Position numbers and translations under genes: made by a program
Shown: piece by piece, positions 1-64,000 of the stretch
Layout of the letters: the number at the start of each line of letters is the position of its first letter
How positions within the stretch are numbered: the first letter of the stretch is position 1
Assembly (NCBI GenBank): GCA_017512705.1
Contig: JAFWEX010000008.1
Span: forward strand, 24,949-88,948
Direction of reading: 5' to 3'
Origin: Paenibacillus sp.
Lineage (GTDB): Bacteria; Bacillota; Bacilli; Paenibacillales; Paenibacillaceae
DNA length: 64,000 nt
The notes under the pieces: model-generated
What the model saw: only the letters and a program-made list of their open reading frames with translations
Told to the model about the DNA's origin: nothing
Database searches by the model: none

Positions 1-776
1 GAGGGGTCGTCGGTGATCTGGCTGGTTTCGTTGCAGCTACATATATGCGAGGAATCAAGTTTGTTCAGATTCCAACGACGATTCTAGCTCATGACAGTAG
101 TGTTGGGGGTAAAGTAGCCGTTAACCATCCGCTGGCTAAAAATATGATTGGTGCGTTCCACCAGCCGGAGCTTGTGCTATATGATGTGGATACGCTGCAA
201 TCCTTGCCACCGAGAGATGTGTCAGCCGGTTTATCCGAGATGCTGAAGCACGGACTGATTCGGGATGAATCCTTCGCACACTGGTGTGAAGAACATGCCG
301 AAGCGCTGCTCTCCCTAGACCCGGACACACTCGGATACGGACTGGAACGTGGATGCAGCATCAAAGCTGAGATCGTCTCCAATGACGAGCGTGAGAATGG
401 AGAACGTGCACTGCTGAACTTGGGTCATACAATTGGTCATGCCATTGAAGCCATTGCTGGCTACGGCGAGTTTCTTCATGGAGAAGCGATATCCATCGGC
501 ATGGCTGGTTCAGCACTCCTAGGTGAGAAACTTGGATCGCCAGCAGGGCTATATGAAGATACTGTTCGTATGCTGCGTGCTCTTCGCCTTCCAGTTACGT
601 TGCCTGCGCACCTTGCCACGGATGATCTAATGGAAGCAATGATGCACGATAAGAAATTCCGTGAAGGGCACATGGTTTTTATTGTTCCTGATCGGATTGG
701 TGCTGCCAGAATCGTGAAAGATGTGCCAATCACGGTTGTTCGTGAGGTTATCGAACTGCTCAGGAAGGGAGCATAA
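1..776 (+). CDS. aroB: 3-dehydroquinate synthase, 5' truncated by the window edge
   Basis: The reading frame is already open at base 3 and ends with TAA at 774-776, so this is the C-terminal part (about 257 residues) of a protein usually near 360. AroB converts DAHP to 3-dehydroquinate, the second step of the shikimate pathway, using NAD and a metal ion in the cytoplasm. Visible family signatures are GDLAGFVAATYMRG at the start, LGHTIGHAIE and HGEAISIGM; the last two carry the histidines expected to bind the metal. The ATG at 45 is internal and not the start. aroH follows after 5 bases, as in the Bacillus aroF-aroB-aroH group, so the two are probably co-transcribed. Confidence 0.95.
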   Translation, partial: GVVGDLAGFVAATYMRGIKFVQIPTTILAHDSSVGGKVAVNHPLAKNMIGAFHQPELVLYDVDTLQSLPPRDVSAGLSEMLKHGLIRDESFAHWCEEHAEALLSLDPDTLGYGLERGCSIKAEIVSNDERENGERALLNLGHTIGHAIEAIAGYGEFLHGEAISIGMAGSALLGEKLGSPAGLYEDTVRMLRALRLPVTLPAHLATDDLMEAMMHDKKFREGHMVFIVPDRIGAARIVKDVPITVVREVIELLRKGA

Positions 777-781
777 TAGCA

Positions 782-1150
782 ATGGTTACACGGGGGATTC
801 GTGGAGCGACCACGGTTGAACAGAACAATGAAGAAGAGATTTTGAAAGAAACTGCCGTACTGCTTCAGGAGATAGTTGACCGGAACAAAATTGTCCCGGA
901 AGATATCTGCAGTGTATGGATTACGATGACTGGGGATCTGGATGCGGCTTTCCCGGCGAAGGTTATTCGCCAATTAGATGGATGGGAACTTGTGCCTCTC
1001 ATGTGTGCACTGGAAGTGCCTGTACAAGGTGCCTTGGCAAAGTGTATCCGTTTCATGGTACATGTGAACACGACAAAAGCACAAAGTGAAATCCATCATG
1101 TTTATCTGAATGGAGCGCAGACACTGCGTCCTGATCTGGCAGGGAAATAA
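782..1150 (+). CDS. aroH: Chorismate mutase, AroH class
   Basis: The 122-residue protein begins MVTRGIRGATTVEQN, which is the hallmark of the small trimeric AroH-type chorismate mutase of Bacillus (about 125 residues). It rearranges chorismate to prephenate, feeding phenylalanine and tyrosine synthesis. It lies 5 bases after aroB and directly before the trp promoter and leader. Its substrate is shared with TrpE downstream, so the position marks the branch point between the tyrosine/phenylalanine and tryptophan routes. No separate mutase domain is visible on TyrA, which fits a free-standing AroH. Confidence 0.95.
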   Translation: MVTRGIRGATTVEQNNEEEILKETAVLLQEIVDRNKIVPEDICSVWITMTGDLDAAFPAKVIRQLDGWELVPLMCALEVPVQGALAKCIRFMVHVNTTKAQSEIHHVYLNGAQTLRPDLAGK

Positions 1151-1169
1151 GCTATTTGAATGGGGATAG

Positions 1170-1198
1170 TTGTCAAACTGATGATTATCATGTATAGT
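1170..1198 (+). promoter_or_regulatory. Sigma-A promoter of the trp operon
   Basis: A -35 box TTGTCA (1170-1175) and -10 box TATAGT (1193-1198) are separated by 17 bases. Transcription should begin near 1204-1206, just at the first triplet of the TRAP-type array. This would give the trp operon its own promoter inside the aro supra-operon, as in Bacillus subtilis. Confidence 0.8.
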
Positions 1199-1204
1199 GG
1201 GAAT

Positions 1205-1265
1205 TAGTTGAGTAGAGCTAAGATTGAGCTGAGAGCAGCTGAGTTTAGTTGAGTATATAGCAGAG
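1205..1265 (+). promoter_or_regulatory. TRAP (MtrB) binding array in trp leader RNA
   Basis: Twelve NAG triplets (five GAG in the core plus more at the ends, three UAG, one AAG, one CAG) start at 1205, 1210, 1215, 1220, 1226, 1231, 1236, 1241, 1246, 1251, 1258 and 1263. The spacing is almost strictly 5 bases, that is, a triplet plus two spacer bases. This is the known signature of RNA wrapping around the 11-subunit tryptophan-activated protein TRAP. It lies at the extreme 5' end of the transcript, roughly 340 bases before the leader terminator. GAG-UAGAG at 1210-1217 is complementary, with one bulge, to the 5' arm of that terminator (CTCTAC at 1604-1609), so TRAP binding could release the terminator. 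The pairing is inferred. Confidence 0.85.
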
Positions 1266-1600
1266 TCCAGTGATTGGTAGCCGGTGCATCTGAAATCGGT
1301 CAACGCATTCACGGTATGTCTTGCTAAGATGAAGTACAGGAAAGAGAGAATAGGGGTGTCTTACGGACATCGTATATTCGCATACTAAGGAAGAGACATT
1401 TCAAGTCACCACTTCTTGGGCGTTGATTCATTTCTCAAGTAATAAGGTGCCAATGACCACGAGATGTTACCAAGTATGATCTTTCATGAATAGGGTGAAA
1501 CCATGGAACAGTATGGATTAACAACCTTTCATTCATCTTACGTAAGTGTATAGGGACTTGTTATTTATGAAGCAGCATGCCTGAATACAGCTTATAACCA

Positions 1601-1630
1601 AACCTCTACCTCATGGTAGAGGTTTTTTGT
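1601..1630 (+). terminator. Leader attenuator terminator before trpE
   Basis: AACCTCTACC (1601-1610) and GGTAGAGGTT (1615-1624) form a perfect 10-bp stem with a 4-base loop, followed by a run of T. It sits 45 bases before trpE inside the transcribed leader, so it should act as the attenuator. From 1266 to 1600 I see no other strong hairpin and no clear gene. Confidence 0.88.
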
Positions 1631-1674
1631 CGTCATAAACTTTCTTCTACCTAAATCTGAAAGGACGTGATCTG

Positions 1675-3243
1675 ATGATAACGCCAAACGTTAACCAAGT
1701 ACTGAAAATGTCAAATGAGTATAATCTAATTCCCGTTGTTAAGCGGATTTTGGCTGATATGGAAACACCAATTCGAATCTTCCGCCGTTATGCGGATAAT
1801 GACCGTGCGTTTCTGCTTGAAAGTGTAGAGGGTGGCATTCAATGGGCTAGATATTCCTTCATCGGGACAGATCCGTTCTTGATGATTTCGGCAAAGAAAG
1901 GACGTATTGTGGTCGAGGAAGCAGGACAGACCCGTGAATTGCCGGGCAAACCGATCGAAGAGCTCAAAGCATTGCTTCGCAAATATCGGAGCCCGAAACT
2001 GGATGAACTTCCCCCTTTTACGGGTGGTGCGATAGGATTTTTTGGATATGACCTTTTGCAATATTATGAGAAGCTTCCAGCTCATGCACTAGATGATCTG
2101 AAAATGGATGACATTCGCTTTATGTTCTGTGATCAGATCGTTGTGTTTGACCATGTGAAGCAGCATATGTTGCTTGTTGGCAATGTACACGTCAAGGACG
2201 GTGCTACGGATGAAGAGATTCGTCAGGCATACGCAGCCACCTCCGAGAAGCTTGAACAGGCAGCAGAGCGTTTGCAGCAACAAGGGCCAGGGGAAAACCT
2301 GAACCCGCGTTCCATCCCTGGCGATGTGGAGCTTGGAGACGTTCGCTCCAATGTGACGAAAGAGCAATTTATCGGCAATGTAGAGCAAGCCAAAGAATAC
2401 ATCCGTTCAGGAGACATTTTTCAGGTTGTACTGTCCCAGCGTTTTCACATTGATACGGAAATATCGCCTTTACATGTGTATCGCGTTCTACGGACATTGA
2501 ACCCTTCACCTTATATGTATTATTTGAAAATGGATGATGAGATCATCGTAGGCACCTCTCCTGAGGCACTGGTCAAGGTGGACGGCAACCGTGTAGAAAC
2601 TCGTCCCATTGCAGGTACACGTCCAAGGGGAGCCACAGAGGCGGAAGATCGATCACTTGCGGCAGATTTGCTTCAAGACGAGAAGGAACGAGCTGAGCAT
2701 CTGATGCTGGTGGATCTTGGAAGAAATGATTTGGGCCGTGTATCCACTTTTGGCAGTGTGAAATGTGACATGTTTATGGAAATTGAGCGATACTCTCACG
2801 TCATGCATATGGTTTCGAACGTGACAGGTGAGCTAAGAGAAGACAAGGATTTCTTCGATGCGTTCCTTTCATGCTTACCAGCTGGAACTGTATCTGGTGC
2901 GCCGAAGCTGCGTGCGATGGAGATTATTGCAGAGTTGGAAAAGGAAGCACGTGGTGCCTACGCAGGAGCGATTGGTTACCTTGGTTTCTCTGGAAACATG
3001 GATGCATGTATCACCATTCGAACAATTATTTTCAAAAAAGGAAAAGCATATGTGCAGGCTGGAGCCGGCATTGTATGGGATTCCGTACCTGAGAAGGAAT
3101 ATGAAGAGACAGTAAACAAAGCGAAAGCCTTGTTAAAGGCTATACGGACAGCTGAAGCGATGTTTCCTTCAAAAGTGGACGAACGCAAATTAAGTCTGGC
3201 TAACGCTGATTATTTCGTCACACCAACAACGGCAACGAACTGA
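1675..3243 (+). CDS. trpE: Anthranilate synthase component I
   Basis: This 522-residue protein makes anthranilate from chorismate with an amidotransferase partner. The LLES motif at residues 47-50, where tryptophan binds in feedback-inhibited enzymes, is present. The chorismate-binding domain shows AGTRPRG, LVDLGRNDLGRV and GAGIVWDSVPEKEYEET. The start is ATG after AAAGGA with 9 spacer bases. No trpG glutaminase gene is in the operon, so the glutaminase subunit must be encoded elsewhere, as with pabA/trpG of Bacillus subtilis. It is the first gene of a tightly packed trpEDCFBA run and is controlled by the upstream leader. Confidence 0.97.
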   Translation: MITPNVNQVLKMSNEYNLIPVVKRILADMETPIRIFRRYADNDRAFLLESVEGGIQWARYSFIGTDPFLMISAKKGRIVVEEAGQTRELPGKPIEELKALLRKYRSPKLDELPPFTGGAIGFFGYDLLQYYEKLPAHALDDLKMDDIRFMFCDQIVVFDHVKQHMLLVGNVHVKDGATDEEIRQAYAATSEKLEQAAERLQQQGPGENLNPRSIPGDVELGDVRSNVTKEQFIGNVEQAKEYIRSGDIFQVVLSQRFHIDTEISPLHVYRVLRTLNPSPYMYYLKMDDEIIVGTSPEALVKVDGNRVETRPIAGTRPRGATEAEDRSLAADLLQDEKERAEHLMLVDLGRNDLGRVSTFGSVKCDMFMEIERYSHVMHMVSNVTGELREDKDFFDAFLSCLPAGTVSGAPKLRAMEIIAELEKEARGAYAGAIGYLGFSGNMDACITIRTIIFKKGKAYVQAGAGIVWDSVPEKEYEETVNKAKALLKAIRTAEAMFPSKVDERKLSLANADYFVTPTTATN

Positions 3244-3262
3244 GAGAGAGGAGAGACTGGAC

Positions 3263-4354
3263 ATGAACTTGAATCCAAGCATAAATGACGAAAGTGTACT
3301 GACTAAACCGCTGATTTCTCATCAAGAAGGAATGAAGCAAGGGCTTGCAAAAATTCTGGAAGGCCGTCATTTGGAGCAGGTAGAGGCACGTGAACTGATG
3401 TATTCAATCATGAAGGGTGAAGCTACTCCAGCTCAAATCGGTGGGTTGTTGATGGGGCTGCGTATGAAAGGAGAAACGGTAGAAGAGATTACTGGTTTCG
3501 CTCAGGCAATGCGCGGTCAAGGCGGACGAATTCTGACAGATGGCAGAGGTTTACTGGATACGTGCGGAACTGGCGGATCAGGTATTCACAAATTTAATAT
3601 TAGTACGGCATCCGCAATTATTGCTTCAGCTGTATCCGTGCGAGTTGCTAAACATGGTAATCGTTCTGCCTCAGGTAAAGCAGGCAGCGCAGATGTATTG
3701 GAAGCGCTTGGGGTTAATATTCACTTGAATGGAGAGCAGGCGAGACAGTGTCTGGATGAGATTGGCATCTGCTTCTGCTTTGCCCAAGTCTATCATCCCT
3801 CCATGCGCCATGCGGCCGCACCAAGAAAGGAACTTGGCGTACGGACCATTTTCAACATGCTCGGCCCCTTAACGAATCCTGCGGGAGCAGATCGACAGCT
3901 CCTCGGTCTGTATGACCGATCACGAACACCTGTTATTGCGGAAGTGCTTAGCCGTCTTGGTTTAAAACGAGCACTGGTCGTTGCCAGTCATGATGGACTG
4001 GATGAAATTAGTATCTCTGCGCCTACTCAGGTATCTGAGCTACGTAATGGTGAAGTACAGACCTATGACATAGATCCGCGAGATGTGGGCCTGTCTCTAC
4101 ATCCACTGGAAGCAGTACTTGGAGGAGATGCAGCACAGAACGCCGAAATTATACATCGAATCTTCCAGGGCGAACGCAGTGCTTATCGGGATGTTGTGCT
4201 GCTGAATGCAGGAGCGTGCATTTATGTATCCGGGCTGGCAGACAGCATTGCAGAAGGTGTCAAACTTGCTGCTGAAGCAGTAGACTCAGGTAAAGCGGCG
4301 AGTAAACTCGGGCAGTTAATTCATACAACGGAGGCGTACAATCATGTATCTTGA
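3263..4354 (+). CDS. trpD: Anthranilate phosphoribosyltransferase
   Basis: The enzyme joins anthranilate and PRPP, the second step to tryptophan. The 363-residue sequence carries the PRPP-binding motif DTCGTGGSG, then KHGNRSASGKAGSADVLEALG and GVRTIFNMLGPLTNP, all typical of TrpD. The N-terminus has about 20 residues more than the usual 335-340, before ISHQEGMKQGLAKI. The start follows a GGAGAG ribosome site and lies 19 bases after trpE. The gene overlaps trpC by 11 bases, suggesting translational coupling. Confidence 0.96.
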   Translation: MNLNPSINDESVLTKPLISHQEGMKQGLAKILEGRHLEQVEARELMYSIMKGEATPAQIGGLLMGLRMKGETVEEITGFAQAMRGQGGRILTDGRGLLDTCGTGGSGIHKFNISTASAIIASAVSVRVAKHGNRSASGKAGSADVLEALGVNIHLNGEQARQCLDEIGICFCFAQVYHPSMRHAAAPRKELGVRTIFNMLGPLTNPAGADRQLLGLYDRSRTPVIAEVLSRLGLKRALVVASHDGLDEISISAPTQVSELRNGEVQTYDIDPRDVGLSLHPLEAVLGGDAAQNAEIIHRIFQGERSAYRDVVLLNAGACIYVSGLADSIAEGVKLAAEAVDSGKAASKLGQLIHTTEAYNHVS

Positions 4355-5135
4355 TCGAATTGTAGCAACAAAACATAAAGAAATGCAGGTCCTTGCAGAG
4401 TCTTTTAACATGAAAGAAGCCATGGAGAAAATTGAACAATTACCTGGTACACGGGGATTTGAACAGGCATTATCGAGTAGACGTAATCGGAAGCTGGGGT
4501 TGATAGCCGAAGTGAAGAAGGCTTCTCCGTCGAAAGGTTTGATCCGTCCTGATTTTCACCCCGTAGAGATTGCTTCTGCATATGAGCGCGCGGGAGCTGA
4601 CTGCATCTCTGTACTGACGGATGTCTCCTATTTTCAAGGCAGTAACGAATATTTGAAGGCTGTTCATCAAGCCGTTAACATTCCACTGTTGCGTAAGGAT
4701 TTTATTATTGACGAGAAACAGATCGCCGAAGCTAGACTGCTCGGGGCCGATGCTGTTTTGTTAATAGCTAGCATTCTCACACCACAGCAGATTCGGCAAT
4801 ATCTGGATTTTGCTAAAAGCATCGGACTGGATGCGTTGATCGAAGTTCATGATCGGACTGAGCTTGAAACAGTGCTGGAAATTCCGGAGGCAACACTGGT
4901 TGGCATTAATAACCGGAATCTCAAAACGTTCGAAACCAGTCTAAACACGACCTTGGATCTGATGGCGTTGATCCCACCTGGCGTGACACTGATCAGCGAA
5001 AGTGGAATCGATGGTGCGGAGTCTACGAAACCTCTGATAGAAGCAGGTGTACACGGCATCTTGGTTGGTGAACATCTGATGCGCAAAGACGATGTTGAAG
5101 CTGCTGTCTATGATCTGATGGGACCTAAACAATGA
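4344..5135 (+). CDS. trpC: Indole-3-glycerol phosphate synthase
   Basis: A TIM-barrel enzyme of 263 residues that closes carboxyphenylamino-deoxyribulose phosphate to indole-3-glycerol phosphate. The diagnostic motif AEVKKASPSKG holds the substrate-binding and catalytic lysine region; VLTDVSYFQGS, LLRKDFIIDEKQI and GINNRNLKTF follow in the expected order, and SESGI plus GVHGILVGEHLM form the phosphate-binding end. It overlaps trpD by 11 bases and trpF by 4. Confidence 0.97.
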   Translation: MYLDRIVATKHKEMQVLAESFNMKEAMEKIEQLPGTRGFEQALSSRRNRKLGLIAEVKKASPSKGLIRPDFHPVEIASAYERAGADCISVLTDVSYFQGSNEYLKAVHQAVNIPLLRKDFIIDEKQIAEARLLGADAVLLIASILTPQQIRQYLDFAKSIGLDALIEVHDRTELETVLEIPEATLVGINNRNLKTFETSLNTTLDLMALIPPGVTLISESGIDGAESTKPLIEAGVHGILVGEHLMRKDDVEAAVYDLMGPKQ

Positions 5136-5869
5136 GCAATGCTAAATATGATGAATCAGGCAGTGGTTCCTTTGAACAAGGAACTGTACAGCCAGCGGCC
5201 GTAAAAATATGTGGACTTCAGGACGTTGAAGTGCTAAAATCTATGATAAACTTGCCTGTGGATTATATTGGTGTTGTATTTGCTAACTCTCGCCGCCGTA
5301 TTACTCCTGAACAGGCAGCTGAATTGAAATCGGTGTTGTTCGAATGGTCAGTGAATGAGCGTCCGAAGCTTGCAGGTGTGTTCGTGAATCCGACGATGGA
5401 AGAGCTGGAGCATGTGATGGAAACCGTGTATCTGGATGTCATCCAACTGCATGGTCAGGAACGTGCTGAATTTTGCCAACAAGTGAAAGAAAAATGGGAT
5501 GTGGATGTATTCAAGGCGGTTTCTTTCTCGAAAGAGGAAACGGCGCAGAATCAGAACGATGTTGCATTGCAGAAGTTGGATACCTACGTGGGATTCGTAG
5601 ATACAATATTGCTCGATACATTTGATCCGTTATATGGTGGGGGTTCAGGCAAAACATTTGCCTGGGATCGTATACCTGCCTATGCTGAATGGGCTCATCA
5701 ACATGGTATTTCGATGTTTGTTGCAGGCGGGCTTGCAGTCGATAATGTACAGGAATTACTACAAGCATACAGACCTTATGGTGTAGATGTATCAAGCGGC
5801 GTTGAGACAGAGGGTCTTAAAGATATCACTAAAATCAAAGCATTCGTAGAAAGGGTGAAGCAGGCATGA
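5132..5869 (+). CDS. trpF: Phosphoribosylanthranilate isomerase
   Basis: TrpF catalyses the Amadori rearrangement before TrpC. The motif [10 protein letters not shown], with the catalytic Cys, begins only at about residue 25, so the protein (245 residues) has an extra polar N-terminal tail rich in Ser and Gly compared with the usual 200-215. [20 protein letters not shown]-type VIQLHGQE and [17 protein letters not shown] with the catalytic Asp are present. An ATG inside ATGA overlaps the trpC stop by 4 bases. A later internal start is possible but no better ribosome site was found. Confidence 0.95.
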
Positions 5870-7062
5870 CGCATCAATTGCCAGACCAACATGGACGTTT
5901 CGGTACCTTTGGAGGCCGTTTTGTTCCTGAGACATTAATGAACGCACTAATTGAACTAGAAGAAGCATACAGCCGCTTCTCTGAAGATGAAGAGTTTAAC
6001 AAGGAATTGAATTACTTGCTGAGTGAATATTCTGGACGGGAGACACCGCTTTACTACGCAGAGCAATTGTCCCGTCATCTGGGCGGACCGAAAATCTATT
6101 TAAAACGCGAAGACTTGAATCATACCGGTGCACATAAAATTAACAATGCGATTGGACAAGGATTGCTTGCCAAACGGATGGGCAAAAAGAAAGTGATTGC
6201 GGAGACTGGTGCCGGGCAACATGGTGTTGCGACAGCAACAGTAGCCGCATTACTCGGGCTAGAGTGCAAAGTGTTCATGGGCGAAGAAGATACCGAGCGT
6301 CAGCAACTAAACGTTTTTCGAATGAAATTGCTCGGAGCAGAAGTCATTCCGGTGACATCAGGAACACGTACATTGAAGGATGCGGGTAACGAAGCTCTTC
6401 GTTATTGGGTTAGCAACGTAGAAGATACATTTTATGTACTGGGATCTGTTGTTGGGCCACACCCCTATCCAATGATGGTACGAAATTTCCAACGTGTGAT
6501 TGGGGATGAGACACGCCGTCAGATTAAGGAGATCGAAGGACGATTGCCGGATGTTATTGTAGCGGCTGTTGGCGGCGGAAGTAACGCGATCGGCATGTTC
6601 TATCCTTTTATCGGTGATCAGGATGTGAAATTGGTCGGTGTTGAAGCGGCAGGCAAAGGTGTGGATACCGAGTACCATGCGGCAACGATGACCAAAGGTA
6701 CACATGGTGTGTTTCAAGGTTCTATGAGTTATCTGTTGCAAGATGAATACGGACAGGTGCAGCCGGCGCATTCCATCTCTGCAGGTCTTGATTACCCGGG
6801 AGTGGGACCAGAGCATTCTTATCTGAAAGATATTAAACGAGCACAATATGTTCCGATTACGGATCAGGAAGCACTGGATGCTCTGCAACTATTAAGCCGC
6901 ACAGAGGGGATAATTCCAGCGCTGGAGTCCGCTCACGCGGTTGCTCAAGTCGTAAAGCTGGCACCTGAACTGACAGCGGATGATGTTGTTGTTATCTGTC
7001 TTTCTGGGCGTGGAGATAAAGATGTGGAATCGATTATGAAATATACGGGGGGGAATTTGTAA
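5866..7062 (+). CDS. trpB: Tryptophan synthase beta chain
   Basis: The beta subunit condenses indole with serine using pyridoxal phosphate. The 398-residue sequence starts with the conserved [16 protein letters not shown]. The PLP lysine lies in [13 protein letters not shown], the phosphate loop in GGGSNAIG, and the C-terminal [11 protein letters not shown] motif closes the domain. Length and motif order are those of the TrpB1 type that pairs with TrpA. It overlaps trpF by 4 bases and trpA by 1 base, consistent with equal production of both subunits. Confidence 0.97.
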
Positions 7063-7868
7063 TGAATCTGATGGACCAAACCTTCCAACGATTAAAGGAA
7101 CAAAATCGCACGGCACTTATGCCTTTTCTTACTGCTGGTGATCCGGATGTGAATACCACCATTGACATTATCAAGGAACTAGAACGCGCCGGAGCAGACA
7201 TTCTGGAACTGGGTGTTCCCTACTCTGACCCCTTGGCCGACGGCCCTGTCATTCAGCGTGCTTCCGAGCGCGCATTAAAAAGTCAAATTACCATTCATAC
7301 CGTGATGGATATTGCAGTTAAAGCTCGTGAAGAAGGTGTGAAAATACCTTTTGTTCTGTTCACGTATTACAACCCGGTACTCCAAACCGGGCTCGATGTT
7401 TTCTTCGACGAGTTGGTCAAACACGATATCAGCGGTTTAATTATCCCGGACTTGCCGATTGAGGAGGCGGCTGATATACGTCGCCGTTCCGATGAAGCTG
7501 GAGTTCATCTGGTGCCGCTCGTAGCTCCTACATCCAACGCAAGAATGGAGCAGATTCTATCCGGAGCGCGTGGGTTTATCTACTGTGTTTCATCCCTCGG
7601 TGTAACCGGCGAACGTGCATCATTTTTTGATGGAGTAGAGAAATTTATTGAAACGGTAAAAAGCTTGACTGACCTGCCTGTTGCCATAGGATTTGGTATA
7701 TCCAGTCATGAACAGGTAGCTCGTTTCTCCCGTATCTGCGACGGTGTTATCGTTGGAAGTGCTATTGTACGGCAAGTGGAAGAGACCCTTCCGCTCCTTG
7801 AAAATGCGGCTACTCGTGAAGCTGGACTGTTGCAAATTCGTAACTTTGTGGCACAATTAAAAGGATAA
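7062..7868 (+). CDS. trpA: Tryptophan synthase alpha chain
   Basis: The alpha subunit cleaves indole-3-glycerol phosphate to indole, which is channelled to TrpB. The 268-residue TIM barrel has LMPFLTAGDP, then LELGVPYSDPLADGP with the catalytic Glu and Asp, and phosphate-binding GFGIS and GVIVGSAIV. Its ATG shares the A of the trpB stop codon (TAATG), a close coupling. Forty-six bases separate it from hisC. Confidence 0.97.
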   Translation: MNLMDQTFQRLKEQNRTALMPFLTAGDPDVNTTIDIIKELERAGADILELGVPYSDPLADGPVIQRASERALKSQITIHTVMDIAVKAREEGVKIPFVLFTYYNPVLQTGLDVFFDELVKHDISGLIIPDLPIEEAADIRRRSDEAGVHLVPLVAPTSNARMEQILSGARGFIYCVSSLGVTGERASFFDGVEKFIETVKSLTDLPVAIGFGISSHEQVARFSRICDGVIVGSAIVRQVEETLPLLENAATREAGLLQIRNFVAQLKG

Positions 7869-7914
7869 CAGAGTTCATAAGAACTGTAATTTTGAACAAT
7901 AGGAGGCGGTCAAT

Positions 7915-9015
7915 TTGAAACCGAAATCCCAGATTGTTGATCTCCCCGTGTATAAGCCGGGCAAACCAATAGAAGAAGTGAAACGAGAGCTGGGGCTGGA
8001 GCAAGTCATTAAGCTGGCCTCCAATGAGAATCCCTATGGCAGCTCGCCTGCTGCACTTGAAGCCATTACGAAGGAAATGGCTAACGTCAGCGTCTATCCT
8101 GATGGAAGTTCTGCTGAACTAACGGAAGTACTTGCTGAACATTTGGGAGTAGAGCGAAGCAATCTGATTTTTGGATGTGGGTCCGATGAGATTATAGCGC
8201 TGATTACGCGAGCCTTTTTCCTTCCTGGGGATGAAACTATTATGGCGGATCAGACCTTCTCCGTATATAAGAGCAATGCGGACATTGAAGGTGCGGTAAC
8301 GATTGAGGTGCCTTTGAAAAATGGAACCCATGATCTGCCAGCCATGCTGGCGAAAATCAACGACAAGACCAAAGCTGTCTGGATATGCAATCCGAATAAC
8401 CCTACAGGTACGATTGTTTCTGAACAGGATCTGATTACTTTTATGGATCAGGTGCCTTCCCATGTGATGGTGGTACTGGATGAGGCTTATTATGAATTCG
8501 TCACGGATGAAGCTTATCCACAAAGCATTCCACTGATTGATCGTTACTCGAATCTGGTCGTGTTGCGCACGTTTTCTAAAATTTACGGTTTGGCATCTCT
8601 TCGTATTGGATACGGTATTGCCCGTCCAGAGGTCATTGATCTGATTAACCGTGTACGTGAACCGTTTAATACCTCCCGTTTTGGGCAAGTTGCGGCCAAA
8701 GCTGCTCTCCAGGATCAGGCATTTGTACAGGACTGTTCCCAGCGTAATGCCGCAGATCGGGAATGGCTGCAGAATGAATTTTCCCGACTTGGCTTACGTT
8801 ATTTCTCATCACAAGGGAATTTCATTTTGGTTGATGTAAATATGCCTTCCCTCACAGCATTTCAGTCCTTGCTAAAACAGGGCATTATCGTGCGCTCGGG
8901 CTTTCACGTCTATCCAACATACATTCGTGTGTCTGTGGGAACGGCGGAACAGAATCGTGCTTTTATAGCAGCACTGGAGAACACACTGGCAGAGAGTGAG
9001 CTAGTCCGCCCTTAA
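7915..9015 (+). CDS. hisC: Histidinol-phosphate aminotransferase
   Basis: A class I/II aminotransferase of 366 residues dependent on pyridoxal phosphate. In Bacillus the same enzyme serves histidine, tyrosine and phenylalanine synthesis, which explains its place in an aromatic operon. SNENPYGSSP, NPNNPTGT, VLDEAYYEF and the PLP lysine in FSKIYGLASLRIGYG are visible. The start is TTG, chosen because AGGAGG lies 7 bases before it. It is flanked by trpA and tyrA as in Bacillus subtilis. Confidence 0.93.
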   Translation: MKPKSQIVDLPVYKPGKPIEEVKRELGLEQVIKLASNENPYGSSPAALEAITKEMANVSVYPDGSSAELTEVLAEHLGVERSNLIFGCGSDEIIALITRAFFLPGDETIMADQTFSVYKSNADIEGAVTIEVPLKNGTHDLPAMLAKINDKTKAVWICNPNNPTGTIVSEQDLITFMDQVPSHVMVVLDEAYYEFVTDEAYPQSIPLIDRYSNLVVLRTFSKIYGLASLRIGYGIARPEVIDLINRVREPFNTSRFGQVAAKAALQDQAFVQDCSQRNAADREWLQNEFSRLGLRYFSSQGNFILVDVNMPSLTAFQSLLKQGIIVRSGFHVYPTYIRVSVGTAEQNRAFIAALENTLAESELVRP

Positions 9016-9042
9016 TACTGGCGATGGAAAGAGTGAGGATCA

Positions 9043-10137
9043 ATGACATTAAAAATTGCTATGATTGGTGTCGGGCTCATCGGCGGTTCACTTGCGCTTT
9101 GCTTTAAAGGCAAGCCGGGAATCACCGTGGTGGGTTACGCACATTTGGAAGAACTAAAGGACAAGTACATAGCCAGCGGGGTTGTGGATTCTGCGACCCT
9201 CTCTCTGGAAGAAGCGGTGCAGGATGCCGACTTCATTTTTTTGTGTGTGCCTGTTGGTTTACTTGAATCGTATTTGAAACAATTATCCCGATTGCCATTG
9301 AAAAAAGGTTGTATTATTACAGATGTTGGCAGTACAAAAGCAACGATTGCAGCTTGTTCAGAGCATGTGCAACTTACTGATGCATATTTTATAGGTGGAC
9401 ATCCGATGGCAGGCTCGGAACGGGCAGGTGTTGACGCAGCCTCTGCCGTATTATTTGAAAATGCCTATTATGTCCTTACTCCGTCCGCGCAAGTGCCTGA
9501 GGAGGCCTACCTACGCTTGTCCGATCTGTTGGCACATACCCGAGCCCAGATTGTTCGAGTAGAGCCTTTGCTGCATGACGATATTGTTGGGGCAATCAGT
9601 CATTTGCCTCATGTTATCGCCGTTGCTCTCGTGAACCAGGTACGTGAGTACAATGAAACGAATCCACTCTATAAGATGCTAGCAGCAGGCGGTTTCCGAG
9701 ATATTACACGGATTGCATCCAGTGACGCTATTGTATGGAGAGATATTTTGCTTAGCAACCGCGAAGTGTTGCTGGAACTGCTTAAAGATTGGAACGAGCA
9801 GATGATGTCATTTACCGCTATGTTAGAGCAACAAAATGGTGAAGGCATTGAGAAGGCGTTCCGTCAGGCACGCGAATTCCGTAGCGTTTTGCCTGAGCGA
9901 CGCAAGGGCATGATCTCACCTTTATTCGATCTCTATACAGATGTGCAGGATGCTCCGGGTATGATTGGTAAAATTGCAACAGAGCTTGGAGCCAACGACA
10001 TCAACTTGAGCAACCTGGAAATTATTGAGAATCGGGTGGATGTGCCGGGGATCATGCGTTTGTCATTTCGTCAGGAAGAGGACATGGAACGGGCGAAGGC
10101 ATTGCTGGACTCTCTTGGATATCAAGTCTGGGTTTAG
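9043..10137 (+). CDS. tyrA: Prephenate dehydrogenase with C-terminal ACT domain
   Basis: TyrA oxidatively decarboxylates prephenate to 4-hydroxyphenylpyruvate with NAD. The Rossmann motif GVGLIGGSLA is at residues 8-17, followed by DVGSTK and GGHPMAGSE, which contains a catalytic-region histidine. The last 70 residues (DAPGMIGKIATELGANDINL onward) look like an ACT regulatory domain, expected to sense tyrosine. The 364-residue length matches Bacillus TyrA. In Bacillus subtilis aroE follows; here it is missing and a terminator comes next. Confidence 0.95.
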   Translation: MTLKIAMIGVGLIGGSLALCFKGKPGITVVGYAHLEELKDKYIASGVVDSATLSLEEAVQDADFIFLCVPVGLLESYLKQLSRLPLKKGCIITDVGSTKATIAACSEHVQLTDAYFIGGHPMAGSERAGVDAASAVLFENAYYVLTPSAQVPEEAYLRLSDLLAHTRAQIVRVEPLLHDDIVGAISHLPHVIAVALVNQVREYNETNPLYKMLAAGGFRDITRIASSDAIVWRDILLSNREVLLELLKDWNEQMMSFTAMLEQQNGEGIEKAFRQAREFRSVLPERRKGMISPLFDLYTDVQDAPGMIGKIATELGANDINLSNLEIIENRVDVPGIMRLSFRQEEDMERAKALLDSLGYQVWV

Positions 10138-10146
10138 GCAAAGAAA

Positions 10147-10170
10147 GAGGGCGGTGTTGCCCTCTTTTTT
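10147..10170 (+). terminator. Terminator of the trp-hisC-tyrA operon
   Basis: GAGGGC and GCCCTC form a 6-bp stem with a short loop, directly followed by eight or more T. It sits 10 bases after the tyrA stop. Confidence 0.88.
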
Positions 10171-10277
10171 TTGTGTTGATCCAGTATAAATTGTTTTAAT
10201 TAGATTATAAAAAAGATCGAGATTATGCACACGGCATACGACGTAATCTAACATTACAAATAAATGTATTCAAAGTG

Positions 10278-10306
10278 TTGACAAAATGAAAACGGATACA
10301 TATAAT
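10278..10306 (+). promoter_or_regulatory. Perfect consensus sigma-A promoter of a small RNA
   Basis: TTGACA (10278-10283) and TATAAT (10301-10306) match the consensus at all 12 positions with a 17-base spacer. No protein gene follows before the terminator at 10369-10397, so it should drive a short non-coding transcript starting near 10311. Confidence 0.85.
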
Positions 10307-10310
10307 AAAA

Positions 10311-10397
10311 GTACAGTATGGTTTCTCTCCACTCCTATCCAATAACTGTATTGCTCCACGTGAGCAATGGCCGCTTATGAAAGCGGTCTTTTTTTTT
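10311..10397 (+). ncRNA. Predicted small RNA, about 87 nt, unknown family
   Basis: Between a perfect promoter and a strong terminator lies about 87 bases with no credible reading frame. The 5' part carries a C-rich, apparently single-stranded stretch (CTCTCCACTCCTATCC, 10325-10340). It is followed by a 7-bp hairpin ATTGCTC/GAGCAAT (10350-10368, loop CACGT) and then the terminator stem GGCCGCTT/AAGCGGTC (10369-10388) with nine T. This layout, a C-rich seed followed by stable hairpins, resembles regulatory sRNAs of Firmicutes such as FsrA, but I do not recognise the sequence. It could also be the attenuated start of a longer transcript. Confidence 0.65.
10369..10397 (+). terminator. Terminator of the predicted small RNA
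   Basis: An 8-bp stem (10369-10376 with 10381-10388, one G-T pair) with loop ATGA is followed by nine T. Confidence 0.88.
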
Positions 10398-10822
10398 GTC
10401 CAAAAAGAAAATTAATTTGTTAAACGAGCTTATAAAGTTACAAAAATAATATTTTTATAAAAAAACCATCTCATTTTTGTAACCTTTTTGAGACTTACCA
10501 CGTCTATAGGATGTAAGGCTTTTTAATAAGCTTTTTCAAGAAGTCATGACAACGAATCCAGTCGCATATGAATGTCAAATCGGCAAAAGTGGATAGCAAT
10601 GGATTTGCCAGGAGGATGCAGACCGTTGTACAATGTTACTGTTATGTAAAAACGTTGGGGAAATTGCCATTACATAGGGGAATTTGGCGGAAGGGCCTGT
10701 ATTGGCGCTGTACGCCTTTTTTATGCGGTCAAAACCGCAACTTTTTAATGCCTGTTCGGTAATATATGCATAGAGTCGAACGGGGAGAAGCACATGGATG
10801 GGCGAGGAGGGGTCGCACTCAA
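10398..10822 (+). other. AT-rich intergenic region and 5' leader of the ECF sigma gene
   Basis: After the sRNA terminator there is an AT-rich stretch, the ECF-type promoter at 10478-10504, and a leader of about 310 bases. The leader holds two small hairpins near its 3' end: GGCG/CGCC followed by six T (around 10703-10717), and GCGGT/ACCGC (around 10727-10740) followed by AACTTTTT. These could be weak attenuators. No conserved gene is visible. Confidence 0.5.
10478..10504 (+). promoter_or_regulatory. ECF-type promoter, probably autoregulatory
   Basis: TGTAAC (10478-10483) and CGTC (10501-10504) are 17 bases apart, resembling the TGAAAC-N16/17-CGTC boxes used by SigW/SigM-type ECF factors. As ECF operons are commonly autoregulated and the next gene is an ECF sigma factor, this is likely its own promoter. 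Confidence 0.6.
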
Positions 10823-11416
10823 ATGACGGATTCCCAGTTGATTCGAGAGATCAAGGAAGGTAACGTGGAGTTATATTCCGAGCTGATGAGTCGTTATCAG
10901 CGTAAAATACTGGCTTTCGTATATCATATGTTGAAAAGTTCCAATATGGAGCTGCTGGCAGAGGATCTTTGTTCTGAGACATTCTACAAGGCGTTCCGAA
11001 GTTTACACTCTTTCCGTGAGGTGGACGCTTCATTCTCCACGTGGTTATACACGATTGCGAGAAATACAGTATTGAGTGAGCTCCGCAAACAGCGTAGTGG
11101 AAATGTTCCGCTCGAAGAGAGCGGTGTAGTTCCGGTGGCTCCTATGGAGAATGCACCGGAACATGCTGTACTACGCAGCGAGCGTGTCATGCTTGTAAGG
11201 GATGCGATTAACAATCTGCCAGAGAAGCAACGCTCTGCGATTATACTTCGTGAGTATGACCAGCTAGACTACCAGGAAATTGCGGGTATATTAGGACAGA
11301 GCGTCAGTTCTGTAAAATCACTGTTATTCAGGGCAAGATCAAGCGTGAAAACACAGTTGGAGCCTTATTTCTTCGAGCCGATGTACGAGCCATATGAAGG
11401 GATGAAGAACCGATGA
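10823..11416 (+). CDS. RNA polymerase sigma factor, ECF subfamily
   Basis: The protein (197 residues from this start) has sigma region 2 near residues 15-80, with the -10 recognition segment AEDLCSETFYKAFRSL and STWLYTIARN. Region 4 lies near 125-180, with LPEKQRSAIILREYDQLDYQEIAGILGQ followed by a helix-turn-helix SVSSVKSLLFRAR. The frame is open from an ATG at 10766, but the ATG at 10823 is preferred because AGGAGG lies upstream and family members start near the MTDSQLIREIKEGN helix. It overlaps the anti-sigma gene by 4 bases. The stimulus it responds to cannot be read from sequence. Confidence 0.92.
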   Translation: MTDSQLIREIKEGNVELYSELMSRYQRKILAFVYHMLKSSNMELLAEDLCSETFYKAFRSLHSFREVDASFSTWLYTIARNTVLSELRKQRSGNVPLEESGVVPVAPMENAPEHAVLRSERVMLVRDAINNLPEKQRSAIILREYDQLDYQEIAGILGQSVSSVKSLLFRARSSVKTQLEPYFFEPMYEPYEGMKNR

Positions 11417-12048
11417 ATTGCAATGAAGCCCAGGAACTGTTTGCACTGGTCTGGGATTTGCCGGACTCTCATCCCCAGCGAATTGCGTTTCAAGCACATC
11501 TCGCTGGTTGTGAAGAGTGTTCAGAGCAGTTTGACGTCTGGGAGGAAGCCCAGATGTTACTGCATAGTATTCCGGTTCCAGTGACAGAACAGCAGGCAGA
11601 GAGAGTCAACCGAAACGTGATGGACCGGATTTACATGGAGTCCCCATGGTTATTGCCTGAAGAGGCGAAGGTTAATCGTTTCTCTGCCGCGATCCGTAAA
11701 CATATGTCTTTGTGGATTGCGGCGTTCCTGGCCATTTTTTTATGCAGTTTCTTGTACATGGCGATGTTTAAGCCAGAGATATCTGAGGCTGAGAAATCTA
11801 ATGCCATGACAACGGGCATACTTGAAACCGGGGTTGCCGGAAGTACAGCGTCATCCTCAGGATTATACAAGTACAACATTCCGCAGGCAGACCAAGGGAG
11901 CATCATTGAACCTTTTGTTGTAAGTATGAGTCCAGCTTATCCGCAGTACTGGATGGCTCTATCACTGCTTGCCATCGGTATGGCTTTATTTTCACTTGGA
12001 CGCATGCATAGGTCAACGAATAAACGGAAACATGGTGTGCGTGCGTAG
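11413..12048 (+). CDS. Membrane-anchored zinc-finger anti-sigma factor
   Basis: The 211-residue protein starts MNCNEAQELFALVWDLP and has the zinc-binding anti-sigma signature H-x3-C-x2-C in HLAGCEEC near residues 29-36, completed by an N-terminal Cys. A transmembrane helix follows at about 97-116 (LWIAAFLAIFLCSFLYMAM), then an extracytoplasmic segment of about 55 residues, and a second hydrophobic helix near 176-193. The layout is that of a factor that holds the upstream ECF sigma at the membrane. The start codon overlaps the sigma stop, so the pair is translationally coupled. Whether it is released by proteolysis is unknown. Confidence 0.88.
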   Translation: MNCNEAQELFALVWDLPDSHPQRIAFQAHLAGCEECSEQFDVWEEAQMLLHSIPVPVTEQQAERVNRNVMDRIYMESPWLLPEEAKVNRFSAAIRKHMSLWIAAFLAIFLCSFLYMAMFKPEISEAEKSNAMTTGILETGVAGSTASSSGLYKYNIPQADQGSIIEPFVVSMSPAYPQYWMALSLLAIGMALFSLGRMHRSTNKRKHGVRA

Positions 12049-12091
12049 GGTAGTCAACCTGCGTTTGCCTGAGGAGAAATGAGGGATAAAC

Positions 12092-12691
12092 GTGCGAATT
12101 GGACTTGTTCGTCATGGTCTCACAGATTGGAATGCGGCTGGCCGTATACAGGGTCAGACTGATATTCCGTTGAATGAGGTAGGTCGGAATCAAGCAGAGC
12201 GGCTTGGTAAACGACTGGAGTCTGACGATTACCATTGGGATTATATTGTGACGAGTGGCTTATCTAGAGCACAAGAGACAGGTGAGATTCTTTCACGGAT
12301 GCTGCATGTACCTATGCTTGAGCCAGACGCACGACTGAAAGAAAGAGGTTTTGGTCAGGTAGAGGGCCTCACTTCAGATGAGAGGGTTACACGCTGGGGG
12401 GAATCTTGGGATACACTTGATCTGGGGCAAGAGCAAATCAAGGACATTCAAGTGCGAGCACTAGCATTTCTGAACGATCTATGGTCTACATACGCTGAGC
12501 AAAATGTACTTATCGTGACGCATGGTGCTTTTCTTGCTAACCTGTTAGCAGCGTTATTTCAAGACCAATACAACGAACGAATAGGGAACCTGTCGCTGAC
12601 CGTTTTAGAAAAAGAACAAAGTGACTGGATTCCGATTTTATACAATTGCACACAACATCTGTCTATGGAAGCTGCCGAACAATCTGAGTGA
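12092..12691 (+). CDS. Histidine phosphatase family protein (phosphoglycerate mutase-like)
   Basis: The 199-residue protein opens with the catalytic RHG motif in LVRHGLTDWNAAGRIQG, where His is the phosphate acceptor. It also carries TSGLSRAQETGEI, the acidic LKERGFGQVEG and the second catalytic histidine in VTHGAFL. These are features of the CobC/PhoE branch of the superfamily, which contains broad phosphatases and alpha-ribazole phosphatases. The substrate cannot be assigned. The start is GTG after GAGGGA. The gene ends inside its own terminator. Confidence 0.85.
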   Translation: MRIGLVRHGLTDWNAAGRIQGQTDIPLNEVGRNQAERLGKRLESDDYHWDYIVTSGLSRAQETGEILSRMLHVPMLEPDARLKERGFGQVEGLTSDERVTRWGESWDTLDLGQEQIKDIQVRALAFLNDLWSTYAEQNVLIVTHGAFLANLLAALFQDQYNERIGNLSLTVLEKEQSDWIPILYNCTQHLSMEAAEQSE

Positions 12692-12715
12692 ACAATACTC
12701 AGGTTGTTTTTTTTT
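12678..12715 (+). terminator. Terminator overlapping the phosphatase stop codon
   Basis: AACAA-t-CTGAGT pairs with ACTCAG-g-TTGTT around a 7-base loop and is followed by a run of T ending at 12715. The 5' arm lies within the coding sequence. Confidence 0.85.
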
Positions 12716-12842
12716 AATACTATTTGGCTTGATCTAAGAGAAAGAATGGCGGTTAGGAACTCTATCGTACTCTTTTTCTTCTGTTTGAATAATTGGAAGC
12801 ATATGATGGTGAAAAACAAAAAAATGCAAAAAAAGGTTTAGA

Positions 12843-12871
12843 TTGTGCAGAATCCGTCAACCCTGTATACA
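12843..12871 (+). promoter_or_regulatory. Possible promoter upstream of the 12937 gene
   Basis: TTGTGC (12843-12848) and TATACA (12866-12871) are spaced by 17 bases. Both boxes are only partial matches, so this is tentative. Confidence 0.35.
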
Positions 12872-12936
12872 AAACCACATAGTTTCAGGCCTGAATCAGC
12901 AGCCTGTAAACTGTGAACGGGCGAGGCGATGAACCC

Positions 12937-14055
12937 ATGAATCTAGCAGATATGCTGACTTTTGCTGATATTGGTCAGCTTAACCGAATTGCAGACTACT
13001 ATCAATGCGAATGCAAGCCCAACTCCAAACATGAACTCATCCAGAGCATCCTCACGACATTGGGCAGTAAACCTTTCTTTGAGCAGCAAGTGCGACAATT
13101 GGATCGAGCAGATCAACGTTTTTTGAATAACTTGTTATTTGATCCACGCCAATATTTTGGCATGGAGGAGCTCATCGCCATAGCCCGCCAATCGATGGAT
13201 AAAAAGGAGAGTGAGACAGGTACGAATCCACGAGATCTGATCATTCGCTTTACCAAGAGCGGTTGGCTCTTCAATGGTACTACACAGCAAACAAGATATC
13301 TCTACCGGGTTCCAGAAGATTTGAAACTAAGGTTTAGAGATGTACTATCAACTCATTTACGAGCAGGTATTGTCAAAACAACAGAGCCTTCCATGTATCG
13401 GGAGGAATATCATCTGATGGCAGACGATCTGAAGTTGTTCCTGAAGTTTGTACAGCAACATGAGATAGTGGTGAATGCGGAAGGCATGATGTACCGTCGA
13501 TCTCAGCAACAGCTGATGGAGCATCTCTATATTTCTGAGGAACTGGTAGGCAGAGCTGGATGGCGCTTTGGGTATGGTCGCTCTTTCAAGGATTACCCTG
13601 ACCGTTTTGCATTGTTGTATGATTACGCCTATCATCACCGGTTAATTCGTGAAGAGCAGAACTTGCTCAGACTGACGGCGGCTGGTGAAGACAAGCTGAG
13701 TGCCGAGAATGCAGCCGAAATGATGCAGTTGTTTCGGTTTTGGTTAAGACTTTATAAAGGTGCTGTTCCAAATCTGGCCTCGATTGTGTATTGGACAGGT
13801 GAATGCGCTGGCGAGTGGTCGACGATGGAATCACTGTTCGAGCAAATAGGTCCTTTTATTCAGCCTTTCTACTATGATGCTCCAGAAGACGTTTATAACA
13901 AGCGGATCATCAAAATGATGCTTCATCTAGGGTTAATACGAACAGGTGAGCATGACCAGGGCAAGACAGTACAGATGACAACTTGGGGGTCTAGGCTTGC
14001 TGCATCTTGTCGATCTCTCTCGACTGAGGTTACACCGATTGCGTTTGACAAGTGA
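12937..14055 (+). CDS. Uncharacterised protein, predicted winged-helix repeats
   Basis: This soluble protein of 372 residues has no signal peptide or membrane helix. Its N-terminus (LADMLTFADIGQLNRIADYY) and several later segments alternate helices with short strands, for example LLRLTAAGEDKLS and MTTWGSRLA. That pattern is common in tandem winged-helix proteins, including the N-terminal part of XPB-like helicase-associated proteins. I do not recognise the gene. The ATG at 12937 follows GGGCGAGG and is preferred over a GTG at 12913. It lies alone between a terminator and the ytoA-like gene. Confidence 0.7.
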   Translation: MNLADMLTFADIGQLNRIADYYQCECKPNSKHELIQSILTTLGSKPFFEQQVRQLDRADQRFLNNLLFDPRQYFGMEELIAIARQSMDKKESETGTNPRDLIIRFTKSGWLFNGTTQQTRYLYRVPEDLKLRFRDVLSTHLRAGIVKTTEPSMYREEYHLMADDLKLFLKFVQQHEIVVNAEGMMYRRSQQQLMEHLYISEELVGRAGWRFGYGRSFKDYPDRFALLYDYAYHHRLIREEQNLLRLTAAGEDKLSAENAAEMMQLFRFWLRLYKGAVPNLASIVYWTGECAGEWSTMESLFEQIGPFIQPFYYDAPEDVYNKRIIKMMLHLGLIRTGEHDQGKTVQMTTWGSRLAASCRSLSTEVTPIAFDK

Positions 14056-14071
14056 AGGACAAGTTGCTACA

Positions 14072-14096
14072 ATCACTCCCAAAATGAAGGAGTGAT
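14072..14096 (+). promoter_or_regulatory. Hairpin that would hide the ribosome site of the next gene
   Basis: ATCACTCC (14072-14079) and GGAGTGAT (14089-14096) form a perfect 8-bp stem with a 9-base loop. The 3' arm contains most of the AAGGAG ribosome binding site for the ATG at 14101. If it forms in the mRNA it should lower translation until melted or bound. Confidence 0.5.
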
Positions 14097-14100
14097 ACGA

Positions 14101-14607
14101 ATGATAATTCCATACCAAGGTATAAAACCACAGTTACATCCTTCAATATATATAGCTGAAGGTTCGCAATTGATAGGTGATCTGCAGATGGGGGAAGATT
14201 CTTCTGTTTGGTTCAATGCAGTCCTTCGAGCTGATTTGGCACCTATTAAGATTGGAAAGCGCTGCAATATTCAAGATAATGCTGTAGGACATGTGAACAC
14301 CGATCAGCCTCTCATACTGGGAGATGATGTCTCTGTAGGACATGCTGCAATCATTCATGGTTGTATCATTGGAACGGGAGCGCTGATTGGCATGGGAGCC
14401 ATTATACTTAATGGCGCTGAAATTGGTGAGTATTCACTGATTGGGGCCGGTTCTGTGGTGACTGAGAATAGTAAAATTCCGCCCTATACTCTCGCTTTGG
14501 GTACGCCCGCAAGAGTGATTCGTGAACTGACTGAAGCTGATCTGCAGCGGATGTCCAGAACTGCACTGGGTTATGTGGACAAAGGAAGAGAATATAGGAG
14601 CTCTTAA
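14101..14607 (+). CDS. Gamma-carbonic anhydrase-like hexapeptide protein (YtoA family)
   Basis: The 168-residue protein is a left-handed beta-helix with isoleucine-rich hexapeptide turns (for example IGTGALIGMGAIILNGAEIG). The three zinc-binding histidines expected in gamma-carbonic anhydrases are there: one in VGHVNTDQ and two in VGHAAIIHG. It is closest in type to Bacillus YtoA and E. coli YrdA/PaaY, for which carbonic anhydrase activity is variable. The ATG at 14101 is chosen because AAGGAG lies 8 bases before it. It is probably co-transcribed with the IDEAL-domain gene. Confidence 0.85.
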   Translation: MIIPYQGIKPQLHPSIYIAEGSQLIGDLQMGEDSSVWFNAVLRADLAPIKIGKRCNIQDNAVGHVNTDQPLILGDDVSVGHAAIIHGCIIGTGALIGMGAIILNGAEIGEYSLIGAGSVVTENSKIPPYTLALGTPARVIRELTEADLQRMSRTALGYVDKGREYRSS

Positions 14608-14630
14608 ATCCGTTTTGGAGGTGCATCCTA

Positions 14631-14810
14631 TTGGATAAAATGAAAGTTACGTATGAAGTCATGTTGGGGCTGGCAGCTGAGATGGTTTGGGACGAGGCGC
14701 TTCGCAAACAGCGGAGTGAGAAGCTTTATTTGGAGATCGACAAAGCGTTGGCGACCGGAGACGAAGTAGCTTTCCGGAGTCTTACGGATGAACTGAGGAC
14801 CATTAATTAA
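14631..14810 (+). CDS. Small IDEAL-domain protein (YpiB-related)
   Basis: A 59-codon gene starts at TTG, 8 bases after GGAGGT. The product reads MDKMKVTYEVMLGLAAEMVW and continues with a helical stretch containing LEIDKALATGDEVAFRSLTDEL. This matches the IDEAL motif found in Bacillus YpiB and related short regulators. In Bacillus the ypiB-ypiF-qcrABC order is the same as here, which supports the call. Bacillus YpiB has an extra N-terminal domain that this protein lacks. Function is uncertain. Confidence 0.78.
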   Translation: MDKMKVTYEVMLGLAAEMVWDEALRKQRSEKLYLEIDKALATGDEVAFRSLTDELRTIN

Positions 14811-14850
14811 CAGATCAATGACAGATCATATAGAATTAAAGATTGATGAA

Positions 14851-14880
14851 AAGGAATGCGCAGCCGCGTGTTCCTTTTTT
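14851..14880 (+). terminator. Terminator after the IDEAL-domain gene
   Basis: AAGGAA/TTCCTT flanks an inner GCG/CGC stem, followed by six T. Confidence 0.8.
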
Positions 14881-14974
14881 GATATGCGTTTGAAAAACAA
14901 AATGAAATCTAGCTTTATACCACATGCTCATATATAATATGGGCATAAAATGGATAGGAAGGGGATAAAGGGAA

Positions 14975-15397
14975 TTGAAATTCAGTGAGATGAATCAAGA
15001 CAGCTGGGCTGAACTGCAACTCTATCTGGATACATGCCTCGTTCCATTCACGGCTATGAGTGGTAAGCTATCACCGGTTGAAGCAACGGAAGCATTGGAG
15101 CGGCTGCGAGATTTTTTGGATATGGTCGAGATTCCTTTTAAAGGAAGGATTATGACCTATCCAGCATATCATTACAGTAGTACGGAAATGTCAATGACAT
15201 TAAATACCTTATCAGCTGAACTTAAAGCTTCGGGATTCAAATATGTGGTTATTATGACAGCAGATGGGTCGTTTGAAGGCGTAGAAATTTCCAATGCGGA
15301 CTTGATTTTAAGTCATAAAGATCTTCTTCAGAACATGGAAAACAAGTCAATAGCTCAATATGTTGGGGAGTGTATACGAAATCTATGGAAAAAGTGA
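14975..15397 (+). CDS. ypiF: DUF2487 protein, YpiF homologue
   Basis: This 140-residue cytoplasmic protein lies immediately before qcrABC, exactly where Bacillus subtilis has ypiF (DUF2487). The sequence contains SWAELQLYLDTCLVPFTA, FKGRIMTYPAYHY and VVIMTADGS, which fits my memory of that family. The start is TTG after a purine-rich AAGGGA; GGAAGGGG a little upstream may also help. Its role is unknown. A TATAAT box at 14933-14938 could serve as its -10, but no convincing -35 is visible. Confidence 0.75.
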   Translation: MKFSEMNQDSWAELQLYLDTCLVPFTAMSGKLSPVEATEALERLRDFLDMVEIPFKGRIMTYPAYHYSSTEMSMTLNTLSAELKASGFKYVVIMTADGSFEGVEISNADLILSHKDLLQNMENKSIAQYVGECIRNLWKK

Positions 15398-15435
15398 CGT
15401 CTTGATGACAAATGTGACAAATTTCCAACAGTTTT

Positions 15436-15449
15436 TAATAACGCTTACA
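15436..15449 (+). promoter_or_regulatory. Weak candidate CcpA (cre) site before qcrABC
   Basis: TAATAACGCTTACA shares the central CG and the closing CA with the cre consensus but differs at two fixed positions. Bacillus qcrABC is repressed by CcpA, which makes the site plausible but unproven. Confidence 0.25.
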
Positions 15450-15478
15450 ACAGAAGCTTAAAAATGTGTGACAAATTC

Positions 15479-15507
15479 TTGACGGTATTCTAGGGCTACT
15501 ATATGAT
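15479..15507 (+). promoter_or_regulatory. Promoter of the qcrABC operon
   Basis: TTGACG (15479-15484) and TATGAT (15502-15507) are separated by 17 bases, about 80 bases before qcrA. A related sequence TGTGACAAATT occurs twice upstream (about 15412 and 15466) and could be a regulator repeat. Confidence 0.75.
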
Positions 15508-15589
15508 TATGTATGTTCTAGTAAGTCGTGGAATTTCTGAAAATGAAACCGATTGAGAGAGTTGGCTGAAAAAGGGGGTTGGAGACAGT

Positions 15590-16132
15590 ATGAGCAGTGA
15601 GCATGACCAGCACGAAGCCTCGATTAAACCGCCAAGCAGAATGGAAATGTCTCGCAGGCAGTTTTTGACGTACACGCTTGGTGGAGCTACAGCCTACATG
15701 GCCGCCGGTGCAATTCTTCCTATGGTCCGTTTTGCGGTGGACCCCATTTTACAGCATAAGGGAGAAGGAGCCTCTGTCAAAGTAGCTGAGATCAGCAAAA
15801 TTACAAATGAACCTCAAGAATTTACGTTTGAATTGAAACAGCAAGATGGCTGGTATTTGAGTAATGCCTCGCTTGTGGCCTGGATTCGTAAGGACGAACA
15901 AGGTAAAATTTATGCGCTTTCACCTATCTGTAAACATTTGGGATGTACAGTGGGCTGGAATAGCGACAAGAATTACCCGAATGAGTATCATTGCCCTTGC
16001 CACGGTGCGCACTATGACAAGGAAGGGAAGAATCTTGCCGTAGCCCCGAAACCGCTGGATGAATATGTGGTCAAGGAAGAACAAGGTTGGGTTTATCTTG
16101 GCGAGATTGTTCCGAACACCCGAGTGAAATAG
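15590..16132 (+). CDS. qcrA: Menaquinol:cytochrome c reductase, Rieske iron-sulfur subunit
   Basis: The 180-residue Rieske protein carries a [2Fe-2S] cluster that takes electrons from menaquinol. Cluster ligands are in CKHLGCT and CPCHGAHYD near residues 114 and 136. The N-terminus has SRRQFLTYTLGGATAYM, a twin-arginine-like signal with a hydrophobic anchor, so it should be exported folded and stay attached to the membrane. ATG follows GGGGGTTGGAG. It heads the qcrA-qcrB-qcrC operon. Confidence 0.95.
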   Translation: MSSEHDQHEASIKPPSRMEMSRRQFLTYTLGGATAYMAAGAILPMVRFAVDPILQHKGEGASVKVAEISKITNEPQEFTFELKQQDGWYLSNASLVAWIRKDEQGKIYALSPICKHLGCTVGWNSDKNYPNEYHCPCHGAHYDKEGKNLAVAPKPLDEYVVKEEQGWVYLGEIVPNTRVK

Positions 16133-16147
16133 GAGGCGTGAATGTAG

Positions 16148-16819
16148 ATGTTTAAAAATGTCTATGACTGGATTGATGAACGTCTTGACATCACGCCAAT
16201 CTGGCGGGACGTTGCGGATCATGAAGTGCCAGAGCACGTTAACCCGGCTCATCACTTTTCCGCATTCGTATACTGTTTTGGCGGATTGACGTTCTTTATC
16301 ACGGTAATTCAGATTTTGTCAGGCATGTTCCTGACGATGTATTATGTACCCGATATTATTAATGCTTATGCAAGTGTTGAGTATTTGCAAACGAAAGTAG
16401 CTTTCGGTCAGATCGTACGTGGTATGCACCATTGGGGAGCCAGTCTGGTTATCGTCATGATGTTTTTACATACGATGCGTGTTTTCTTTACAGGCTCTTA
16501 CAAGGCTCCGCGTGAGATGAACTGGGTTGTCGGCATGCTGATTTTCTTCGTCATGCTGGGTCTGGGTCTGACAGGATATTTGTTGCCTTGGGATAACAAA
16601 GCTTATTTTGCGACAAAAGTAACACTGGAGATTGCCAACACCGTACCTTGGCTTGGACCGATTATCAAAGAATTCCTGCAAGGGGGAACAATCGTTGGCG
16701 CCCAGACACTAACAAGGTTCTTCGCATTGCACGTTTTCTTCCTCCCTGCGGTGCTTCTGGTGCTTCTGGTCGGACACTTTATTATGATCCGCAGACAAGG
16801 CATTTCCGGACCACTATAA
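16148..16819 (+). CDS. qcrB: Menaquinol:cytochrome c reductase, cytochrome b subunit
   Basis: A 223-residue membrane protein with four transmembrane helices, as in the b6-type cytochrome of Bacillus and plastids. Heme-binding histidines lie in GMHHWGASL (second helix) and in the fourth helix (FALHVFFLP, VGHFIMI). LLPWDNKAYFATKV lies on the quinol site loop. In this split type the remaining helices are on QcrC. AGGAGG is 11 bases before the ATG. Confidence 0.95.
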   Translation: MFKNVYDWIDERLDITPIWRDVADHEVPEHVNPAHHFSAFVYCFGGLTFFITVIQILSGMFLTMYYVPDIINAYASVEYLQTKVAFGQIVRGMHHWGASLVIVMMFLHTMRVFFTGSYKAPREMNWVVGMLIFFVMLGLGLTGYLLPWDNKAYFATKVTLEIANTVPWLGPIIKEFLQGGTIVGAQTLTRFFALHVFFLPAVLLVLLVGHFIMIRRQGISGPL

Positions 16820-16841
16820 ACCAAAGAAGGGAGGAAACGTA

Positions 16842-17723
16842 ATGGCTCACGGGCACAAGAATAAGGATGAGGAAAAGATTATCTTTGTCGGTGATTCACG
16901 GGTTCGCAAAGGTTCGGGGTTTATTACTCCGCCCGACTATACGGCTTACCCCGGCAAATCAGAAGCTTTTATTCCTAACTTCTTGCTGAAGGAGTGGATG
17001 GTCGGTGTCGTTGTATTGGTCGGCATTCTGGTGTTGACCATCTCTGAACCTGCACCTCTCGGTTATCCGGCCAATCCAAGTGCATCAGTTATTCCGATGC
17101 CGGACTGGTACTTTCTTTTTCTCTATCAGTACCTGAAATACCCATATGCATCCGGAGATTATGTTCTACTCGGCGTGTTGGGTGTTAGCGGCGTTGCATT
17201 TGGAGCTTTGCTGCTGGCTCCCTTCCTGGATACGGGGAAAGAACGTCGTTTCTACAAACGTCCTATTGCTTCTTCTTTAATGTTACTGTCGGTAATTTCA
17301 GTGTTCTATCTGACAAACGTAGCCTGGACTCACTACAAGCACGAGCTTGAAGCGACAGGTCAGAAGCCAGAGCATATTCAGCGGGAAGAGGAAGCCCTGG
17401 AGAAACATGAACAGGGACTACCTACTTCCAATGCACCAGGACAGAAGGAAGAAGTCGCAATTGTTGACAAGGATAATCCTGCAATGGAAACGTACAAAAA
17501 AGCCGGCTGTATTGGCTGTCACGCAGCGGATATGAAAGGTGCCGGCGGTCCTTCTCTACGCGGAGTGGGAGACAAACACAGTCAGGAAGAAATTTTGGCC
17601 ATCATAAAAGAAGGCTATAACAGAATGCAGCCTCAGTATGAAAATGCCATAGCCCAAGGTGTAACGGATGAGGAGATCACTCATCTGGCTGAATGGCTTG
17701 CGAAACAGAAGGCGGAACAGTAA
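16842..17723 (+). CDS. qcrC: Menaquinol:cytochrome c reductase, fused subunit IV/cytochrome c
   Basis: The 293-residue protein joins a subunit IV-like membrane part (three hydrophobic helices, with PDWYFLFLYQYLKYP in the quinol site) to a C-terminal cytochrome c domain. The heme c motif is CIGCH near residue 223, and the axial methionine is probably in YNRMQPQY. The linker contains charged repeats rich in Glu. This fusion is the Bacillus type (255 residues there). It completes the complex made by the two genes before it. Confidence 0.95.
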   Translation: MAHGHKNKDEEKIIFVGDSRVRKGSGFITPPDYTAYPGKSEAFIPNFLLKEWMVGVVVLVGILVLTISEPAPLGYPANPSASVIPMPDWYFLFLYQYLKYPYASGDYVLLGVLGVSGVAFGALLLAPFLDTGKERRFYKRPIASSLMLLSVISVFYLTNVAWTHYKHELEATGQKPEHIQREEEALEKHEQGLPTSNAPGQKEEVAIVDKDNPAMETYKKAGCIGCHAADMKGAGGPSLRGVGDKHSQEEILAIIKEGYNRMQPQYENAIAQGVTDEEITHLAEWLAKQKAEQ

Positions 17724-17740
17724 AATCGAATTAATGAGAA

Positions 17741-17770
17741 AACCTGATCGTAATGCGGTCAGGTTTTTTT
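17741..17770 (+). terminator. Terminator of the qcrABC operon
   Basis: AACCTGAtCG pairs with CGgTCAGGTT around a short loop, followed by seven T. Confidence 0.85.
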
Positions 17771-17813
17771 GAAGTCATTTGGAGAAAAGGTGGTACCGAG
17801 TTACGGCGTTGAG

Positions 17814-17853
17814 GATTTAAGGATTTTAGGATTTAAGAATCTAAGACTTTAAG
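17814..17853 (+). repeat. Five imperfect 8-base tandem repeats
   Basis: The units GATTTAAG, GATTTTAG, GATTTAAG, AATCTAAG and ACTTTAAG run head to tail in the 154-base gap between qcrC and ypjA. They end about 20 bases before the ypjA ribosome site. They are non-coding in this position. Confidence 0.8.
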
Positions 17854-17877
17854 AATGAGTGAAGAAAGGAAGGTGCA

Positions 17878-18510
17878 GTGCACGTGGCTTTATCGTTTTT
17901 TTGGAGCAGGGAATTCCTGACCAATCGGTATTTCCTATGGCTTCTATTCTGGTGTAATGCGCTAGGCACGGTATACGGTTATATCTGGTATGGCGAGCAG
18001 ATGAAACTGACGCTAGCGCAGCAGCCGACATGGCAGATCGTATTTGTACCAGACAGTCCGACAGCAAGTCTGTTTTTTACTTTGGCTCTTTTGTGGGTGT
18101 TGTATCCGGTCAAGTCGGTAGTTCTTCAGCGGATCGGACATGTCATTCAGGCTCTTGCGGTTGTAACCTCTGTGAAATATGGGGTATGGGCCGTATCCAT
18201 TATTTTTGCAGGCTGGGCTCAAGGAGGCACGCAGCATTGGCAAGACTGGATGTTGATTGCTTCCCACAGTGCAATGGCGATTGAAGCGCTGATCTATGTA
18301 CGTTTCTTTGGGTTCCGTTGGTTGGCATTAATCGTGGCAGGTCTATGGACACTGCTGAACGATACAATGGATTATACATATGACATCTACCCGTGGCTGC
18401 CTGCAACGATGTATCAGCATGTCGAAGCTGTTCGTAATTTTACTTTTACATTAACCATCGCAAGTATTCTCGCTGCGTGGCTTGCGCTAAAACAGGCCAA
18501 AAGAGCGTAA
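17878..18510 (+). CDS. ypjA: DUF1405 multi-pass membrane protein, YpjA homologue
   Basis: The 210-residue protein has about six hydrophobic helices and the sequence NRYFLWLLFWCNALGTVYGY at its N-terminus. Gene order (qcrC-ypjA-ypjB) identifies it as the Bacillus YpjA equivalent; no function is established. The start is GTG after AAGGAAGG; a second GTG lies 6 bases on. DTMDYTYDIYPWLP is a conserved acidic segment near residue 160. Confidence 0.8.
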   Translation: MHVALSFFWSREFLTNRYFLWLLFWCNALGTVYGYIWYGEQMKLTLAQQPTWQIVFVPDSPTASLFFTLALLWVLYPVKSVVLQRIGHVIQALAVVTSVKYGVWAVSIIFAGWAQGGTQHWQDWMLIASHSAMAIEALIYVRFFGFRWLALIVAGLWTLLNDTMDYTYDIYPWLPATMYQHVEAVRNFTFTLTIASILAAWLALKQAKRA

Positions 18511-18576
18511 GCTTACACGTTTAGCTTGTTCTAACCGACTATCCCTCGCCATACATTGATGATGGGAGGGATGTCC

Positions 18577-19446
18577 ATGACGAGAACATTCAGGAGTATA
18601 AAGGGATGGCTGGCGGTATCATTCATGGCTCTGCTGCTTTGGACAAATGCTTCATACGCGGTGTCAGCGCAAAGTGATGAATCTATTCCAAATGCGAACA
18701 AGAAAGTGTCCTCAAGTTATACGATTGCACAATTAAATGAAGAAGCTGCTGTACTATATCGCCGAGTGCTCGAAAATAATATGGAGGAAGTACGCGCAAG
18801 TATTACACGGATCAGTAACAGTCTGCAGCACATCTCATTCGAGGGTCAAACCTCAGTTGAGGGTATTCATGCGCTGTCAGAAACGGTGGTGGAAGTAAAG
18901 GAGGCGGCAGTCAAATTCAAAGGGGATAAACATTTCCTTCAGCAGGCTTCGGCCAAGCTCAGACTTGCAGCCGACAGTCTAGCGAATTCGACCAAACCGC
19001 TCTGGCTCCAATATTATAAAATTGTGAAGAACGATCTGGATGCGTTGTCGCAGGCGGCGAATCAGAACCAGAGTGCAACAATTTTGGCCAATCGATATGC
19101 TGTACTTGAGGAGCATTATGAAACGATACGTCCCGCAGCCATTATTCGGCTTGAGCCATATCAGATCGTACAAATGGATGCGTGGTTATCCCATCTCAAA
19201 GGTCTGTCGAATGCGAAGACATCCGATACAACGCAGCTCGGGAGTATGATTGCTCATGGAGAAGAGCTGGTGAATCAATTGTTTGGACGAGAGAAGGATG
19301 AGAGTGCGTTTGTACCATTTGTTCAGGGTCCGGACCGCCGTGTGGCGGGACTAGTGATCAGTTCAGTAATTGTGGCTGTGCTCAGTTATGCGGGGTATCG
19401 GAAATATCATGCCCAGCAGAATGATATTTTTACATATCGTCACTAG
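18577..19446 (+). CDS. ypjB: Sporulation-associated protein YpjB homologue
   Basis: The protein (289 residues) begins with a signal-peptide-like stretch ending ASYAVSAQ, has a mostly helical extracytoplasmic body, and closes with a transmembrane helix near 260-280 (VAGLVISSVIVAVLSYAGY) and a short basic tail. Bacillus ypjB is expressed in sporulation and sits in the same neighbourhood. The ATG at 18577 is chosen because GGGAGGG lies 6 bases before it; upstream in-frame TTG and ATG codons have no ribosome site. Confidence 0.8.
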   Translation: MTRTFRSIKGWLAVSFMALLLWTNASYAVSAQSDESIPNANKKVSSSYTIAQLNEEAAVLYRRVLENNMEEVRASITRISNSLQHISFEGQTSVEGIHALSETVVEVKEAAVKFKGDKHFLQQASAKLRLAADSLANSTKPLWLQYYKIVKNDLDALSQAANQNQSATILANRYAVLEEHYETIRPAAIIRLEPYQIVQMDAWLSHLKGLSNAKTSDTTQLGSMIAHGEELVNQLFGREKDESAFVPFVQGPDRRVAGLVISSVIVAVLSYAGYRKYHAQQNDIFTYRH

Positions 19447-19488
19447 TGATCAGTTCGTATTATAGACACATGTCTGTGAATCTGGAAA

Positions 19489-19546
19489 AACCTCTTGCCG
19501 CACACAGTAGCCCATCTTGGCCTGGAATGCTGGAAGAGGTTTTTTT
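19489..19546. terminator. Shared terminator between converging genes
   Basis: AACCTCTT and AAGAGGTT form an 8-bp stem with a long loop (about 37 bases). T on the + side and A before the 5' arm would let it stop transcription from both ypjB and the YitT-family gene. Confidence 0.7.
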
Positions 19547-19573
19547 GTTATGTTCTATAAACCAGAGCAGGCT

Positions 19574-20443
19574 TCAGCTTTCTTTGAACCCTTCACCATG
19601 AACATCGTGCACATCGCTAATTATGACAAACGCTCTAGGATCAATTGAGCGCACTATGGTCTGAAGCCTACGAAATTCTTGTCTGGAGATGACACAGTAG
19701 GCCATATGTTTCGCTTGTTTGGAGTATGCACCAATGGCTGGGATGAGCGTAACGCCTCGATCCATGTCCTTCGTAATTTGATCCGCTATTTCGGGAGCAT
19801 GGTCGCTGATAATCATGAAAGCACGAGCAGAATAGGCGCCTTCCTGAATGAAGTCGATCACTTTGGATGCGATAAATACGGCTACAAGCGTATAAAGAAT
19901 TTTTTCCTTAGGAATGTAGATGAGTGAAAGTCCGATGATGACAAAGTCGATGCCTAACAGCACACGCCCCATACTCCAGCCATATTTACGGTTCAAGATC
20001 CGTGCGATAATGTCTGAGCCACCTGTCGTTCCACCCCAGCGGAAAACGATGCCAAGGCCGGCTCCAAGGGTCACGCCTGCGTACAAAGCGGCCAAGAGAA
20101 GGTCGTTCTCCGTATGTAAAGGTTCAATCCAGCCCTGATGGATCAACTTCTCGAACAGCCATAAAAATGCCGTCAGAGCCCCAACCCCGATGCCAGTATA
20201 GATCATCTGTCTGCCGCCCAGAACTTTAAGGCCAATGAGAAACAGCGGCACATTAAGGATCAATGTGGTCAGTGAAGGAGAAACACCGAAGGCATAGTTA
20301 ATCAATACGGTAACGCCAGTAAGTCCGCCTTCCATCAGTTGATTAGGTATAATGAAATAAAGTAGCCCGAAGGCATACAGGGCTGTACCCAGTAGAATAG
20401 GTAACACGAGCTTTAATTGAAACCACGTTTTGGCAGTGCTCAT
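19574..20443 (-). CDS. YitT family membrane protein with C-terminal DUF2179
   Basis: The 289-residue protein has about five transmembrane helices in the first 190 residues (for example LPILLGTALYAFGLLYFII and GGLTGVTVLINYAFG). A cytoplasmic domain of about 80 residues follows (SARAFMIISDHAPEIADQI, TLIPAIGAYS), typical of DUF2179. Bacillus YpjC occupies the same chromosomal place. The start at 20443 follows GAGAGGGATCTT; an upstream in-frame ATG at 20482 is less likely. Function is unknown. Confidence 0.85.
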   Translation of the reverse strand: MSTAKTWFQLKLVLPILLGTALYAFGLLYFIIPNQLMEGGLTGVTVLINYAFGVSPSLTTLILNVPLFLIGLKVLGGRQMIYTGIGVGALTAFLWLFEKLIHQGWIEPLHTENDLLLAALYAGVTLGAGLGIVFRWGGTTGGSDIIARILNRKYGWSMGRVLLGIDFVIIGLSLIYIPKEKILYTLVAVFIASKVIDFIQEGAYSARAFMIISDHAPEIADQITKDMDRGVTLIPAIGAYSKQAKHMAYCVISRQEFRRLQTIVRSIDPRAFVIISDVHDVHGEGFKES

Positions 20444-20618
20444 AAGATCCCTCTCTGTAGTTAGATTAGAATGAGGAAGCAATCATTCCCATCCTTTAGT
20501 ATACCTATTTCTATGATCATTAAAAACGAATTTGTGCCGGATGATGGTGGAAGTGAACCTCAATAACTGATATTATTATGAACAAACACGACACCAGATA
20601 GAAGGGGAACCTGCTCTC

Positions 20619-20948
20619 ATGGAAAAAAGTATGGCGGAAATGCAGCGTGAGGTTGATCTCTATATTTCCCAGTTCAAAGAGGGGTATTTCAGTCCTTTGG
20701 CCATGCTGGCCCGGATGTCTGAAGAGGTTGGGGAGCTTGCCCGTGAAGTGAATCACGAGTTCGGCGAGAAACCGAAGAAGGCTTCTGAAGCTGATAATTC
20801 CATCGAACTTGAACTTGGCGATATTTTATTTATCACCATTTGCTTTGCAAACTCGCTTGGTATTGATCTGGCCGAGGCTCATGATAAGGTCATGCATAAA
20901 TTTAATACCCGCGACGCAAATCGGTGGACTCCAAAACACACCGATTAG
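20619..20948 (+). CDS. MazG-type nucleotide pyrophosphohydrolase (YpjD homologue)
   Basis: The 109-residue all-helical protein carries the metal-binding pattern of MazG enzymes: EEVGELAREVNHEFG followed by ELGDILFITICFANSL, with acidic residues for Mg2+. Such enzymes hydrolyse nucleoside triphosphates to monophosphates and pyrophosphate, usually as housekeeping. Position before dapB matches Bacillus ypjD. The stop overlaps the upstream open frame of the TPR gene but not its likely start. Confidence 0.88.
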   Translation: MEKSMAEMQREVDLYISQFKEGYFSPLAMLARMSEEVGELAREVNHEFGEKPKKASEADNSIELELGDILFITICFANSLGIDLAEAHDKVMHKFNTRDANRWTPKHTD

Positions 20949-20998
20949 GCGTAAATTACATATGCTGTACCATCACCCGCACGGGGAGGGTCAGCTTG

Positions 20999-21523
20999 AT
21001 GATGAAACCAGAAGATTATATGCAGCAGGCATATCGCTGTATTTTACAAAATGATTTTGAGCAGGCCATTCGCTGGTTCGAAGCGGCAATTCATGCTCAC
21101 CCGGAACATGCCGAGTTGTATTATCGCTGTTCTATTACACACGCCCGCAGTAAACATCTACTTCCTGCGCTGGAATATGCTCGCAAGGCGGTAGAGCTAT
21201 CTGAAGGCACCGAAGAATATAGGCTCCATCTGCAGACGCTTGAGGCAAAGCAGCTGATCATCAAGGCGAAATTATTGCTAGAACAGTCTGCAAGAGAAAC
21301 ATCCAAGCCGTATGTTGAAGCGTCTTTACTTCTGAAAGAAGCGATTAGGTTAGATCCACTTTCTGTGGAAGCTCATGTGATGCTGGCGCTGGCCTACAGT
21401 GATCTGAATGAATATAGAGATGCGCTGCAGGTGCTGCAAGATGCCATATTGCTTGATCCGCAGAATGGGCAGTTGCAACAGATGTTACAGGAAACGAAGC
21501 AACGTATGAGATCCATGCAATAA
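20999..21523 (+). CDS. TPR-repeat protein of unknown role
   Basis: The 174-residue soluble protein is made of tetratricopeptide-like repeats: AYRCILQNDFEQAIRWFEAA, AELYYRCSITHARSKHLLPA and VEAHVMLALAYSDLNEYRDA end with typical P at the turn (HPEHAEL, DPLSVEA, DPQNGQL). The frame is open from 20924, but GGGGAGGG lies 8 bases before the ATG at 20999, which is taken as the start. Bacillus has no TPR gene at this exact place that I recall. It probably mediates protein contacts. Confidence 0.75.
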   Translation: MMKPEDYMQQAYRCILQNDFEQAIRWFEAAIHAHPEHAELYYRCSITHARSKHLLPALEYARKAVELSEGTEEYRLHLQTLEAKQLIIKAKLLLEQSARETSKPYVEASLLLKEAIRLDPLSVEAHVMLALAYSDLNEYRDALQVLQDAILLDPQNGQLQQMLQETKQRMRSMQ

Positions 21524-21616
21524 TATTGATCTTCACATTCAAGCGATTGGATGGGGTAGAGGAGCATAGGTTGAATACATTAGATGAACTATTTTTTGTG
21601 AGGAGATGCAGCTAAG

Positions 21617-22420
21617 ATGAGTGAAGTGATAAGAGTTGCCGTGATCGGAGCGGCTGGCCGAATGGGCCGTGAAGTGGTAAAGCTGGTACTACAGGATCCA
21701 GAACTGGAGCTTGTAGCCGCTGTCAACCGCTCCGGTGTTGGCACGGATGCAGGAACACTTGTAGGGTTGCCAGAGTGTGGTGTGCTGTTAACGGATGATA
21801 TTGAGATGGCTTTTGCCGAAACCAAACCGCAGGTCATGGTTGATTTTACAGTGCCTCAATTCGCGTATGCTCATACGGAGATTGCAATCCGCCACGGCGT
21901 AAGACCTGTCATGGGGGTTACCGGCTTCACGCCGGAGCAGATTGAGCAATTGGACAAGCAATGTCAGGAGAAAGGGATTGGCGGGCTGATCGCACCGAAC
22001 TTTTCAATTGGCGCAATCTTGATGATGCGTTTTGCAGCACAGGCTGCCAAACATATGCCTAACGTGGAGATTATTGAATATCATGGCGATCAGAAGCTGG
22101 ACGCTCCATCAGGTACTGCAATCAAAACAGCAGAACTGATCGCAGCCAATCGTGAGGAGATCCGTCAAGGAAATCCGAATGAGGAAGAAACGATTGAGGG
22201 TGCACGTGGAGGCTATTACAACGGATTCCGCATCCACAGTGTGCGTTTACCAGGGGTATTTGCGCAGCAAGAAGTTGTATTCGGTGATTACGGACAGTCG
22301 CTGAAGATTCGTCATGATTCATATGAGCGTGCTGGTTATATGCCAGGAGTCAAGATAGGTATACAGAAGGTGCTGGAATATACAGGACTCATCTACGGCT
22401 TTGACCACTTTATTGACTAA
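21617..22420 (+). CDS. dapB: 4-hydroxy-tetrahydrodipicolinate reductase
   Basis: DapB reduces the product of DapA on the way to diaminopimelate, lysine and dipicolinate. The 267-residue protein has the NAD(P) motif GAAGRMGRE, the GVTGFTPEQ loop and the substrate site [15 protein letters not shown], with catalytic His and Lys. The second histidine often seen in this motif is Gly here. GAGGAG lies before the ATG. It starts the dapB-mgsA-bshB1 run. Confidence 0.95.
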
Positions 22421-22437
22421 AGGAGATTAAGATTGTC

Positions 22438-22878
22438 ATGTTGAAAATTGCATTTATTGCCCATGATCGCAAAAAAGAAGAAATGGTAAACTTCGTTACA
22501 GCTTATGAACCTGTGTTTACGGAACACGAGCTTTATTCAACAGGCACAACAGGTCTTCGCATTATGGAAGGAACATCTCTAAAGATTCATCGTTTTGAAT
22601 CAGGACCACTGGGAGGCGACCAACAGATTGGAGCTTTGGTTGCGCAAAATGAGATGGACCTGATCATATTTCTGCGTGATCCGTTAATGGCACAACCACA
22701 CGAGCCAGACATCAATGCACTGCTTCGTCTGTGCGATGTACAGGGAATCCCACTGGCAACTAACATTGCTACGGCTGAGATTCTTGTCAAAGCGTTAGAT
22801 CGTGGTGATTTTGGTTGGAGAGAGCTCGTACATAAGTACAAGCCGGAAGCGGGATTGAATACGGGGGACTCTCAATGA
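22438..22878 (+). CDS. mgsA: Methylglyoxal synthase
   Basis: This 146-residue enzyme converts dihydroxyacetone phosphate to methylglyoxal and phosphate, a bypass when sugar phosphates build up. [16 protein letters not shown] and [11 protein letters not shown] form the phosphate site, and LIIFLRDPL holds the catalytic Asp. It overlaps bshB1 by 4 bases. Co-location with bacillithiol synthesis is meaningful since bacillithiol is used to detoxify methylglyoxal. Confidence 0.95.
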
Positions 22879-23564
22879 GTCTAGATATACTGGTCTTCGG
22901 AGCGCATGCGGATGATGCTGAGATTGGAATGGCTGGAACGATCGCTAAACATACGGCTGCCGGGTTGAAGGTAGGCGTATGTGATCTGACTCGTGCAGAG
23001 ATGTCCTCCAATGGCACCGTAGAACGCAGAACCGAGGAAGCGGAGCAAGCCTCACGCGTCCTCGGTCTTTCGTGTCGAACAAATCTCGGTTTACCCGATC
23101 GTGGCCTCTATATCACACCAGAACATGTACAAGCAATAACCGCAGAGATACGGAGACATGCACCGCGTATCGTTTTTGCGCCTTATTGGGAGGATCGGCA
23201 CCCCGATCACATCATGTGCAGTAAACTCGTGCAAGAAGCGGTATTTAACGCTAAGCTTCGAAACTATATGCCTGACATGCCTGCCGTGCAAGTGAAGGAA
23301 GTCTACTTCTACTTTATTAACGATATCGGTCCTACGGATTTAATTGTGGATATTTCGGAACACTACGAGCAGAAGGAAGCATCTCTTCGTTGTTATCGAT
23401 CTCAATTTGAGCAAGGGGAAGGCATCGTATCTACGCCGCTGAATCAAGGTTATATCGAACGGGTGAGAGCACGTGATTCCTTGCTTGGGCAACGAAGCTT
23501 AATCCCATTTGCAGAAGGATTTGCAACGATAACACCTTATGTGGTCAAGCAGTTTGGCGTATAA
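22875..23564 (+). CDS. bshB1: Bacillithiol biosynthesis deacetylase BshB1
   Basis: This zinc-dependent LmbE-family deacetylase removes acetate from GlcNAc-malate in bacillithiol synthesis. The 229-residue protein carries [14 protein letters not shown], in which the usual AHPDD reads AHADD, and the second metal motif EDRHPDH. The start overlaps mgsA (ATGA). bshA, the glycosyltransferase that makes its substrate, is the next gene. Confidence 0.93.
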
Positions 23565-23594
23565 ACGAATCCAACGTATGTATATATAAATAGA

Positions 23595-23612
23595 ACAACG
23601 TTTACACGTTGT
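23595..23612. promoter_or_regulatory. Perfect 7-4-7 inverted repeat between bshB1 and bshA
   Basis: ACAACGT and ACGTTGT flank TTAC. It is not followed by a T-run, so an operator is more likely than a terminator. No regulator is assigned. No convincing promoter was found in this 159-base gap. Confidence 0.4.
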
Positions 23613-23723
23613 CTGAAAGCTCTCTGATTGAAAGCTAATCATAAAACAAATCATGGCATCTTAAACATTTCCGTTGCATGATATCAACCTACATAATGTA
23701 GGAGATCAAAGGAGTCCAACCGG

Positions 23724-24884
23724 ATGGATCAAAAGCTAAAAATCGGAATTACCTGTTATCCGTCCCTCGGAGGATCTGGGGTGGTCGCAACGGAACTCGG
23801 CAAATTATTGGCCGAACAGGGACATCAGGTTCATTTTATTGCGAACAGTATTCCTTTTAGATTAGGAAAGTTTCAGAAAAATATTTTTTATCATGAAGTA
23901 GAGGTTAATGATTATTACGTATTTCGGTATCCTCCGTATGACCTGTCATTGGCGACCAAAATGGCTCAGGTAGCGAAAACGCAGCAGCTCGACTTGCTTC
24001 ATGTGCATTATGCGGTACCTCATGCCGTGTGCGCATTTCTAGCCAAACAGATGGTCGGAGACAATCTGAAAGTGGTTACGACGCTTCATGGAACAGATAT
24101 TACGGTTCTTGCCCAGGATGAGTCCTTGAAAGACTTGATCCGCCTTGCGATTAATGAGAGTGATGCGGTTACAGCCGTCTCCCAGGATTTGATTCGTGAA
24201 ACCGTTGAATTGCTAGATATCCAGCGTCCGATTGACCTGACTTATAATTTTATAGATAAACGTGTGTATTATCCTAGAGATGCAGCGAGTTTGCGTCGCG
24301 ATTATGCTGCACCCAATGAAAAAATATTGATGCACATTTCGAATTTCCGCCCGGTCAAGCGAACACAAGACGTGGTTGAAGTCTTCCGTCAGGTTCAAGA
24401 ACAGGTTCCGGCAAAACTGTTGTTTGTGGGTGAGGGTCCGGATTTGCCTAAAATTCAATGCAGAATTCAAGAACTGGGTCTGAGTGACAAGGTTCATTTC
24501 CTTGGCAGACAAGACGATATTGCCCATGTTATATCAATGGCCGATATTTTAATGCTTCCCTCTGAGAAGGAAAGCTTCGGTTTGGTAGCACTTGAGGCGA
24601 TGGCATGCGGCGTGCCTACGATTGGTTCACTAGCTGGCGGTATTCCGGAACTCGTGTTACATGGGAAAACTGGATTTCTCTCGCCAATTGGAGATACCAA
24701 GTCTATGGCAGAAAACGCAATACGTCTGCTGACTAGCGAAAAATTGGCTGCAGATTTCCGGGAAGCATGTCTTCAACGTGCGCATCATGATTTCTGCAAT
24801 GATTCAATTCGTCAGCAATATGAACAGATATACTATCGTGTGCTTGGAAGAGAAATCCCTAGTCTGAACCCCGTTTGCGGCTAG
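23724..24884 (+). CDS. bshA: N-acetyl-alpha-D-glucosaminyl L-malate synthase BshA
   Basis: The first bacillithiol enzyme, a GT4-family glycosyltransferase that joins UDP-GlcNAc and L-malate. The 386-residue protein starts with KIGITCYPSLGGSGVVATELG, has TLHGTDITVL, HISNFRPVKR, FVGEGPD and the nucleotide-sugar motif PSEKESFGLVALEAMACG. AAAGGAG lies before the ATG. It is followed by cca, as in Bacillus. Confidence 0.95.
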   Translation: MDQKLKIGITCYPSLGGSGVVATELGKLLAEQGHQVHFIANSIPFRLGKFQKNIFYHEVEVNDYYVFRYPPYDLSLATKMAQVAKTQQLDLLHVHYAVPHAVCAFLAKQMVGDNLKVVTTLHGTDITVLAQDESLKDLIRLAINESDAVTAVSQDLIRETVELLDIQRPIDLTYNFIDKRVYYPRDAASLRRDYAAPNEKILMHISNFRPVKRTQDVVEVFRQVQEQVPAKLLFVGEGPDLPKIQCRIQELGLSDKVHFLGRQDDIAHVISMADILMLPSEKESFGLVALEAMACGVPTIGSLAGGIPELVLHGKTGFLSPIGDTKSMAENAIRLLTSEKLAADFREACLQRAHHDFCNDSIRQQYEQIYYRVLGREIPSLNPVCG

Positions 24885-24923
24885 CCTGGGGGAGACCACA
24901 GCAGGCAAGAGAAGAGGTGAGAT

Positions 24924-26225
24924 GTGGTGGTTCATTGGACACAAGCAGATGATGAAATGGCAAAACAAAGTGAAAAGGTACTCCAGCGATTAAATGAAGA
25001 AGGGTTCAAGGCCTACTGGGTTGGCGGTTGTGTTCGTGATGAATTGTTAGGGCGAGCTGTTGATGATATGGACATTACAACTTCGGCTTCACCGGAACAA
25101 GTCATGGGCATATTCGACGACTGTATTCCTACAGGATTACAGCATGGCACGGTAACTGTCCGATCAGGCGGTTATTATTTTGAAGTCACTACATTTCGTA
25201 CAGAGTCAGAGTATCAGGATAATCGTAGACCTTCTGCGGTACAATTTGTACAGAATATCCAAGAAGATTTACAACGGCGGGATTTTACAATGAATGCTCT
25301 AGCCATGCATGTTGATGGAACGATCGTGGATCCGTTTGGTGGGCAGATGGATATTAAGCAAGAGCTTGTGCGATGTGTAGGCCTGGCGGTTGAACGTTTC
25401 GGTGAGGATGCACTGCGGATGCTTCGTTGTATACGATTTGCGTCGGTCTTTGATTTTAGCATTGCCTACAATACCTGGAAAGGGCTCGTCGATCAACGCG
25501 AATTACTTCAGCATATTGCCATGGAGCGGGTTCGCACAGAGATGGTGAAAATGATGGCGGGTCCTCATCCTCAGAAGGGTTTGGAATTGTTATTCCGGAG
25601 CAGGGCATTAGAGTATGTTAAAGCTCCGATAGATTCCAGCAGATTCAACAAAGAGCTGTTAGTTGGGTTGGAGCATTTGACAGGGGAACATGTCTTGCTG
25701 CGATGGTCGTGTGTGTTATTAGCTGGTCGATATACCCGAGAAGAGGCAGACAAGCTGCTAAGACAGTGGACATTTTCAAATGAGCATCGAATTCGAATCA
25801 CAGGTGTGCTTCAGGTGGAAGAGTTGGTGACCACTTTTGTGGAGCATTGTGAAGATGATAACCTGCTACGGGAAAACTGGATTGTTACGGTGCTCTCTTG
25901 TGGTGCTCAAGCCGCGAACGACTGGTTAATTCTGCAAAAGCAACTTCCCCAAAAGTGGCGTGATGGTTCGGAGCGGGCACATGAACAGATGGCTAGAGTT
26001 CAAACTCATGCGGCCAGCTGGAGTCGATCCATGCCCGTCCACGAAATAAAAGAACTGCAAATCACGGGTGAACAGGTGTTGCAATTGGTAGAGCGTAAGG
26101 GTGGGCCTTGGCTCGGCCAGCTCATGAAACATTTACTTAAGGAAACAGCCATCGGAAATATAATGAATCAGTATGAAGCATTGTGTACTGAAGTGAAACG
26201 GGTGACTGCAAATGACCAAGTCTGA
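24924..26225 (+). CDS. cca: CCA tRNA nucleotidyltransferase
   Basis: This enzyme adds CCA to tRNA 3' ends. The 433-residue protein has the class II motif GGCVRDELLG followed by the metal-binding DDMDITT, then RDFTMNALA and EDALRMLRCIRFAS. A GTG start at 24924 is used after GAAGAGGTGAG; a second GTG follows directly, and an ATG lies at 24957 with no better ribosome site. It overlaps birA by 14 bases. Confidence 0.94.
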   Translation: MVVHWTQADDEMAKQSEKVLQRLNEEGFKAYWVGGCVRDELLGRAVDDMDITTSASPEQVMGIFDDCIPTGLQHGTVTVRSGGYYFEVTTFRTESEYQDNRRPSAVQFVQNIQEDLQRRDFTMNALAMHVDGTIVDPFGGQMDIKQELVRCVGLAVERFGEDALRMLRCIRFASVFDFSIAYNTWKGLVDQRELLQHIAMERVRTEMVKMMAGPHPQKGLELLFRSRALEYVKAPIDSSRFNKELLVGLEHLTGEHVLLRWSCVLLAGRYTREEADKLLRQWTFSNEHRIRITGVLQVEELVTTFVEHCEDDNLLRENWIVTVLSCGAQAANDWLILQKQLPQKWRDGSERAHEQMARVQTHAASWSRSMPVHEIKELQITGEQVLQLVERKGGPWLGQLMKHLLKETAIGNIMNQYEALCTEVKRVTANDQV

Positions 26226-27189
26226 GGATTTGTTACATATGTTACAAGAGGCGAGTGGACAATTCGTGTCTGGTGAAGAGATCAGCCGGCAACTGTCCAT
26301 CAGCCGAACGGCAGTATGGAAACATGTGAATAAATTGCGGGACATGGGATATGAGTTTGAAGCTGTTTCGCGTAAGGGATATCGTTTGGTCACCAAACCC
26401 GAGAGTATCGATGCAACTGGGCTCCAGCTATCTCTAGGGACAAAGGTTTTTGGTCGTAAAGCAGTGATGCTAGGTTCAACCTTGTCAACACAGGGCGATG
26501 TCCAGAAGCTTGCTGAAGAAGGAGAGGCTGAAGGAGCAGTAGTTTTTGCGGAAGAACAGACTGGAGGCCGAGGACGGTTTGGTAGAAAGTGGTTTTCTCC
26601 TCCTGGAAAAGGGATCTGGATGAGTGTGTTGTTAAGGCCGGAACTCCCTCTGCATCATACCCCCCAGCTAACTCTTCTGACCGGAGTTGCCGTATGCCGA
26701 GCTGTTCGAGCTTGTACTGGCGCAGAAGCAGGGATTAAATGGCCTAATGATCTGTTGATCGATGGGCGCAAAATGTGTGGGATTTTGCTGGAATCAGCGG
26801 TGGAGGACCATGAGGTTCGGTATTGTATAGCGGGTATTGGGGTTGATGCAAACTTTGATTCCCAGGATTATCCTGAAGACTTGAGGCAGATCGCAACATC
26901 CATCAAGATTGAAACAGGACAGACAGTGGATCGAACCGAACTTGCGGCAGCCATTCTGACAGAGCTTGAACATCTCTATTTTCTATATCAAAAAGAAGGT
27001 TTTGGAGTTATTTCATCCCTATGGGAGGCACTGTCCGTGTCGTTGAACCGAAAGATTACGGTTACGAATCCTTACGGTGTAATAGAAGGCACGGCTGTAG
27101 GATTGGATTCTTCTGGTGCACTAATCGTGGAAAGACTGGATGGAGAACGTGAACTTATTGTCTCTGGAGAAGTGAATTGGGGAAGCTGA
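26212..27189 (+). CDS. birA: Biotin ligase and biotin operon repressor
   Basis: The 325-residue protein has an N-terminal winged helix (SGEEISRQLSISRTAVWKHV) for DNA binding and a biotin-protein ligase domain with the GRGRFGRKWFSPPGKGIWMS adenylate loop and KWPNDLLIDGRKMCGIL. It biotinylates carboxylases and, with bound biotinyl-AMP, represses biotin genes. It starts inside the end of cca and is the last gene before the pan leader. Confidence 0.95.
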   Translation: MTKSEDLLHMLQEASGQFVSGEEISRQLSISRTAVWKHVNKLRDMGYEFEAVSRKGYRLVTKPESIDATGLQLSLGTKVFGRKAVMLGSTLSTQGDVQKLAEEGEAEGAVVFAEEQTGGRGRFGRKWFSPPGKGIWMSVLLRPELPLHHTPQLTLLTGVAVCRAVRACTGAEAGIKWPNDLLIDGRKMCGILLESAVEDHEVRYCIAGIGVDANFDSQDYPEDLRQIATSIKIETGQTVDRTELAAAILTELEHLYFLYQKEGFGVISSLWEALSVSLNRKITVTNPYGVIEGTAVGLDSSGALIVERLDGERELIVSGEVNWGS

Positions 27190-27251
27190 CATTTTGTCGA
27201 ATCTTCACTGGTAATTTAAACATAAAACGTGAAGTTCGAGCAGAACTTTGG

Positions 27252-27257
27252 TATACT
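27252..27257 (+). promoter_or_regulatory. Probable -10 box of the panBCD transcript
   Basis: TATACT lies 10 bases before the first pan hairpin. The -35 region with 17-base spacing (GTGAAG, 27229-27234) matches only three consensus bases, so the promoter is moderate. Confidence 0.45.
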
Positions 27258-27266
27258 GTTTTTCGT

Positions 27267-27302
27267 GAGGCGGTATCGGACGATTTAGACCGAGCTGCAC
27301 TC
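27267..27302 (+). ncRNA. pan-motif RNA, copy 1
   Basis: GAG-GCGGU-TCGG pairs with CCGA-GCUGC-CUC in a 12-bp stem with a 10-base loop. A single A is bulged on the 5' side (27275) and another on the 3' side (27299), five pairs apart. A stem with two bulged adenosines, often in tandem copies upstream of panB, is the published description of the pan RNA motif. The ligand is not known. Confidence 0.7.
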
Positions 27303-27398
27303 CGTGGAGTAGTAACCTTTGTTCTGCTTGATGCGTTTTACGTTGGTAGACAGCACTGGTAAGAAAAACAATGGAATAAGTTCAAATGTATTGTTGGA

Positions 27399-27431
27399 TT
27401 CTGCTCTGAGCCGAAGAGGACCGAGACAGAA
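27399..27431 (+). ncRNA. pan-motif-like RNA, copy 2
   Basis: TTCTG-CTC pairs with GAG-A-CAGAA, again with a bulged A at 27426. An inner part near 27407-27422 can pair with further bulged A at 27409 and 27420. The match is weaker than copy 1. Confidence 0.5.
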
Positions 27432-27469
27432 GGGACGATCGCAAGTGACTCTTTTTTGACTTTTCGGGA

Positions 27470-27499
27470 CTTTTTAGTGGAAAACTAAAAGGTTTTTTT
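27470..27499 (+). terminator. Leader terminator before panB
   Basis: CTTTTTAGT and ACTAAAAGG form a 9-bp stem with a short loop and seven T. It stands 42 bases before panB and after the pan hairpins, so it may be an attenuator controlled by them. Confidence 0.75.
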
Positions 27500-27540
27500 G
27501 TTGCGTTTAATTTGAAAAGGTGAGAGGGGCACAGGAAAAT

Positions 27541-28416
27541 ATGGCCAATAAACAACCGTTAAACATTGTGAAAATGAAAAAATACAAGCAGGATGGCATC
27601 CCGCTGAGCATGATTACAGCTTACGACTATCCAACTGCTCTGCTCGCCGAAGAAGCTGGCATTGACATGATTCTGGTGGGAGACTCCCTGGGTAATGTCG
27701 TCCTAGGTTACAATTCTACCTTACCCGTAACGATCGATGATATGGTGTACCATACTCGTTCCGTTGTGCGTGGTGCGGAAAATACGTTTATCGTGGCAGA
27801 TATGCCTTTTATGACGTATCACGGCAGCGTAGATGAAACGTTGAAAGGTGTACGTCGTCTAATGCAGGAAGGTCATGCTCATGCAGTCAAAATGGAGGGT
27901 GGCATTGAAATTGCAGAGACGGTCAAAGCCGTTGTGCAAGCAGGTGTGCCTGTGCTAGGACATATTGGACTCACACCTCAATCGGTGAATCAAATTGGAG
28001 GTTACCGCATTCAAGGCAAGGACGCAGCAGATGCTAAACGTCTGATGGATGAAGCCAAAGCACTTGAAGCAGCCGGAGCCTTCGGCATAGTACTTGAACT
28101 TGTGACAGAACAAGTGGCTGAGGCGATCTCGAACGAATTGTCGATCCCGACGATTGGCATCGGTGCAGGTCGTGGATGCGACGGACAGGTGCTCGTTTTC
28201 CATGATGTGGTTCAATATGCCTCACCATATACGCCCAAACGATTTGTTAAAACCTATGGCGACGTAGGCAGTCTGATCCGCAGCAGTATTGAATCGTACG
28301 TAAAAGAAGTCAAAAATCGCTCTTTCCCCGCAGAGGAACATGTGTTCAGTGCGGCAGATGGTGTTGTAGACGGACTGTACGGACAACGTAAAGAAAAGGT
28401 GGAAACTCACGAATGA
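27541..28416 (+). CDS. panB: 3-methyl-2-oxobutanoate hydroxymethyltransferase
   Basis: PanB makes ketopantoate from ketoisovalerate and methylene-tetrahydrofolate. The 291-residue TIM barrel shows MITAYDYPTA, LVGDSLGNVVLGYNSTLPVT, VADMPFMTY and VKMEGG in the expected order, with metal-binding Asp residues in the second and third. The ATG at 27541 is chosen over an upstream GTG because family proteins begin here. It overlaps panC by 4 bases. Confidence 0.95.
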   Translation: MANKQPLNIVKMKKYKQDGIPLSMITAYDYPTALLAEEAGIDMILVGDSLGNVVLGYNSTLPVTIDDMVYHTRSVVRGAENTFIVADMPFMTYHGSVDETLKGVRRLMQEGHAHAVKMEGGIEIAETVKAVVQAGVPVLGHIGLTPQSVNQIGGYRIQGKDAADAKRLMDEAKALEAAGAFGIVLELVTEQVAEAISNELSIPTIGIGAGRGCDGQVLVFHDVVQYASPYTPKRFVKTYGDVGSLIRSSIESYVKEVKNRSFPAEEHVFSAADGVVDGLYGQRKEKVETHE

Positions 28417-29324
28417 AAGTCATACGGACGATCACAGAGTTAAGACAAGAACTGAACATTATGCGCAAAAACCATGAGAACGACACCCCAGACTCTAGAG
28501 AAGTCGTTGTCGGGCTCGTACCAACAATGGGGTATCTTCACCGAGGTCATGCCAGTTTGATGCAAGCTGCCAGGCAGCAGAGTGATATTGTAGTGTTAAG
28601 CATATTTGTTAACCCGATTCAGTTCGGCCCAAATGAAGATTTTGACAGTTATCCACGCGATGAAGAACGGGATTTAGCGGTTGCTCGTGCGGAAGGAGTG
28701 GATATCGTATTTAGTCCCTCGGTGGATGAGATGTATCCACAACCAACCCAAACAACGATAACTGTATCCGGGATTACAGAACGTTTATGTGGAGCATCAC
28801 GTCCAGGGCATTTTAATGGGGTGACTACTGTGGTATCCAAATTGTTCAATATTGTACAGCCACAGAAAGCTTTTTTTGGTATGAAGGATGCCCAGCAGGT
28901 GGCCGTTATTCAACAAATGGTTCATGATTTGAATATGCCTGTGGATGTTGTGCCTTGTCCTATTGTTCGTGAAGAGGATGGCCTGGCCCTGAGTTCTCGC
29001 AATGTCTATTTGAGCTCAGAATTGCGTCAGGAGGCGCTGGTGTTGTCTCAGGCATTACGCGCGGTACAGGAAGCTGTAGCGAGCAACATAGCCATCACAG
29101 CGAATGACATTCGTCGTATTCTTCAAGAACAAATTGGCCAATCCGTGCATGCTGTCATTGATTATGCTGAAATTCAGTCTTTTCCAAGTCTGGAACCTCT
29201 TGCAGACGATGAGGAATTGAAGGCATATGACGATCTGCTCATCGCACTGGCTGTAAAATTTGGTAAAACAAGATTGATTGACAATATACGCATTCAAAAA
29301 ATGGAGGTGCTGTCCCGTGTTTAG
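28413..29324 (+). CDS. panC: Pantothenate synthetase
   Basis: PanC joins pantoate and beta-alanine using ATP. The 303-residue protein has the HIGH-like [27 protein letters not shown], and FFGMKDAQQ plus [10 protein letters not shown] near the active site. It starts within the panB stop (ATGA) and its end overlaps the GTG of panD, so all three genes are coupled. Confidence 0.95.
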
Positions 29325-29700
29325 AACCCTGATGAAATCCAAAATCCACCGTGCAACAGTAACGGAAGCCAACTTGAACTATGTGGGTAGCATTACCATT
29401 GATGAAGACCTGATGGAAACATCAGACTTGATGGAAAATGAAAAAGTACAAATCGTGAACAACAATAATGGTGCTCGGCTTGAAACTTATGTGATTCCTG
29501 GGCCACGCGGCAGTGGTGTCATTTGTCTGAATGGTGCTGCTGCTCGTCTTGTCCAGCCTGGAGATACGGTCATTATTATTTCTTATGCCATGATGTCACA
29601 AGAGGAAGCGAATGCCCACAAACCAACGGTGGTGTTCGTAGATGGGCAGAACAAACCGGTACAGACGATGAAAAAGGAAGTGCACGCTACGATTTTGTAA
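29317..29700 (+). CDS. panD: Aspartate 1-decarboxylase precursor
   Basis: PanD makes beta-alanine, the third pantothenate precursor. The 127-residue proenzyme cleaves itself between Gly24 and Ser25 (YVGSITID) to form the pyruvoyl group. [11 protein letters not shown] and [12 protein letters not shown] are conserved. The frame is open from 29278, but GGAGGTG lies 7 bases before the GTG at 29317, which gives the family N-terminus [20 protein letters not shown]. Confidence 0.95.
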
Positions 29701-29793
29701 TCGGCTGGGAAGGGGAATGAAATCGGTGCATCCAGCAAAAAATGAATACAGGTCACAGCACTAATCCATTTTTCTAAGGGTGGGGATGCATCG

Positions 29794-30441
29794 ATGTTCC
29801 AGCATGTTTTCGCCGAAATGAACGACATGTTAGATGAAATTATCAAGCGCTATCCTTCCGCTGAAGGTCTGGACAAACAGGAATTGCAACAGAAATGGAA
29901 TCTGCTCAAACGCATGAGTGACGGGGTGCTGGATGAATGGCTGGTGTTTGAAGAAAAGATGAGTCATCTTCGTGAGCAAGAGCTTGAAAAGCCAGCTTCT
30001 CTAGAACCGGAGCAGCAGGCCGTTACAGCTCTCCCCGAGGTTCATCTGGAATGTTTCAGCCGTGGACAGGGATATTTTAAGCTACAGATGTATTCGCAAG
30101 CTATTGCTCAATTTTCACGTGTCGTGGGGGATTACCCGGATAGTGCTTTAGCTCATTTTTATTTGGCGCTCGCTCACTTAAGTTTGGAGCAGATGTATGA
30201 GTCAGAACTCCATTTGCAAACCATCATGATGCTTAATGGCTCCCCTAGACTCAAGGGACTGGTATGTAATGTTCTAGGCTGTATTCAAGCTAAACTTTCC
30301 AATCTGGAAGCAGCATGCTCCTTGTTCGCTCAGGCCCTTCAGTATGACCCAACGTTGACCGAACCTCTATATAACATGGAAGTTTGCAGGCTGAACAGAG
30401 GTAAACTTCAATATGCCAATCAGCTGATTGGACTCAATTGA
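29794..30441 (+). CDS. TPR-repeat protein of unknown role
   Basis: The 215-residue cytoplasmic protein has an N-terminal helical part (MNDMLDEIIKRYPSAEGLDK) and then tetratricopeptide-like repeats near 90-200 (GYFKLQMYSQAIAQFSRVV, AHFYLALAHLSLEQMYESEL, LGCIQAKLSNLEAACSLFAQ). I do not recognise a named homologue. It lies between panD and dinG, each with its own gap, and ends before a terminator. Confidence 0.75.
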   Translation: MFQHVFAEMNDMLDEIIKRYPSAEGLDKQELQQKWNLLKRMSDGVLDEWLVFEEKMSHLREQELEKPASLEPEQQAVTALPEVHLECFSRGQGYFKLQMYSQAIAQFSRVVGDYPDSALAHFYLALAHLSLEQMYESELHLQTIMMLNGSPRLKGLVCNVLGCIQAKLSNLEAACSLFAQALQYDPTLTEPLYNMEVCRLNRGKLQYANQLIGLN

Positions 30442-30466
30442 GATGGACTTTTGTCGGCATAAAGAA

Positions 30467-30510
30467 CGGTGTTTCCTCCTTTAGCATAGCGGCGGGAACA
30501 CCGCTTTTTT
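30467..30510 (+). terminator. Terminator before dinG
   Basis: CGGTGTTtCC pairs with GGaACACCG around a loop of about 18 bases and is followed by six T. Confidence 0.8.
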
Positions 30511-30585
30511 GTCAGTTAATTTTCAAATGTCCTTTTTTTTGCTATGCTGTAACATAGACTGGAATGGAAGGGACCGTATATTGCA

Positions 30586-33447
30586 ATGAAATTTGCCGTT
30601 TTGGATTTCGAAACAACCGGCACGCAGTCCGACGGTGAGATTATACAGGCCGGACTTGCCATCATAGATCATGACTACAGCATAACTCAAATATATAGTT
30701 CTTATGTAAATCCGGGAGTGCCAATACCGCCTTTTATTACGGGGCTAACCGGAATTACAGATGAAGACGTAGCGGATGCTCCTTCACTCGAAGAGATGAT
30801 GATGGAGATGGTGCCGCTTCTTGACGACGTAGTGTTGGTAGGTCACAATGTTGCCTTTGATTTTCATTTCTTGCAGAATGCGCTTGATCGGTGCGGATAT
30901 TTGCCGTTTACAGGCCGTATTCTGGATACCATTGATTTTTTGAAAATTACATTTCCGTCGCTGGGTTCGTATCAGCTCGGGTATGTTTCTTCGGAATTCG
31001 GTTTTGAGCATGACCGACCCCATCAGGCAGACAGTGATGCACTGGCGACAGCACATGTGTTGCTCAAATGTCTGGAGGAGCTGAGAGAACTGCCGTTAAT
31101 TACAATTCAACGGCTTAGTGATCTGTTTGCTCCAGAGGATAGTGATCTTGGCTGGTTTTTTGACGGACTACGCCAAGAGAAAGAAGCAGAACCTATTCAA
31201 GACCTTGACGGACACACGTATTTCCGTCAGCTTGCACTTAACGTCAGTGACTGGACAGAAATTGGCGCACCGCGTGATGAGAAAGATAGGAATCCGCTTG
31301 AGGGTGTTAGCTTTGATCAGTTTATGGATCAAGTGAGAGCCAATCTCCAAGATACACTGGATCATTACGAAGAGCGCGAAGCACAGACTCAGATGTTTAG
31401 CAGCGTACGACAGGCTCTGGACGAAGAGAAGCACCTTTTGATCGAAGCAGGGACGGGAACAGGAAAATCACTGGGGTACTTATTACCTGCCATTTATGAA
31501 AGTGTAAGACAAGAGCAGAAGGTGATGGTCAGCACCCACACCATTAATTTGCAGGAGCAACTGCGAGAACGGGATATTCCAATGCTGACACAGGTGGTTC
31601 CATTTCCGTTCAAGGCTGCTGTTTTCAAAGGAAGAGGACACTACTTGTGCCTGCGCAAATTCGAACACAAAATTAACAAACGTGAATTTGCAACGCCGAA
31701 AGAAGATTACTTCACCGCGGCACAAATGATCGTATGGCTTACCCAAACCGAGACGGGTGACGATGAAGAATTGAATCTCAGCGCACGCGGAGGGGATTTC
31801 TGGGAGACGGTACAGAGCGAATCCGAGTCTTGTCTCGGCAGATCCTGTCCGTGGTTCCGCAAGTGCTTTTACCATCGTGCGAAGCATGAGGCAGGACTCT
31901 CTGACATCGTCATTACGAATCACTCGAAGCTGTTCACAGATGTGAAGGCTGCTCATCAGTTACTGCCAGCATACGAAAGCCTGGTGATTGATGAGGCACA
32001 TCATCTGGAGGATGTAGCAGGTAAACATCTGGGGCTTCATATGAAATACTTTACCCTTGTGCATACGCTGACTCGTTTGTTTAAAGACAGCCGTAATGGT
32101 CAGCTTCCGATGCTGCGCTCCCAGCTGTCAGGGCATGAAAATGCTGTACAGTGGGGCTCTATGGTTGATCAAATGTTTCCACTCGCTGTTGAGGTGAAGG
32201 AGATGTGGGATCGACTGAGCGACGCTCTGTTTGGCCTGCTGCCCGAACGAAGTGATGCCTCTCCGGGAGAGACGGGACAGTTCTCGCTTCGGATTAAAGC
32301 ATCGCAGAAGCCTGCCAAATGGCAGGAGTTGCAGGACCTGGAGAATCAAATTTATGTAACCCTAGGGGACTTGGTTCGCAAGGGTGATAAGTTGCTGTTA
32401 GAAGTTAAAGAAGATCAGGACGATTATCAGTCTGACAGTCTCATTACGGATATTACCGGGCTTCTCAAAGATCTAACAACAATCAAGGAAAATCTAAGAT
32501 TCTTCATGCGTATGGATGACGCTAAGACGGTGTATTGGATGGAGGCTAGCGGTCAATTCCGCAGCAAGTCACTTCAGTTGTACGCTGTTCCAGTGGATGT
32601 AAGTGCGCAGCTGAAAGAGATGTTTTTTGACAAAAAGAAAAGCGTTGTACTTACATCGGCTACGTTATCCGTGGATAAGTCATTCCAATTCATGATTGAA
32701 CAGCTCGGCCTGCAGGAAGCTGCCGACAATAATCGGCTTCTGACATCCATGCTGCCTTCACCGTTCAATTATCGGGATCAGGCTTTGCTCGTTATTCCAC
32801 GTGACTTCCCGAGTCTAAAAGGCAGCGTAGGAGATGCACATTTCGTACAGATGCTCGTACAGTCTCTTGCCGAGACGGCGATTGCAACCCACGGGCGCAT
32901 GATGGTGCTCTTCACCTCCTATAAAATGCTTCGCCAAGTCTACGAACCGCTGAAAGAGGCTCTGTCTGGCAAAGACATCTCCTTGCTCGGTCAAGGGGTT
33001 GACAGTGGCAATCGATCCAAGCTGACGCGAAGATTCCAGGAAGCCAAAGCAGCAGTACTGCTAGGTACGAGCAGCTTCTGGGAAGGCGTAGATATTCCGG
33101 GTGAGGCACTGACTTGTCTCGCTATTGTGCGTTTGCCGTTTCAACCGCCTAACCATCCGCTGCTCGAAGCGAAAAGTGAATTGTTACAAGAGCAGAAGAA
33201 GAATCCGTTTATGAAATTGTCTGTGCCACAGGCGGTCATCCGTTTCAAGCAAGGCTTTGGTCGATTGGTTCGAACAGGCAAAGATCGAGGGATTGTCATC
33301 GTGTACGATACACGGGTAATCGAAGCTTATTACGGGAAATACTTCCTGTACTCCTTGCCCGGACCGAAGATGGAGCATATGCTTACAGAACAGATGGTAC
33401 CACGCATTGCCGAGTGGCTGGATCGTCCAGCCGTTGAACAAAATTAA
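30586..33447 (+). CDS. dinG: DinG helicase with N-terminal DnaQ-type exonuclease domain
   Basis: The 953-residue protein joins a DEDDh 3'-5' exonuclease (Asp7, Glu9, HNVAFD around 87-92, HQADSD around 146-151) to an XPD/DinG-type helicase. Walker A is GTGTGKS at 289-295 and the DEAH box VIDEAH ends at 472. Four cysteines at 355, 416, 421 and 427 have the C..C-x4-C-x5-C spacing of the E. coli DinG iron-sulfur cluster. The helicase end holds SSFWEGVDIPGE and FKQGFGRLVRTGKDRG. As I recall, Staphylococcus DinG lacks the cluster and the helicase is inactive; here both seem intact. It probably acts on DNA repair intermediates. Confidence 0.95.
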   Translation: MKFAVLDFETTGTQSDGEIIQAGLAIIDHDYSITQIYSSYVNPGVPIPPFITGLTGITDEDVADAPSLEEMMMEMVPLLDDVVLVGHNVAFDFHFLQNALDRCGYLPFTGRILDTIDFLKITFPSLGSYQLGYVSSEFGFEHDRPHQADSDALATAHVLLKCLEELRELPLITIQRLSDLFAPEDSDLGWFFDGLRQEKEAEPIQDLDGHTYFRQLALNVSDWTEIGAPRDEKDRNPLEGVSFDQFMDQVRANLQDTLDHYEEREAQTQMFSSVRQALDEEKHLLIEAGTGTGKSLGYLLPAIYESVRQEQKVMVSTHTINLQEQLRERDIPMLTQVVPFPFKAAVFKGRGHYLCLRKFEHKINKREFATPKEDYFTAAQMIVWLTQTETGDDEELNLSARGGDFWETVQSESESCLGRSCPWFRKCFYHRAKHEAGLSDIVITNHSKLFTDVKAAHQLLPAYESLVIDEAHHLEDVAGKHLGLHMKYFTLVHTLTRLFKDSRNGQLPMLRSQLSGHENAVQWGSMVDQMFPLAVEVKEMWDRLSDALFGLLPERSDASPGETGQFSLRIKASQKPAKWQELQDLENQIYVTLGDLVRKGDKLLLEVKEDQDDYQSDSLITDITGLLKDLTTIKENLRFFMRMDDAKTVYWMEASGQFRSKSLQLYAVPVDVSAQLKEMFFDKKKSVVLTSATLSVDKSFQFMIEQLGLQEAADNNRLLTSMLPSPFNYRDQALLVIPRDFPSLKGSVGDAHFVQMLVQSLAETAIATHGRMMVLFTSYKMLRQVYEPLKEALSGKDISLLGQGVDSGNRSKLTRRFQEAKAAVLLGTSSFWEGVDIPGEALTCLAIVRLPFQPPNHPLLEAKSELLQEQKKNPFMKLSVPQAVIRFKQGFGRLVRTGKDRGIVIVYDTRVIEAYYGKYFLYSLPGPKMEHMLTEQMVPRIAEWLDRPAVEQN

Positions 33448-33552
33448 TCATCATTGTAAGCAATGGCATTGCAATGTACTCTGTTCAGGCGTTAAACTCG
33501 AAGAAGATTGCGATAAGCCATTTATTTATGGACTTATAACCCGAGAATACGA

Positions 33553-33600
33553 GAGCATTCTGTATGGAAATAGCATGTTTTGCATGTGTACAGAATGCTC
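33553..33600. repeat. 12-bp perfect inverted repeat before rex
   Basis: GAGCATTCTGTA (33553-33564) and TACAGAATGCTC (33589-33600) enclose 24 bases that hold a smaller GCATG/CATGC dyad. No long T-run follows, so it may be a weak terminator for dinG or an operator/leader element for rex. The 204-base gap has no other feature I can name. Confidence 0.6.
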
Positions 33601-33651
33601 ATCTTTTCAATGTTTATTATTTTATTGTGGCACTGATTAGGGGGAGCAAAA

Positions 33652-34305
33652 ATGAAATCGGATAAAATATCAGAAGCAGTCGTGCGGCGTCTGCCTGTAT
33701 ATTTGCGTTATTTGAATGAGTTGGTTCAGCGGGAGGTAACAACGGTCTCCTCACAGGAGCTTGGACAACGACTGGATTTGAATCCAGCTCAGATTCGTAA
33801 GGACCTGGCATATTTCGGAGATTTTGGCCGTAAAGGAATCGGCTATGACGTTTCTTACCTGATTGAGAAGATCCGGCACATTCTCAAAATTGATCAACAG
33901 ATTAATGTCGCTCTAGTAGGGGCGGGTAATCTTGGACAAGCTTTGTCCAATTACAATGCGTATCTGAAAGACAATATGAAGATTGTTGCAATTTTTGATG
34001 CATATGGTCCAAAGATTGGCAGTAAAATCAACAATTTGACAGTGAAACCGATGGAAGATCTTACAGAAGCGGTACAAAAAGATAACATTCGCATCGGGAT
34101 TATTACTGTACCTGATACGGAAGCACAGAACGTTGCTGATCAACTGATCGAATCAGGCATTGAGGCAATTTTGAATTTTGCACCAACAATTTTGAAAACT
34201 CCTCCGCATGTTCGTATACATCATGCAGACTTTACAACAGACTTGCTGAGTCTGGCCTATTATCTGGAGAACGGGAAGGAAGAAGAGGATGACAACAACG
34301 AATAG
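33652..34305 (+). CDS. rex: Redox-sensing transcriptional repressor Rex
   Basis: Rex binds DNA when the NADH/NAD ratio is low and controls fermentation and respiration genes. The 217-residue protein has an N-terminal winged helix with LDLNPAQIRKDLAYFGDFGRK, a Rossmann NAD site GAGNLGQAL and the C-terminal swapped helix. An unusual overlap of 17 bases with mtaD follows. Possible targets in the window (ackA, qcr) show no full Rex box (TTGTGAA-N4-TTCACAA) in my reading. Confidence 0.95.
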   Translation: MKSDKISEAVVRRLPVYLRYLNELVQREVTTVSSQELGQRLDLNPAQIRKDLAYFGDFGRKGIGYDVSYLIEKIRHILKIDQQINVALVGAGNLGQALSNYNAYLKDNMKIVAIFDAYGPKIGSKINNLTVKPMEDLTEAVQKDNIRIGIITVPDTEAQNVADQLIESGIEAILNFAPTILKTPPHVRIHHADFTTDLLSLAYYLENGKEEEDDNNE

Positions 34306-35596
34306 ATGGGTAATTCACAACGGTAAGTTCGCGACCAATGAAGGGGCAGACTGGACGGTTGTTCAAGGGTATATGGTTATTGAAGATGACAGGATTGTGC
34401 ATATTGGTGAGACGCTCCCGGATGGAGATGAACATTTGACCAAAGTAGATGGTAAAGGACTTCTCTTCCTGCCGGGTCTGATCAATACGCATGGTCATGC
34501 AGCGATGTCTCTCCTTCGAGGGCATGGAGACGATCTAGCGTTGCAAGTTTGGTTGCAAGAAAAAATGTGGCCTATGGAAGCAAAAATGACTTCAAAAGAT
34601 GTCTATTGGGGAGCATCACTCTCGGTGCTTGAAATGTTAAAAGGTGGAACGACAGCATTTCTGGATATGTACGACCACATGGATCAAGTGGCAAAAGTGG
34701 TTGAAGAATCCGGAGCGAGAGCTGTATTGGCTCGAGGCGTAATTGGTCTGTGCTCGGAAGAAGAGCAGATGCGTAAGCTGGAAGAGTCGGCTGCGTTTGC
34801 ACGTGAATGGAATGGACACGCGAATGGACGGATAACAACGGTCATCTCTCCTCACGCGCCTTATACATGCCCTCCTGATTACATAGAGAAGCTTGTACAG
34901 GTCGCACATGATCTAAATCTTCCCCTTCATACTCACATGTCGGAGACCTTACGTGAAGTGGAGCAGAATGTGACTGATTATGGCTTGCGTCCGGTAGAAC
35001 ATTTGGAGAAACTTGGATTTTTCTCACGTCCTTCACTTGTAGCACATGCTGTGCATCTGAATGATGAAGAGATTGAGATTTTGGCTCGTCATGATGTTGC
35101 TGTATCTCACAATCCGGGTAGTAACCTCAAGCTTGCATCCGGTGTGGCTCGTGTTCCTGCTCTGTTAAAAGCAGGTGTTACGGTTTCTTTGGGAACAGAC
35201 GGACCAGCTAGCAATAACAATCTGGATATGTTTGAGGAGATGAGACTTGCCGCCTTGATTCATAAAGGGGTGTCTGGTGATCCAACTGCCGTACCTGCTG
35301 GGGAAGCGCTGTTGCTTGGAACAACATATGGTGCGAAATCGATCTTCCTGAACGAGACCGGAGCACTGCAAGTAGGTAAAAAGGCAGACTTTATTGCTCT
35401 GAATATTGAACAGGCTCATTTCTATCCACATACAGATCTGATCTCGCATTCGATTTACTCGGCTTCTGCAAAAGATGTGGAGCATGTATGGGTGGACGGA
35501 AAACAAGTGGTGAAACATGGTGAATGTCTAACACTGGATGAAGAGCGCATTTTGCGAGAATCCCAGTTGGCCTTTGATCAGTTGCTCGCGCGCTAA
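34289..35596 (+). CDS. mtaD: 5-methylthioadenosine/S-adenosylhomocysteine deaminase
   Basis: This amidohydrolase-family enzyme of 435 residues deaminates MTA or SAH. Metal-binding motifs are THGHAAMS, THMSET, HAVHL and SLGTDGPASNNNLDMFEE. The length and WLQEKMWPMEAKMT segment fit the MtaD/TrzN group. It starts inside the end of rex, so translation is probably coupled. Its place near methionine-salvage genes later in the window suggests handling of MTA, but SAH or another aminopurine is possible. Confidence 0.85.
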   Translation: MTTTNRWVIHNGKFATNEGADWTVVQGYMVIEDDRIVHIGETLPDGDEHLTKVDGKGLLFLPGLINTHGHAAMSLLRGHGDDLALQVWLQEKMWPMEAKMTSKDVYWGASLSVLEMLKGGTTAFLDMYDHMDQVAKVVEESGARAVLARGVIGLCSEEEQMRKLEESAAFAREWNGHANGRITTVISPHAPYTCPPDYIEKLVQVAHDLNLPLHTHMSETLREVEQNVTDYGLRPVEHLEKLGFFSRPSLVAHAVHLNDEEIEILARHDVAVSHNPGSNLKLASGVARVPALLKAGVTVSLGTDGPASNNNLDMFEEMRLAALIHKGVSGDPTAVPAGEALLLGTTYGAKSIFLNETGALQVGKKADFIALNIEQAHFYPHTDLISHSIYSASAKDVEHVWVDGKQVVKHGECLTLDEERILRESQLAFDQLLAR

Positions 35597-35639
35597 TAGC
35601 AACTTCAACGGCAGTATTTAGGGAAAGGAAGTTCGACTC

Positions 35640-36170
35640 TTGAAGAAAAAAAAGAAGTGGATATGGATATCGCTACTGATCCTGGTTCTGATCTTGTTTG
35701 GACTTCAGCGGTATTACGTCTACGTTACACAGGACCAGCGTAAGGAAGAGGCGTTAGCCATCCAGGTCGCTCAGGAGCAGCTGGGGATTACATCACCCGA
35801 TGAGCTGAGGAAGTACGTGTGGGGCGATAAGAATGGTTCTGACAACATCTATTGGACGATGATTGCCAAAAATAAAGATAATCAGGATGTAATGGTCTGG
35901 GTTAAATTTGATAACAATAATGCGCCCGTCCAAGGAAAAGGAGGGGTGCATAGCGAGTTACTGCAAAACGGGATGACCGAAGAGCAGATTCGCACCCGCT
36001 TCAGCTCCGAGATTCCAGGCGGTGAGATCAAACGGATCATGCCTGGAGTCGTTAATAATATTTACGTATGGCAAGTGTATTACAACGATGGAAGCCATAA
36101 CTATTATCGTTTTTATCGATTCAGCAATGGGGAGCAAGTGGATCTGGTATATACGTTACCCAACAGCTAG
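35640..36170 (+). CDS. YpmB/TseB-like membrane protein with PepSY-type domain
   Basis: The 176-residue protein starts with KKKKKWIWISLLILVLILFG, a lysine-rich head followed by one transmembrane helix, and then an extracytoplasmic part with two PepSY-like repeats (EEALAIQVAQEQLGI and YYNDGSHNYYRFYRFSNGEQ). In Bacillus the YpmB (TseB) protein lies in the dinG-ypmAB-aspB-asnS-dnaD group and influences cell-wall elongation. TTG start follows AAAGGAAG. The target in this organism is inferred. Confidence 0.75.
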   Translation: MKKKKKWIWISLLILVLILFGLQRYYVYVTQDQRKEEALAIQVAQEQLGITSPDELRKYVWGDKNGSDNIYWTMIAKNKDNQDVMVWVKFDNNNAPVQGKGGVHSELLQNGMTEEQIRTRFSSEIPGGEIKRIMPGVVNNIYVWQVYYNDGSHNYYRFYRFSNGEQVDLVYTLPNS

Positions 36171-36227
36171 TTCGGGTTTCCCTTTACCGATCATAAGTAA
36201 TCTGCATGCCTGACGAAGATGAACAAA

Positions 36228-36264
36228 AACCGGCAGACGACACACTCGTCTGAACCGGTTTTTT
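36228..36264 (+). terminator. Terminator after the ypmB-like gene
   Basis: AACCGG-CAGACGA pairs with TCGTCTG-aa-CCGGTT around CACAC, ending in a T-run. Confidence 0.9.
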
Positions 36265-36485
36265 GGCTTTTCTAAGAAGTTAGTTTGATTTAAATAGTTA
36301 AATTTAATAATTTATTCATATTTTCACCTTCGATATTGTATATACGATATGATATACTCAGATATGTACTCAAGTTAATAATTAACGCAAACAAATCTGC
36401 AAATATTTTTGCAGACCATCATGTATAGCTAAATATATAAGCCTATAGATTAAGGGATGGGCTCATTTTGGGAGGGGTAATTCAT
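36265..36485 (+). promoter_or_regulatory. AT-rich promoter region of the compact FtsH unit
   Basis: This AT-rich stretch holds a promoter (36330-36358) with an operator-like dyad, and a downstream hairpin TCTGCAAA/TTTTGCAGA near 36395-36415 in the transcribed leader. No gene was found. Confidence 0.5.
36330..36358 (+). promoter_or_regulatory. Promoter overlapped by a GntR-like operator
   Basis: TCGATA (36330-36335) and TATACT (36353-36358) are 17 bases apart. The spacer contains an 18-base near-palindrome (36333-36350, 8 of 9 arm positions) centred on GTATATAC. That centre matches the GTMTAKAC consensus of HutC-type GntR regulators. A repressor bound here would block polymerase. The regulator is not encoded in the window. 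Confidence 0.55.
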
Positions 36486-37013
36486 TTGAAGCTTAAAGTA
36501 TTGCCTATTGTTCTAACTGCCGTTGTTTCTGCCGTCCTGTTGTTTGGAGGTTGGTTCATATATCGTCAAGTAGCCGTACAGAGTCCGATTGAAAAGATGG
36601 TTACTCAGTACGAAGGAGTTAATGATGTACAATTATCTATTAACCGTAATGATATACAAATGAAACTCGATTTGAAGCCAAATGTGGATTTAGGCAGACT
36701 GGTTCAATACCTTCATAAAGAAGGACAAGACCTGATCGGCTCGCGTACCCTTAAATTGGACGTTGTAGACCATTCCAATGAAGCGCTGGAAAACTGGTGG
36801 GGTGATGCGATGTTTACGGTAGCACAGGCCATGGAGAACAAACAATATGCCGAGATCACGCCTACGTTGTCCAAGATGGCAACAGGAGGGATTCAAGTCA
36901 ATACTGCAATGGATGATAACAATGTTTATGTAAGTCTGCGAGATGGAGATGCCAGCAAGTTCATTATACTGCCGCGTGTGCCCGGTCAGATAGGAGTGTG
37001 GCCTAATGCCTAA
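36486..37013 (+). CDS. Single-pass membrane protein preceding the FtsH-like protease
   Basis: The 175-residue protein has one N-terminal transmembrane helix (VLPIVLTAVVSAVLLFGGWF) and an extracytoplasmic domain of about 140 residues with no motif I recognise. The TTG at 36486 follows GGGAGGGG by 8 bases and is preferred over the TTG at 36468. It overlaps the protease gene by 8 bases, so the two are translated together. It could be a dedicated partner or adaptor that stands in for the extracytoplasmic domain missing from that protease; this is inference. Confidence 0.75.
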   Translation: MKLKVLPIVLTAVVSAVLLFGGWFIYRQVAVQSPIEKMVTQYEGVNDVQLSINRNDIQMKLDLKPNVDLGRLVQYLHKEGQDLIGSRTLKLDVVDHSNEALENWWGDAMFTVAQAMENKQYAEITPTLSKMATGGIQVNTAMDDNNVYVSLRDGDASKFIILPRVPGQIGVWPNA

Positions 37014-38508
37014 ATGGACAAAAGAAGCAGCCATAGGATTTATTCCTGTTTTAATTATTTTTCTTGCTTTTATCGGTGTGAATGTGGCTCCGATCCTGAT
37101 CGCTGCATTGCTTGTGGGTGGTTTGTTATTCATGATGCAGATGCGCGGTGGAATTACGGTAGGCGCTGGACAAGAACGTAAACGGAAGAAAAAAGGACCT
37201 TCCAAACTAACGTTCGAAGAAATCGGAGGTCAAGACAGTGCCAAACAGGAATTAAGGGAAGCGCTTGATTTTTTGATCCGTCATGAAGAAATACAAAAGT
37301 TCGGAATTCGACCATTGAAAGGTATTTTGCTCACGGGTCCTCCAGGAACAGGGAAAACGCTGATGGCTAAAGCTGCTGCCCATTATACCGATTCCGTTTT
37401 CGTAGCGGCATCCGGCAGTGAGTTTGTTGAAATGTATGTGGGTGTGGGAGCCAGCAGAATCCGGGATTTGTTCAAAGATGCTAGAACACGTGCAGCCAAG
37501 GAAAATAAGGAAAATGCCATTATTTTTATCGATGAGATTGATGTCATCGGTGGTAAACGTGAAGGCGGACAGCAACGTGAGTATGATCAGACATTGAATC
37601 AGTTGCTCACGGAGATGGACGGGATTTATACATCTGATACTCCACGGATATTGCTTATCGCGGCTACCAACCGCAAAGAAATGCTGGATAGTGCGTTGAC
37701 ACGTCCAGGTCGCTTTGACCGTCATATTCAGGTGGATTTGCCAGACAAAAAGGGTAGAAAGCATATTCTGGAGCTGCACGCGGTGAACAAACCGCTGACG
37801 CAGGATGTGAATCTGGAAAAAACAGCGGAAGAGTCTTATGGATTCTCGGGTGCACAGTTGGAGAGCGTGATGAATGAGGCAGCTATTTATGCGATGCGTG
37901 AAGGTCTGCTCCACATTGAACAGCGTCACCTGTCACTTGCGATTGATAAAGTAATGATGGGTGAGAAAACCGATCGTGAGTCGAGTGTAGAAGAAAAGAA
38001 AAGAGTAGCTATTCATGAGCTGGGCCATGCCATTATGGCTGAGCTTGTGCGCCCGGGAAGTGTAAGCCAGGTTGCACTTAGTCCACGTGGACAGGCTCTT
38101 GGTTATGTACGTCACAACCCTCAACAGGAGCAGTTTTTGTACACTAAAAGGTTCCTGGAGGAGCAGATTATGATTGCCCTGGGTGGTGCGGCAGCAGAAG
38201 AGATGTACTACGGGGGTCGTTCCACGGGTTCACGCAATGACTTTGAGCAGGCGACCAATGTGGTTCAGACCATGATGGCATCTGGACTAACCTCTCTCGG
38301 GATCGTGAATATGGACATGGTGACTACGGAAGAGCTGATGCGTGAAAATAAAGTGATTCTGCAAGACTTGATGGAACAAACTAAACGCCAGCTTGAGGAG
38401 CAACGGACAATTTTCGACAATTCCCTTGATATTCTGATGCAAGAGGAAGTTTTGTCGGGAGAGCAATTTCGTTGTCAATTTCGTGACAGTGCACGTTTAC
38501 CAGCATAA
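37006..38508 (+). CDS. Compact FtsH-like membrane AAA+ metalloprotease
   Basis: The 500-residue protein has two closely spaced hydrophobic helices at about 10-26 and 28-44, then an AAA+ domain: Walker A GPPGTGKT 111-118, pore loop MYVG 143-146, Walker B IIFIDE 172-177, SRH around 221-240. An M41 peptidase domain follows with HELGH at 337-341 and the third ligand likely Asp412 (SRNDFEQAT). All catalytic motifs are intact. Typical FtsH has 600-660 residues and a periplasmic-type domain of about 70 between the helices; here almost nothing lies between them and the C-terminal tail is short. It is thus a paralogue and not the housekeeping FtsH. Confidence 0.9.
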   Translation: MPKWTKEAAIGFIPVLIIFLAFIGVNVAPILIAALLVGGLLFMMQMRGGITVGAGQERKRKKKGPSKLTFEEIGGQDSAKQELREALDFLIRHEEIQKFGIRPLKGILLTGPPGTGKTLMAKAAAHYTDSVFVAASGSEFVEMYVGVGASRIRDLFKDARTRAAKENKENAIIFIDEIDVIGGKREGGQQREYDQTLNQLLTEMDGIYTSDTPRILLIAATNRKEMLDSALTRPGRFDRHIQVDLPDKKGRKHILELHAVNKPLTQDVNLEKTAEESYGFSGAQLESVMNEAAIYAMREGLLHIEQRHLSLAIDKVMMGEKTDRESSVEEKKRVAIHELGHAIMAELVRPGSVSQVALSPRGQALGYVRHNPQQEQFLYTKRFLEEQIMIALGGAAAEEMYYGGRSTGSRNDFEQATNVVQTMMASGLTSLGIVNMDMVTTEELMRENKVILQDLMEQTKRQLEEQRTIFDNSLDILMQEEVLSGEQFRCQFRDSARLPA

Positions 38509-38534
38509 ATTCTTTATGCTGGTTATTTTTTTTT
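38499..38534 (+). terminator. Terminator overlapping the protease stop codon
   Basis: ACCAGCATAAA pairs with TTTATGCTGGT (11 bp), then a T-run. The stop codon lies in the 5' arm. Confidence 0.88.
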
Positions 38535-38578
38535 ACATTTCAATCGTGCTAAGATATTATTAGTTGTTGGGTCGAAAT

Positions 38579-38606
38579 TTGTAATTTTCGGCGAACAGGG
38601 TACAAT
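38579..38606 (+). promoter_or_regulatory. Promoter of the hydroxyacyl-CoA dehydrogenase/ackA pair
   Basis: TTGTAA (38579-38584) and TACAAT (38601-38606) are 16 bases apart, about 38 bases before the start codon. An imperfect dyad CGAAATT/AATTTTCG overlaps the -35 box. Confidence 0.6.
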
Positions 38607-38644
38607 AGAGAAATAGAGAAACCGAAAGGATGGAGAGCATAACC

Positions 38645-39517
38645 ATGTTTTTCAAAAAAATAGGAGTTGTCGGCGGCGGTACGATGGGGCAAGGTATTTC
38701 CCAGATGCTCGCAGCCAAAGGACTTGATGTACTTCTGGTGGAACATACCACGAAAAAACTCGATCATGCATATGACATGATTGAAACAAATTTGGATAAA
38801 CAGCTCGAGAAATGGGCGATTACCAAAGCAGAGAAGAAACTGATTCTCTCCCGAATTACCAAAGTTGGACATTTGGCTGAACTGGGTTCTTGCGATATGG
38901 TCATTGAGACGATCTCGGAAGATCTGGAAGCCAAAAAAGCAGTATTTAACCAATTGGATCAAGTATGTCCAAGCAATGTTATTCTGACAAGTAACACGTC
39001 CACGCTGAGTTTGACTGAGCTTGCAAGCTCAACCAAATATCCAGAGCGTGTTATTGGTATGCACTTTATTCACCCGGTATCCCGGGTCGATCTTGTAGAA
39101 ATTATTCGCGGACTTAAAACATCAGATAATACATTCGAAGAGACTCGCCGTTTTGTTGAAGAAGTTCTAGACAAAAAAGGGGTTATGATTTATGAATCCC
39201 CTGGATTTGTAACTTCCCGTCTGATCTGCTTGCTAATTAACGAGGCACTGCATGTATTACAAGAGGGAGTCGCTTCTGCTGAGGATATTGATGATGCAAT
39301 GCGTATCGGTTATAACTTCCAGCACGGGCCGCTTGAAATGGCAGACCGCTTCGGACTCGATTCTGTAGAGGCTGCTCTCGAAAGAATGTTCCGTGAATTC
39401 GGAGAACTGAAATATCGTCCTTCAACAGTCCTGAAGAAAATGGTACGTGCAGGTCATCTGGGCGTAAAAACAGGAGAAGGATTCTTCAAGTACGACAAGG
39501 ATGGTGACAGACTGTGA
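38645..39517 (+). CDS. 3-hydroxybutyryl-CoA dehydrogenase family protein
   Basis: The 290-residue enzyme has the NAD motif GVVGGGTMGQG near its start, SNTSTLSLTELAS, and the catalytic histidine region MHFIHPVSRVDLVEIIRG. Such enzymes interconvert acetoacetyl-CoA and 3-hydroxybutyryl-CoA. The ATG at 38645 follows GGAGAG. The gene overlaps ackA by 4 bases. It may work in fermentation or in fatty acid breakdown; Bacillus mmgB is one relative. The specific substrate is uncertain. Confidence 0.88.
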   Translation: MFFKKIGVVGGGTMGQGISQMLAAKGLDVLLVEHTTKKLDHAYDMIETNLDKQLEKWAITKAEKKLILSRITKVGHLAELGSCDMVIETISEDLEAKKAVFNQLDQVCPSNVILTSNTSTLSLTELASSTKYPERVIGMHFIHPVSRVDLVEIIRGLKTSDNTFEETRRFVEEVLDKKGVMIYESPGFVTSRLICLLINEALHVLQEGVASAEDIDDAMRIGYNFQHGPLEMADRFGLDSVEAALERMFREFGELKYRPSTVLKKMVRAGHLGVKTGEGFFKYDKDGDRL

Positions 39518-40719
39518 AAGTACTCGTAATTAATGCGGGGAGCTCCTCGCTCAAATATCAATTGTATAACATGGAAGATGAATCCGTTCTGGCAAAAGGT
39601 TTGGTAGAACGGATCGGAATGGATTCTTCCATTCTGACGCATAAACCAACAGGCCGTGAAGAAGTCACGGAAGTTAGCGAAATTCTGGAACATACGACTG
39701 CTATTCGTAAAGTCATCGATATTTTGACAGATAAAGAAAACGGTGTGTTGGATGCTGTTACCGAAATTCAAGCTGTTGGACACCGTGTTGTACATGGTGG
39801 TGAAGCATTTAAGCAATCGACATTGGTTGATGAAGCTGCAAAAGCGGAAATTCGTCGATTGTTCGACCTAGCTCCACTGCATAACCCTGCAGCAATGATG
39901 GGGATCCGTGCGGCTGAAGCCAACATGCCTGGTGTGCCACAGGTTATGGTATTTGACACGGCATTCCACCAAACGATGCCTGAGCATGCATATCTGTATG
40001 CTATTCCGCGCGTACTGTACAAAAAATATAAAGTACGTCGCTACGGCGCACATGGTACATCCCATGATTATGTAAGCAAAGCGGCAGCTGAGTACCTAGG
40101 CCTTCCGTTAGAAGACTTGAAAATCATCACTTGTCACGTTGGTAACGGTGGTAGTGTAACGGCAGTTAAAGGCGGTGTATCGGTCGATACGTCGATGGGA
40201 ATGACTCCACTCGAAGGTCTGATGATGGGAACACGCAGTGGTGACCTCGATCCTGCAATTGTACCTTATGTAATGAACAAAGAAGAGCTTAGTGTCAGCG
40301 AAGTGAGCTCTATGTTGAACAAACACAGTGGACTTCTTGCGATTTCTGGTATCAGCAGTGATATGCGTGAAATTACAGAAGGTATGGAGAAAGGCGAGCC
40401 AAACTCTACGCTTGCATTTGAAATGTACGAATACCGTTTACGTAAATACATTGGTTCCTATGCTGCGGCAATGAACGGTGTAGATGTGATCGTATTTACA
40501 GCAGGTGTAGGTGAAAACTCCGCAGTTCTTCGCCAAAAAGTATGTGAGCAATTGACTTATCTTGGTGTTGAACTGGACGAAGCTTTGAATGCCATCCGTT
40601 CCGGTGAACCTCGCCGCATTACAACCGAGAATTCAAAAGTTGACGTTCTTGTGGTACCGACAAACGAAGAATTGGTAATTGCACGGGATACACATCGAAT
40701 CGTATTGAATTCTAAGTAA
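39514..40719 (+). CDS. ackA: Acetate kinase
   Basis: AckA interconverts acetyl phosphate and acetate with ATP production. The 401-residue protein has NAGSSSLKYQLY at the start, HRVVHGGE, GTRSGDLDPAIV, SGLLAISGISSDMRE and FTAGVGENS. The GTG start overlaps the upstream dehydrogenase stop. Pairing of ackA with a hydroxyacyl-CoA dehydrogenase and without pta nearby is notable. Confidence 0.96.
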   Translation: MKVLVINAGSSSLKYQLYNMEDESVLAKGLVERIGMDSSILTHKPTGREEVTEVSEILEHTTAIRKVIDILTDKENGVLDAVTEIQAVGHRVVHGGEAFKQSTLVDEAAKAEIRRLFDLAPLHNPAAMMGIRAAEANMPGVPQVMVFDTAFHQTMPEHAYLYAIPRVLYKKYKVRRYGAHGTSHDYVSKAAAEYLGLPLEDLKIITCHVGNGGSVTAVKGGVSVDTSMGMTPLEGLMMGTRSGDLDPAIVPYVMNKEELSVSEVSSMLNKHSGLLAISGISSDMREITEGMEKGEPNSTLAFEMYEYRLRKYIGSYAAAMNGVDVIVFTAGVGENSAVLRQKVCEQLTYLGVELDEALNAIRSGEPRRITTENSKVDVLVVPTNEELVIARDTHRIVLNSK

Positions 40720-40754
40720 TCTAACGGTAAAGTAAATACAGGATGACTAGGGAG

Positions 40755-40790
40755 TGCAGAGGACAGGATCGAACCTGTCCGCTGCATTTT
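40755..40790 (+). terminator. Terminator between ackA and asnS
   Basis: TGCAG-a-GGACAGG pairs with CCTGTCC-g-CTGCA; a short T-run follows. It ends 30 bases before asnS, so it could also be an attenuator. Confidence 0.75.
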
Positions 40791-40820
40791 CAAATTTAGG
40801 GAACCAAGGAGAGATATGGC

Positions 40821-42116
40821 ATGGATACGAATTGTGTAATTCGTAATGTGAACGAGCATGTGGGCGAGACCGTAACGATCGGCGCCTGGATTAATAACAA
40901 ACGCTCTAGTGGTAAAATCCAGTTTTTGCAGTTACGTGATGGAACCGGATATATTCAGGGTGTGGTCGTTAAGAGTGAAGTCAGCGAAGACATCTGGAAT
41001 GATGCCAAAAGCCTGACACAGGAAAGCTCTGTCTACGTGACAGGCATTATCCGTGAAGAACCACGCAGTGCGTCTGGATATGAAATGACTGTTACAGGAG
41101 TAAAGATCATTCATTTAACAGAAAACTATCCGATTACACCAAAAGAGCACGGTGTGGACTTCTTGATGGATCACCGTCATCTGTGGCTTCGTTCGACTAA
41201 GCAACGTGCGGTAATGATCATTCGTGCAGAGATTATTCGTGCCGTTCAGGAGTTTTTTGATGGTAACGGATTCACGCAGGTAGACCCGCCGATCTTGACG
41301 CCATCTTCTGCTGAAGGAACAACCAACTTGTTCCATATCAAATATTTTGATGAAGATGCATATCTCACGCAAAGTGGACAACTGTATATGGAAGCCGCTG
41401 CAATGGCATTGGGTAAAGTATACTCGTTCGGTCCAACGTTTCGTGCCGAGAAATCCAAAACACGTCGTCACTTGATTGAGTTCTGGATGATCGAGCCGGA
41501 GATGGCCTTTGTGGATCACGAGGAAAGCTTGCGCGTACAAGAGAAATTTATCGCACACGTCGTGCAATCTGTGGTGAAAAATTGCCGTGCAGAACTGGAA
41601 TCTATTGGACGTGATGTTTCCAAACTGGAAGGGATCAAGGCTCCATTCCCACGTATTACGTATGATGAAGCTATTGAGTTCTTGAATGGACAAGGCTTTG
41701 ACATTCCTTGGGGTGAAGACTTCGGTGCGCCTCACGAAACAGCGATTGCCGAAAAATACAATACTCCTGTATTTATTACGCATTATCCGGCTGGCATCAA
41801 AGCATTTTACATGAAACCAGATCCAAATCGCCCAGAAGTTGTTCTGTGTGCGGATATGATTGCGCCTGAAGGTTATGGTGAGATCATTGGAGGATCGCAG
41901 CGTATCGATGATCCAGAGTTAATGCAACAACGCTTCGAAGAGCATAACCTTTCGGATGAAGCGTACCAGTGGTATCTGGATCTGCGTAAATACGGATCGG
42001 TTCCTCACTCCGGTTTCGGTCTGGGATTGGAGCGAACGGTAGCATGGATTTGCGGACTCGACCATGTTCGAGAGACCATCGCATTCCCTCGTATGCTCTA
42101 TCGTCTATATCCTTAA
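40821..42116 (+). CDS. asnS: Asparagine--tRNA ligase
   Basis: The 431-residue class IIb synthetase has an N-terminal OB-fold anticodon-binding part and class II motifs: [36 protein letters not shown] (motif 2) and [15 protein letters not shown] (motif 3). The sequence [14 protein letters not shown] separates Asn from Asp enzymes in context. It is followed by dnaD, as in Bacillus. Confidence 0.95.
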
Positions 42117-42136
42117 TGTTTAACGGAAAAGAGTAT

Positions 42137-42841
42137 ATGGAAGACATGTCCTCCAAAGCTTGGTTAAGCGGAGCAGCTTACGGTATGGCCTCAGGGACAG
42201 CTCAATTACCCTATTCCTTATTGCGTTTTTATCATCAGCTTGGTTTGTCTGATGCAGAGGTGCTGCTTCTTATACAATTACTAGGGTTCCGTCAAGCGGA
42301 GTTCAAAGAATTTCCCACCCTTGAAGAGCTGGCTACACGGATGGGACTTGCTCCCGAAGGCATTGCCAGAATGCTGCAGCGCCTGATTAGAGACGGTTAT
42401 ATCACCATTGATGAGCATCGGGATGAAGAACGGGATATTCAGTATGAACGATATGACCTGCATGGTTTGTATGCCAAGCTTGCAATGTGTACAGCGGAAG
42501 AAGCAGATCAAGTCCGGTCTGAATCAATAAAAAGCCATGCCTCACGTCCAGATTCGAACACTGTTCAAAAAGAAGAGGAAGAGCGGAATATGTTCTCTAT
42601 TTTTGAAAAGGAATTTGGTCGGCCACTCTCCCCAATGGAGTGTGAAACGATATCAGGCTGGCTGGATCAGGATCGATATCAGGAAGAGCTGATTCTGCTG
42701 GCTTTGAAGGAAGCTGTTTTTGCAGGAAAAGTGCATTTCAGGTACATTGATCGAATATTGTTGGAGTGGAGTAGAAATCGCGTAAAAAATGTGCAAGATG
42801 CCAAAGCATATACGCAACGTTTTCGTAATGGCGGACGTTAA
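42137..42841 (+). CDS. dnaD: DnaD-like primosomal protein
   Basis: The protein (234 residues) has an N-terminal winged helix (LPYSLLRFYHQLGLSDAEVLL, YITIDEHRDEERDIQYERYDL) and a C-terminal DDBH2-type domain (FEKEFGRPLSPMECETISGWL). In Bacillus subtilis DnaD helps load the replicative helicase. The ATG at 42137 follows a GGAAAAGAG; an ATG at 42116 sharing the asnS stop is another candidate. Gene order asnS-dnaD agrees. Confidence 0.9.
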   Translation: MEDMSSKAWLSGAAYGMASGTAQLPYSLLRFYHQLGLSDAEVLLLIQLLGFRQAEFKEFPTLEELATRMGLAPEGIARMLQRLIRDGYITIDEHRDEERDIQYERYDLHGLYAKLAMCTAEEADQVRSESIKSHASRPDSNTVQKEEEERNMFSIFEKEFGRPLSPMECETISGWLDQDRYQEELILLALKEAVFAGKVHFRYIDRILLEWSRNRVKNVQDAKAYTQRFRNGGR

Positions 42842-42848
42842 TCAAGTA

Positions 42849-42879
42849 ACAGGCCCAATGATTCTGGGCCTGTTTTTTT
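42849..42879 (+). terminator. Terminator after dnaD
   Basis: ACAGGCCCA and TGGGCCTGT form a 9-bp stem, followed by seven T. Confidence 0.9.
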
Positions 42880-43016
42880 GATTGTGTATATATGAGCGGC
42901 AACGAACGATCTACTGGTTTTTGAATTGCAGACTTTATGGTATAAAAATTTTAATAAAACTTGCAGGGGTCGAATAACTAGTCGTCGTCTATTGATATGG
43001 AGAGGAGGGGAGAGTC

Positions 43017-43568
43017 ATTGAAGAAGCGCTTGTAATTGAACAAATCCGTCAAGGTGATGCATCACAGATGCGTGTCCTGATCGACAAATACAGTCAGCAT
43101 GTCTATCATGTTGCATATTCTGTCTTACGCAATGATCAGGATGCGCAGGATGCCGCTCAGGAGGCGTTCATACAGATTTATAAATCTCTCCCCGATTACC
43201 GATCCGAAGGGTTCAAGACGTGGATAACACGGATTGCTTTTCACAAGGCTATTGATGCCAAACGCAAGCTGGACAGAAGAAGTGCTGAAGATCTCGGCGG
43301 GGAAGAAAAGATAGTCAATCTGCCAGGACGAGATGAAGATGTGCTTACCGGTATCATATATAAAGAACGGCAGGATAAACTTCGTAAACGAATAAACCAG
43401 TTACCTGCCCAGCATCGTGATATTATCACTGCGTATTATCTGAGTGAAAAAAATTATGAGCAAATTGCCCATGAAGCTCAGGTGGCTGTAAAAACGGTAG
43501 AATCTAGGCTGTATCGGGCCAGACAGTGGATTCGAAAACATTGGAAGGAGGAGGAGTGGCGTGAGTAA
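43017..43568 (+). CDS. ECF sigma factor, apparent ATT start
   Basis: From the ATG at 43068 the frame gives 166 residues, but the conserved first helix of ECF factors continues upstream: EEALVIEQIRQGDASQMRVL is in frame with no ATG, GTG or TTG after the stop at 42993. An ATT at 43017 lies 8 bases after AGGAGG (43003-43008), so it is the best start and gives 183 residues. Regions 2 (AQDAAQEAFIQIYKSL, FKTWITRIAFHKAID) and 4 (LPAQHRDIITAYYLSEKNYEQIAHEA, VKTVESRLYRAR) are normal. It overlaps the anti-sigma gene by 8 bases. A sequencing error is the other explanation. Confidence 0.82.
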   Translation: MEEALVIEQIRQGDASQMRVLIDKYSQHVYHVAYSVLRNDQDAQDAAQEAFIQIYKSLPDYRSEGFKTWITRIAFHKAIDAKRKLDRRSAEDLGGEEKIVNLPGRDEDVLTGIIYKERQDKLRKRINQLPAQHRDIITAYYLSEKNYEQIAHEAQVAVKTVESRLYRARQWIRKHWKEEEWRE

Positions 43569-44013
43569 AGAAAAGATATTTACCGTTCAGGATTGGACGG
43601 ACTATATCGAAGGTCGAATGAATGGGACTCAGGCGATTCTGATGGAGCGGTTTCTACAGAATGAACCCGACGCGATGGAAGAATATCTGATAGCATTGAG
43701 CGCAGAACGAGATTATCCTGTATTACCTAATCCGAAAGAATTCACTGATACCGTAATGAACCGGATTGTGAGCTTGCCTTCCTCTGGGCAACTGCGTAGT
43801 ACTCGTATTGAACGAAAACGCCGATGGTTCGAACATAGAGTGTTTCATTACGCCGTAGCAGCCTGTCTAACCTTGATTTTTCTCTCTTCTGGACTATTTG
43901 ATAAGGTAGTGCCTTATCATCAATTCCAGGAAGATAACACTGCAGGTACTTTTACTGAAAAATGGACCGAAGCAGCTACCTCATGGCTTGATCGATTTAA
44001 GCCCAAACCTTAA
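43561..44013 (+). CDS. Probable membrane anti-sigma factor
   Basis: The 150-residue protein has a cytoplasmic N-terminal part of about 95 residues, one transmembrane helix near 98-117 (FHYAVAACLTLIFLSSGLF) and a short outer tail. It overlaps the sigma gene by 8 bases at a GTG. No zinc-finger HxxxCxxC is present, so it is unlike the factor at 11413. The role is inferred from position and layout. Confidence 0.72.
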   Translation: MSKEKIFTVQDWTDYIEGRMNGTQAILMERFLQNEPDAMEEYLIALSAERDYPVLPNPKEFTDTVMNRIVSLPSSGQLRSTRIERKRRWFEHRVFHYAVAACLTLIFLSSGLFDKVVPYHQFQEDNTAGTFTEKWTEAATSWLDRFKPKP

Positions 44014-44049
44014 GGGTTTCCCATGGCCTGAATAGAAAGGATGACGACT

Positions 44050-45375
44050 GTGCATTCAGATCGTAATAAACTACTTGCATTTTTATTAAACCTGTTTCCA
44101 GGGCTCGGATTTTTGTATTGGCGGCGAAATGTCCGAGCTGTAGTCTACCCGTTGTTATTTTTCGGTACGGGCATTGGATTTTTCATGCTGGCCTTTTTGC
44201 TCAGTGAAAAGGATCTATTAATTATTGGCTTATTAGGAGTGATCTTTGTCTGGTGTCTCAGCATGCTTGACATGATCATTGTATTGCTCTCAGCACCCCC
44301 AGTCCGAGAAACGTATTACAACGGACAAGGTATGTATTATGGTCATCCTGCACATCATCAGGGTTCTACTTATCCAGAGGGTTATGTTAGATCACACGAA
44401 TCAACCGGGCCTCCAAATGGGGAGAAAATGCATCATCAAGGGGACCATGGGCAGCAAGAATATACAGGATATTCTGGTGAGACGTATGCTCAGTCTCAGC
44501 CAATGTATCGAAAAGGTAGTGAAGGGGAACGATTCTTTACCATTCTGCTTTCTTTTGTTCCTGGTCTGGGACATATGCATCTTGGGTTGCTTCATCGCGG
44601 TTTGTCCTTTTTGATGGCGTTTTTTGGATCATTGGCTATGATGGTTTTTGTATCAGCTATTACGAATGAATCCGTATTTTTAATGTTTTTGCTCATATTG
44701 CCTGTGATCTGGGTTTATTGTATGTTTGACGCAGTTCAGCATGTACATCGCAAGCAGGCCGGTGAAATGTTGCAGGATCGGACGTTATTCGAAGAACTGG
44801 AGACAGGCAGAATCATGGGCCGGCGCAGTAAAGTGTTGGCGACTCTTCTTTCAGCTTTTCCGGGAGCTGGACATATGTATCTCGGTTTGCAAAAAAGAGG
44901 ACTACAGCTGATGTTTCTGTTCCTTGGCAGCATCTATATTCTCGATTTACTTCACTTGTCTGTATTTCTGTTTATGATTCCACTGATTTGGTTCTATAGC
45001 TTCTTCGATGGACTTCAGTGCTCCAGTCGTTATGGACGTGAGCCACTAAGCGACCAGCCGATCATCAAGGACTGGGTGCGGCATCAGCGTTTAATTGGAT
45101 TCGGGATTGCGGCGCTTGGTTTGTATTATTTAGCGATTCGTCTGATTATTCCGCAACTGAGCGAGATGTTCCCGAATGTGTTCCTAACGTACGAGATTCG
45201 TTCGTATTTGAATACGGTTATTGTTTCATTGTTACTTATCTTTGGGGGTTTAAAGTTGTTATTTGGAAAACAGCGCGAGACTGCTGCAGAATCAGGTATT
45301 AGCAGTACGAGCCGGACGAAGGATGACGAATTGGAGAGTCTCTTTTTGTTCAAAGATCGGAATGATCGATTGTAA
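44050..45375 (+). CDS. Multi-pass membrane protein with three TM2-like repeats
   Basis: The protein (441 residues) carries three copies of one unit: LLNLFPGLGFLYW near residue 12, LLSFVPGLGHMHLGLLHRG near 167, and LLSAFPGAGHMYLGLQKRG near 268. Each is followed by two hydrophobic helices, as in TM2 domain proteins with their PGLGxxYxG signature. A polar His/Gly/Tyr-rich linker lies between units 1 and 2. A C-terminal helix pair follows. GTG 44050 is taken as start because AAAGG lies 9 bases before it. It is probably the effector of the ECF module. Confidence 0.75.
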   Translation: MHSDRNKLLAFLLNLFPGLGFLYWRRNVRAVVYPLLFFGTGIGFFMLAFLLSEKDLLIIGLLGVIFVWCLSMLDMIIVLLSAPPVRETYYNGQGMYYGHPAHHQGSTYPEGYVRSHESTGPPNGEKMHHQGDHGQQEYTGYSGETYAQSQPMYRKGSEGERFFTILLSFVPGLGHMHLGLLHRGLSFLMAFFGSLAMMVFVSAITNESVFLMFLLILPVIWVYCMFDAVQHVHRKQAGEMLQDRTLFEELETGRIMGRRSKVLATLLSAFPGAGHMYLGLQKRGLQLMFLFLGSIYILDLLHLSVFLFMIPLIWFYSFFDGLQCSSRYGREPLSDQPIIKDWVRHQRLIGFGIAALGLYYLAIRLIIPQLSEMFPNVFLTYEIRSYLNTVIVSLLLIFGGLKLLFGKQRETAAESGISSTSRTKDDELESLFLFKDRNDRL

Positions 45376-45385
45376 GAGTAAACTA

Positions 45386-45426
45386 AAAACACACCAGGGC
45401 TGCATTCGCAGCCATTGGTGTGTTTT
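45386..45426. terminator. Bidirectional terminator
   Basis: AAACACACCA-g-GGCTGC pairs with GCAGCC-at-TGGTGTGTTT. T-runs on both strands allow it to serve the + strand membrane gene and the - strand mtnB. Confidence 0.88.
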
Positions 45427-45496
45427 TCTATTTTTTATAATGATTGAATTAGACCTTAGAAAGTTAAAGGAAAAGTGGGGTCGGTATGCCAAACGG

Positions 45497-46150
45497 TTAT
45501 TTCTGTGCACCTTTCAGCAAGAGCTGACGATACATCACTTCGAATAAAAATTCAAAGGCTTCCAGATGACGTTTCGCTTCAAAAGCATCCTTACCCCAAG
45601 CATAAATTCCATGGTTACGCAGCAGGATTCCTGGCACACTAGCATCCAGTGCACCTGGCACGAGCTCGGCGATCGAAGGAATATGTGCGAAGTTTGGCAG
45701 AACCGGCACGCGAATGGCTGCATTTTCTTCCCAAATGTTAAAAGCTTTGATCAGTTCAATGCCTTGCATGGGTACATGTCCTTCGTCACCAAAGTATTCG
45801 CTGATCAAGTTGTTATACACCGTATGCACATGGAATACTGCGCCACAGCCAGTCAAACGATAGATTTCACAGTGAATCAACGTTTCGGCACTCGGCTTCA
45901 ACGTAGTGGATTCAATTGCCTTGCCTTCCTTATCGACAAAAAGAAAATCTTCCGGCGTGCGCAGAGACTTGTCTTTGCCTGAAGCTGTTACCGCAAAATA
46001 AAATTGTTCCGGGTCAAAGTCACCCACCCGCATGGACAAGTTACCGCTCGTGCCTGGGAACCAGTTCCGGCTTGCGAACAAAGCTTTGACATCAGCCAGT
46101 TCTTCGAGAACCTGACGTTTATGTTCAAGTGTAATCTTTTCAAAACCCAT
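45497..46150 (-). CDS. mtnB: Methylthioribulose-1-phosphate dehydratase
   Basis: MtnB belongs to the class II aldolase/adducin fold and removes water from methylthioribulose-1-phosphate. The 217-residue protein has FPGTSGNLSMRVG, the zinc-binding FHVHTVYNNLIS and LLRNHGIYAWG. AAGGAG lies before the ATG, within the end of mtnX. It is the last gene of the pro-mtn operon. Confidence 0.9.
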   Translation of the reverse strand: MGFEKITLEHKRQVLEELADVKALFASRNWFPGTSGNLSMRVGDFDPEQFYFAVTASGKDKSLRTPEDFLFVDKEGKAIESTTLKPSAETLIHCEIYRLTGCGAVFHVHTVYNNLISEYFGDEGHVPMQGIELIKAFNIWEENAAIRVPVLPNFAHIPSIAELVPGALDASVPGILLRNHGIYAWGKDAFEAKRHLEAFEFLFEVMYRQLLLKGAQK

Positions 46151-46152
46151 GT

Positions 46153-46830
46153 CTACAGCACTCCTTGTGATTGCTTCTGCTTCATATCTTCAATGATGTC
46201 ATAAAAGGTCGTAAAGGGCACATGATCTACACCAAGTTCCACACATTTATCCGTGAGAATGGAGCGGGAGTAGACCAGATCCGCAATTTTAGCTCCTTCA
46301 AAGTCCGTTAGACTATCCCCAATCAGAATCCGGTTATACTGTTCTTCGGGGAACTTGCGAATGACGGTCGTTTTACACATCCCGCAGCCGTTGTTACAAG
46401 GGGGCTGGCAGGGATGCGGCCATTCAATGCGGATATACTCACCCGAAAAATCTGCACCGTTACAGTACACATGATCCTGAGGAATATTGAAAGGCTCAAG
46501 TAACGGCTCTATGAAAAAGTCCATACCCCCGCTGGTCACATTGAATTCAATGCCTTCGCTGCGGACATACTCCAAAAATGGTTTGAATCCTTCCCGAATG
46601 CCTGCTTGTCCCAGGACAAATTCGACAATTTCGTCTTTTTGGGAGGAGGGTAGAAGAGCAAACATAGCGCCAACGCCTTCGCGCAGCGATACTTTTTGTT
46701 CAACCGTATCTTTCATGATGGCATCGATGCCTTCTGGTTTGAAATGTTTCATAATAGCAACAATGTTGTCAGACAGTGTAATCGTGCCGTCAAAATCACA
46801 GAAAATGGCGGTTTTCTTATCGCTTCTCAT
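46153..46830 (-). CDS. mtnX: 2-hydroxy-3-keto-5-methylthiopentenyl-1-phosphate phosphatase
   Basis: This HAD-family phosphatase has the aspartate motif FCDFDGTIT at its start and RILIGDSLTDFEGA near the end. A cysteine-rich loop (CQPPCNNGCGMCKTTV) lies between. The frame opens at 46845, but the ATG at 46830 follows GGGGTGG and overlaps the mtnW stop by 4 bases, so it gives 225 residues. It acts after MtnW in methionine salvage. Confidence 0.88.
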   Translation of the reverse strand: MRSDKKTAIFCDFDGTITLSDNIVAIMKHFKPEGIDAIMKDTVEQKVSLREGVGAMFALLPSSQKDEIVEFVLGQAGIREGFKPFLEYVRSEGIEFNVTSGGMDFFIEPLLEPFNIPQDHVYCNGADFSGEYIRIEWPHPCQPPCNNGCGMCKTTVIRKFPEEQYNRILIGDSLTDFEGAKIADLVYSRSILTDKCVELGVDHVPFTTFYDIIEDMKQKQSQGVL

Positions 46831-48050
46831 CGTTCGCCACCCCACAAATCGAGTGCGGCTTTCAGTTCGGGATGGTCCGTAGCATATTGCGCAAGCGGGA
46901 TGGAGCGTCCAGCAGCTTCGATTGCCTGCAGAAACGCACGTCCACCTGCTTCGGTTCCCATCGGATGTCCGTGAATACCGCCGCCGGCATTGACAATAAC
47001 ATCTTTGCCAAAGTCCCTCAGAATCATCGGAACTAGTCCGGGATGAATACCCGCAGATGGCACTGGCATACTTGTTCTTACCGGCAATTCCGGTGTGAGC
47101 AATTGCTCAGTGATTGCCATATTTTCTTCCTTCGGCATCGTAACGGAACCATAAGGTGAAGGGAAGAGTACCAGGTCAGCACCGGCCAGGCGCATCAGCT
47201 GTCCCAATACCACAGACGCGGAAATACCGTAATGTGGAGATGGATACAATGCCCCGGCAAGAGCCGGGTGAGCCATGATGGGTACGTTGATATCGGGATC
47301 ACTGCTTAATTCGTGCAGCACATCGTAACCATAGGACAATACATTGAAGAGTAGAGCATTAGCTCCTGCACCGATGGCTCGTTCAGCCTGCTGTTTCAAC
47401 CTTGAAGTAGGCCCGGTCAGATTAGCGGCGTATAGCAGTTTTTTGCCTGTCTCTTGGCGAGCTTGTTCGGCAGCCTTCATGCAGACTTCAACTCTTTTTT
47501 CAATCGGGGTCAGCTTGTTCTCAAATAAGATTTCATCATCTTTGATCAGATCCACACCGCCAAGAGCTTGACGGATAAACTGTTCTTTCAGTTCATTCGC
47601 ATTGAGTCCAATAACCGATTTGAAAATACTCATGAGTAAAGGTCGGTCTTGCACGCCGAGAAGATCCCGCACACCTGTAAGTCCAAACTTCGGTCCTGGG
47701 AATGCGCGCAAGAAGCTGTCGGAGAATCCGAGACGCATCAATTTGATTCGTCCATCCATTGAAATTTTACCAAAGACGGTTACAAGTAAAGCCGGGATGT
47801 CTCGACTAAAGTTAATATCCGGATATCCTATCGTGATATCTGCATAACGTTCTCCTGCTACTAATCCTTCGGATTCATGCACCTCTACCTTGATCACTTC
47901 GCCAAGATGCTTTTGCATCGCTTCGCGTTGAGCTTGAGGCAGTTCAGTCCAGCTGCCCACAGTCATTCCGATGGCAATGGATTGAGCCTTTTTGTGAAAA
48001 TCCGCATGATCATCATGCAGACGATATGTCGCAGTACACATGTTATTCAT
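46827..48050 (-). CDS. mtnW: 2,3-diketo-5-methylthiopentyl-1-phosphate enolase (RuBisCO-like)
   Basis: The 407-residue protein is a RuBisCO-like enolase of methionine salvage. The metal-site lysine segment GGVDLIKDDEILFENK keeps the K-x-D-D pattern, and PSAGIHPGLVPMIL and NAGGGIHGHPMGTEAGG are in place. The start follows AAGGAG and overlaps the proC stop by 8 bases, linking the salvage genes to proline genes. Confidence 0.92.
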   Translation of the reverse strand: MNNMCTATYRLHDDHADFHKKAQSIAIGMTVGSWTELPQAQREAMQKHLGEVIKVEVHESEGLVAGERYADITIGYPDINFSRDIPALLVTVFGKISMDGRIKLMRLGFSDSFLRAFPGPKFGLTGVRDLLGVQDRPLLMSIFKSVIGLNANELKEQFIRQALGGVDLIKDDEILFENKLTPIEKRVEVCMKAAEQARQETGKKLLYAANLTGPTSRLKQQAERAIGAGANALLFNVLSYGYDVLHELSSDPDINVPIMAHPALAGALYPSPHYGISASVVLGQLMRLAGADLVLFPSPYGSVTMPKEENMAITEQLLTPELPVRTSMPVPSAGIHPGLVPMILRDFGKDVIVNAGGGIHGHPMGTEAGGRAFLQAIEAAGRSIPLAQYATDHPELKAALDLWGGER

Positions 48051-48909
48051 GTTTTAATTCTCCTTCCAATGCAGCACCCATCTCACGAGAACGCTCTGCA
48101 CAGCGGTTCACTGCTGCAATGACGTTTTCAAAGAAGTCTCCTTCATCCAGTGTTTTTAGTGCTGCTTGAGTTGCACCTCCAGGGGAAGTCACATCACTCC
48201 GTAGTTTCATTGGTTCCATACCCGTGGACTGGACCATACGAGCTGCACCGAGAACTGTCTGAACCGTTAGGTCACGAGATTGCTGGCTAGACAAGCCACC
48301 GCGGATTCCGGCTGCAATCATAGCCTCCATAAGATAGTATACATAGGCTGGTCCACTACCGGAGATTCCGGTGAGCACTTCGAGTTTATCTTCTGGGACG
48401 ATGGTTACAATGCCTACGGCTTCGAAAAGAGTCATGACCGTACTGCGTTGTTCGTCCGAAATCTCTGCAGAAAAAGAAAGTCCGGTTGCACCGAGTCCGA
48501 TCGTACTGGACGTATTAGGCATCGTTCTCGCAATCGGCTGTTTACGACCGAGTAGAGTCTGCATCGTACGGATCGAAAGTCCGGCAATGACGGATACAAT
48601 CAGTTGATCCGGAGATAACAGAGGCCCAAGCTCACGTAGCGCAGCAGCGGCATCCTTGGGCTTCATACACAGTACGATAACTGGAGAAGAGGCAAGAAGG
48701 TCGAGCGACTGTGCGGCGGTTCCAGTATGAACAGCATAACGGGTGCGTAGTTCCTCCTGCCGCTTCAGGTTGCTTCGGTTTAACATCGTAATATCCTGAG
48801 AACGAACGACAAGACGGGATATGAGCCCACGCACGATGGCTTCAGCCATCGCGCCTGCTCCGTGGAAAGTAATCTTTTGTTGTAACAGTGTCTGTTGCTC
48901 TTGGCTCAT
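48043..48909 (-). CDS. proC: Pyrroline-5-carboxylate reductase
   Basis: ProC makes proline with NAD(P)H in the last step. The 288-residue protein has FHGAGAMAEAIVRGL, VLCMKP, RTMPNTSSTIGLGATG and LTGISGSGPAYVYYLMEAM, followed by DVTSPGGATQAAL. AGGAGGAA lies before the ATG. It sits 38 bases after proA, with mtnW starting inside its end. Confidence 0.95.
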   Translation of the reverse strand: MSQEQQTLLQQKITFHGAGAMAEAIVRGLISRLVVRSQDITMLNRSNLKRQEELRTRYAVHTGTAAQSLDLLASSPVIVLCMKPKDAAAALRELGPLLSPDQLIVSVIAGLSIRTMQTLLGRKQPIARTMPNTSSTIGLGATGLSFSAEISDEQRSTVMTLFEAVGIVTIVPEDKLEVLTGISGSGPAYVYYLMEAMIAAGIRGGLSSQQSRDLTVQTVLGAARMVQSTGMEPMKLRSDVTSPGGATQAALKTLDEGDFFENVIAAVNRCAERSREMGAALEGELKHE

Positions 48910-48947
48910 GTATTTCGTTCCTCCTATATAACTGGGTTACTCAAATA

Positions 48948-50195
48948 TTATGGGCGAATCTGACCGCTGCCTGTAATCCGGTATTTGCTTGATGTAAGAG
49001 CAGGCAGTCCCATCGGTCCCCGGGCGTGAAGTTTCTGTGTACTGATTCCAATCTCAGCACCGTATCCGAATTCGAATCCGTCTGTGAATCGAGTGGAGGC
49101 ATTATGATATACCGCAGCGGCATCCACTTCATGCATGAAGCGTTCCGCATGAGCAGTATCGCGAGTCACAATACATTCTGAATGTTTAGTACCATAGTGT
49201 GCGATATGTTGCAGCGCTTCATCCAAATTTTTCACAACACGGATATTTAAAATATAGTCGTTATACTCTGTTGCATAATCTTCTTCTGTTGCTTCAAGTG
49301 CTGTCGGTACAAGGCGACGAACGGTTTCACAACCTTTGAGTACGACATTTGCTTCACGGAAGCGCTCAGCCAGAGAGGCAAGATGTTTCTCAGCATAATT
49401 CGCTTGCAACAGTAACGTTTCCATCGAGTTGCATACGGATGGACGCTGTACTTTGGCATTCAAAGCGATGTCTGTCGCCATATCTTCATCCGCTGATTCA
49501 TCCACATAGGTATGACAGATCCCAGCCCCGGTCTCAATGACAGGCACGGTTGCATTCGCAACGACTGTACGGATGAGAGAGGCGCCACCGCGCGGAATGA
49601 TGACATCCAGCAAGCCGTTCAATTTGAGCATTTCATCCACCGAAGCTCGGTCCGCGTCCTCTACCAGTTGCAGTGCATCAGCAGGCATAGCTGTTGTCGT
49701 CAGCGCTTGGTGAAGCACTTCAACAATTTTTCGGTTGGAGGAGAGGGCAGAGGAGCCGCCGCGAAGTAGTACGGCATTACCTGTTTTGAGACATAGGCCT
49801 GCTGCGTCAACCGTTACATTAGGGCGTGCTTCATAGATAATGCCAATCAGACCGATAGGCACTCTTAATTTTTCAATGTGCAGACCATTTGGGCGTGTGA
49901 AAGTTTCCAGCACTTCTCCAACCGGATCAGGCAGTTCTGCAATCTGACGCAACCCTTCCGCAATGCCTGCTATACGCTCCTTGTTCAGTGCTAGTCGATC
50001 TAGCATGGATTCAGGAGTGCCCTGTTCCCTGCCACGGTCCAGATCCTCAGCATTCGCGGTGATGATCGCATCGGATGCGGCAATCAAGGCGTCAGCCATG
50101 ACGCGCAGTGCAGCGTTTTTCTGTTCCGTAGTCAGTTGATTCAATTTGGTAACGACAGATTTAGCTTTGCTTGCTTTTTCGCGGACTTCACTCAT
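48948..50195 (-). CDS. proA: Gamma-glutamyl phosphate reductase
   Basis: ProA reduces glutamyl phosphate to glutamate semialdehyde. The 415-residue protein has NAVLLRGGSSALSSN, ETGAGICHTYVDESAD and catalytic cysteine in PSVCNSMETLL. The frame is open from 50225, but GAGGAGG lies 8 bases before the ATG at 50195, which is chosen. It is the second gene of the proline operon. Confidence 0.95.
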   Translation of the reverse strand: MSEVREKASKAKSVVTKLNQLTTEQKNAALRVMADALIAASDAIITANAEDLDRGREQGTPESMLDRLALNKERIAGIAEGLRQIAELPDPVGEVLETFTRPNGLHIEKLRVPIGLIGIIYEARPNVTVDAAGLCLKTGNAVLLRGGSSALSSNRKIVEVLHQALTTTAMPADALQLVEDADRASVDEMLKLNGLLDVIIPRGGASLIRTVVANATVPVIETGAGICHTYVDESADEDMATDIALNAKVQRPSVCNSMETLLLQANYAEKHLASLAERFREANVVLKGCETVRRLVPTALEATEEDYATEYNDYILNIRVVKNLDEALQHIAHYGTKHSECIVTRDTAHAERFMHEVDAAAVYHNASTRFTDGFEFGYGAEIGISTQKLHARGPMGLPALTSSKYRITGSGQIRP

Positions 50196-50226
50196 TATAA
50201 ATTCCTCCTCATAAGTTAGGCTCATG

Positions 50227-51330
50227 TTATTTTAACGTAATCCATTCATCTCGATGAATGACTTCAAGTCTATGGATGGTATTTATTTGTTCCATGACTT
50301 CACCGCTAGGTAGTCCGGAGATTTGACGTAGCTGGTCATCGTCATAGTTTACAATTCCACGACCTAGCAACGATTCATCTGGACCGATAACTTCGACGAC
50401 ATCGCCAGCATGAAATGTTCCCAGAACGCGTTTCACTCCTACGGGAAGCAGGCTATGTCCGCCATGAACAAGTGCTTCTTCGGCTCCATCATCGACAACG
50501 ACTGTACCTAGAGGTGTTGACATAAAGCCCAGCCATTGTTTTTTACGGGAGAGAGAAGCCAATTTCGTCTCAAAATAAGTTCCTTTACCTGATCCATCGA
50601 CCGCAAGCTGTAGATCGCCAGGCTCTTTCACACTTCCTACAAATACAGGTACACCTCCACGTGTAGCCACCTTGGCCGCATCCACTTTGGAACGCATACC
50701 ACCTGTACCTACAGCTGATCCCGAACCGCCAGCATATGCATATATTTCAGCGGTGATTTCAGGAATGCGATCATAACGTTTGGCCTCAGGATCTTTACGT
50801 GGATCTGCGGTGTACAACCCATTGGTATCCGTCAAAATGATAAGATGTTGCGCCTTGACTAGGTTGGCCACCAGTGCAGATAACAGATCGTTATCTCCGA
50901 ATTTCAATTCGTCGACCGATACGGTATCATTTTCGTTAAAAATCGGAATGACACGCTGTTTGAGCAGTTCTTCCACAGTCATACCGGCATTACCCATGCG
51001 CTTGCGGTTATGGAAGTCGGTGCGAGTCAATAAAATTTGCGCTGTAGTAACGCGGTGCGCTGCAAAAGCCTGTTGATATGCTTGCATCAACAAAGCCTGG
51101 CCCACAGCGGCCGCTGCTTGTTTCTCATGTAACATCTTGGGCCGCTGTGGGTAACCAATCTCCCGAAATCCAGCAGCGACTGCACCAGAGGTGACGAGTA
51201 ACACTTCGTGACCCTGCGACGCAAGCGAGGCAATTTCATCTACAAAAAAGGATATCGCCTGGCGATCCAGACCGCCTTCCTCAGTGGTCAATGAACTGCT
51301 TCCGATTTTAACGACAATACGTGAAGTCAT
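50227..51330 (-). CDS. proB: Glutamate 5-kinase with PUA domain
   Basis: ProB phosphorylates glutamate, the committed step to proline, and is usually inhibited by proline. The 367-residue protein has KIGSSSLT, VTSGAVAAGF, FNENDTVSVDELKFGDND and TDTNGLYTADPRKDP for the kinase, and a C-terminal PUA domain (about 275-355). It begins 59 bases after the end of the T-box leader terminator, so proline supply through tRNA charging should control it. Confidence 0.95.
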   Translation of the reverse strand: MTSRIVVKIGSSSLTTEEGGLDRQAISFFVDEIASLASQGHEVLLVTSGAVAAGFREIGYPQRPKMLHEKQAAAAVGQALLMQAYQQAFAAHRVTTAQILLTRTDFHNRKRMGNAGMTVEELLKQRVIPIFNENDTVSVDELKFGDNDLLSALVANLVKAQHLIILTDTNGLYTADPRKDPEAKRYDRIPEITAEIYAYAGGSGSAVGTGGMRSKVDAAKVATRGGVPVFVGSVKEPGDLQLAVDGSGKGTYFETKLASLSRKKQWLGFMSTPLGTVVVDDGAEEALVHGGHSLLPVGVKRVLGTFHAGDVVEVIGPDESLLGRGIVNYDDDQLRQISGLPSGEVMEQINTIHRLEVIHRDEWITLK

Positions 51331-51388
51331 GATTTCACTTCCTTAAACATAATTGATCAGTGACGGCGAAGCAGTCTGTATAGGTACA

Positions 51389-51640
51389 AAAAAAACTCTC
51401 GTCCTTTGGTTAAAAAGGACGAAAGTTCGTAGCTTCCGCGGTACCACCTTTATTGATGATTATATCATCCGGCTTCATGCCCTGTAACAGAAGGCACTGT
51501 CCTGTACGCAACAGGCCGCTCAGGGGTAGGTTTCGGAGAGAAGCTACGGTAAATTCTTGCAGCCTGATGGAATTTACTCTCTGTGCGCAGCTGGTTCTCT
51601 CGTACTGGTCCCGTCATCACGTTTCGTTCACTATTTCTTA
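51389..51640 (-). promoter_or_regulatory. T-box riboswitch, predicted for tRNA-Pro
   Basis: Read on the minus strand, the leader has the AGTA and AGAGAG parts of stem I, the T-box sequence GGTGGTACCGCGG (51436-51448) and a terminator (51389-51427: CGTCCTTT/AAAGGACG plus T). The specifier is read as CCU (51528-51530), followed by a purine, within GAAACCTACC. CCU codes for proline, matching the proB gene downstream. In Bacillus, proBA is also controlled by a tRNA-Pro T-box. Confidence 0.9.
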
Positions 51641-51699
51641 TAAGATACCATGGAAACTTGGCATATGCAAAGGGGGAGAAGCTTGCAATTCATTGAAAC

Positions 51700-52905
51700 T
51701 TACTTGAATAGATTAAGTGTACCTATCCGTTCTGCTGCTTCCCGTAGTCGCTCTTCATCACTCAGAAGACCTATACGTATATAACCTTCCCCATGAGAGC
51801 CAAAGCCGATCCCTGGTGCAACAGCAACTTTCGCTTCTCTCAGTAGGATGTCAGCGAAAGCCGCAGAAGTATAACCTTCCGGCACGGGCAGCCATCCAAA
51901 AAATGATCCTTTCGGCTTGGGAGCTTGCCAGCCAATGGCCGAGAGGGCCTCGAAAAATGCATTACGACGGGATTCATAGCGTGCCACAAGTGAAGTGACG
52001 CAGTCTTGCGGACCAGTTAGAGCTTCTGCTGCGGCAGCCTGGATCCCTCCAAATAGGCTGACATAAATATGATCTTGCAGCAGATTGATTTTGGATATGA
52101 TCTCTGCATTCCCCAGTGCGAATCCAACGCGCCATCCGGCCATGTTATACGTTTTAGATAACGTATAGAATTCAATGCCTACCTCTTTGGCTCCCGGAGC
52201 TTGTAAAAAGCTGACAGGACGATGTCCATCGAATCCAATCGCACCATATGCAAAATCACTAGCTACAACAATCTGATTCTTCAACGCGAATTCGACGGTA
52301 TCCTCGTAGAAGGATAACGGAGCTGTTGCCGAGGTCGGATTATTAGGATAGTTCAGGAACATGAGCTTCGCCTTGTGACGATCTTCGGCAGAGATCGCTT
52401 CGTAATCAGGTAAAAACGAGTTGGATTGCAACAAAGGCATGAAGCTCATACGAGCCTGTGCAAGAGCAACGCCTGACCAATAGTCAGGATATCCTGGATC
52501 AGGAACAAGACATACGTCTCCAGGGTTCAATAATACCTGGGGTAATTGTACGAGTCCGGTTTTACCTCCAAAAAGAATAGCCACCTCAGTCTCAGGATCA
52601 AGCTCGACATGGTAATCTTCTTTGTAACGCTGGGCCACGGCTTCCTTCAGGAAGGTATGCCCTCGAAACGGAGAGTATTTATGATAAAGCGGATTCTCTG
52701 CCGATTGCTGTAAGGTCTGCACAATATGTGGCGGTGTAGGGGTGTCAGGATTACCCTGGCCCAAATTGATCACGTCATGACCGCTCGCAATCTCGCGGTT
52801 AACATTTTGAACCAGGGTCGCAAAAAATTGCGTAGGTAGCTGTGACATGACATGAGCAGACGGGATTGGAAAGGCTGAAGAAAATTTATTTTCAGAATTT
52901 GTCAT
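51700..52905 (-). CDS. mtnE: PLP aminotransferase, probable methionine-salvage MtnE
   Basis: The protein (401 residues) is a class I aminotransferase with NLGQGNPDTPTPPHIV, NYPNNPTSA and the PLP lysine in TLSKTYNMAGWRVGFALG. The start of the sequence (SQLPTQFFATLVQNVNRE) fits MtnE/YkrV of Bacillus, which returns ketomethylthiobutyrate to methionine. The ATG at 52905 follows a GGAG; a GTG at 52917 is less likely. It stands divergent from mtnU and next to the mtn-containing operon, which supports the name. Other aminotransferases of the DapL/PatA type are similar. Confidence 0.72.
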   Translation of the reverse strand: MTNSENKFSSAFPIPSAHVMSQLPTQFFATLVQNVNREIASGHDVINLGQGNPDTPTPPHIVQTLQQSAENPLYHKYSPFRGHTFLKEAVAQRYKEDYHVELDPETEVAILFGGKTGLVQLPQVLLNPGDVCLVPDPGYPDYWSGVALAQARMSFMPLLQSNSFLPDYEAISAEDRHKAKLMFLNYPNNPTSATAPLSFYEDTVEFALKNQIVVASDFAYGAIGFDGHRPVSFLQAPGAKEVGIEFYTLSKTYNMAGWRVGFALGNAEIISKINLLQDHIYVSLFGGIQAAAAEALTGPQDCVTSLVARYESRRNAFFEALSAIGWQAPKPKGSFFGWLPVPEGYTSAAFADILLREAKVAVAPGIGFGSHGEGYIRIGLLSDEERLREAAERIGTLNLFK

Positions 52906-53141
52906 CGTATTTATCACTCCGGATGTTCAAATATGGCAAAACGTTCTCATTAATTTATCACGTCAATCCCGAGCTGTATAGAGGGAGTTAGAGATCGGGA
53001 GAAGCATTTTTGTACAAAAGGGAAGTAGAGAATTCGAGTTTGTCCATTTATAGAGGTGAGCATTTGTTGTAATACAGGTTGCGGATTTTGCAGGGATCAA
53101 GCTATGATATCAAGTATTACGGTTCGGAGGAGAGTTGGGTC

Positions 53142-53960
53142 ATGACTGAACAACAAAGGGAAATGCGGGTTGCTTTGATTCAAGGAGATATTAAGCTAGG
53201 AGATCCGGAAGCTAACCATGAACATATGAAGCATCTATTGGAACGTGCAGTGGAGCTACATCCGGATCTGAAGCTGGCTGTGCTTCCTGAACTGTGGAAC
53301 ACAGGATATGCTTTGCCGCAAATTCATGAATTAGCTGACCCGGAAGGTCAGAGATCCAGAGAATGGCTTTCTGCTTTTGCACAAAAACATCAAATTTCGA
53401 TCGTTGGCGGCTCCATAGCCGAAAAGCGTGAGGGACAGATCTACAATACAATGTATGCCTATAATGAGGAAGGAATAGAATTATCACGTTACGATAAACT
53501 TCACTTGTTCCGGTTGATGGATGAAGAGAAATATTTCGAACCTGGAGCAGAGCCTGAAATGTTTGAAATCGGTAACGGTCTTACCGCAGGGGCGTCAATC
53601 TGTTATGATATTCGTTTTCCTGAATTAGCTCGAACTCTCGCGCTAAATGGTGCGCGTGCACTCATTGTACCTGCCGAATGGCCGAATCCCCGTCTGCATC
53701 ACTGGCGCACATTGTTGACCGCTCGGGCTATTGAGAACCAGATGTACGTGATCGCATGTAACCGCGTCGGGAAAGAGGGAGACACTGAATTTTTTGGTCA
53801 TTCGATGATCATCGACCCATGGGGCGAGATTGTTGCTGAAGGCGGTGAAGGGGAAGAGATCGTATCTGGAGTCATTCGCCCTAGTTTAGTTGACGAAGTG
53901 CGCGGACGTATTCCTGTGTTTGAGGACCGCAGACCGAGTATTTATTCTAACTCGAAGTAA
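53142..53960 (+). CDS. mtnU: Carbon-nitrogen hydrolase, probable omega-amidase MtnU
   Basis: This nitrilase-fold protein of 272 residues has the Glu-Lys-Cys triad: Glu in AVLPELWNTGY, Lys in RYDKLHLF and Cys in SICYDIRFPELA. In Bacillus, mtnU (ykrU) lies beside mtnE (ykrV) and removes the amide made by glutamine-type transamination. The ATG at 53142 follows GGAGGAG; the earlier in-frame ATG at 53079 has no ribosome site. Confidence 0.78.
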   Translation: MTEQQREMRVALIQGDIKLGDPEANHEHMKHLLERAVELHPDLKLAVLPELWNTGYALPQIHELADPEGQRSREWLSAFAQKHQISIVGGSIAEKREGQIYNTMYAYNEEGIELSRYDKLHLFRLMDEEKYFEPGAEPEMFEIGNGLTAGASICYDIRFPELARTLALNGARALIVPAEWPNPRLHHWRTLLTARAIENQMYVIACNRVGKEGDTEFFGHSMIIDPWGEIVAEGGEGEEIVSGVIRPSLVDEVRGRIPVFEDRRPSIYSNSK

Positions 53961-54050
53961 GTTTAATCTGAAAAAAATGCGATATGCTGTTTATTTCTCC
54001 AGGAGAAGGGTAATCATTACTATCCCGTCACCAAGGAGGATGATCAATCA

Positions 54051-54233
54051 ATGGACAACCATGTGAAAGATACGCTCAGGAGACTGGAACAAGGCAACAG
54101 AAGGGTAGATCACTTAAGAGCATTCTTAGAGAATGGGACAGGAGGCTTATCACCCCCTGAGTTTTCGGAGAAAGAAAGCCGTACCATGAATCAACAGAAC
54201 AGGCTGACAAGTGATCGGAATTTGCGAAAGTAA
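54051..54233 (+). CDS. Small hypothetical protein, 60 residues
   Basis: The gene has a strong ribosome site (AAGGAGGATGATC) and starts MDNHVKDTLRRLEQGNRRVD. It is highly polar, rich in Arg, Asn and Glu, with no membrane helix. It is followed by a long gap and a terminator. I do not recognise it. The ribosome site is the main support. Confidence 0.55.
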   Translation: MDNHVKDTLRRLEQGNRRVDHLRAFLENGTGGLSPPEFSEKESRTMNQQNRLTSDRNLRK

Positions 54234-54467
54234 GGTTTAAGACCAGGCTTGAGCAAATTAGTTGAAGGTTGTGAGTCATAATGATATGTAACAGGATAGG
54301 TAAAGGCTATTCGTATATATGTAGTCGGGTAAGATGAACATTGTATGCATCAAAATAAGAAGCATAAGTACAGTAAAATGAAGGTTAGCGGATGAATAGT
54401 GGCTGCTTAATTGCCATAGTTCAATACGTTAACAAGCAACATTGTACTGTAAAAAATACTCTATTGA

Positions 54468-54502
54468 TGTACAGGTCAGTTGTTTCGACTGTCCTGTACA
54501 TC
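54468..54502 (+). repeat. Long hairpin preceding a terminator
   Basis: ATGTACAGG-t-CAGT pairs with ACTG-t-CCTGTACAT around a 7-base loop. It is followed at once by the terminator hairpin at 54508-54547. Together they may end a small RNA or the upstream gene's transcript. Confidence 0.65.
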
Positions 54503-54507
54503 GCTGA

Positions 54508-54547
54508 AGCTGTCCTGTCGTCGTGATACGACGTGGACAGCTTTTTA
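54508..54547 (+). terminator. Terminator with extended stem
   Basis: AAGCTGTCC and GGACAGCTT enclose a second stem GTCGT/ACGAC, and five T follow. Confidence 0.85.
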
Positions 54548-54629
54548 GTATGGGTTCGGAATCTCAGGTAGCTAGTTTCTAAACGGGTCACGGGTCAAAA
54601 AAATCCACGCACCTGCTTCACTTACCGGT

Positions 54630-55550
54630 TTAATTGGTCTTGGAAAGCTCCGAAACGGTTTGTTGAAAGGTCTGTATAAAGGCCTCGGCTGCCTTGGAAA
54701 GCACGCGTCCTTGACGATAAGCAACTACAAGAGTCCGGCTCGGCGTTGGATCAGCAAGCGGAACATAGACCGGCACAAATTCACTTCGAGGCGCACGAGC
54801 AATAAAACGAGGGACCAAAGTAATCCCCATGCCTGTGGCTACGAGTGATTGCAACGTTTCAATATTGGTGCTCTCAAACACGACTTGTGGGTTGAAACCG
54901 GCCTGTTCACAAAGATCAAATGTCAATTTGCGAAAGCCTTGCCCCTTTTTTAAAACAACAAATGGCTCATCCCGCAGTTCATCTATTCGAACCGGTTGTA
55001 GCTGACCAGCGGCTCCTCGTTGAGCTAGGGGGTGATCAGGCGGGACAGCTAAATCAATTCGCTCCTCACCGATTGTAACATAAGACAAGGTCGGCTCTTG
55101 CAACGGTAGAGAGAGAAGGCTGAGATCAGCTTTTCCACTTGCTGTTAATTTTTCGAGGGTAATCCCTGAGTCCTCCAGCAGTGTTACTTCAATATCGGGG
55201 TAAGCTTGTTGAAACGCCGGGAGCACATGTGGTAGTAGGTGAGAACCCGTAATCGGCATGCTGCCAACAACAACTTTGCCCTTACGAAGCTGCGAAATGT
55301 CCGACATCTCCTGACGTAGCAGTTCCACGGCATCCACAATTTTCTGTGCTTGTTCTACAAAAGTGACTCCCGCATGAGTGAGTTCTACCGTACTTGTATT
55401 GCGTTGAAACAGGAGTACGCCAAGTTCCTTTTCCAACTTGGACAGTTGTTGGCTTAGTGAAGGCTGGGCAATATGTAATTTCTCCGCAGCTCTTGAAAAA
55501 TTTCGTTCAGCTGCAATCTGCAGCGTATATTGGAGTTGTCTGAATTCCAT
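54630..55550 (-). CDS. LysR-family transcriptional regulator
   Basis: The 306-residue protein has an N-terminal helix-turn-helix (MEFRQLQYTLQIAAERNFSRA, LHIAQPSLSQQLSKLEKELG) and a periplasmic-binding-type effector domain from about residue 90. It is divergent from the leuCD operon, so it may control leuCD and itself. The effector cannot be read from sequence. Relatives include CysL, CcpC and AlsR, which act on nearby divergent genes. Confidence 0.88.
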   Translation of the reverse strand: MEFRQLQYTLQIAAERNFSRAAEKLHIAQPSLSQQLSKLEKELGVLLFQRNTSTVELTHAGVTFVEQAQKIVDAVELLRQEMSDISQLRKGKVVVGSMPITGSHLLPHVLPAFQQAYPDIEVTLLEDSGITLEKLTASGKADLSLLSLPLQEPTLSYVTIGEERIDLAVPPDHPLAQRGAAGQLQPVRIDELRDEPFVVLKKGQGFRKLTFDLCEQAGFNPQVVFESTNIETLQSLVATGMGITLVPRFIARAPRSEFVPVYVPLADPTPSRTLVVAYRQGRVLSKAAEAFIQTFQQTVSELSKTN

Positions 55551-55638
55551 ACGTACATGTCATCCCTTTCATTAGTGTCGTTATTATATCATTAAAGTTG
55601 CTTCAATCGTTAAGGATGATATGAAGCAAACGGAAGTG

Positions 55639-55667
55639 TTGACAGGGGATATAGGTGGACGTATTAT
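55639..55667 (+). promoter_or_regulatory. Promoter of the leuCD leader transcript
   Basis: TTGACA (55639-55644) and TATTAT (55662-55667) have a 17-base spacer. The start should be near 55674, about 220 bases before leuC. Confidence 0.75.
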
Positions 55668-55678
55668 AAGAGTTATAT

Positions 55679-55697
55679 GATAATGATAATTGTTATC
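55679..55697 (+). promoter_or_regulatory. Fur-box-like operator near the transcription start
   Basis: GATAATGATAATTGTTATC matches the classic 19-base Fur box at 17 of 19 positions, and TGATAATTGTTATCA matches the 15-base 7-1-7 form at 14. It lies just downstream of the promoter, where a bound repressor would block transcription. It could also form an RNA hairpin (TGATAA/TTATCA). The regulator is not shown. Confidence 0.65.
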
Positions 55698-55702
55698 ATT
55701 TG

Positions 55703-55727
55703 AAACCTCTGCTTACAACAGAGGTTT
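55703..55727 (+). terminator. Leader hairpin, possible attenuator
   Basis: AAACCTCTG and CAGAGGTTT form a 9-bp stem. It is followed by ATTGTCG before a T-rich stretch (55735-55745), so it is an imperfect terminator. It could end a short Fur-controlled RNA or control leuC. Confidence 0.5.
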
Positions 55728-55893
55728 ATTGTCGTTTGTTTTTTTATAGGATAAACCTATTACATCTATAGTTATTATATCTTGGAACAATGAAGGAAGG
55801 GGTGATATATTTATCTCATTCAAGAGCTTCTCTTTTTTATACGAGCATGCACGAGGCTCTTCCAAGGACCGAACTTATGATGAGGTGAAGATG
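55728..55893 (+). other. Remaining leuC leader
   Basis: The leader holds ATAGG-N5-CCTAT (55746-55760), a dyad that could be a LysR-type site, and AAGAGC/GCTCTT arms (around 55822 and 55856) of a larger hairpin. No T-box core or gene was seen. Confidence 0.4.
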
Positions 55894-57315
55894 ATGACTA
55901 AAAAAACGATGTTTGAAAAGATTTGGGAAAACCACGTGATTCATCAGGAAGAAGGAAAACCAAGCATCCTGTATATTGACCTGCATTTGGTGCATGAAGT
56001 AACATCCCCGCAAGCATTTGAAGGACTTCGACTCAGTGGTCGCAAAGTTCGCCGCCCAGAGTTGACCTTTGCAACGATGGACCACAACGTACCGACAAAG
56101 GATCGTTTCAATATTACGGATCCCATCTCCAAACAGCAAATCGACACACTGTCTCAGAACTGTCGGGATTTCGGTGTGAAACTATATGACCTGGATACGA
56201 TCGACCAAGGGGTGGTTCACGTCATGGGGCCTGAGCTGGGTCTGACTCACCCGGGTAAAACGATTGTTTGCGGCGATAGTCACACGTCCACTCACGGCGC
56301 TTTCGGTGCTCTTGCATTTGGTATCGGAACAAGCGAAGTGGAACACGTTATGGCAACACAATGTTTACAACAAGCGAAAGCTAAAACGATGGAAGTTCGT
56401 TTTGTCGGTAAACGGAACCCTGGTGTTACAGCAAAAGATATGATCCTCGCGGTTATTGCCAAGTATGGCACAGATTTTGCAACAGGTTATGTTATCGAGT
56501 ACACAGGTGAATCCATCCGTGAACTGAGCATGGAAGAGCGTATGACGGTATGTAACATGTCTATTGAAGGCGGAGCAAGAGCTGGTATGATCGCACCGGA
56601 TGAAACGACTTTTGAATATCTGCGTGGACGTGAATATGTTCCAGCAGGAGCGAAGTTTGACGAAGCAGTTGCAGCTTGGAAAGAGCTTGTAACGGATGAG
56701 GGTGCTGAGTTTGACCGTGTTGTTGAAATTGATGTAGAATCACTGATCCCGCAAGTAACCTGGGGCACAAGTCCAGGCATGGGTACAGATATTTCTTCGA
56801 AGGTTCCTGTACCAGCAGAACTTCCTACTGAAAACGAACGTAAAGCAGCTGAAAAAGCGCTTGAGTATATGGGGCTTACCCCAGGAACACCGATGTCCGA
56901 AATTCCGATTGATTATGTATTTATCGGTTCTTGTACGAACGGACGGATTGAGGATCTGCGTGCAGCAGCAAAAGTGGCTAAAGGGCACTCAGTTTCCAGC
57001 AATGTGACTGCAATTGTTGTACCAGGCTCTGGACGTGTTAAAATTCAGGCTGAAAAAGAAGGTTTGGACAAAATTTTCACGGAAGCCGGTTTTGAGTGGC
57101 GGGATGCGGGATGCAGTATGTGTCTTGCGATGAATCCGGACGTACTGCAACCAGGACAACGTTGTGCATCAACTTCCAACCGTAACTTTGAAGGACGTCA
57201 AGGACGCGGTGGACGGACGCATCTGGTTTCGCCGGCAATGGCGGCAGCAGCAGCGATTAAAGGACACTTTGTAGACGTGCGTGACTGGAATTTCAAAACA
57301 GAAGCGGTTATCTAA
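55894..57315 (+). CDS. leuC: 3-isopropylmalate dehydratase large subunit
   Basis: LeuC with LeuD isomerises isopropylmalate using a [4Fe-4S] cluster. The protein (473 residues) has [38 protein letters not shown] and the cluster cysteines in GSCTN and in [10 protein letters not shown]. The ATG at 55894 lies 6 bases after GAGGTG; a GTG at 55885 and an ATG at 55891 are alternatives. The iron-sulfur cofactor gives meaning to the Fur-like site upstream. Confidence 0.95.
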
Positions 57316-57346
57316 GTAATAACGGGCAGAAGGGAGAACGGAATAT

Positions 57347-57949
57347 ATGGAAGCATTTAAAACACTGCAAGGTATTGTTGCACCGGTAGACCGGGTTAAT
57401 GTAGACACAGACGCAATTATTCCAAAACAATTTTTGAAGCGCATTGAACGCACGGGATTTGGACAATTTTTGTTCTACGAATGGCGTTTTGATGAAGAGG
57501 GGAACAACAATCCTTCCTTCGAGATGAACAAACCTCGTTATCAAGGAGCATCTATTATGATTTCCCGTGCAAACTTTGGCTGCGGATCTTCACGTGAGCA
57601 TGCGCCTTGGGCGATCATGGACTATGGATTCCGTTGTGTCATTGCACCGTCTTTTGCGGATATCTTCTATAATAACTGTTTCAAGAATGGCATTTTGCCA
57701 ATAAAACTGTCCGAAGAGCAGGTGGAAGACTTGTTCCAACGTACAGCGAGTCATGAAAACTACGAGCTTAATGTGGATCTGGAAAACAAAACAATTAAGG
57801 ATGCACATGGGTTGCACATCGATTTTGATCTGGATGAACACCGTCGTCAATTCCTCCTGCAAGGTCTGGACGATATCGGTCTGACACTTCAGCACGATGA
57901 TGCGATTACTGCTTATGAACAGCGCCATGCAGCCAAACTCTTTGGTTAA
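57347..57949 (+). CDS. leuD: 3-isopropylmalate dehydratase small subunit
   Basis: The 200-residue swivel subunit has [20 protein letters not shown] and the conserved [14 protein letters not shown] substrate site. It lies 31 bases after leuC with its own ribosome site. No leuA or leuB is in the window. Confidence 0.95.
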
Positions 57950-57966
57950 TTGAAGTTAGCATGCTA

Positions 57967-58021
57967 AGCCTCTAGTCGAGTAAGGAATATTTATGTTCCT
58001 TATTACGCTAGAGGTTTTTTT
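57967..58021 (+). terminator. Terminator of the leuCD operon
   Basis: CCTCTAG and CTAGAGG are the base of a long stem with an inner AGTAAGGAA/TTCCTTATT part, followed by seven T. Confidence 0.92.
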
Positions 58022-58240
58022 GTTTAAGGAGCGTTAGCGATTTTATGTAGTTCGTTTCTCTATAAATTTACAGAAAAGAGTGTTCAGTTTACGACTAATT
58101 ATGACAAGGTTGTAATCGGTTCACTAGATATTATCTGATAGACTGGTTAGTAGATTATGGATAGGTACATAACGTTTTGCGGGCTTCAGCATGAAAAGTA
58201 AGTCGAAATTTTATAACTTCATAAGAATGGTGGATGTCGA

Positions 58241-59650
58241 ATGAAAAAATGGGAGACAGCAGTCTTATTTGTTCTGTTTCTATGTCTTTTTCCGGTAATG
58301 GCTTATGCAGACCGCGCGCCTTCGATCGTGCTTGATGGAACCGCCATTCATCAGAAGGCGGGAGCAACTGCTGAGAACACGGGCAAAACGGTGATGGTTC
58401 CCATTCGCATTGTATCCGAGAATCTGGGTTATGACGTGAAGTGGGATCAGGCCGCGCAAACTGTGCATGTTCAGCGAGGGACTAACTCCATTGAAATGAC
58501 TGCTGGCAAAGACGCAGCCTTAGTAAACGGCAATGTGGTCAATCTGGACGCTCCTCCACTGATAAAACAGGGTACAACTCTTGTCCCATTACGTTTTATA
58601 GGTGAGGGCATGGGATTGCGTGTTGGCTGGGACAATGGTACCAAAACGGTCAGTCTGTTCAGCATCCCGCCTGTAGTAGATCAAGAGCCTGGCAGTGATT
58701 CTGAAGCGAAGCCTACCCCAGTCGGTCTGACAGAACTGCAAAGTGTTAATTACAGTGGGGACCGTTTAATCCTGACAACGAATGGGACCATCAGTCCAAA
58801 AGTATCGAGTATAAGTGGGCCTGAGCGAATCATTGTAGATCTGCCGAATACCACTTTTGCGCAAACGTTCTTGCAAGGGCAGTCAGCAAATTCCGATGGT
58901 AGCGGGTCAATCGCCGTTCAGGATTCTTCCCTAGTTTCTAAAATCCGGTATGCCACGTTCAGTCAGTCACCATCAACTGTGCGAGTAGTTCTGGATCTGA
59001 CGCAGAGTGCATCGGCAAAATGGTCACTAGGAGAAAACAATGTGCTGCTTATTGATCTTACACCTAGTACAAATGATACTTCTGGCACTAAACCCGCGTT
59101 ACCAGAAAAAGAAGGTAAAAAGGTGGTTGTTATTGACCCTGGACATGGTGGACGTCAGTCCGGTGCGGTGAGCGTAACGGGCGCCTATGAAAAAGATTTT
59201 AACCTAGCTGTAGGACTTAAAGTAAAGACGATTTTGGAACAGAATGCTGACATTCAAGTTGTTACTACACGTCAGGATGATTCGGAGCTCTCGTTGCAGC
59301 AACGGGTGGATATTGCCAAGCTAAATCAGGCAGACCTCTTTGTATCGATCCATGGAAATAATTTTACGACGGCTCTTCCAAACGGAATTGAGACGTTGTA
59401 TACACGGAAAGATAGCGAGAGTTTAGCATTAATCCTTCACAAACACGTATTACCTGTTACAGGTCTAAAGGACCGTGGCGTCAAAGTCGCAAGCTTGCAT
59501 GTGACAAGAGAAACAGTAATGCCTGCTGTTTTACTTGAATTGGGATTTTTGAGTAATCCGACCGACGAAGCATTAATGTTAACGGAGTCCTATCAAGACC
59601 AATGTGCGCAAGCAATTGTAGATGGAATCAAAGAATATTTAAGTTTATAG
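58241..59650 (+). CDS. N-acetylmuramoyl-L-alanine amidase, copy 1
   Basis: The exported 469-residue protein has a signal peptide ending VMAYA, a copper-amine-oxidase-N-like domain (about 27-140, with GTTLVPLRFIGEGMGLRVGW), an AMIN-like domain (about 160-275), and an Amidase_3 catalytic domain (about 288-465). Zinc ligands are in DPGHGG, EKDFNLAV and SIHGN, and the catalytic Glu is in LLELGFLSN. It cuts the bond between muramic acid and the stem peptide. It is a close relative of the next gene. Confidence 0.92.
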   Translation: MKKWETAVLFVLFLCLFPVMAYADRAPSIVLDGTAIHQKAGATAENTGKTVMVPIRIVSENLGYDVKWDQAAQTVHVQRGTNSIEMTAGKDAALVNGNVVNLDAPPLIKQGTTLVPLRFIGEGMGLRVGWDNGTKTVSLFSIPPVVDQEPGSDSEAKPTPVGLTELQSVNYSGDRLILTTNGTISPKVSSISGPERIIVDLPNTTFAQTFLQGQSANSDGSGSIAVQDSSLVSKIRYATFSQSPSTVRVVLDLTQSASAKWSLGENNVLLIDLTPSTNDTSGTKPALPEKEGKKVVVIDPGHGGRQSGAVSVTGAYEKDFNLAVGLKVKTILEQNADIQVVTTRQDDSELSLQQRVDIAKLNQADLFVSIHGNNFTTALPNGIETLYTRKDSESLALILHKHVLPVTGLKDRGVKVASLHVTRETVMPAVLLELGFLSNPTDEALMLTESYQDQCAQAIVDGIKEYLSL

Positions 59651-59906
59651 AACAGAATTTCGTAAATATGCATATCGGGCATGTTCGTTGTTTCAAGATG
59701 TATGTTTGATAAAAAAGGAAAAAGTAAGACATAAAAATGTAAAAAAAGCTTGATCTGTCAACGTTTTTTTTTCTGTTATGTTGGAATATATTCGCAACTT
59801 TTGAGATTGGGAGGCGTCTAATAGGTGTCTGGTAATGCCCATGTGTTCAGAACGTTGGGAGATTGCAACATGCAGTAAAAAAATATGAGATTGGTAGGGG
59901 TGAAGG

Positions 59907-61316
59907 ATGAAGAAGTTCGGTTTTTTGGTACTGTTATTTGTCTTTGGTCTCGTTTTTCCGGGCTATAGTCATGCAGCAGCAGACACGCATATAATCCTAG
60001 ACGGGAAAGAGATTGTACAGCCAACGGAAGCGAAAGCGGAAAACATCGACAGTAAAGTGATGGTGCCGATTCGTGTAGTGTCCGAAAGTTTGGGATACTC
60101 CGTGGACTGGAAGCAACAGTCTCAAACGGTGACGATTAGCAAAGACAACACTGCCATACAGATGATTGTTGGAAAAAAGAAGGCAACTGTGAACGGCAGT
60201 AACGTAGACCTGGATGCCCCGCCCCTTGTCAAAAAAGGTACGACATTAGTGCCTCTCCGTTTCATCGGAGAGCAAATGGGTCTTAAGGTGGGTTGGAACA
60301 ACACCACCAAGACGGTAACATTAGTTACCCAGAACTCAGGCTCTGGAAACGGGACAACCACTCCTCCAAGTTCTGGTAATCAAGACGGAGATACGGAACA
60401 GGAAGGTCTTGTACTGGTGAACGGCATCAGCTTCAGTGACAATCGTTTTATTATTGCCACTAGCGGGTTGACGAAGCCGAACGTCTTCACGATGACAGGA
60501 CCTGATCGGATTGTAATTGACCTGCCAAACACTGCTTTTGCTGACTCATTTAGTCAGGGTCATGCGCTGGACAACAATCAGAATGGACAACTTGTAGTGG
60601 ATGGCGATCCTGACGTGTCTCGCGTTCGTTATTCCTTATTTGACAATAGTTCTTCGACGATTCGATTTGTCATTGATCTGTCAAGTGCTAAGGGATACAG
60701 TGTACAGAATGACTCAGGAGTGGTTCTCATTGATCTGAACAATCAATCTGGCACACCTGCTCCACCAGTTGGTGGAAATGGTAAGAAGGTTGTAGTCATC
60801 GATGCTGGGCACGGGAACCAGGACCCTGGAGCAATTGGTGTTACTGGCAAAAGAGAAAAAGATTTCAATCTTGCCATGGCGCTGAAAGTGGAGGCACTGC
60901 TGAAAAAAGAATCGAAAATCGACACAATTTTAACACGTAGCGATGATACATTTCTCGCACTGAAAGAGCGTGTGAAAGTTGCACAAGACATAAATGCAGA
61001 TATTTTTATCTCCATTCACGCAAACAGCGGTCCTGTTGCGGCAACGGGTGTAGAAACGTTTTACTCTCGCTCGGTCAGCAAGGAACTGGCTAATGTTATG
61101 CACAAATATCTCGTGAAGTCTTCCGGTCTGAAAGACAGAGGAGTTAAAATGGCCAGCCTCCATGTGACCCGTGAAACAACAATGCCAGCGGTATTGCTGG
61201 AAGGAGGATTCCTGAGCAACAAGAGTGATGAGGCTGTACTGTTTACGGAAACTTTCCAGAACAACGTAGCCAAAGGTATTGTTGCCGGAATCAAGGAGTA
61301 TCTGGGAATTCAATAG
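59907..61316 (+). CDS. N-acetylmuramoyl-L-alanine amidase, copy 2
   Basis: This protein has the same length (469) and the same order of domains as the gene before it: signal peptide ending YSHA, copper-amine-oxidase-N-like, AMIN-like and Amidase_3. Matching segments include GTTLVPLRFIGEQMGLKVGW and ASLHVTRETTMPAVLLEGGFLSN. Zinc ligands are in DAGHGN, EKDFNLAM and SIHAN. In the C-terminal motif Gly replaces the Leu next to Glu. The pair is a tandem duplication that has diverged. Confidence 0.92.
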   Translation: MKKFGFLVLLFVFGLVFPGYSHAAADTHIILDGKEIVQPTEAKAENIDSKVMVPIRVVSESLGYSVDWKQQSQTVTISKDNTAIQMIVGKKKATVNGSNVDLDAPPLVKKGTTLVPLRFIGEQMGLKVGWNNTTKTVTLVTQNSGSGNGTTTPPSSGNQDGDTEQEGLVLVNGISFSDNRFIIATSGLTKPNVFTMTGPDRIVIDLPNTAFADSFSQGHALDNNQNGQLVVDGDPDVSRVRYSLFDNSSSTIRFVIDLSSAKGYSVQNDSGVVLIDLNNQSGTPAPPVGGNGKKVVVIDAGHGNQDPGAIGVTGKREKDFNLAMALKVEALLKKESKIDTILTRSDDTFLALKERVKVAQDINADIFISIHANSGPVAATGVETFYSRSVSKELANVMHKYLVKSSGLKDRGVKMASLHVTRETTMPAVLLEGGFLSNKSDEAVLFTETFQNNVAKGIVAGIKEYLGIQ

Positions 61317-61350
61317 GAAACATTCGTTATGCTGAGGAGGCTGAGTTAGA

Positions 61351-62028
61351 ATGAACAAAAAAATATGGATCGCAGCTTTGCTGGTAACGGTAGTGGCTGT
61401 AGCTGCTGGATGTGGAAGTAAACCGACAGCTGCACCAGTACAGACGCAAAGTGAAGGATCAGAGACACAAACAGGGAACGGCGATACAGAGGTGCAGGAT
61501 GAAGTGATTACAGATCCTGCAACGGCTGGTTCCGAGGAAACTACAACACCATCCAACTCGGCGAACGGAAGCACGGAAGGAACACCAAGTCCAGGTGAAA
61601 CATCCACGGACAAGCCTTCTACGGCAAGCAAAGAGAAGAAGACGATTGAAGTGTTCTATACCGATCCGGAAGAGCTTGAGCTGCATAAAGCGACAGCTGA
61701 AATCAGCTATGCATCGGAAGAGGACAAATATAAAGCTGCTTTTGCATCCTTACAGCAAAACAAAGATGAAAAACTTGTCCCGCTGTGGTCCAAAGATATT
61801 GAATTGAAATCGGTACAGTTCAATGACGGTGCGTTGACGCTGGACATTCATATGCCGGATACAGCTCGTCTTGGAGCAGGTGGCGAAGTGTTTGCACTGG
61901 ACGCACTGAAACAAACTTTCTTCCAGTTTGATGAAGTAAAAACACTCGATCTGTTGGTCGATGGTCAATCATCCGAAAGTTTGATGGGACATGTGGATCT
62001 TGAGCATCCAATGACAAGATCTAACTAA
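61351..62028 (+). CDS. GerMN-domain lipoprotein
   Basis: The 225-residue protein has a lipobox VAAGCG at residues 16-21, a long Thr/Ser/Glu/Gly-rich linker to about residue 95, and a GerMN domain (IEVFYTDPEELELHKATAEI to the end). GerM of Bacillus is a sporulation and germination lipoprotein with two such domains; this one has one. It lies 34 bases after the second amidase with GGAGG before the ATG, so it is probably co-transcribed. Confidence 0.88.
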   Translation: MNKKIWIAALLVTVVAVAAGCGSKPTAAPVQTQSEGSETQTGNGDTEVQDEVITDPATAGSEETTTPSNSANGSTEGTPSPGETSTDKPSTASKEKKTIEVFYTDPEELELHKATAEISYASEEDKYKAAFASLQQNKDEKLVPLWSKDIELKSVQFNDGALTLDIHMPDTARLGAGGEVFALDALKQTFFQFDEVKTLDLLVDGQSSESLMGHVDLEHPMTRSN

Positions 62029-62097
62029 GTTGTGCTTCATGCGTGGACCGTGGTTTCACGGAATTAGGTTGTTTTACATGAGAGAGGGGAATCATAG

Positions 62098-64000
62098 GTG
62101 ACTTATAAATATAATCAACCATCGCACTCTAAAAAAGTAGTATCGGCCGTACTTGCAGGCATGATGGCCTTGAGCTCCGGTGGAGCTGTTATGGCGGCAG
62201 ACTCAACACAAACGGAACAAGGTCAGACTTCGGCAGTAAGTAATACGGCTGTATCGACTGGTTTGTTCACCGACATCAAAGCTGGATACTGGGCTGAGAA
62301 ACATGTGTATAAACTGGCGAACCAAGGCATTCTTCTCGGTAATAATGGTCTGTTCCGCCCAGGAGACGCGGTTACACAGCAAGAAGCTGTAACAATGGCA
62401 ATTCGTTTTATGAATATGGAATCCCAATTGAACACTGACACAGCCGCGGCATTACCGACAAATATGGAAGTGGGAAACTATTTCAAGCCATATGTTGCGC
62501 TGGCACTTCAACTGGGACTTATAGATAAAACAGAGGAAGCAACAGCAGACGTGTCCAAATCAACATGGGGCCAAAAACCGGCAACTCGCGAATGGATTAC
62601 TAAATTGTTGATCCGCTCACTGAACAAAGATGCTGAAGCCAAGAGTCAAAATAATCAATCTACAGGTTTTGCTGATAATGCAAGTATCTCTGATAGTGCT
62701 AAGGGCTATATTAACCTCGCTGTTAGTTTGGAACTGGCTAAAGGGCTTGAAGGTAACAAGTTCAATCCAACAGGTTCCGTTACACGTGCGCAGCTTGCAA
62801 CGTTTTTTAGCCGCGGAGAATCATTGACAGACACGCAGTATCCGAATACGACAACCGGTTATGTAACTGGATTGAAGGACGGACAGATCACATTGGTTGC
62901 TGATGGCAAAGCCATAAATTACACGGTGAACAGCAACACGCCTTATTTTACGAAGGAAAGTGAGACGCGGGTGTCTGCGTCGGATGTGAAACTGTATACT
63001 AAAGTCCTTATTGTGGGTACAGCAGGTAATGCCTCTTATGTGGAGGTAGTAGATGCCAAACCTCAGGTGGAAAGCGTTGAAGGTACGTTTGCACGTTCAT
63101 TGTCCGGTAATAAAATCGGATTGTTTGTGGGCGAGAATTATGAAACGTATTCTTATGATGAGAACACAGCATTCACCGATCAGAGTGGCCAAGCCATTCA
63201 ACTCTCTGACATAACAGCGAATAGCACGATTGAAGTGCAACGTGAGACGTTCTCTGCTGACAAAAAAACGGTTATGATACGGGTGAAATCCGGAATTGTT
63301 AATAAAAGCGATAGCGGAGTGGTGCAGGAAGTGAATACTTCTAGTAAAACCATTAAACTCGTCAATGCTCACGGTGCAGCAGAACAATACACATATAGTG
63401 ATAACCTGATTGTTCGTTATCAAAACCGAATTCTTCCACTTTCTGAATTGAAGGCTGGCAGTGCTGTCAAGTACACCGTAAAAGACAGTGTGTTACAAAC
63501 GATTGAATTGTCTCAAGGGGTTGAACAGTCGATTCGCGCTACGCTGGTTGAGATTGGCAGTAACCAGTCAACGTTGACGTTCAAGCGTGATGGCGGATCA
63601 CTTGAAGTAAAATTACTTAGTGATAAACCGGAAGTCATTATTAATGGTATTCAGGAAGCGAAACTCAATGATCTGATTTCAGATGCCAATAATGGAGATA
63701 AGGTTGAGCTCACTCTAAATAGTGATGATCAGATAACCCGCATTGAGGTTGTTGGTCGTCAGATGGAACCTCTAAATGGTGCTTCGGTCGTATCTTACAA
63801 TAATAAAACTAAAGTGCTTACTGTACTGGATGCGAATAAAAAGCCATATGTATTTACACTTGATGAAAAAACAAAATTGGATTACAACGCAACTAAGCCT
63901 ACATTATCAGGACTGGAGTCTCTTTTGAGTGATGGACGCAAAGTGGATCTTACATATGTAGGAACTCGTGCGTTGTCTGTAAAGGTCATTTATAAGTATG
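62098..64000 (+). CDS. S-layer-homology protein, 3' truncated by the window edge
   Basis: A frame without stop runs from a GTG at 62098 (after GAGAGGGGA) to the window end, giving at least 634 residues. A signal peptide ends VMAA (about 34). Three SLH domains follow: TGLFTDIKAGYWAEKHVYKL near 54, a second around 115-175, and TGFADNASISDSAKGYINLA near 185. They should bind cell-wall polymers. The rest is beta-rich with repeated short motifs such as VTGLKDGQITLV and EVNTSSKTIKLV, as in repeat adhesion or surface proteins. It follows the amidase/GerMN group. Confidence 0.85.
   Translation, partial: MTYKYNQPSHSKKVVSAVLAGMMALSSGGAVMAADSTQTEQGQTSAVSNTAVSTGLFTDIKAGYWAEKHVYKLANQGILLGNNGLFRPGDAVTQQEAVTMAIRFMNMESQLNTDTAAALPTNMEVGNYFKPYVALALQLGLIDKTEEATADVSKSTWGQKPATREWITKLLIRSLNKDAEAKSQNNQSTGFADNASISDSAKGYINLAVSLELAKGLEGNKFNPTGSVTRAQLATFFSRGESLTDTQYPNTTTGYVTGLKDGQITLVADGKAINYTVNSNTPYFTKESETRVSASDVKLYTKVLIVGTAGNASYVEVVDAKPQVESVEGTFARSLSGNKIGLFVGENYETYSYDENTAFTDQSGQAIQLSDITANSTIEVQRETFSADKKTVMIRVKSGIVNKSDSGVVQEVNTSSKTIKLVNAHGAAEQYTYSDNLIVRYQNRILPLSELKAGSAVKYTVKDSVLQTIELSQGVEQSIRATLVEIGSNQSTLTFKRDGGSLEVKLLSDKPEVIINGIQEAKLNDLISDANNGDKVELTLNSDDQITRIEVVGRQMEPLNGASVVSYNNKTKVLTVLDANKKPYVFTLDEKTKLDYNATKPTLSGLESLLSDGRKVDLTYVGTRALSVKVIYKY

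Follow-up and report, generated by a model that had tools for sequence, protein, structure and literature searches.

Organization of the trp locus

The window, the whole 64,000-nucleotide stretch of Paenibacillus DNA analyzed here, opens within an aromatic amino acid operon comprising aroB (partial), aroH, trpE, trpD, trpC, trpF, trpB, trpA, hisC, and tyrA. Gene names are taken from NCBIfam matches, among which those for aroB, trpF, and tyrA score under the curated cut-offs; trpE (1675–3243, forward strand), the first gene of trpEDCFBA, matches TIGR00564 above the cut-off. The 470-nt leader lies in the gap between the aroH stop at 1150 and the trpE start at 1675. Its transcription start is predicted near 1205 from a promoter-like site on the forward strand at 1170–1198 (TTGTCA-17-TATAGT), and −10 elements of the TATAGT type are also found upstream of the arrays of relatives. 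The leader RNA folds more stably than its shuffled counterparts (folding energy z −2.81). Elsewhere in the window, a match to RF02900 at 10361–10440 is probably due to chance, its score being 28 bits where the gathering score is 51.4.

The NAG array and its proposed binding protein

Twelve NAG triplets on the forward strand at 1205–1265 constitute the proposed TRAP site and, as argued below, the proposed 5′ strand of a long-range antiterminator; they are conserved in all 48 leaders of the alignment designated A1. The triplets start at 1205, 1210, 1215, 1220, 1226, 1231, 1236, 1241, 1246, 1251, 1258, and 1263, with G or U as the first base in 10 of the 12 and a 5-base step in nine of the 11 intervals, the other two being of 6 and 7 bases. 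This spacing fits the 2–3 spacer bases of TRAP sites, bar one gap of 4 spacer bases. An earlier note on this DNA had described 12 triplets with near-constant 5-base spacing after the promoter, and the triplet scan confirms that description. The array is the sole one above threshold in the 64-kb window, with a chain score of 21.1; the best chain from 40 first-order Markov simulations scored 11.9.

All 75 leaders of the genus have both an array and a CTCTAC-type terminator, and in 66 of them the chain contains at least 11 triplets. In the other nine (L077 and L095–L102) chains have only 5–7 triplets; those displayed (L077, L095, L096, L099, and L100) look like interrupted arrays. Some arrays in leaders from outside the genus, L119 and L120 among them, also look interrupted, in these cases by long inserts with the potential to fold into stem-loops.

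The gene for TRAP, mtrB, to which the earlier note pointed, is present in the same genome with a match above the cut-off (E 2.7e-40). It lies at C140:16390–16590 on the same contig, ∼8.4 kb upstream of the window, which begins at 24949. Every one of the 75 genus genomes has the gene, split into two overlapping pieces in G060, as do all 216 sampled Paenibacillaceae genomes and 272 of 398 genomes of the class. The encoded protein aligns without gaps to solved TRAP, and its nearest named relative is that of Paenibacillus sp. JJ-100 (100% identity over 73 residues). It carries residues F32, E36, K37, D39, K56, and R58 of the residue table in the part of PMC3184956 drawn on here. The same part counts the TRAP of Paenibacillus among the probable 12-mers, predicted from Lys15 and Thr72, in place of which the present protein has Glu15 and Ser72. 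Anti-TRAP, an accessory and non-defining component, is not found in this genome and is above the cut-off in four of 216 genomes of the family. That the leader is a TRAP attenuator is very likely.

Searches for other TRAP targets in the same genome reveal no enrichment, the five-triplet pattern giving 13 matches compared to 18 in the reversed control; no TrpP was found in this genome, and neither the pabB region (L139) nor the mtrB region (L141) contains an array above threshold. Two smaller repeats were observed. In L126 (1500–1538; G000:C24:9241–9278), eight NAG triplets span the ribosome site and the opening codons of a 246-residue frame (1504–2244), and could be either a translational site of the TRAP type or chance coding sequence. 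In L136 (∼695–728; G000:C151:696–728), a GAGAT-type repeat that can be read as ∼7 NAG triplets lies past the end of a gene and ahead of a terminator-like hairpin.

The terminator and its distance from the array

The terminator scan places a hairpin, AAACCTCTACC-TCAT-GGTAGAGGTTT, on the forward strand at 1600–1625, with an energy of −16.7 kcal/mol and a longest T run of 6; bases 1604–1609 of its 5′ arm are the partner of helix 1 described below. Two weaker terminator-like sites returned by the same scan lie within the array (1227–1240) and within the 1600–1625 hairpin itself (1608–1623). The hairpin is the only good terminator before trpE and lies 334 nt beyond the end of the array, in agreement with the earlier description of a sole attenuator hairpin some 340 bases past it. 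Matches to the terminator elsewhere (six genomes, query 440–476) were also considered, and the two inspected (L140 and L142) are each an ordinary terminator behind another gene.

The wide separation of array and terminator was compared across leaders from 75 genomes of the genus (the window included) and from 94 of the 172 TrpE-matching genomes of other genera of the Paenibacillaceae, a family with many plant-associated species. A terminator is detected in 167 of these 169 leaders. The distance from array to terminator ranges from 74 to 433 nt with a median of 180 nt in 158 of the 169, the 11 left out having an array below the score threshold or an undetected terminator. For comparison, 30 mtrB-containing genomes of other Bacilli were searched for TrpE; 23 matched, and 16 of their leaders have both array and terminator. 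Distances in these leaders are 8, 12, 18, 18, 18, 19, 22, 23, 24, 24, 31, 33, 46, 76, 79, and 114 nt, and 12 of the 16, from other Bacilli families, are at or below 33 nt. The 114-nt leader (L219) is the sole comparator from the same order and its terminator arm is also CCTCTAC, and the hairpin chosen in the 76-nt leader (L222) has an energy of only −4.0 kcal/mol and is possibly wrong. At the level of sequence, wide spacing between array and terminator is a lineage-specific trait of Paenibacillaceae.

Two observations concern the interval between terminator and trpE. Just ahead of the ribosome site of trpE, a conserved stretch (1643–1671) contains CTTCTACC, which complements the 3′ arm of the terminator and, partly, the GUAGAG of the array; this is a possible second, translational layer of control. 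The terminator is more than 130 nt upstream of trpE in 20 of the 75 leaders of the genus, with an insert that varies among them: in L038 and L062 it is ∼190 nt long, has ends that read as inverted repeats (GTTCAACTAAA / TTTAGTTGAAC), and resembles a small mobile element, and that of L090 differs.

Proposed pairing of the array with the region before the terminator

The earlier note had also proposed that the array complements the 5′ arm of the terminator, and a match of this kind exists: GUAGAG at 1212–1217 (forward strand), the 5′ strand of helix 1, pairs with CUCUAC at 1604–1609, and its six pairs are invariant in 48 of 48 leaders of A1. The two hexamer segments are invariant in 63 of 63 aligned leaders from two clades, so that the expected conservation is observed but the expected covariation is not, because the hexamer never varies in these 63 rows.

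The better support, and the discriminating part of the evidence, is a longer colinear helix in which the array and its 3′ flank pair with a conserved pre-terminator module and the 5′ arm. The module, of ∼55 nt (1548–1603, forward strand), is the proposed 3′ strand of the antiterminator and contains the partners of helices 2 and 3. Helix 2 has UGAGCUG at 1225–1231 (forward strand) as its 5′ strand and 1588–1594 as its partner, and helix 3 joins the 3′ end of the array with its flank (1253–1268, forward strand) to 1554–1569; in each, 98.8% of alignment cells are paired, and one pair of helix 3 changes from A-U to G-C in L075 and L076. Upstream of the module lies a variable spacer (1327–1547, forward strand), around which the DNA matches of many relatives are split into query 10–167 (array and stem) and 388–515 (module, terminator, and start of trpE). 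The duplex of array and module is colinear in the window and in the representatives displayed. In A1, 27 long-range pairs are standard in 99.1% of cells compared to 30–42% when slid; in a second alignment, A2, 37 pairs are standard in 99.3% compared to 33–51%. These pairs are mostly invariant in both alignments, and in both alifold joins the array region directly to the module. In clade B the helix extends beyond the array, pairing CCAUAUG with CAUAUGG and GAUUACAG with UUGUAAUC.

A control for composition is needed here because a GA-rich array pairs with any pyrimidine-rich stretch. When RNAs were folded with the 3′ arm still unmade, 94 of 95 leaders have the 5′ arm paired to their first 110 nt; arm pairing is 0.76 for the observed arrays and 0.61 for dinucleotide-shuffled arrays (39 leaders, four shuffles each). 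The hexamer GTAGAG occurs in the array zone of 96 of 109 leaders having a CTCTAC arm, and also of 25 of 41 having a CCTGC arm and five of six having a TTCATGCG arm; being common opposite the latter two, it was rejected as a marker of coevolution between arm and array. In 11 of 16 leaders of group g2, the longest perfect complement of the leader's own arm is just 4 bases.

Complementarity between array and module was measured against dinucleotide shuffles of the module. The mean duplex z is −1.56 (65 leaders, 34 of them below −1.64). Control windows give −0.13 in the spacer (30) and −0.31 upstream of the promoter (65); some of these upstream windows overlap interrupted arrays and give strong z values. 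Among 14 groups by genus, 13 have a negative mean and one, g12, a positive mean. For the window's own leader, z is −0.7 to −1.2, and at the value of −1.22 nine of 80 shuffles are as good, which taken alone is weak.

Consensus folds were calculated for 11 alignments of RNAs cut after the 5′ arm of the terminator, each compared with 12 column shuffles. Four exceed their shuffles: three by number of long-range pairs (g1A, 22 compared to a shuffle maximum of 13; g17, 17 to 14; g7, 24 to 15), and g1B by energy, at −49.4 compared to −40.6 for the best shuffle, with 41 pairs against a shuffle maximum of 43. The remaining seven (g1C, g13, g18, g2, g9, g12, and g5) do not exceed them; g13 and g2 give zero pairs, probably reflecting poor alignments, and the six arm pairs in g1C and g18 are equally present with shuffled modules.

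Within-clade covariation of the long-range helix is minimal and not significant. The change in L075 and L076 is the one double-sided pair of A1, equaled in 43 of 500 shuffles and in count by a slide of +3. In A2 the one double-sided pair, a G-C / G-U / A-U series outside the array in clade B, is equaled in 74 of 500 shuffles. The tool alignment of g17 contains 13 long-range pairs, one with a double change, and that of g7 contains 16 array–module pairs with none, its nine double changes residing in local stems. A swap of partners among eight lineages is negative, the matched array and module having the best energy in four of eight rows and two of eight columns. The evidence for the long-range helix is thus good in conservation and excess complementarity, and thin in covariation.

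These results bear on an alternative in which TRAP binds the array but array and module form no antiterminator, the complementarity being simply that of GA-rich for pyrimidine-rich sequence, and TRAP acts in some other way, through decay of the mRNA from its 5′ end, on translation, or by contacting polymerase. Although shuffled arrays nearly match real ones in arm pairing, the swap is unsupportive, and double-sided changes are few, this account sits poorly with a module whose complementarity exceeds that of dinucleotide shuffles while spacer and upstream controls do not, with conservation of the module next to a variable spacer, with consensus folds in four alignments, and with the continuation of the A2 helix outside the array. 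According to the part of PMC3913778 drawn on here, Bacillus subtilis TRAP can terminate transcription without an attenuator or terminator, but this direct route requires an A+U-rich stretch just downstream of the site, where the window has tccagtgattggtagccgg (1266–1284). Direct action of TRAP is hard to picture here, with 334 nt separating its site from a strong terminator and no A+U-rich stretch beyond the array. We regard this alternative as unlikely. The long-range antiterminator that TRAP could mask, as suggested in the earlier note, is the best-supported reading by virtue of mtrB, conservation, and the longer helix, whereas the hexamer match from which the suggestion started is weak evidence by itself.

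Other structured elements in the leader

Directly 3′ of the array is a stem-loop (1270–1312, forward strand) in which 1270–1273 pair with 1309–1312 and 1277–1284 with 1296–1304. Of its 11 pairs, 99.2% of cells are paired among 48 relatives, and five pairs show double-sided changes in 36 cells, compared to at most one pair and two cells in slid controls; it is better supported by covariation than the long-range helix. In g7 a local structured element likewise follows the array. Such elements could keep the array open, make polymerase pause, or stack against the long-range helix. Further downstream, a hairpin GTGTC...GACA at ∼1356–1369, ∼155 nt into the leader, recurs as a pattern in 39 of 48 rows of A1; a U-rich tract comes next in many of these rows and is absent in the window. 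The hairpin is possibly a pause site.

The stem-loop and hairpin, together with the stable folding of the leader, might alternatively indicate a local antiterminator like that of B. subtilis within the spacer or module, the array acting through an intermediate structure such that a spacer element frees or traps the module. However, no intermediate partner kept across clades was observed, the spacer varies in length and sequence, and alifold pairs the array region with the module directly, making a local antiterminator distinctly improbable. Control of the terminator by something other than TRAP, such as a T-box, a Trp leader peptide, or another riboswitch, would account for the length of the leader and the terminator at its end, both typical of such systems, but is very hard to reconcile with a conserved array and an mtrB gene universal in the sample. 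An Rfam search of the leader at E up to 1 returned zero matches, T-box included. As a separate candidate, a Trp leader peptide was rejected, with none of 18 candidate short frames having two Trp codons.

Staged folding and proposed mechanism

Leaders were folded at successive stages of terminator synthesis with the array free or blocked. At the stage where half of the 3′ arm has been made, the 5′ arm pairs mainly with the array (0.57–0.92) in 17 of 19 leaders as free RNA, and mainly with the terminator (0.28–0.49) in 16 of 19 when the array is blocked. The free-RNA exceptions are the window, with 0.37 for the terminator and 0.11 for the array, and L120. Once all of the 3′ arm has been made, 19 of 19 leaders form the terminator whether the array is blocked or free. 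Equilibrium favors the terminator by 7.6–15.6 kcal/mol, and the window has the largest gap. The comparison of free and blocked arrays proposed in the earlier note therefore reveals no difference at equilibrium, where the terminator forms in both cases, and the proposal is workable only as a kinetic switch.

Under the long-range reading, when no TRAP carrying tryptophan is present the array, lying at the 5′ end of the nascent RNA, and its 3′ flank would pair with the module and the 5′ arm of the terminator. This helix, formed earlier than the hairpin, would hold the 5′ arm while polymerase briefly traverses the U run, and would delay the hairpin until polymerase has passed, resulting in readthrough. 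TRAP bound to the array would take the 5′ strand away, whereupon the hairpin would form and transcription would stop. The time taken to transcribe the 334-nt spacer may allow TRAP to bind ahead of synthesis of the partner strand. Binding of TRAP, antitermination, and spacer timing are what we infer.

A trp operon attenuator with TRAP control and a long-range antiterminator helix is, on this evidence, the probable identity of the leader. A broader proposal, for and against which we see the chances as about even, is that throughout Paenibacillaceae a 5′-end TRAP site serves as one strand of an antiterminator on the ∼50-bp scale, reaching over a loop of ∼70–430 nt onto a fully intrinsic terminator, with TRAP acting by refolding only and never touching polymerase, and with the spacer and covarying stem-loop acting as a timer.

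Comparison with known systems

In its components, the leader is like that of B. subtilis trp: a NAG array precedes trpEDCFBA, mtrB is present, a terminator lies upstream of trpE, and the array could serve as an antiterminator strand. Its layout differs, and the leader is absent from Rfam. In the part of PMC3913778 drawn on here, the B. subtilis trp leader is 203 nt long with the terminator stem-loop at +108 to +133; the array there is close to the terminator, unlike the present 470-nt leader with its array at the predicted 5′ end. The B. subtilis terminator is weak, with six A-U and four G-C pairs and an interrupted U run (PMC3913778), unlike the present hairpin with its stronger energy and uninterrupted run. 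These B. subtilis features, as far as that part of the source describes them, suit a TRAP site adjoining polymerase. Attenuators of the B. subtilis type also have a 5′ stem-loop before the array (PMC3913778, same part), for which the transcription start predicted here, at the head of the array, would leave no room.

Like Bacillus halodurans TRAP, with its 19-triplet leader, the present case extends TRAP beyond the B. subtilis group. Leaders of Paenibacillus are not treated in the part of PMC3184956 drawn on here. Among the open-access PMC papers returned by literature searches, as judged by titles and abstract openings, none describes a TRAP leader of Paenibacillus. The choice between terminator and antiterminator is like that of T-box and riboswitch leaders, unlike which this leader has no Rfam match. 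To our knowledge it would rank among the protein-controlled attenuators with longer antiterminator loops.

In B. subtilis it is difficult to tell the refolding of RNA by TRAP from its action as a direct terminator, since the TRAP site adjoins a weak terminator (PMC3913778, in the part drawn on here). The Paenibacillaceae appear to have shifted this site to a position hundreds of bases from a strong terminator, and so to provide a natural experiment in which the two roles are kept apart.
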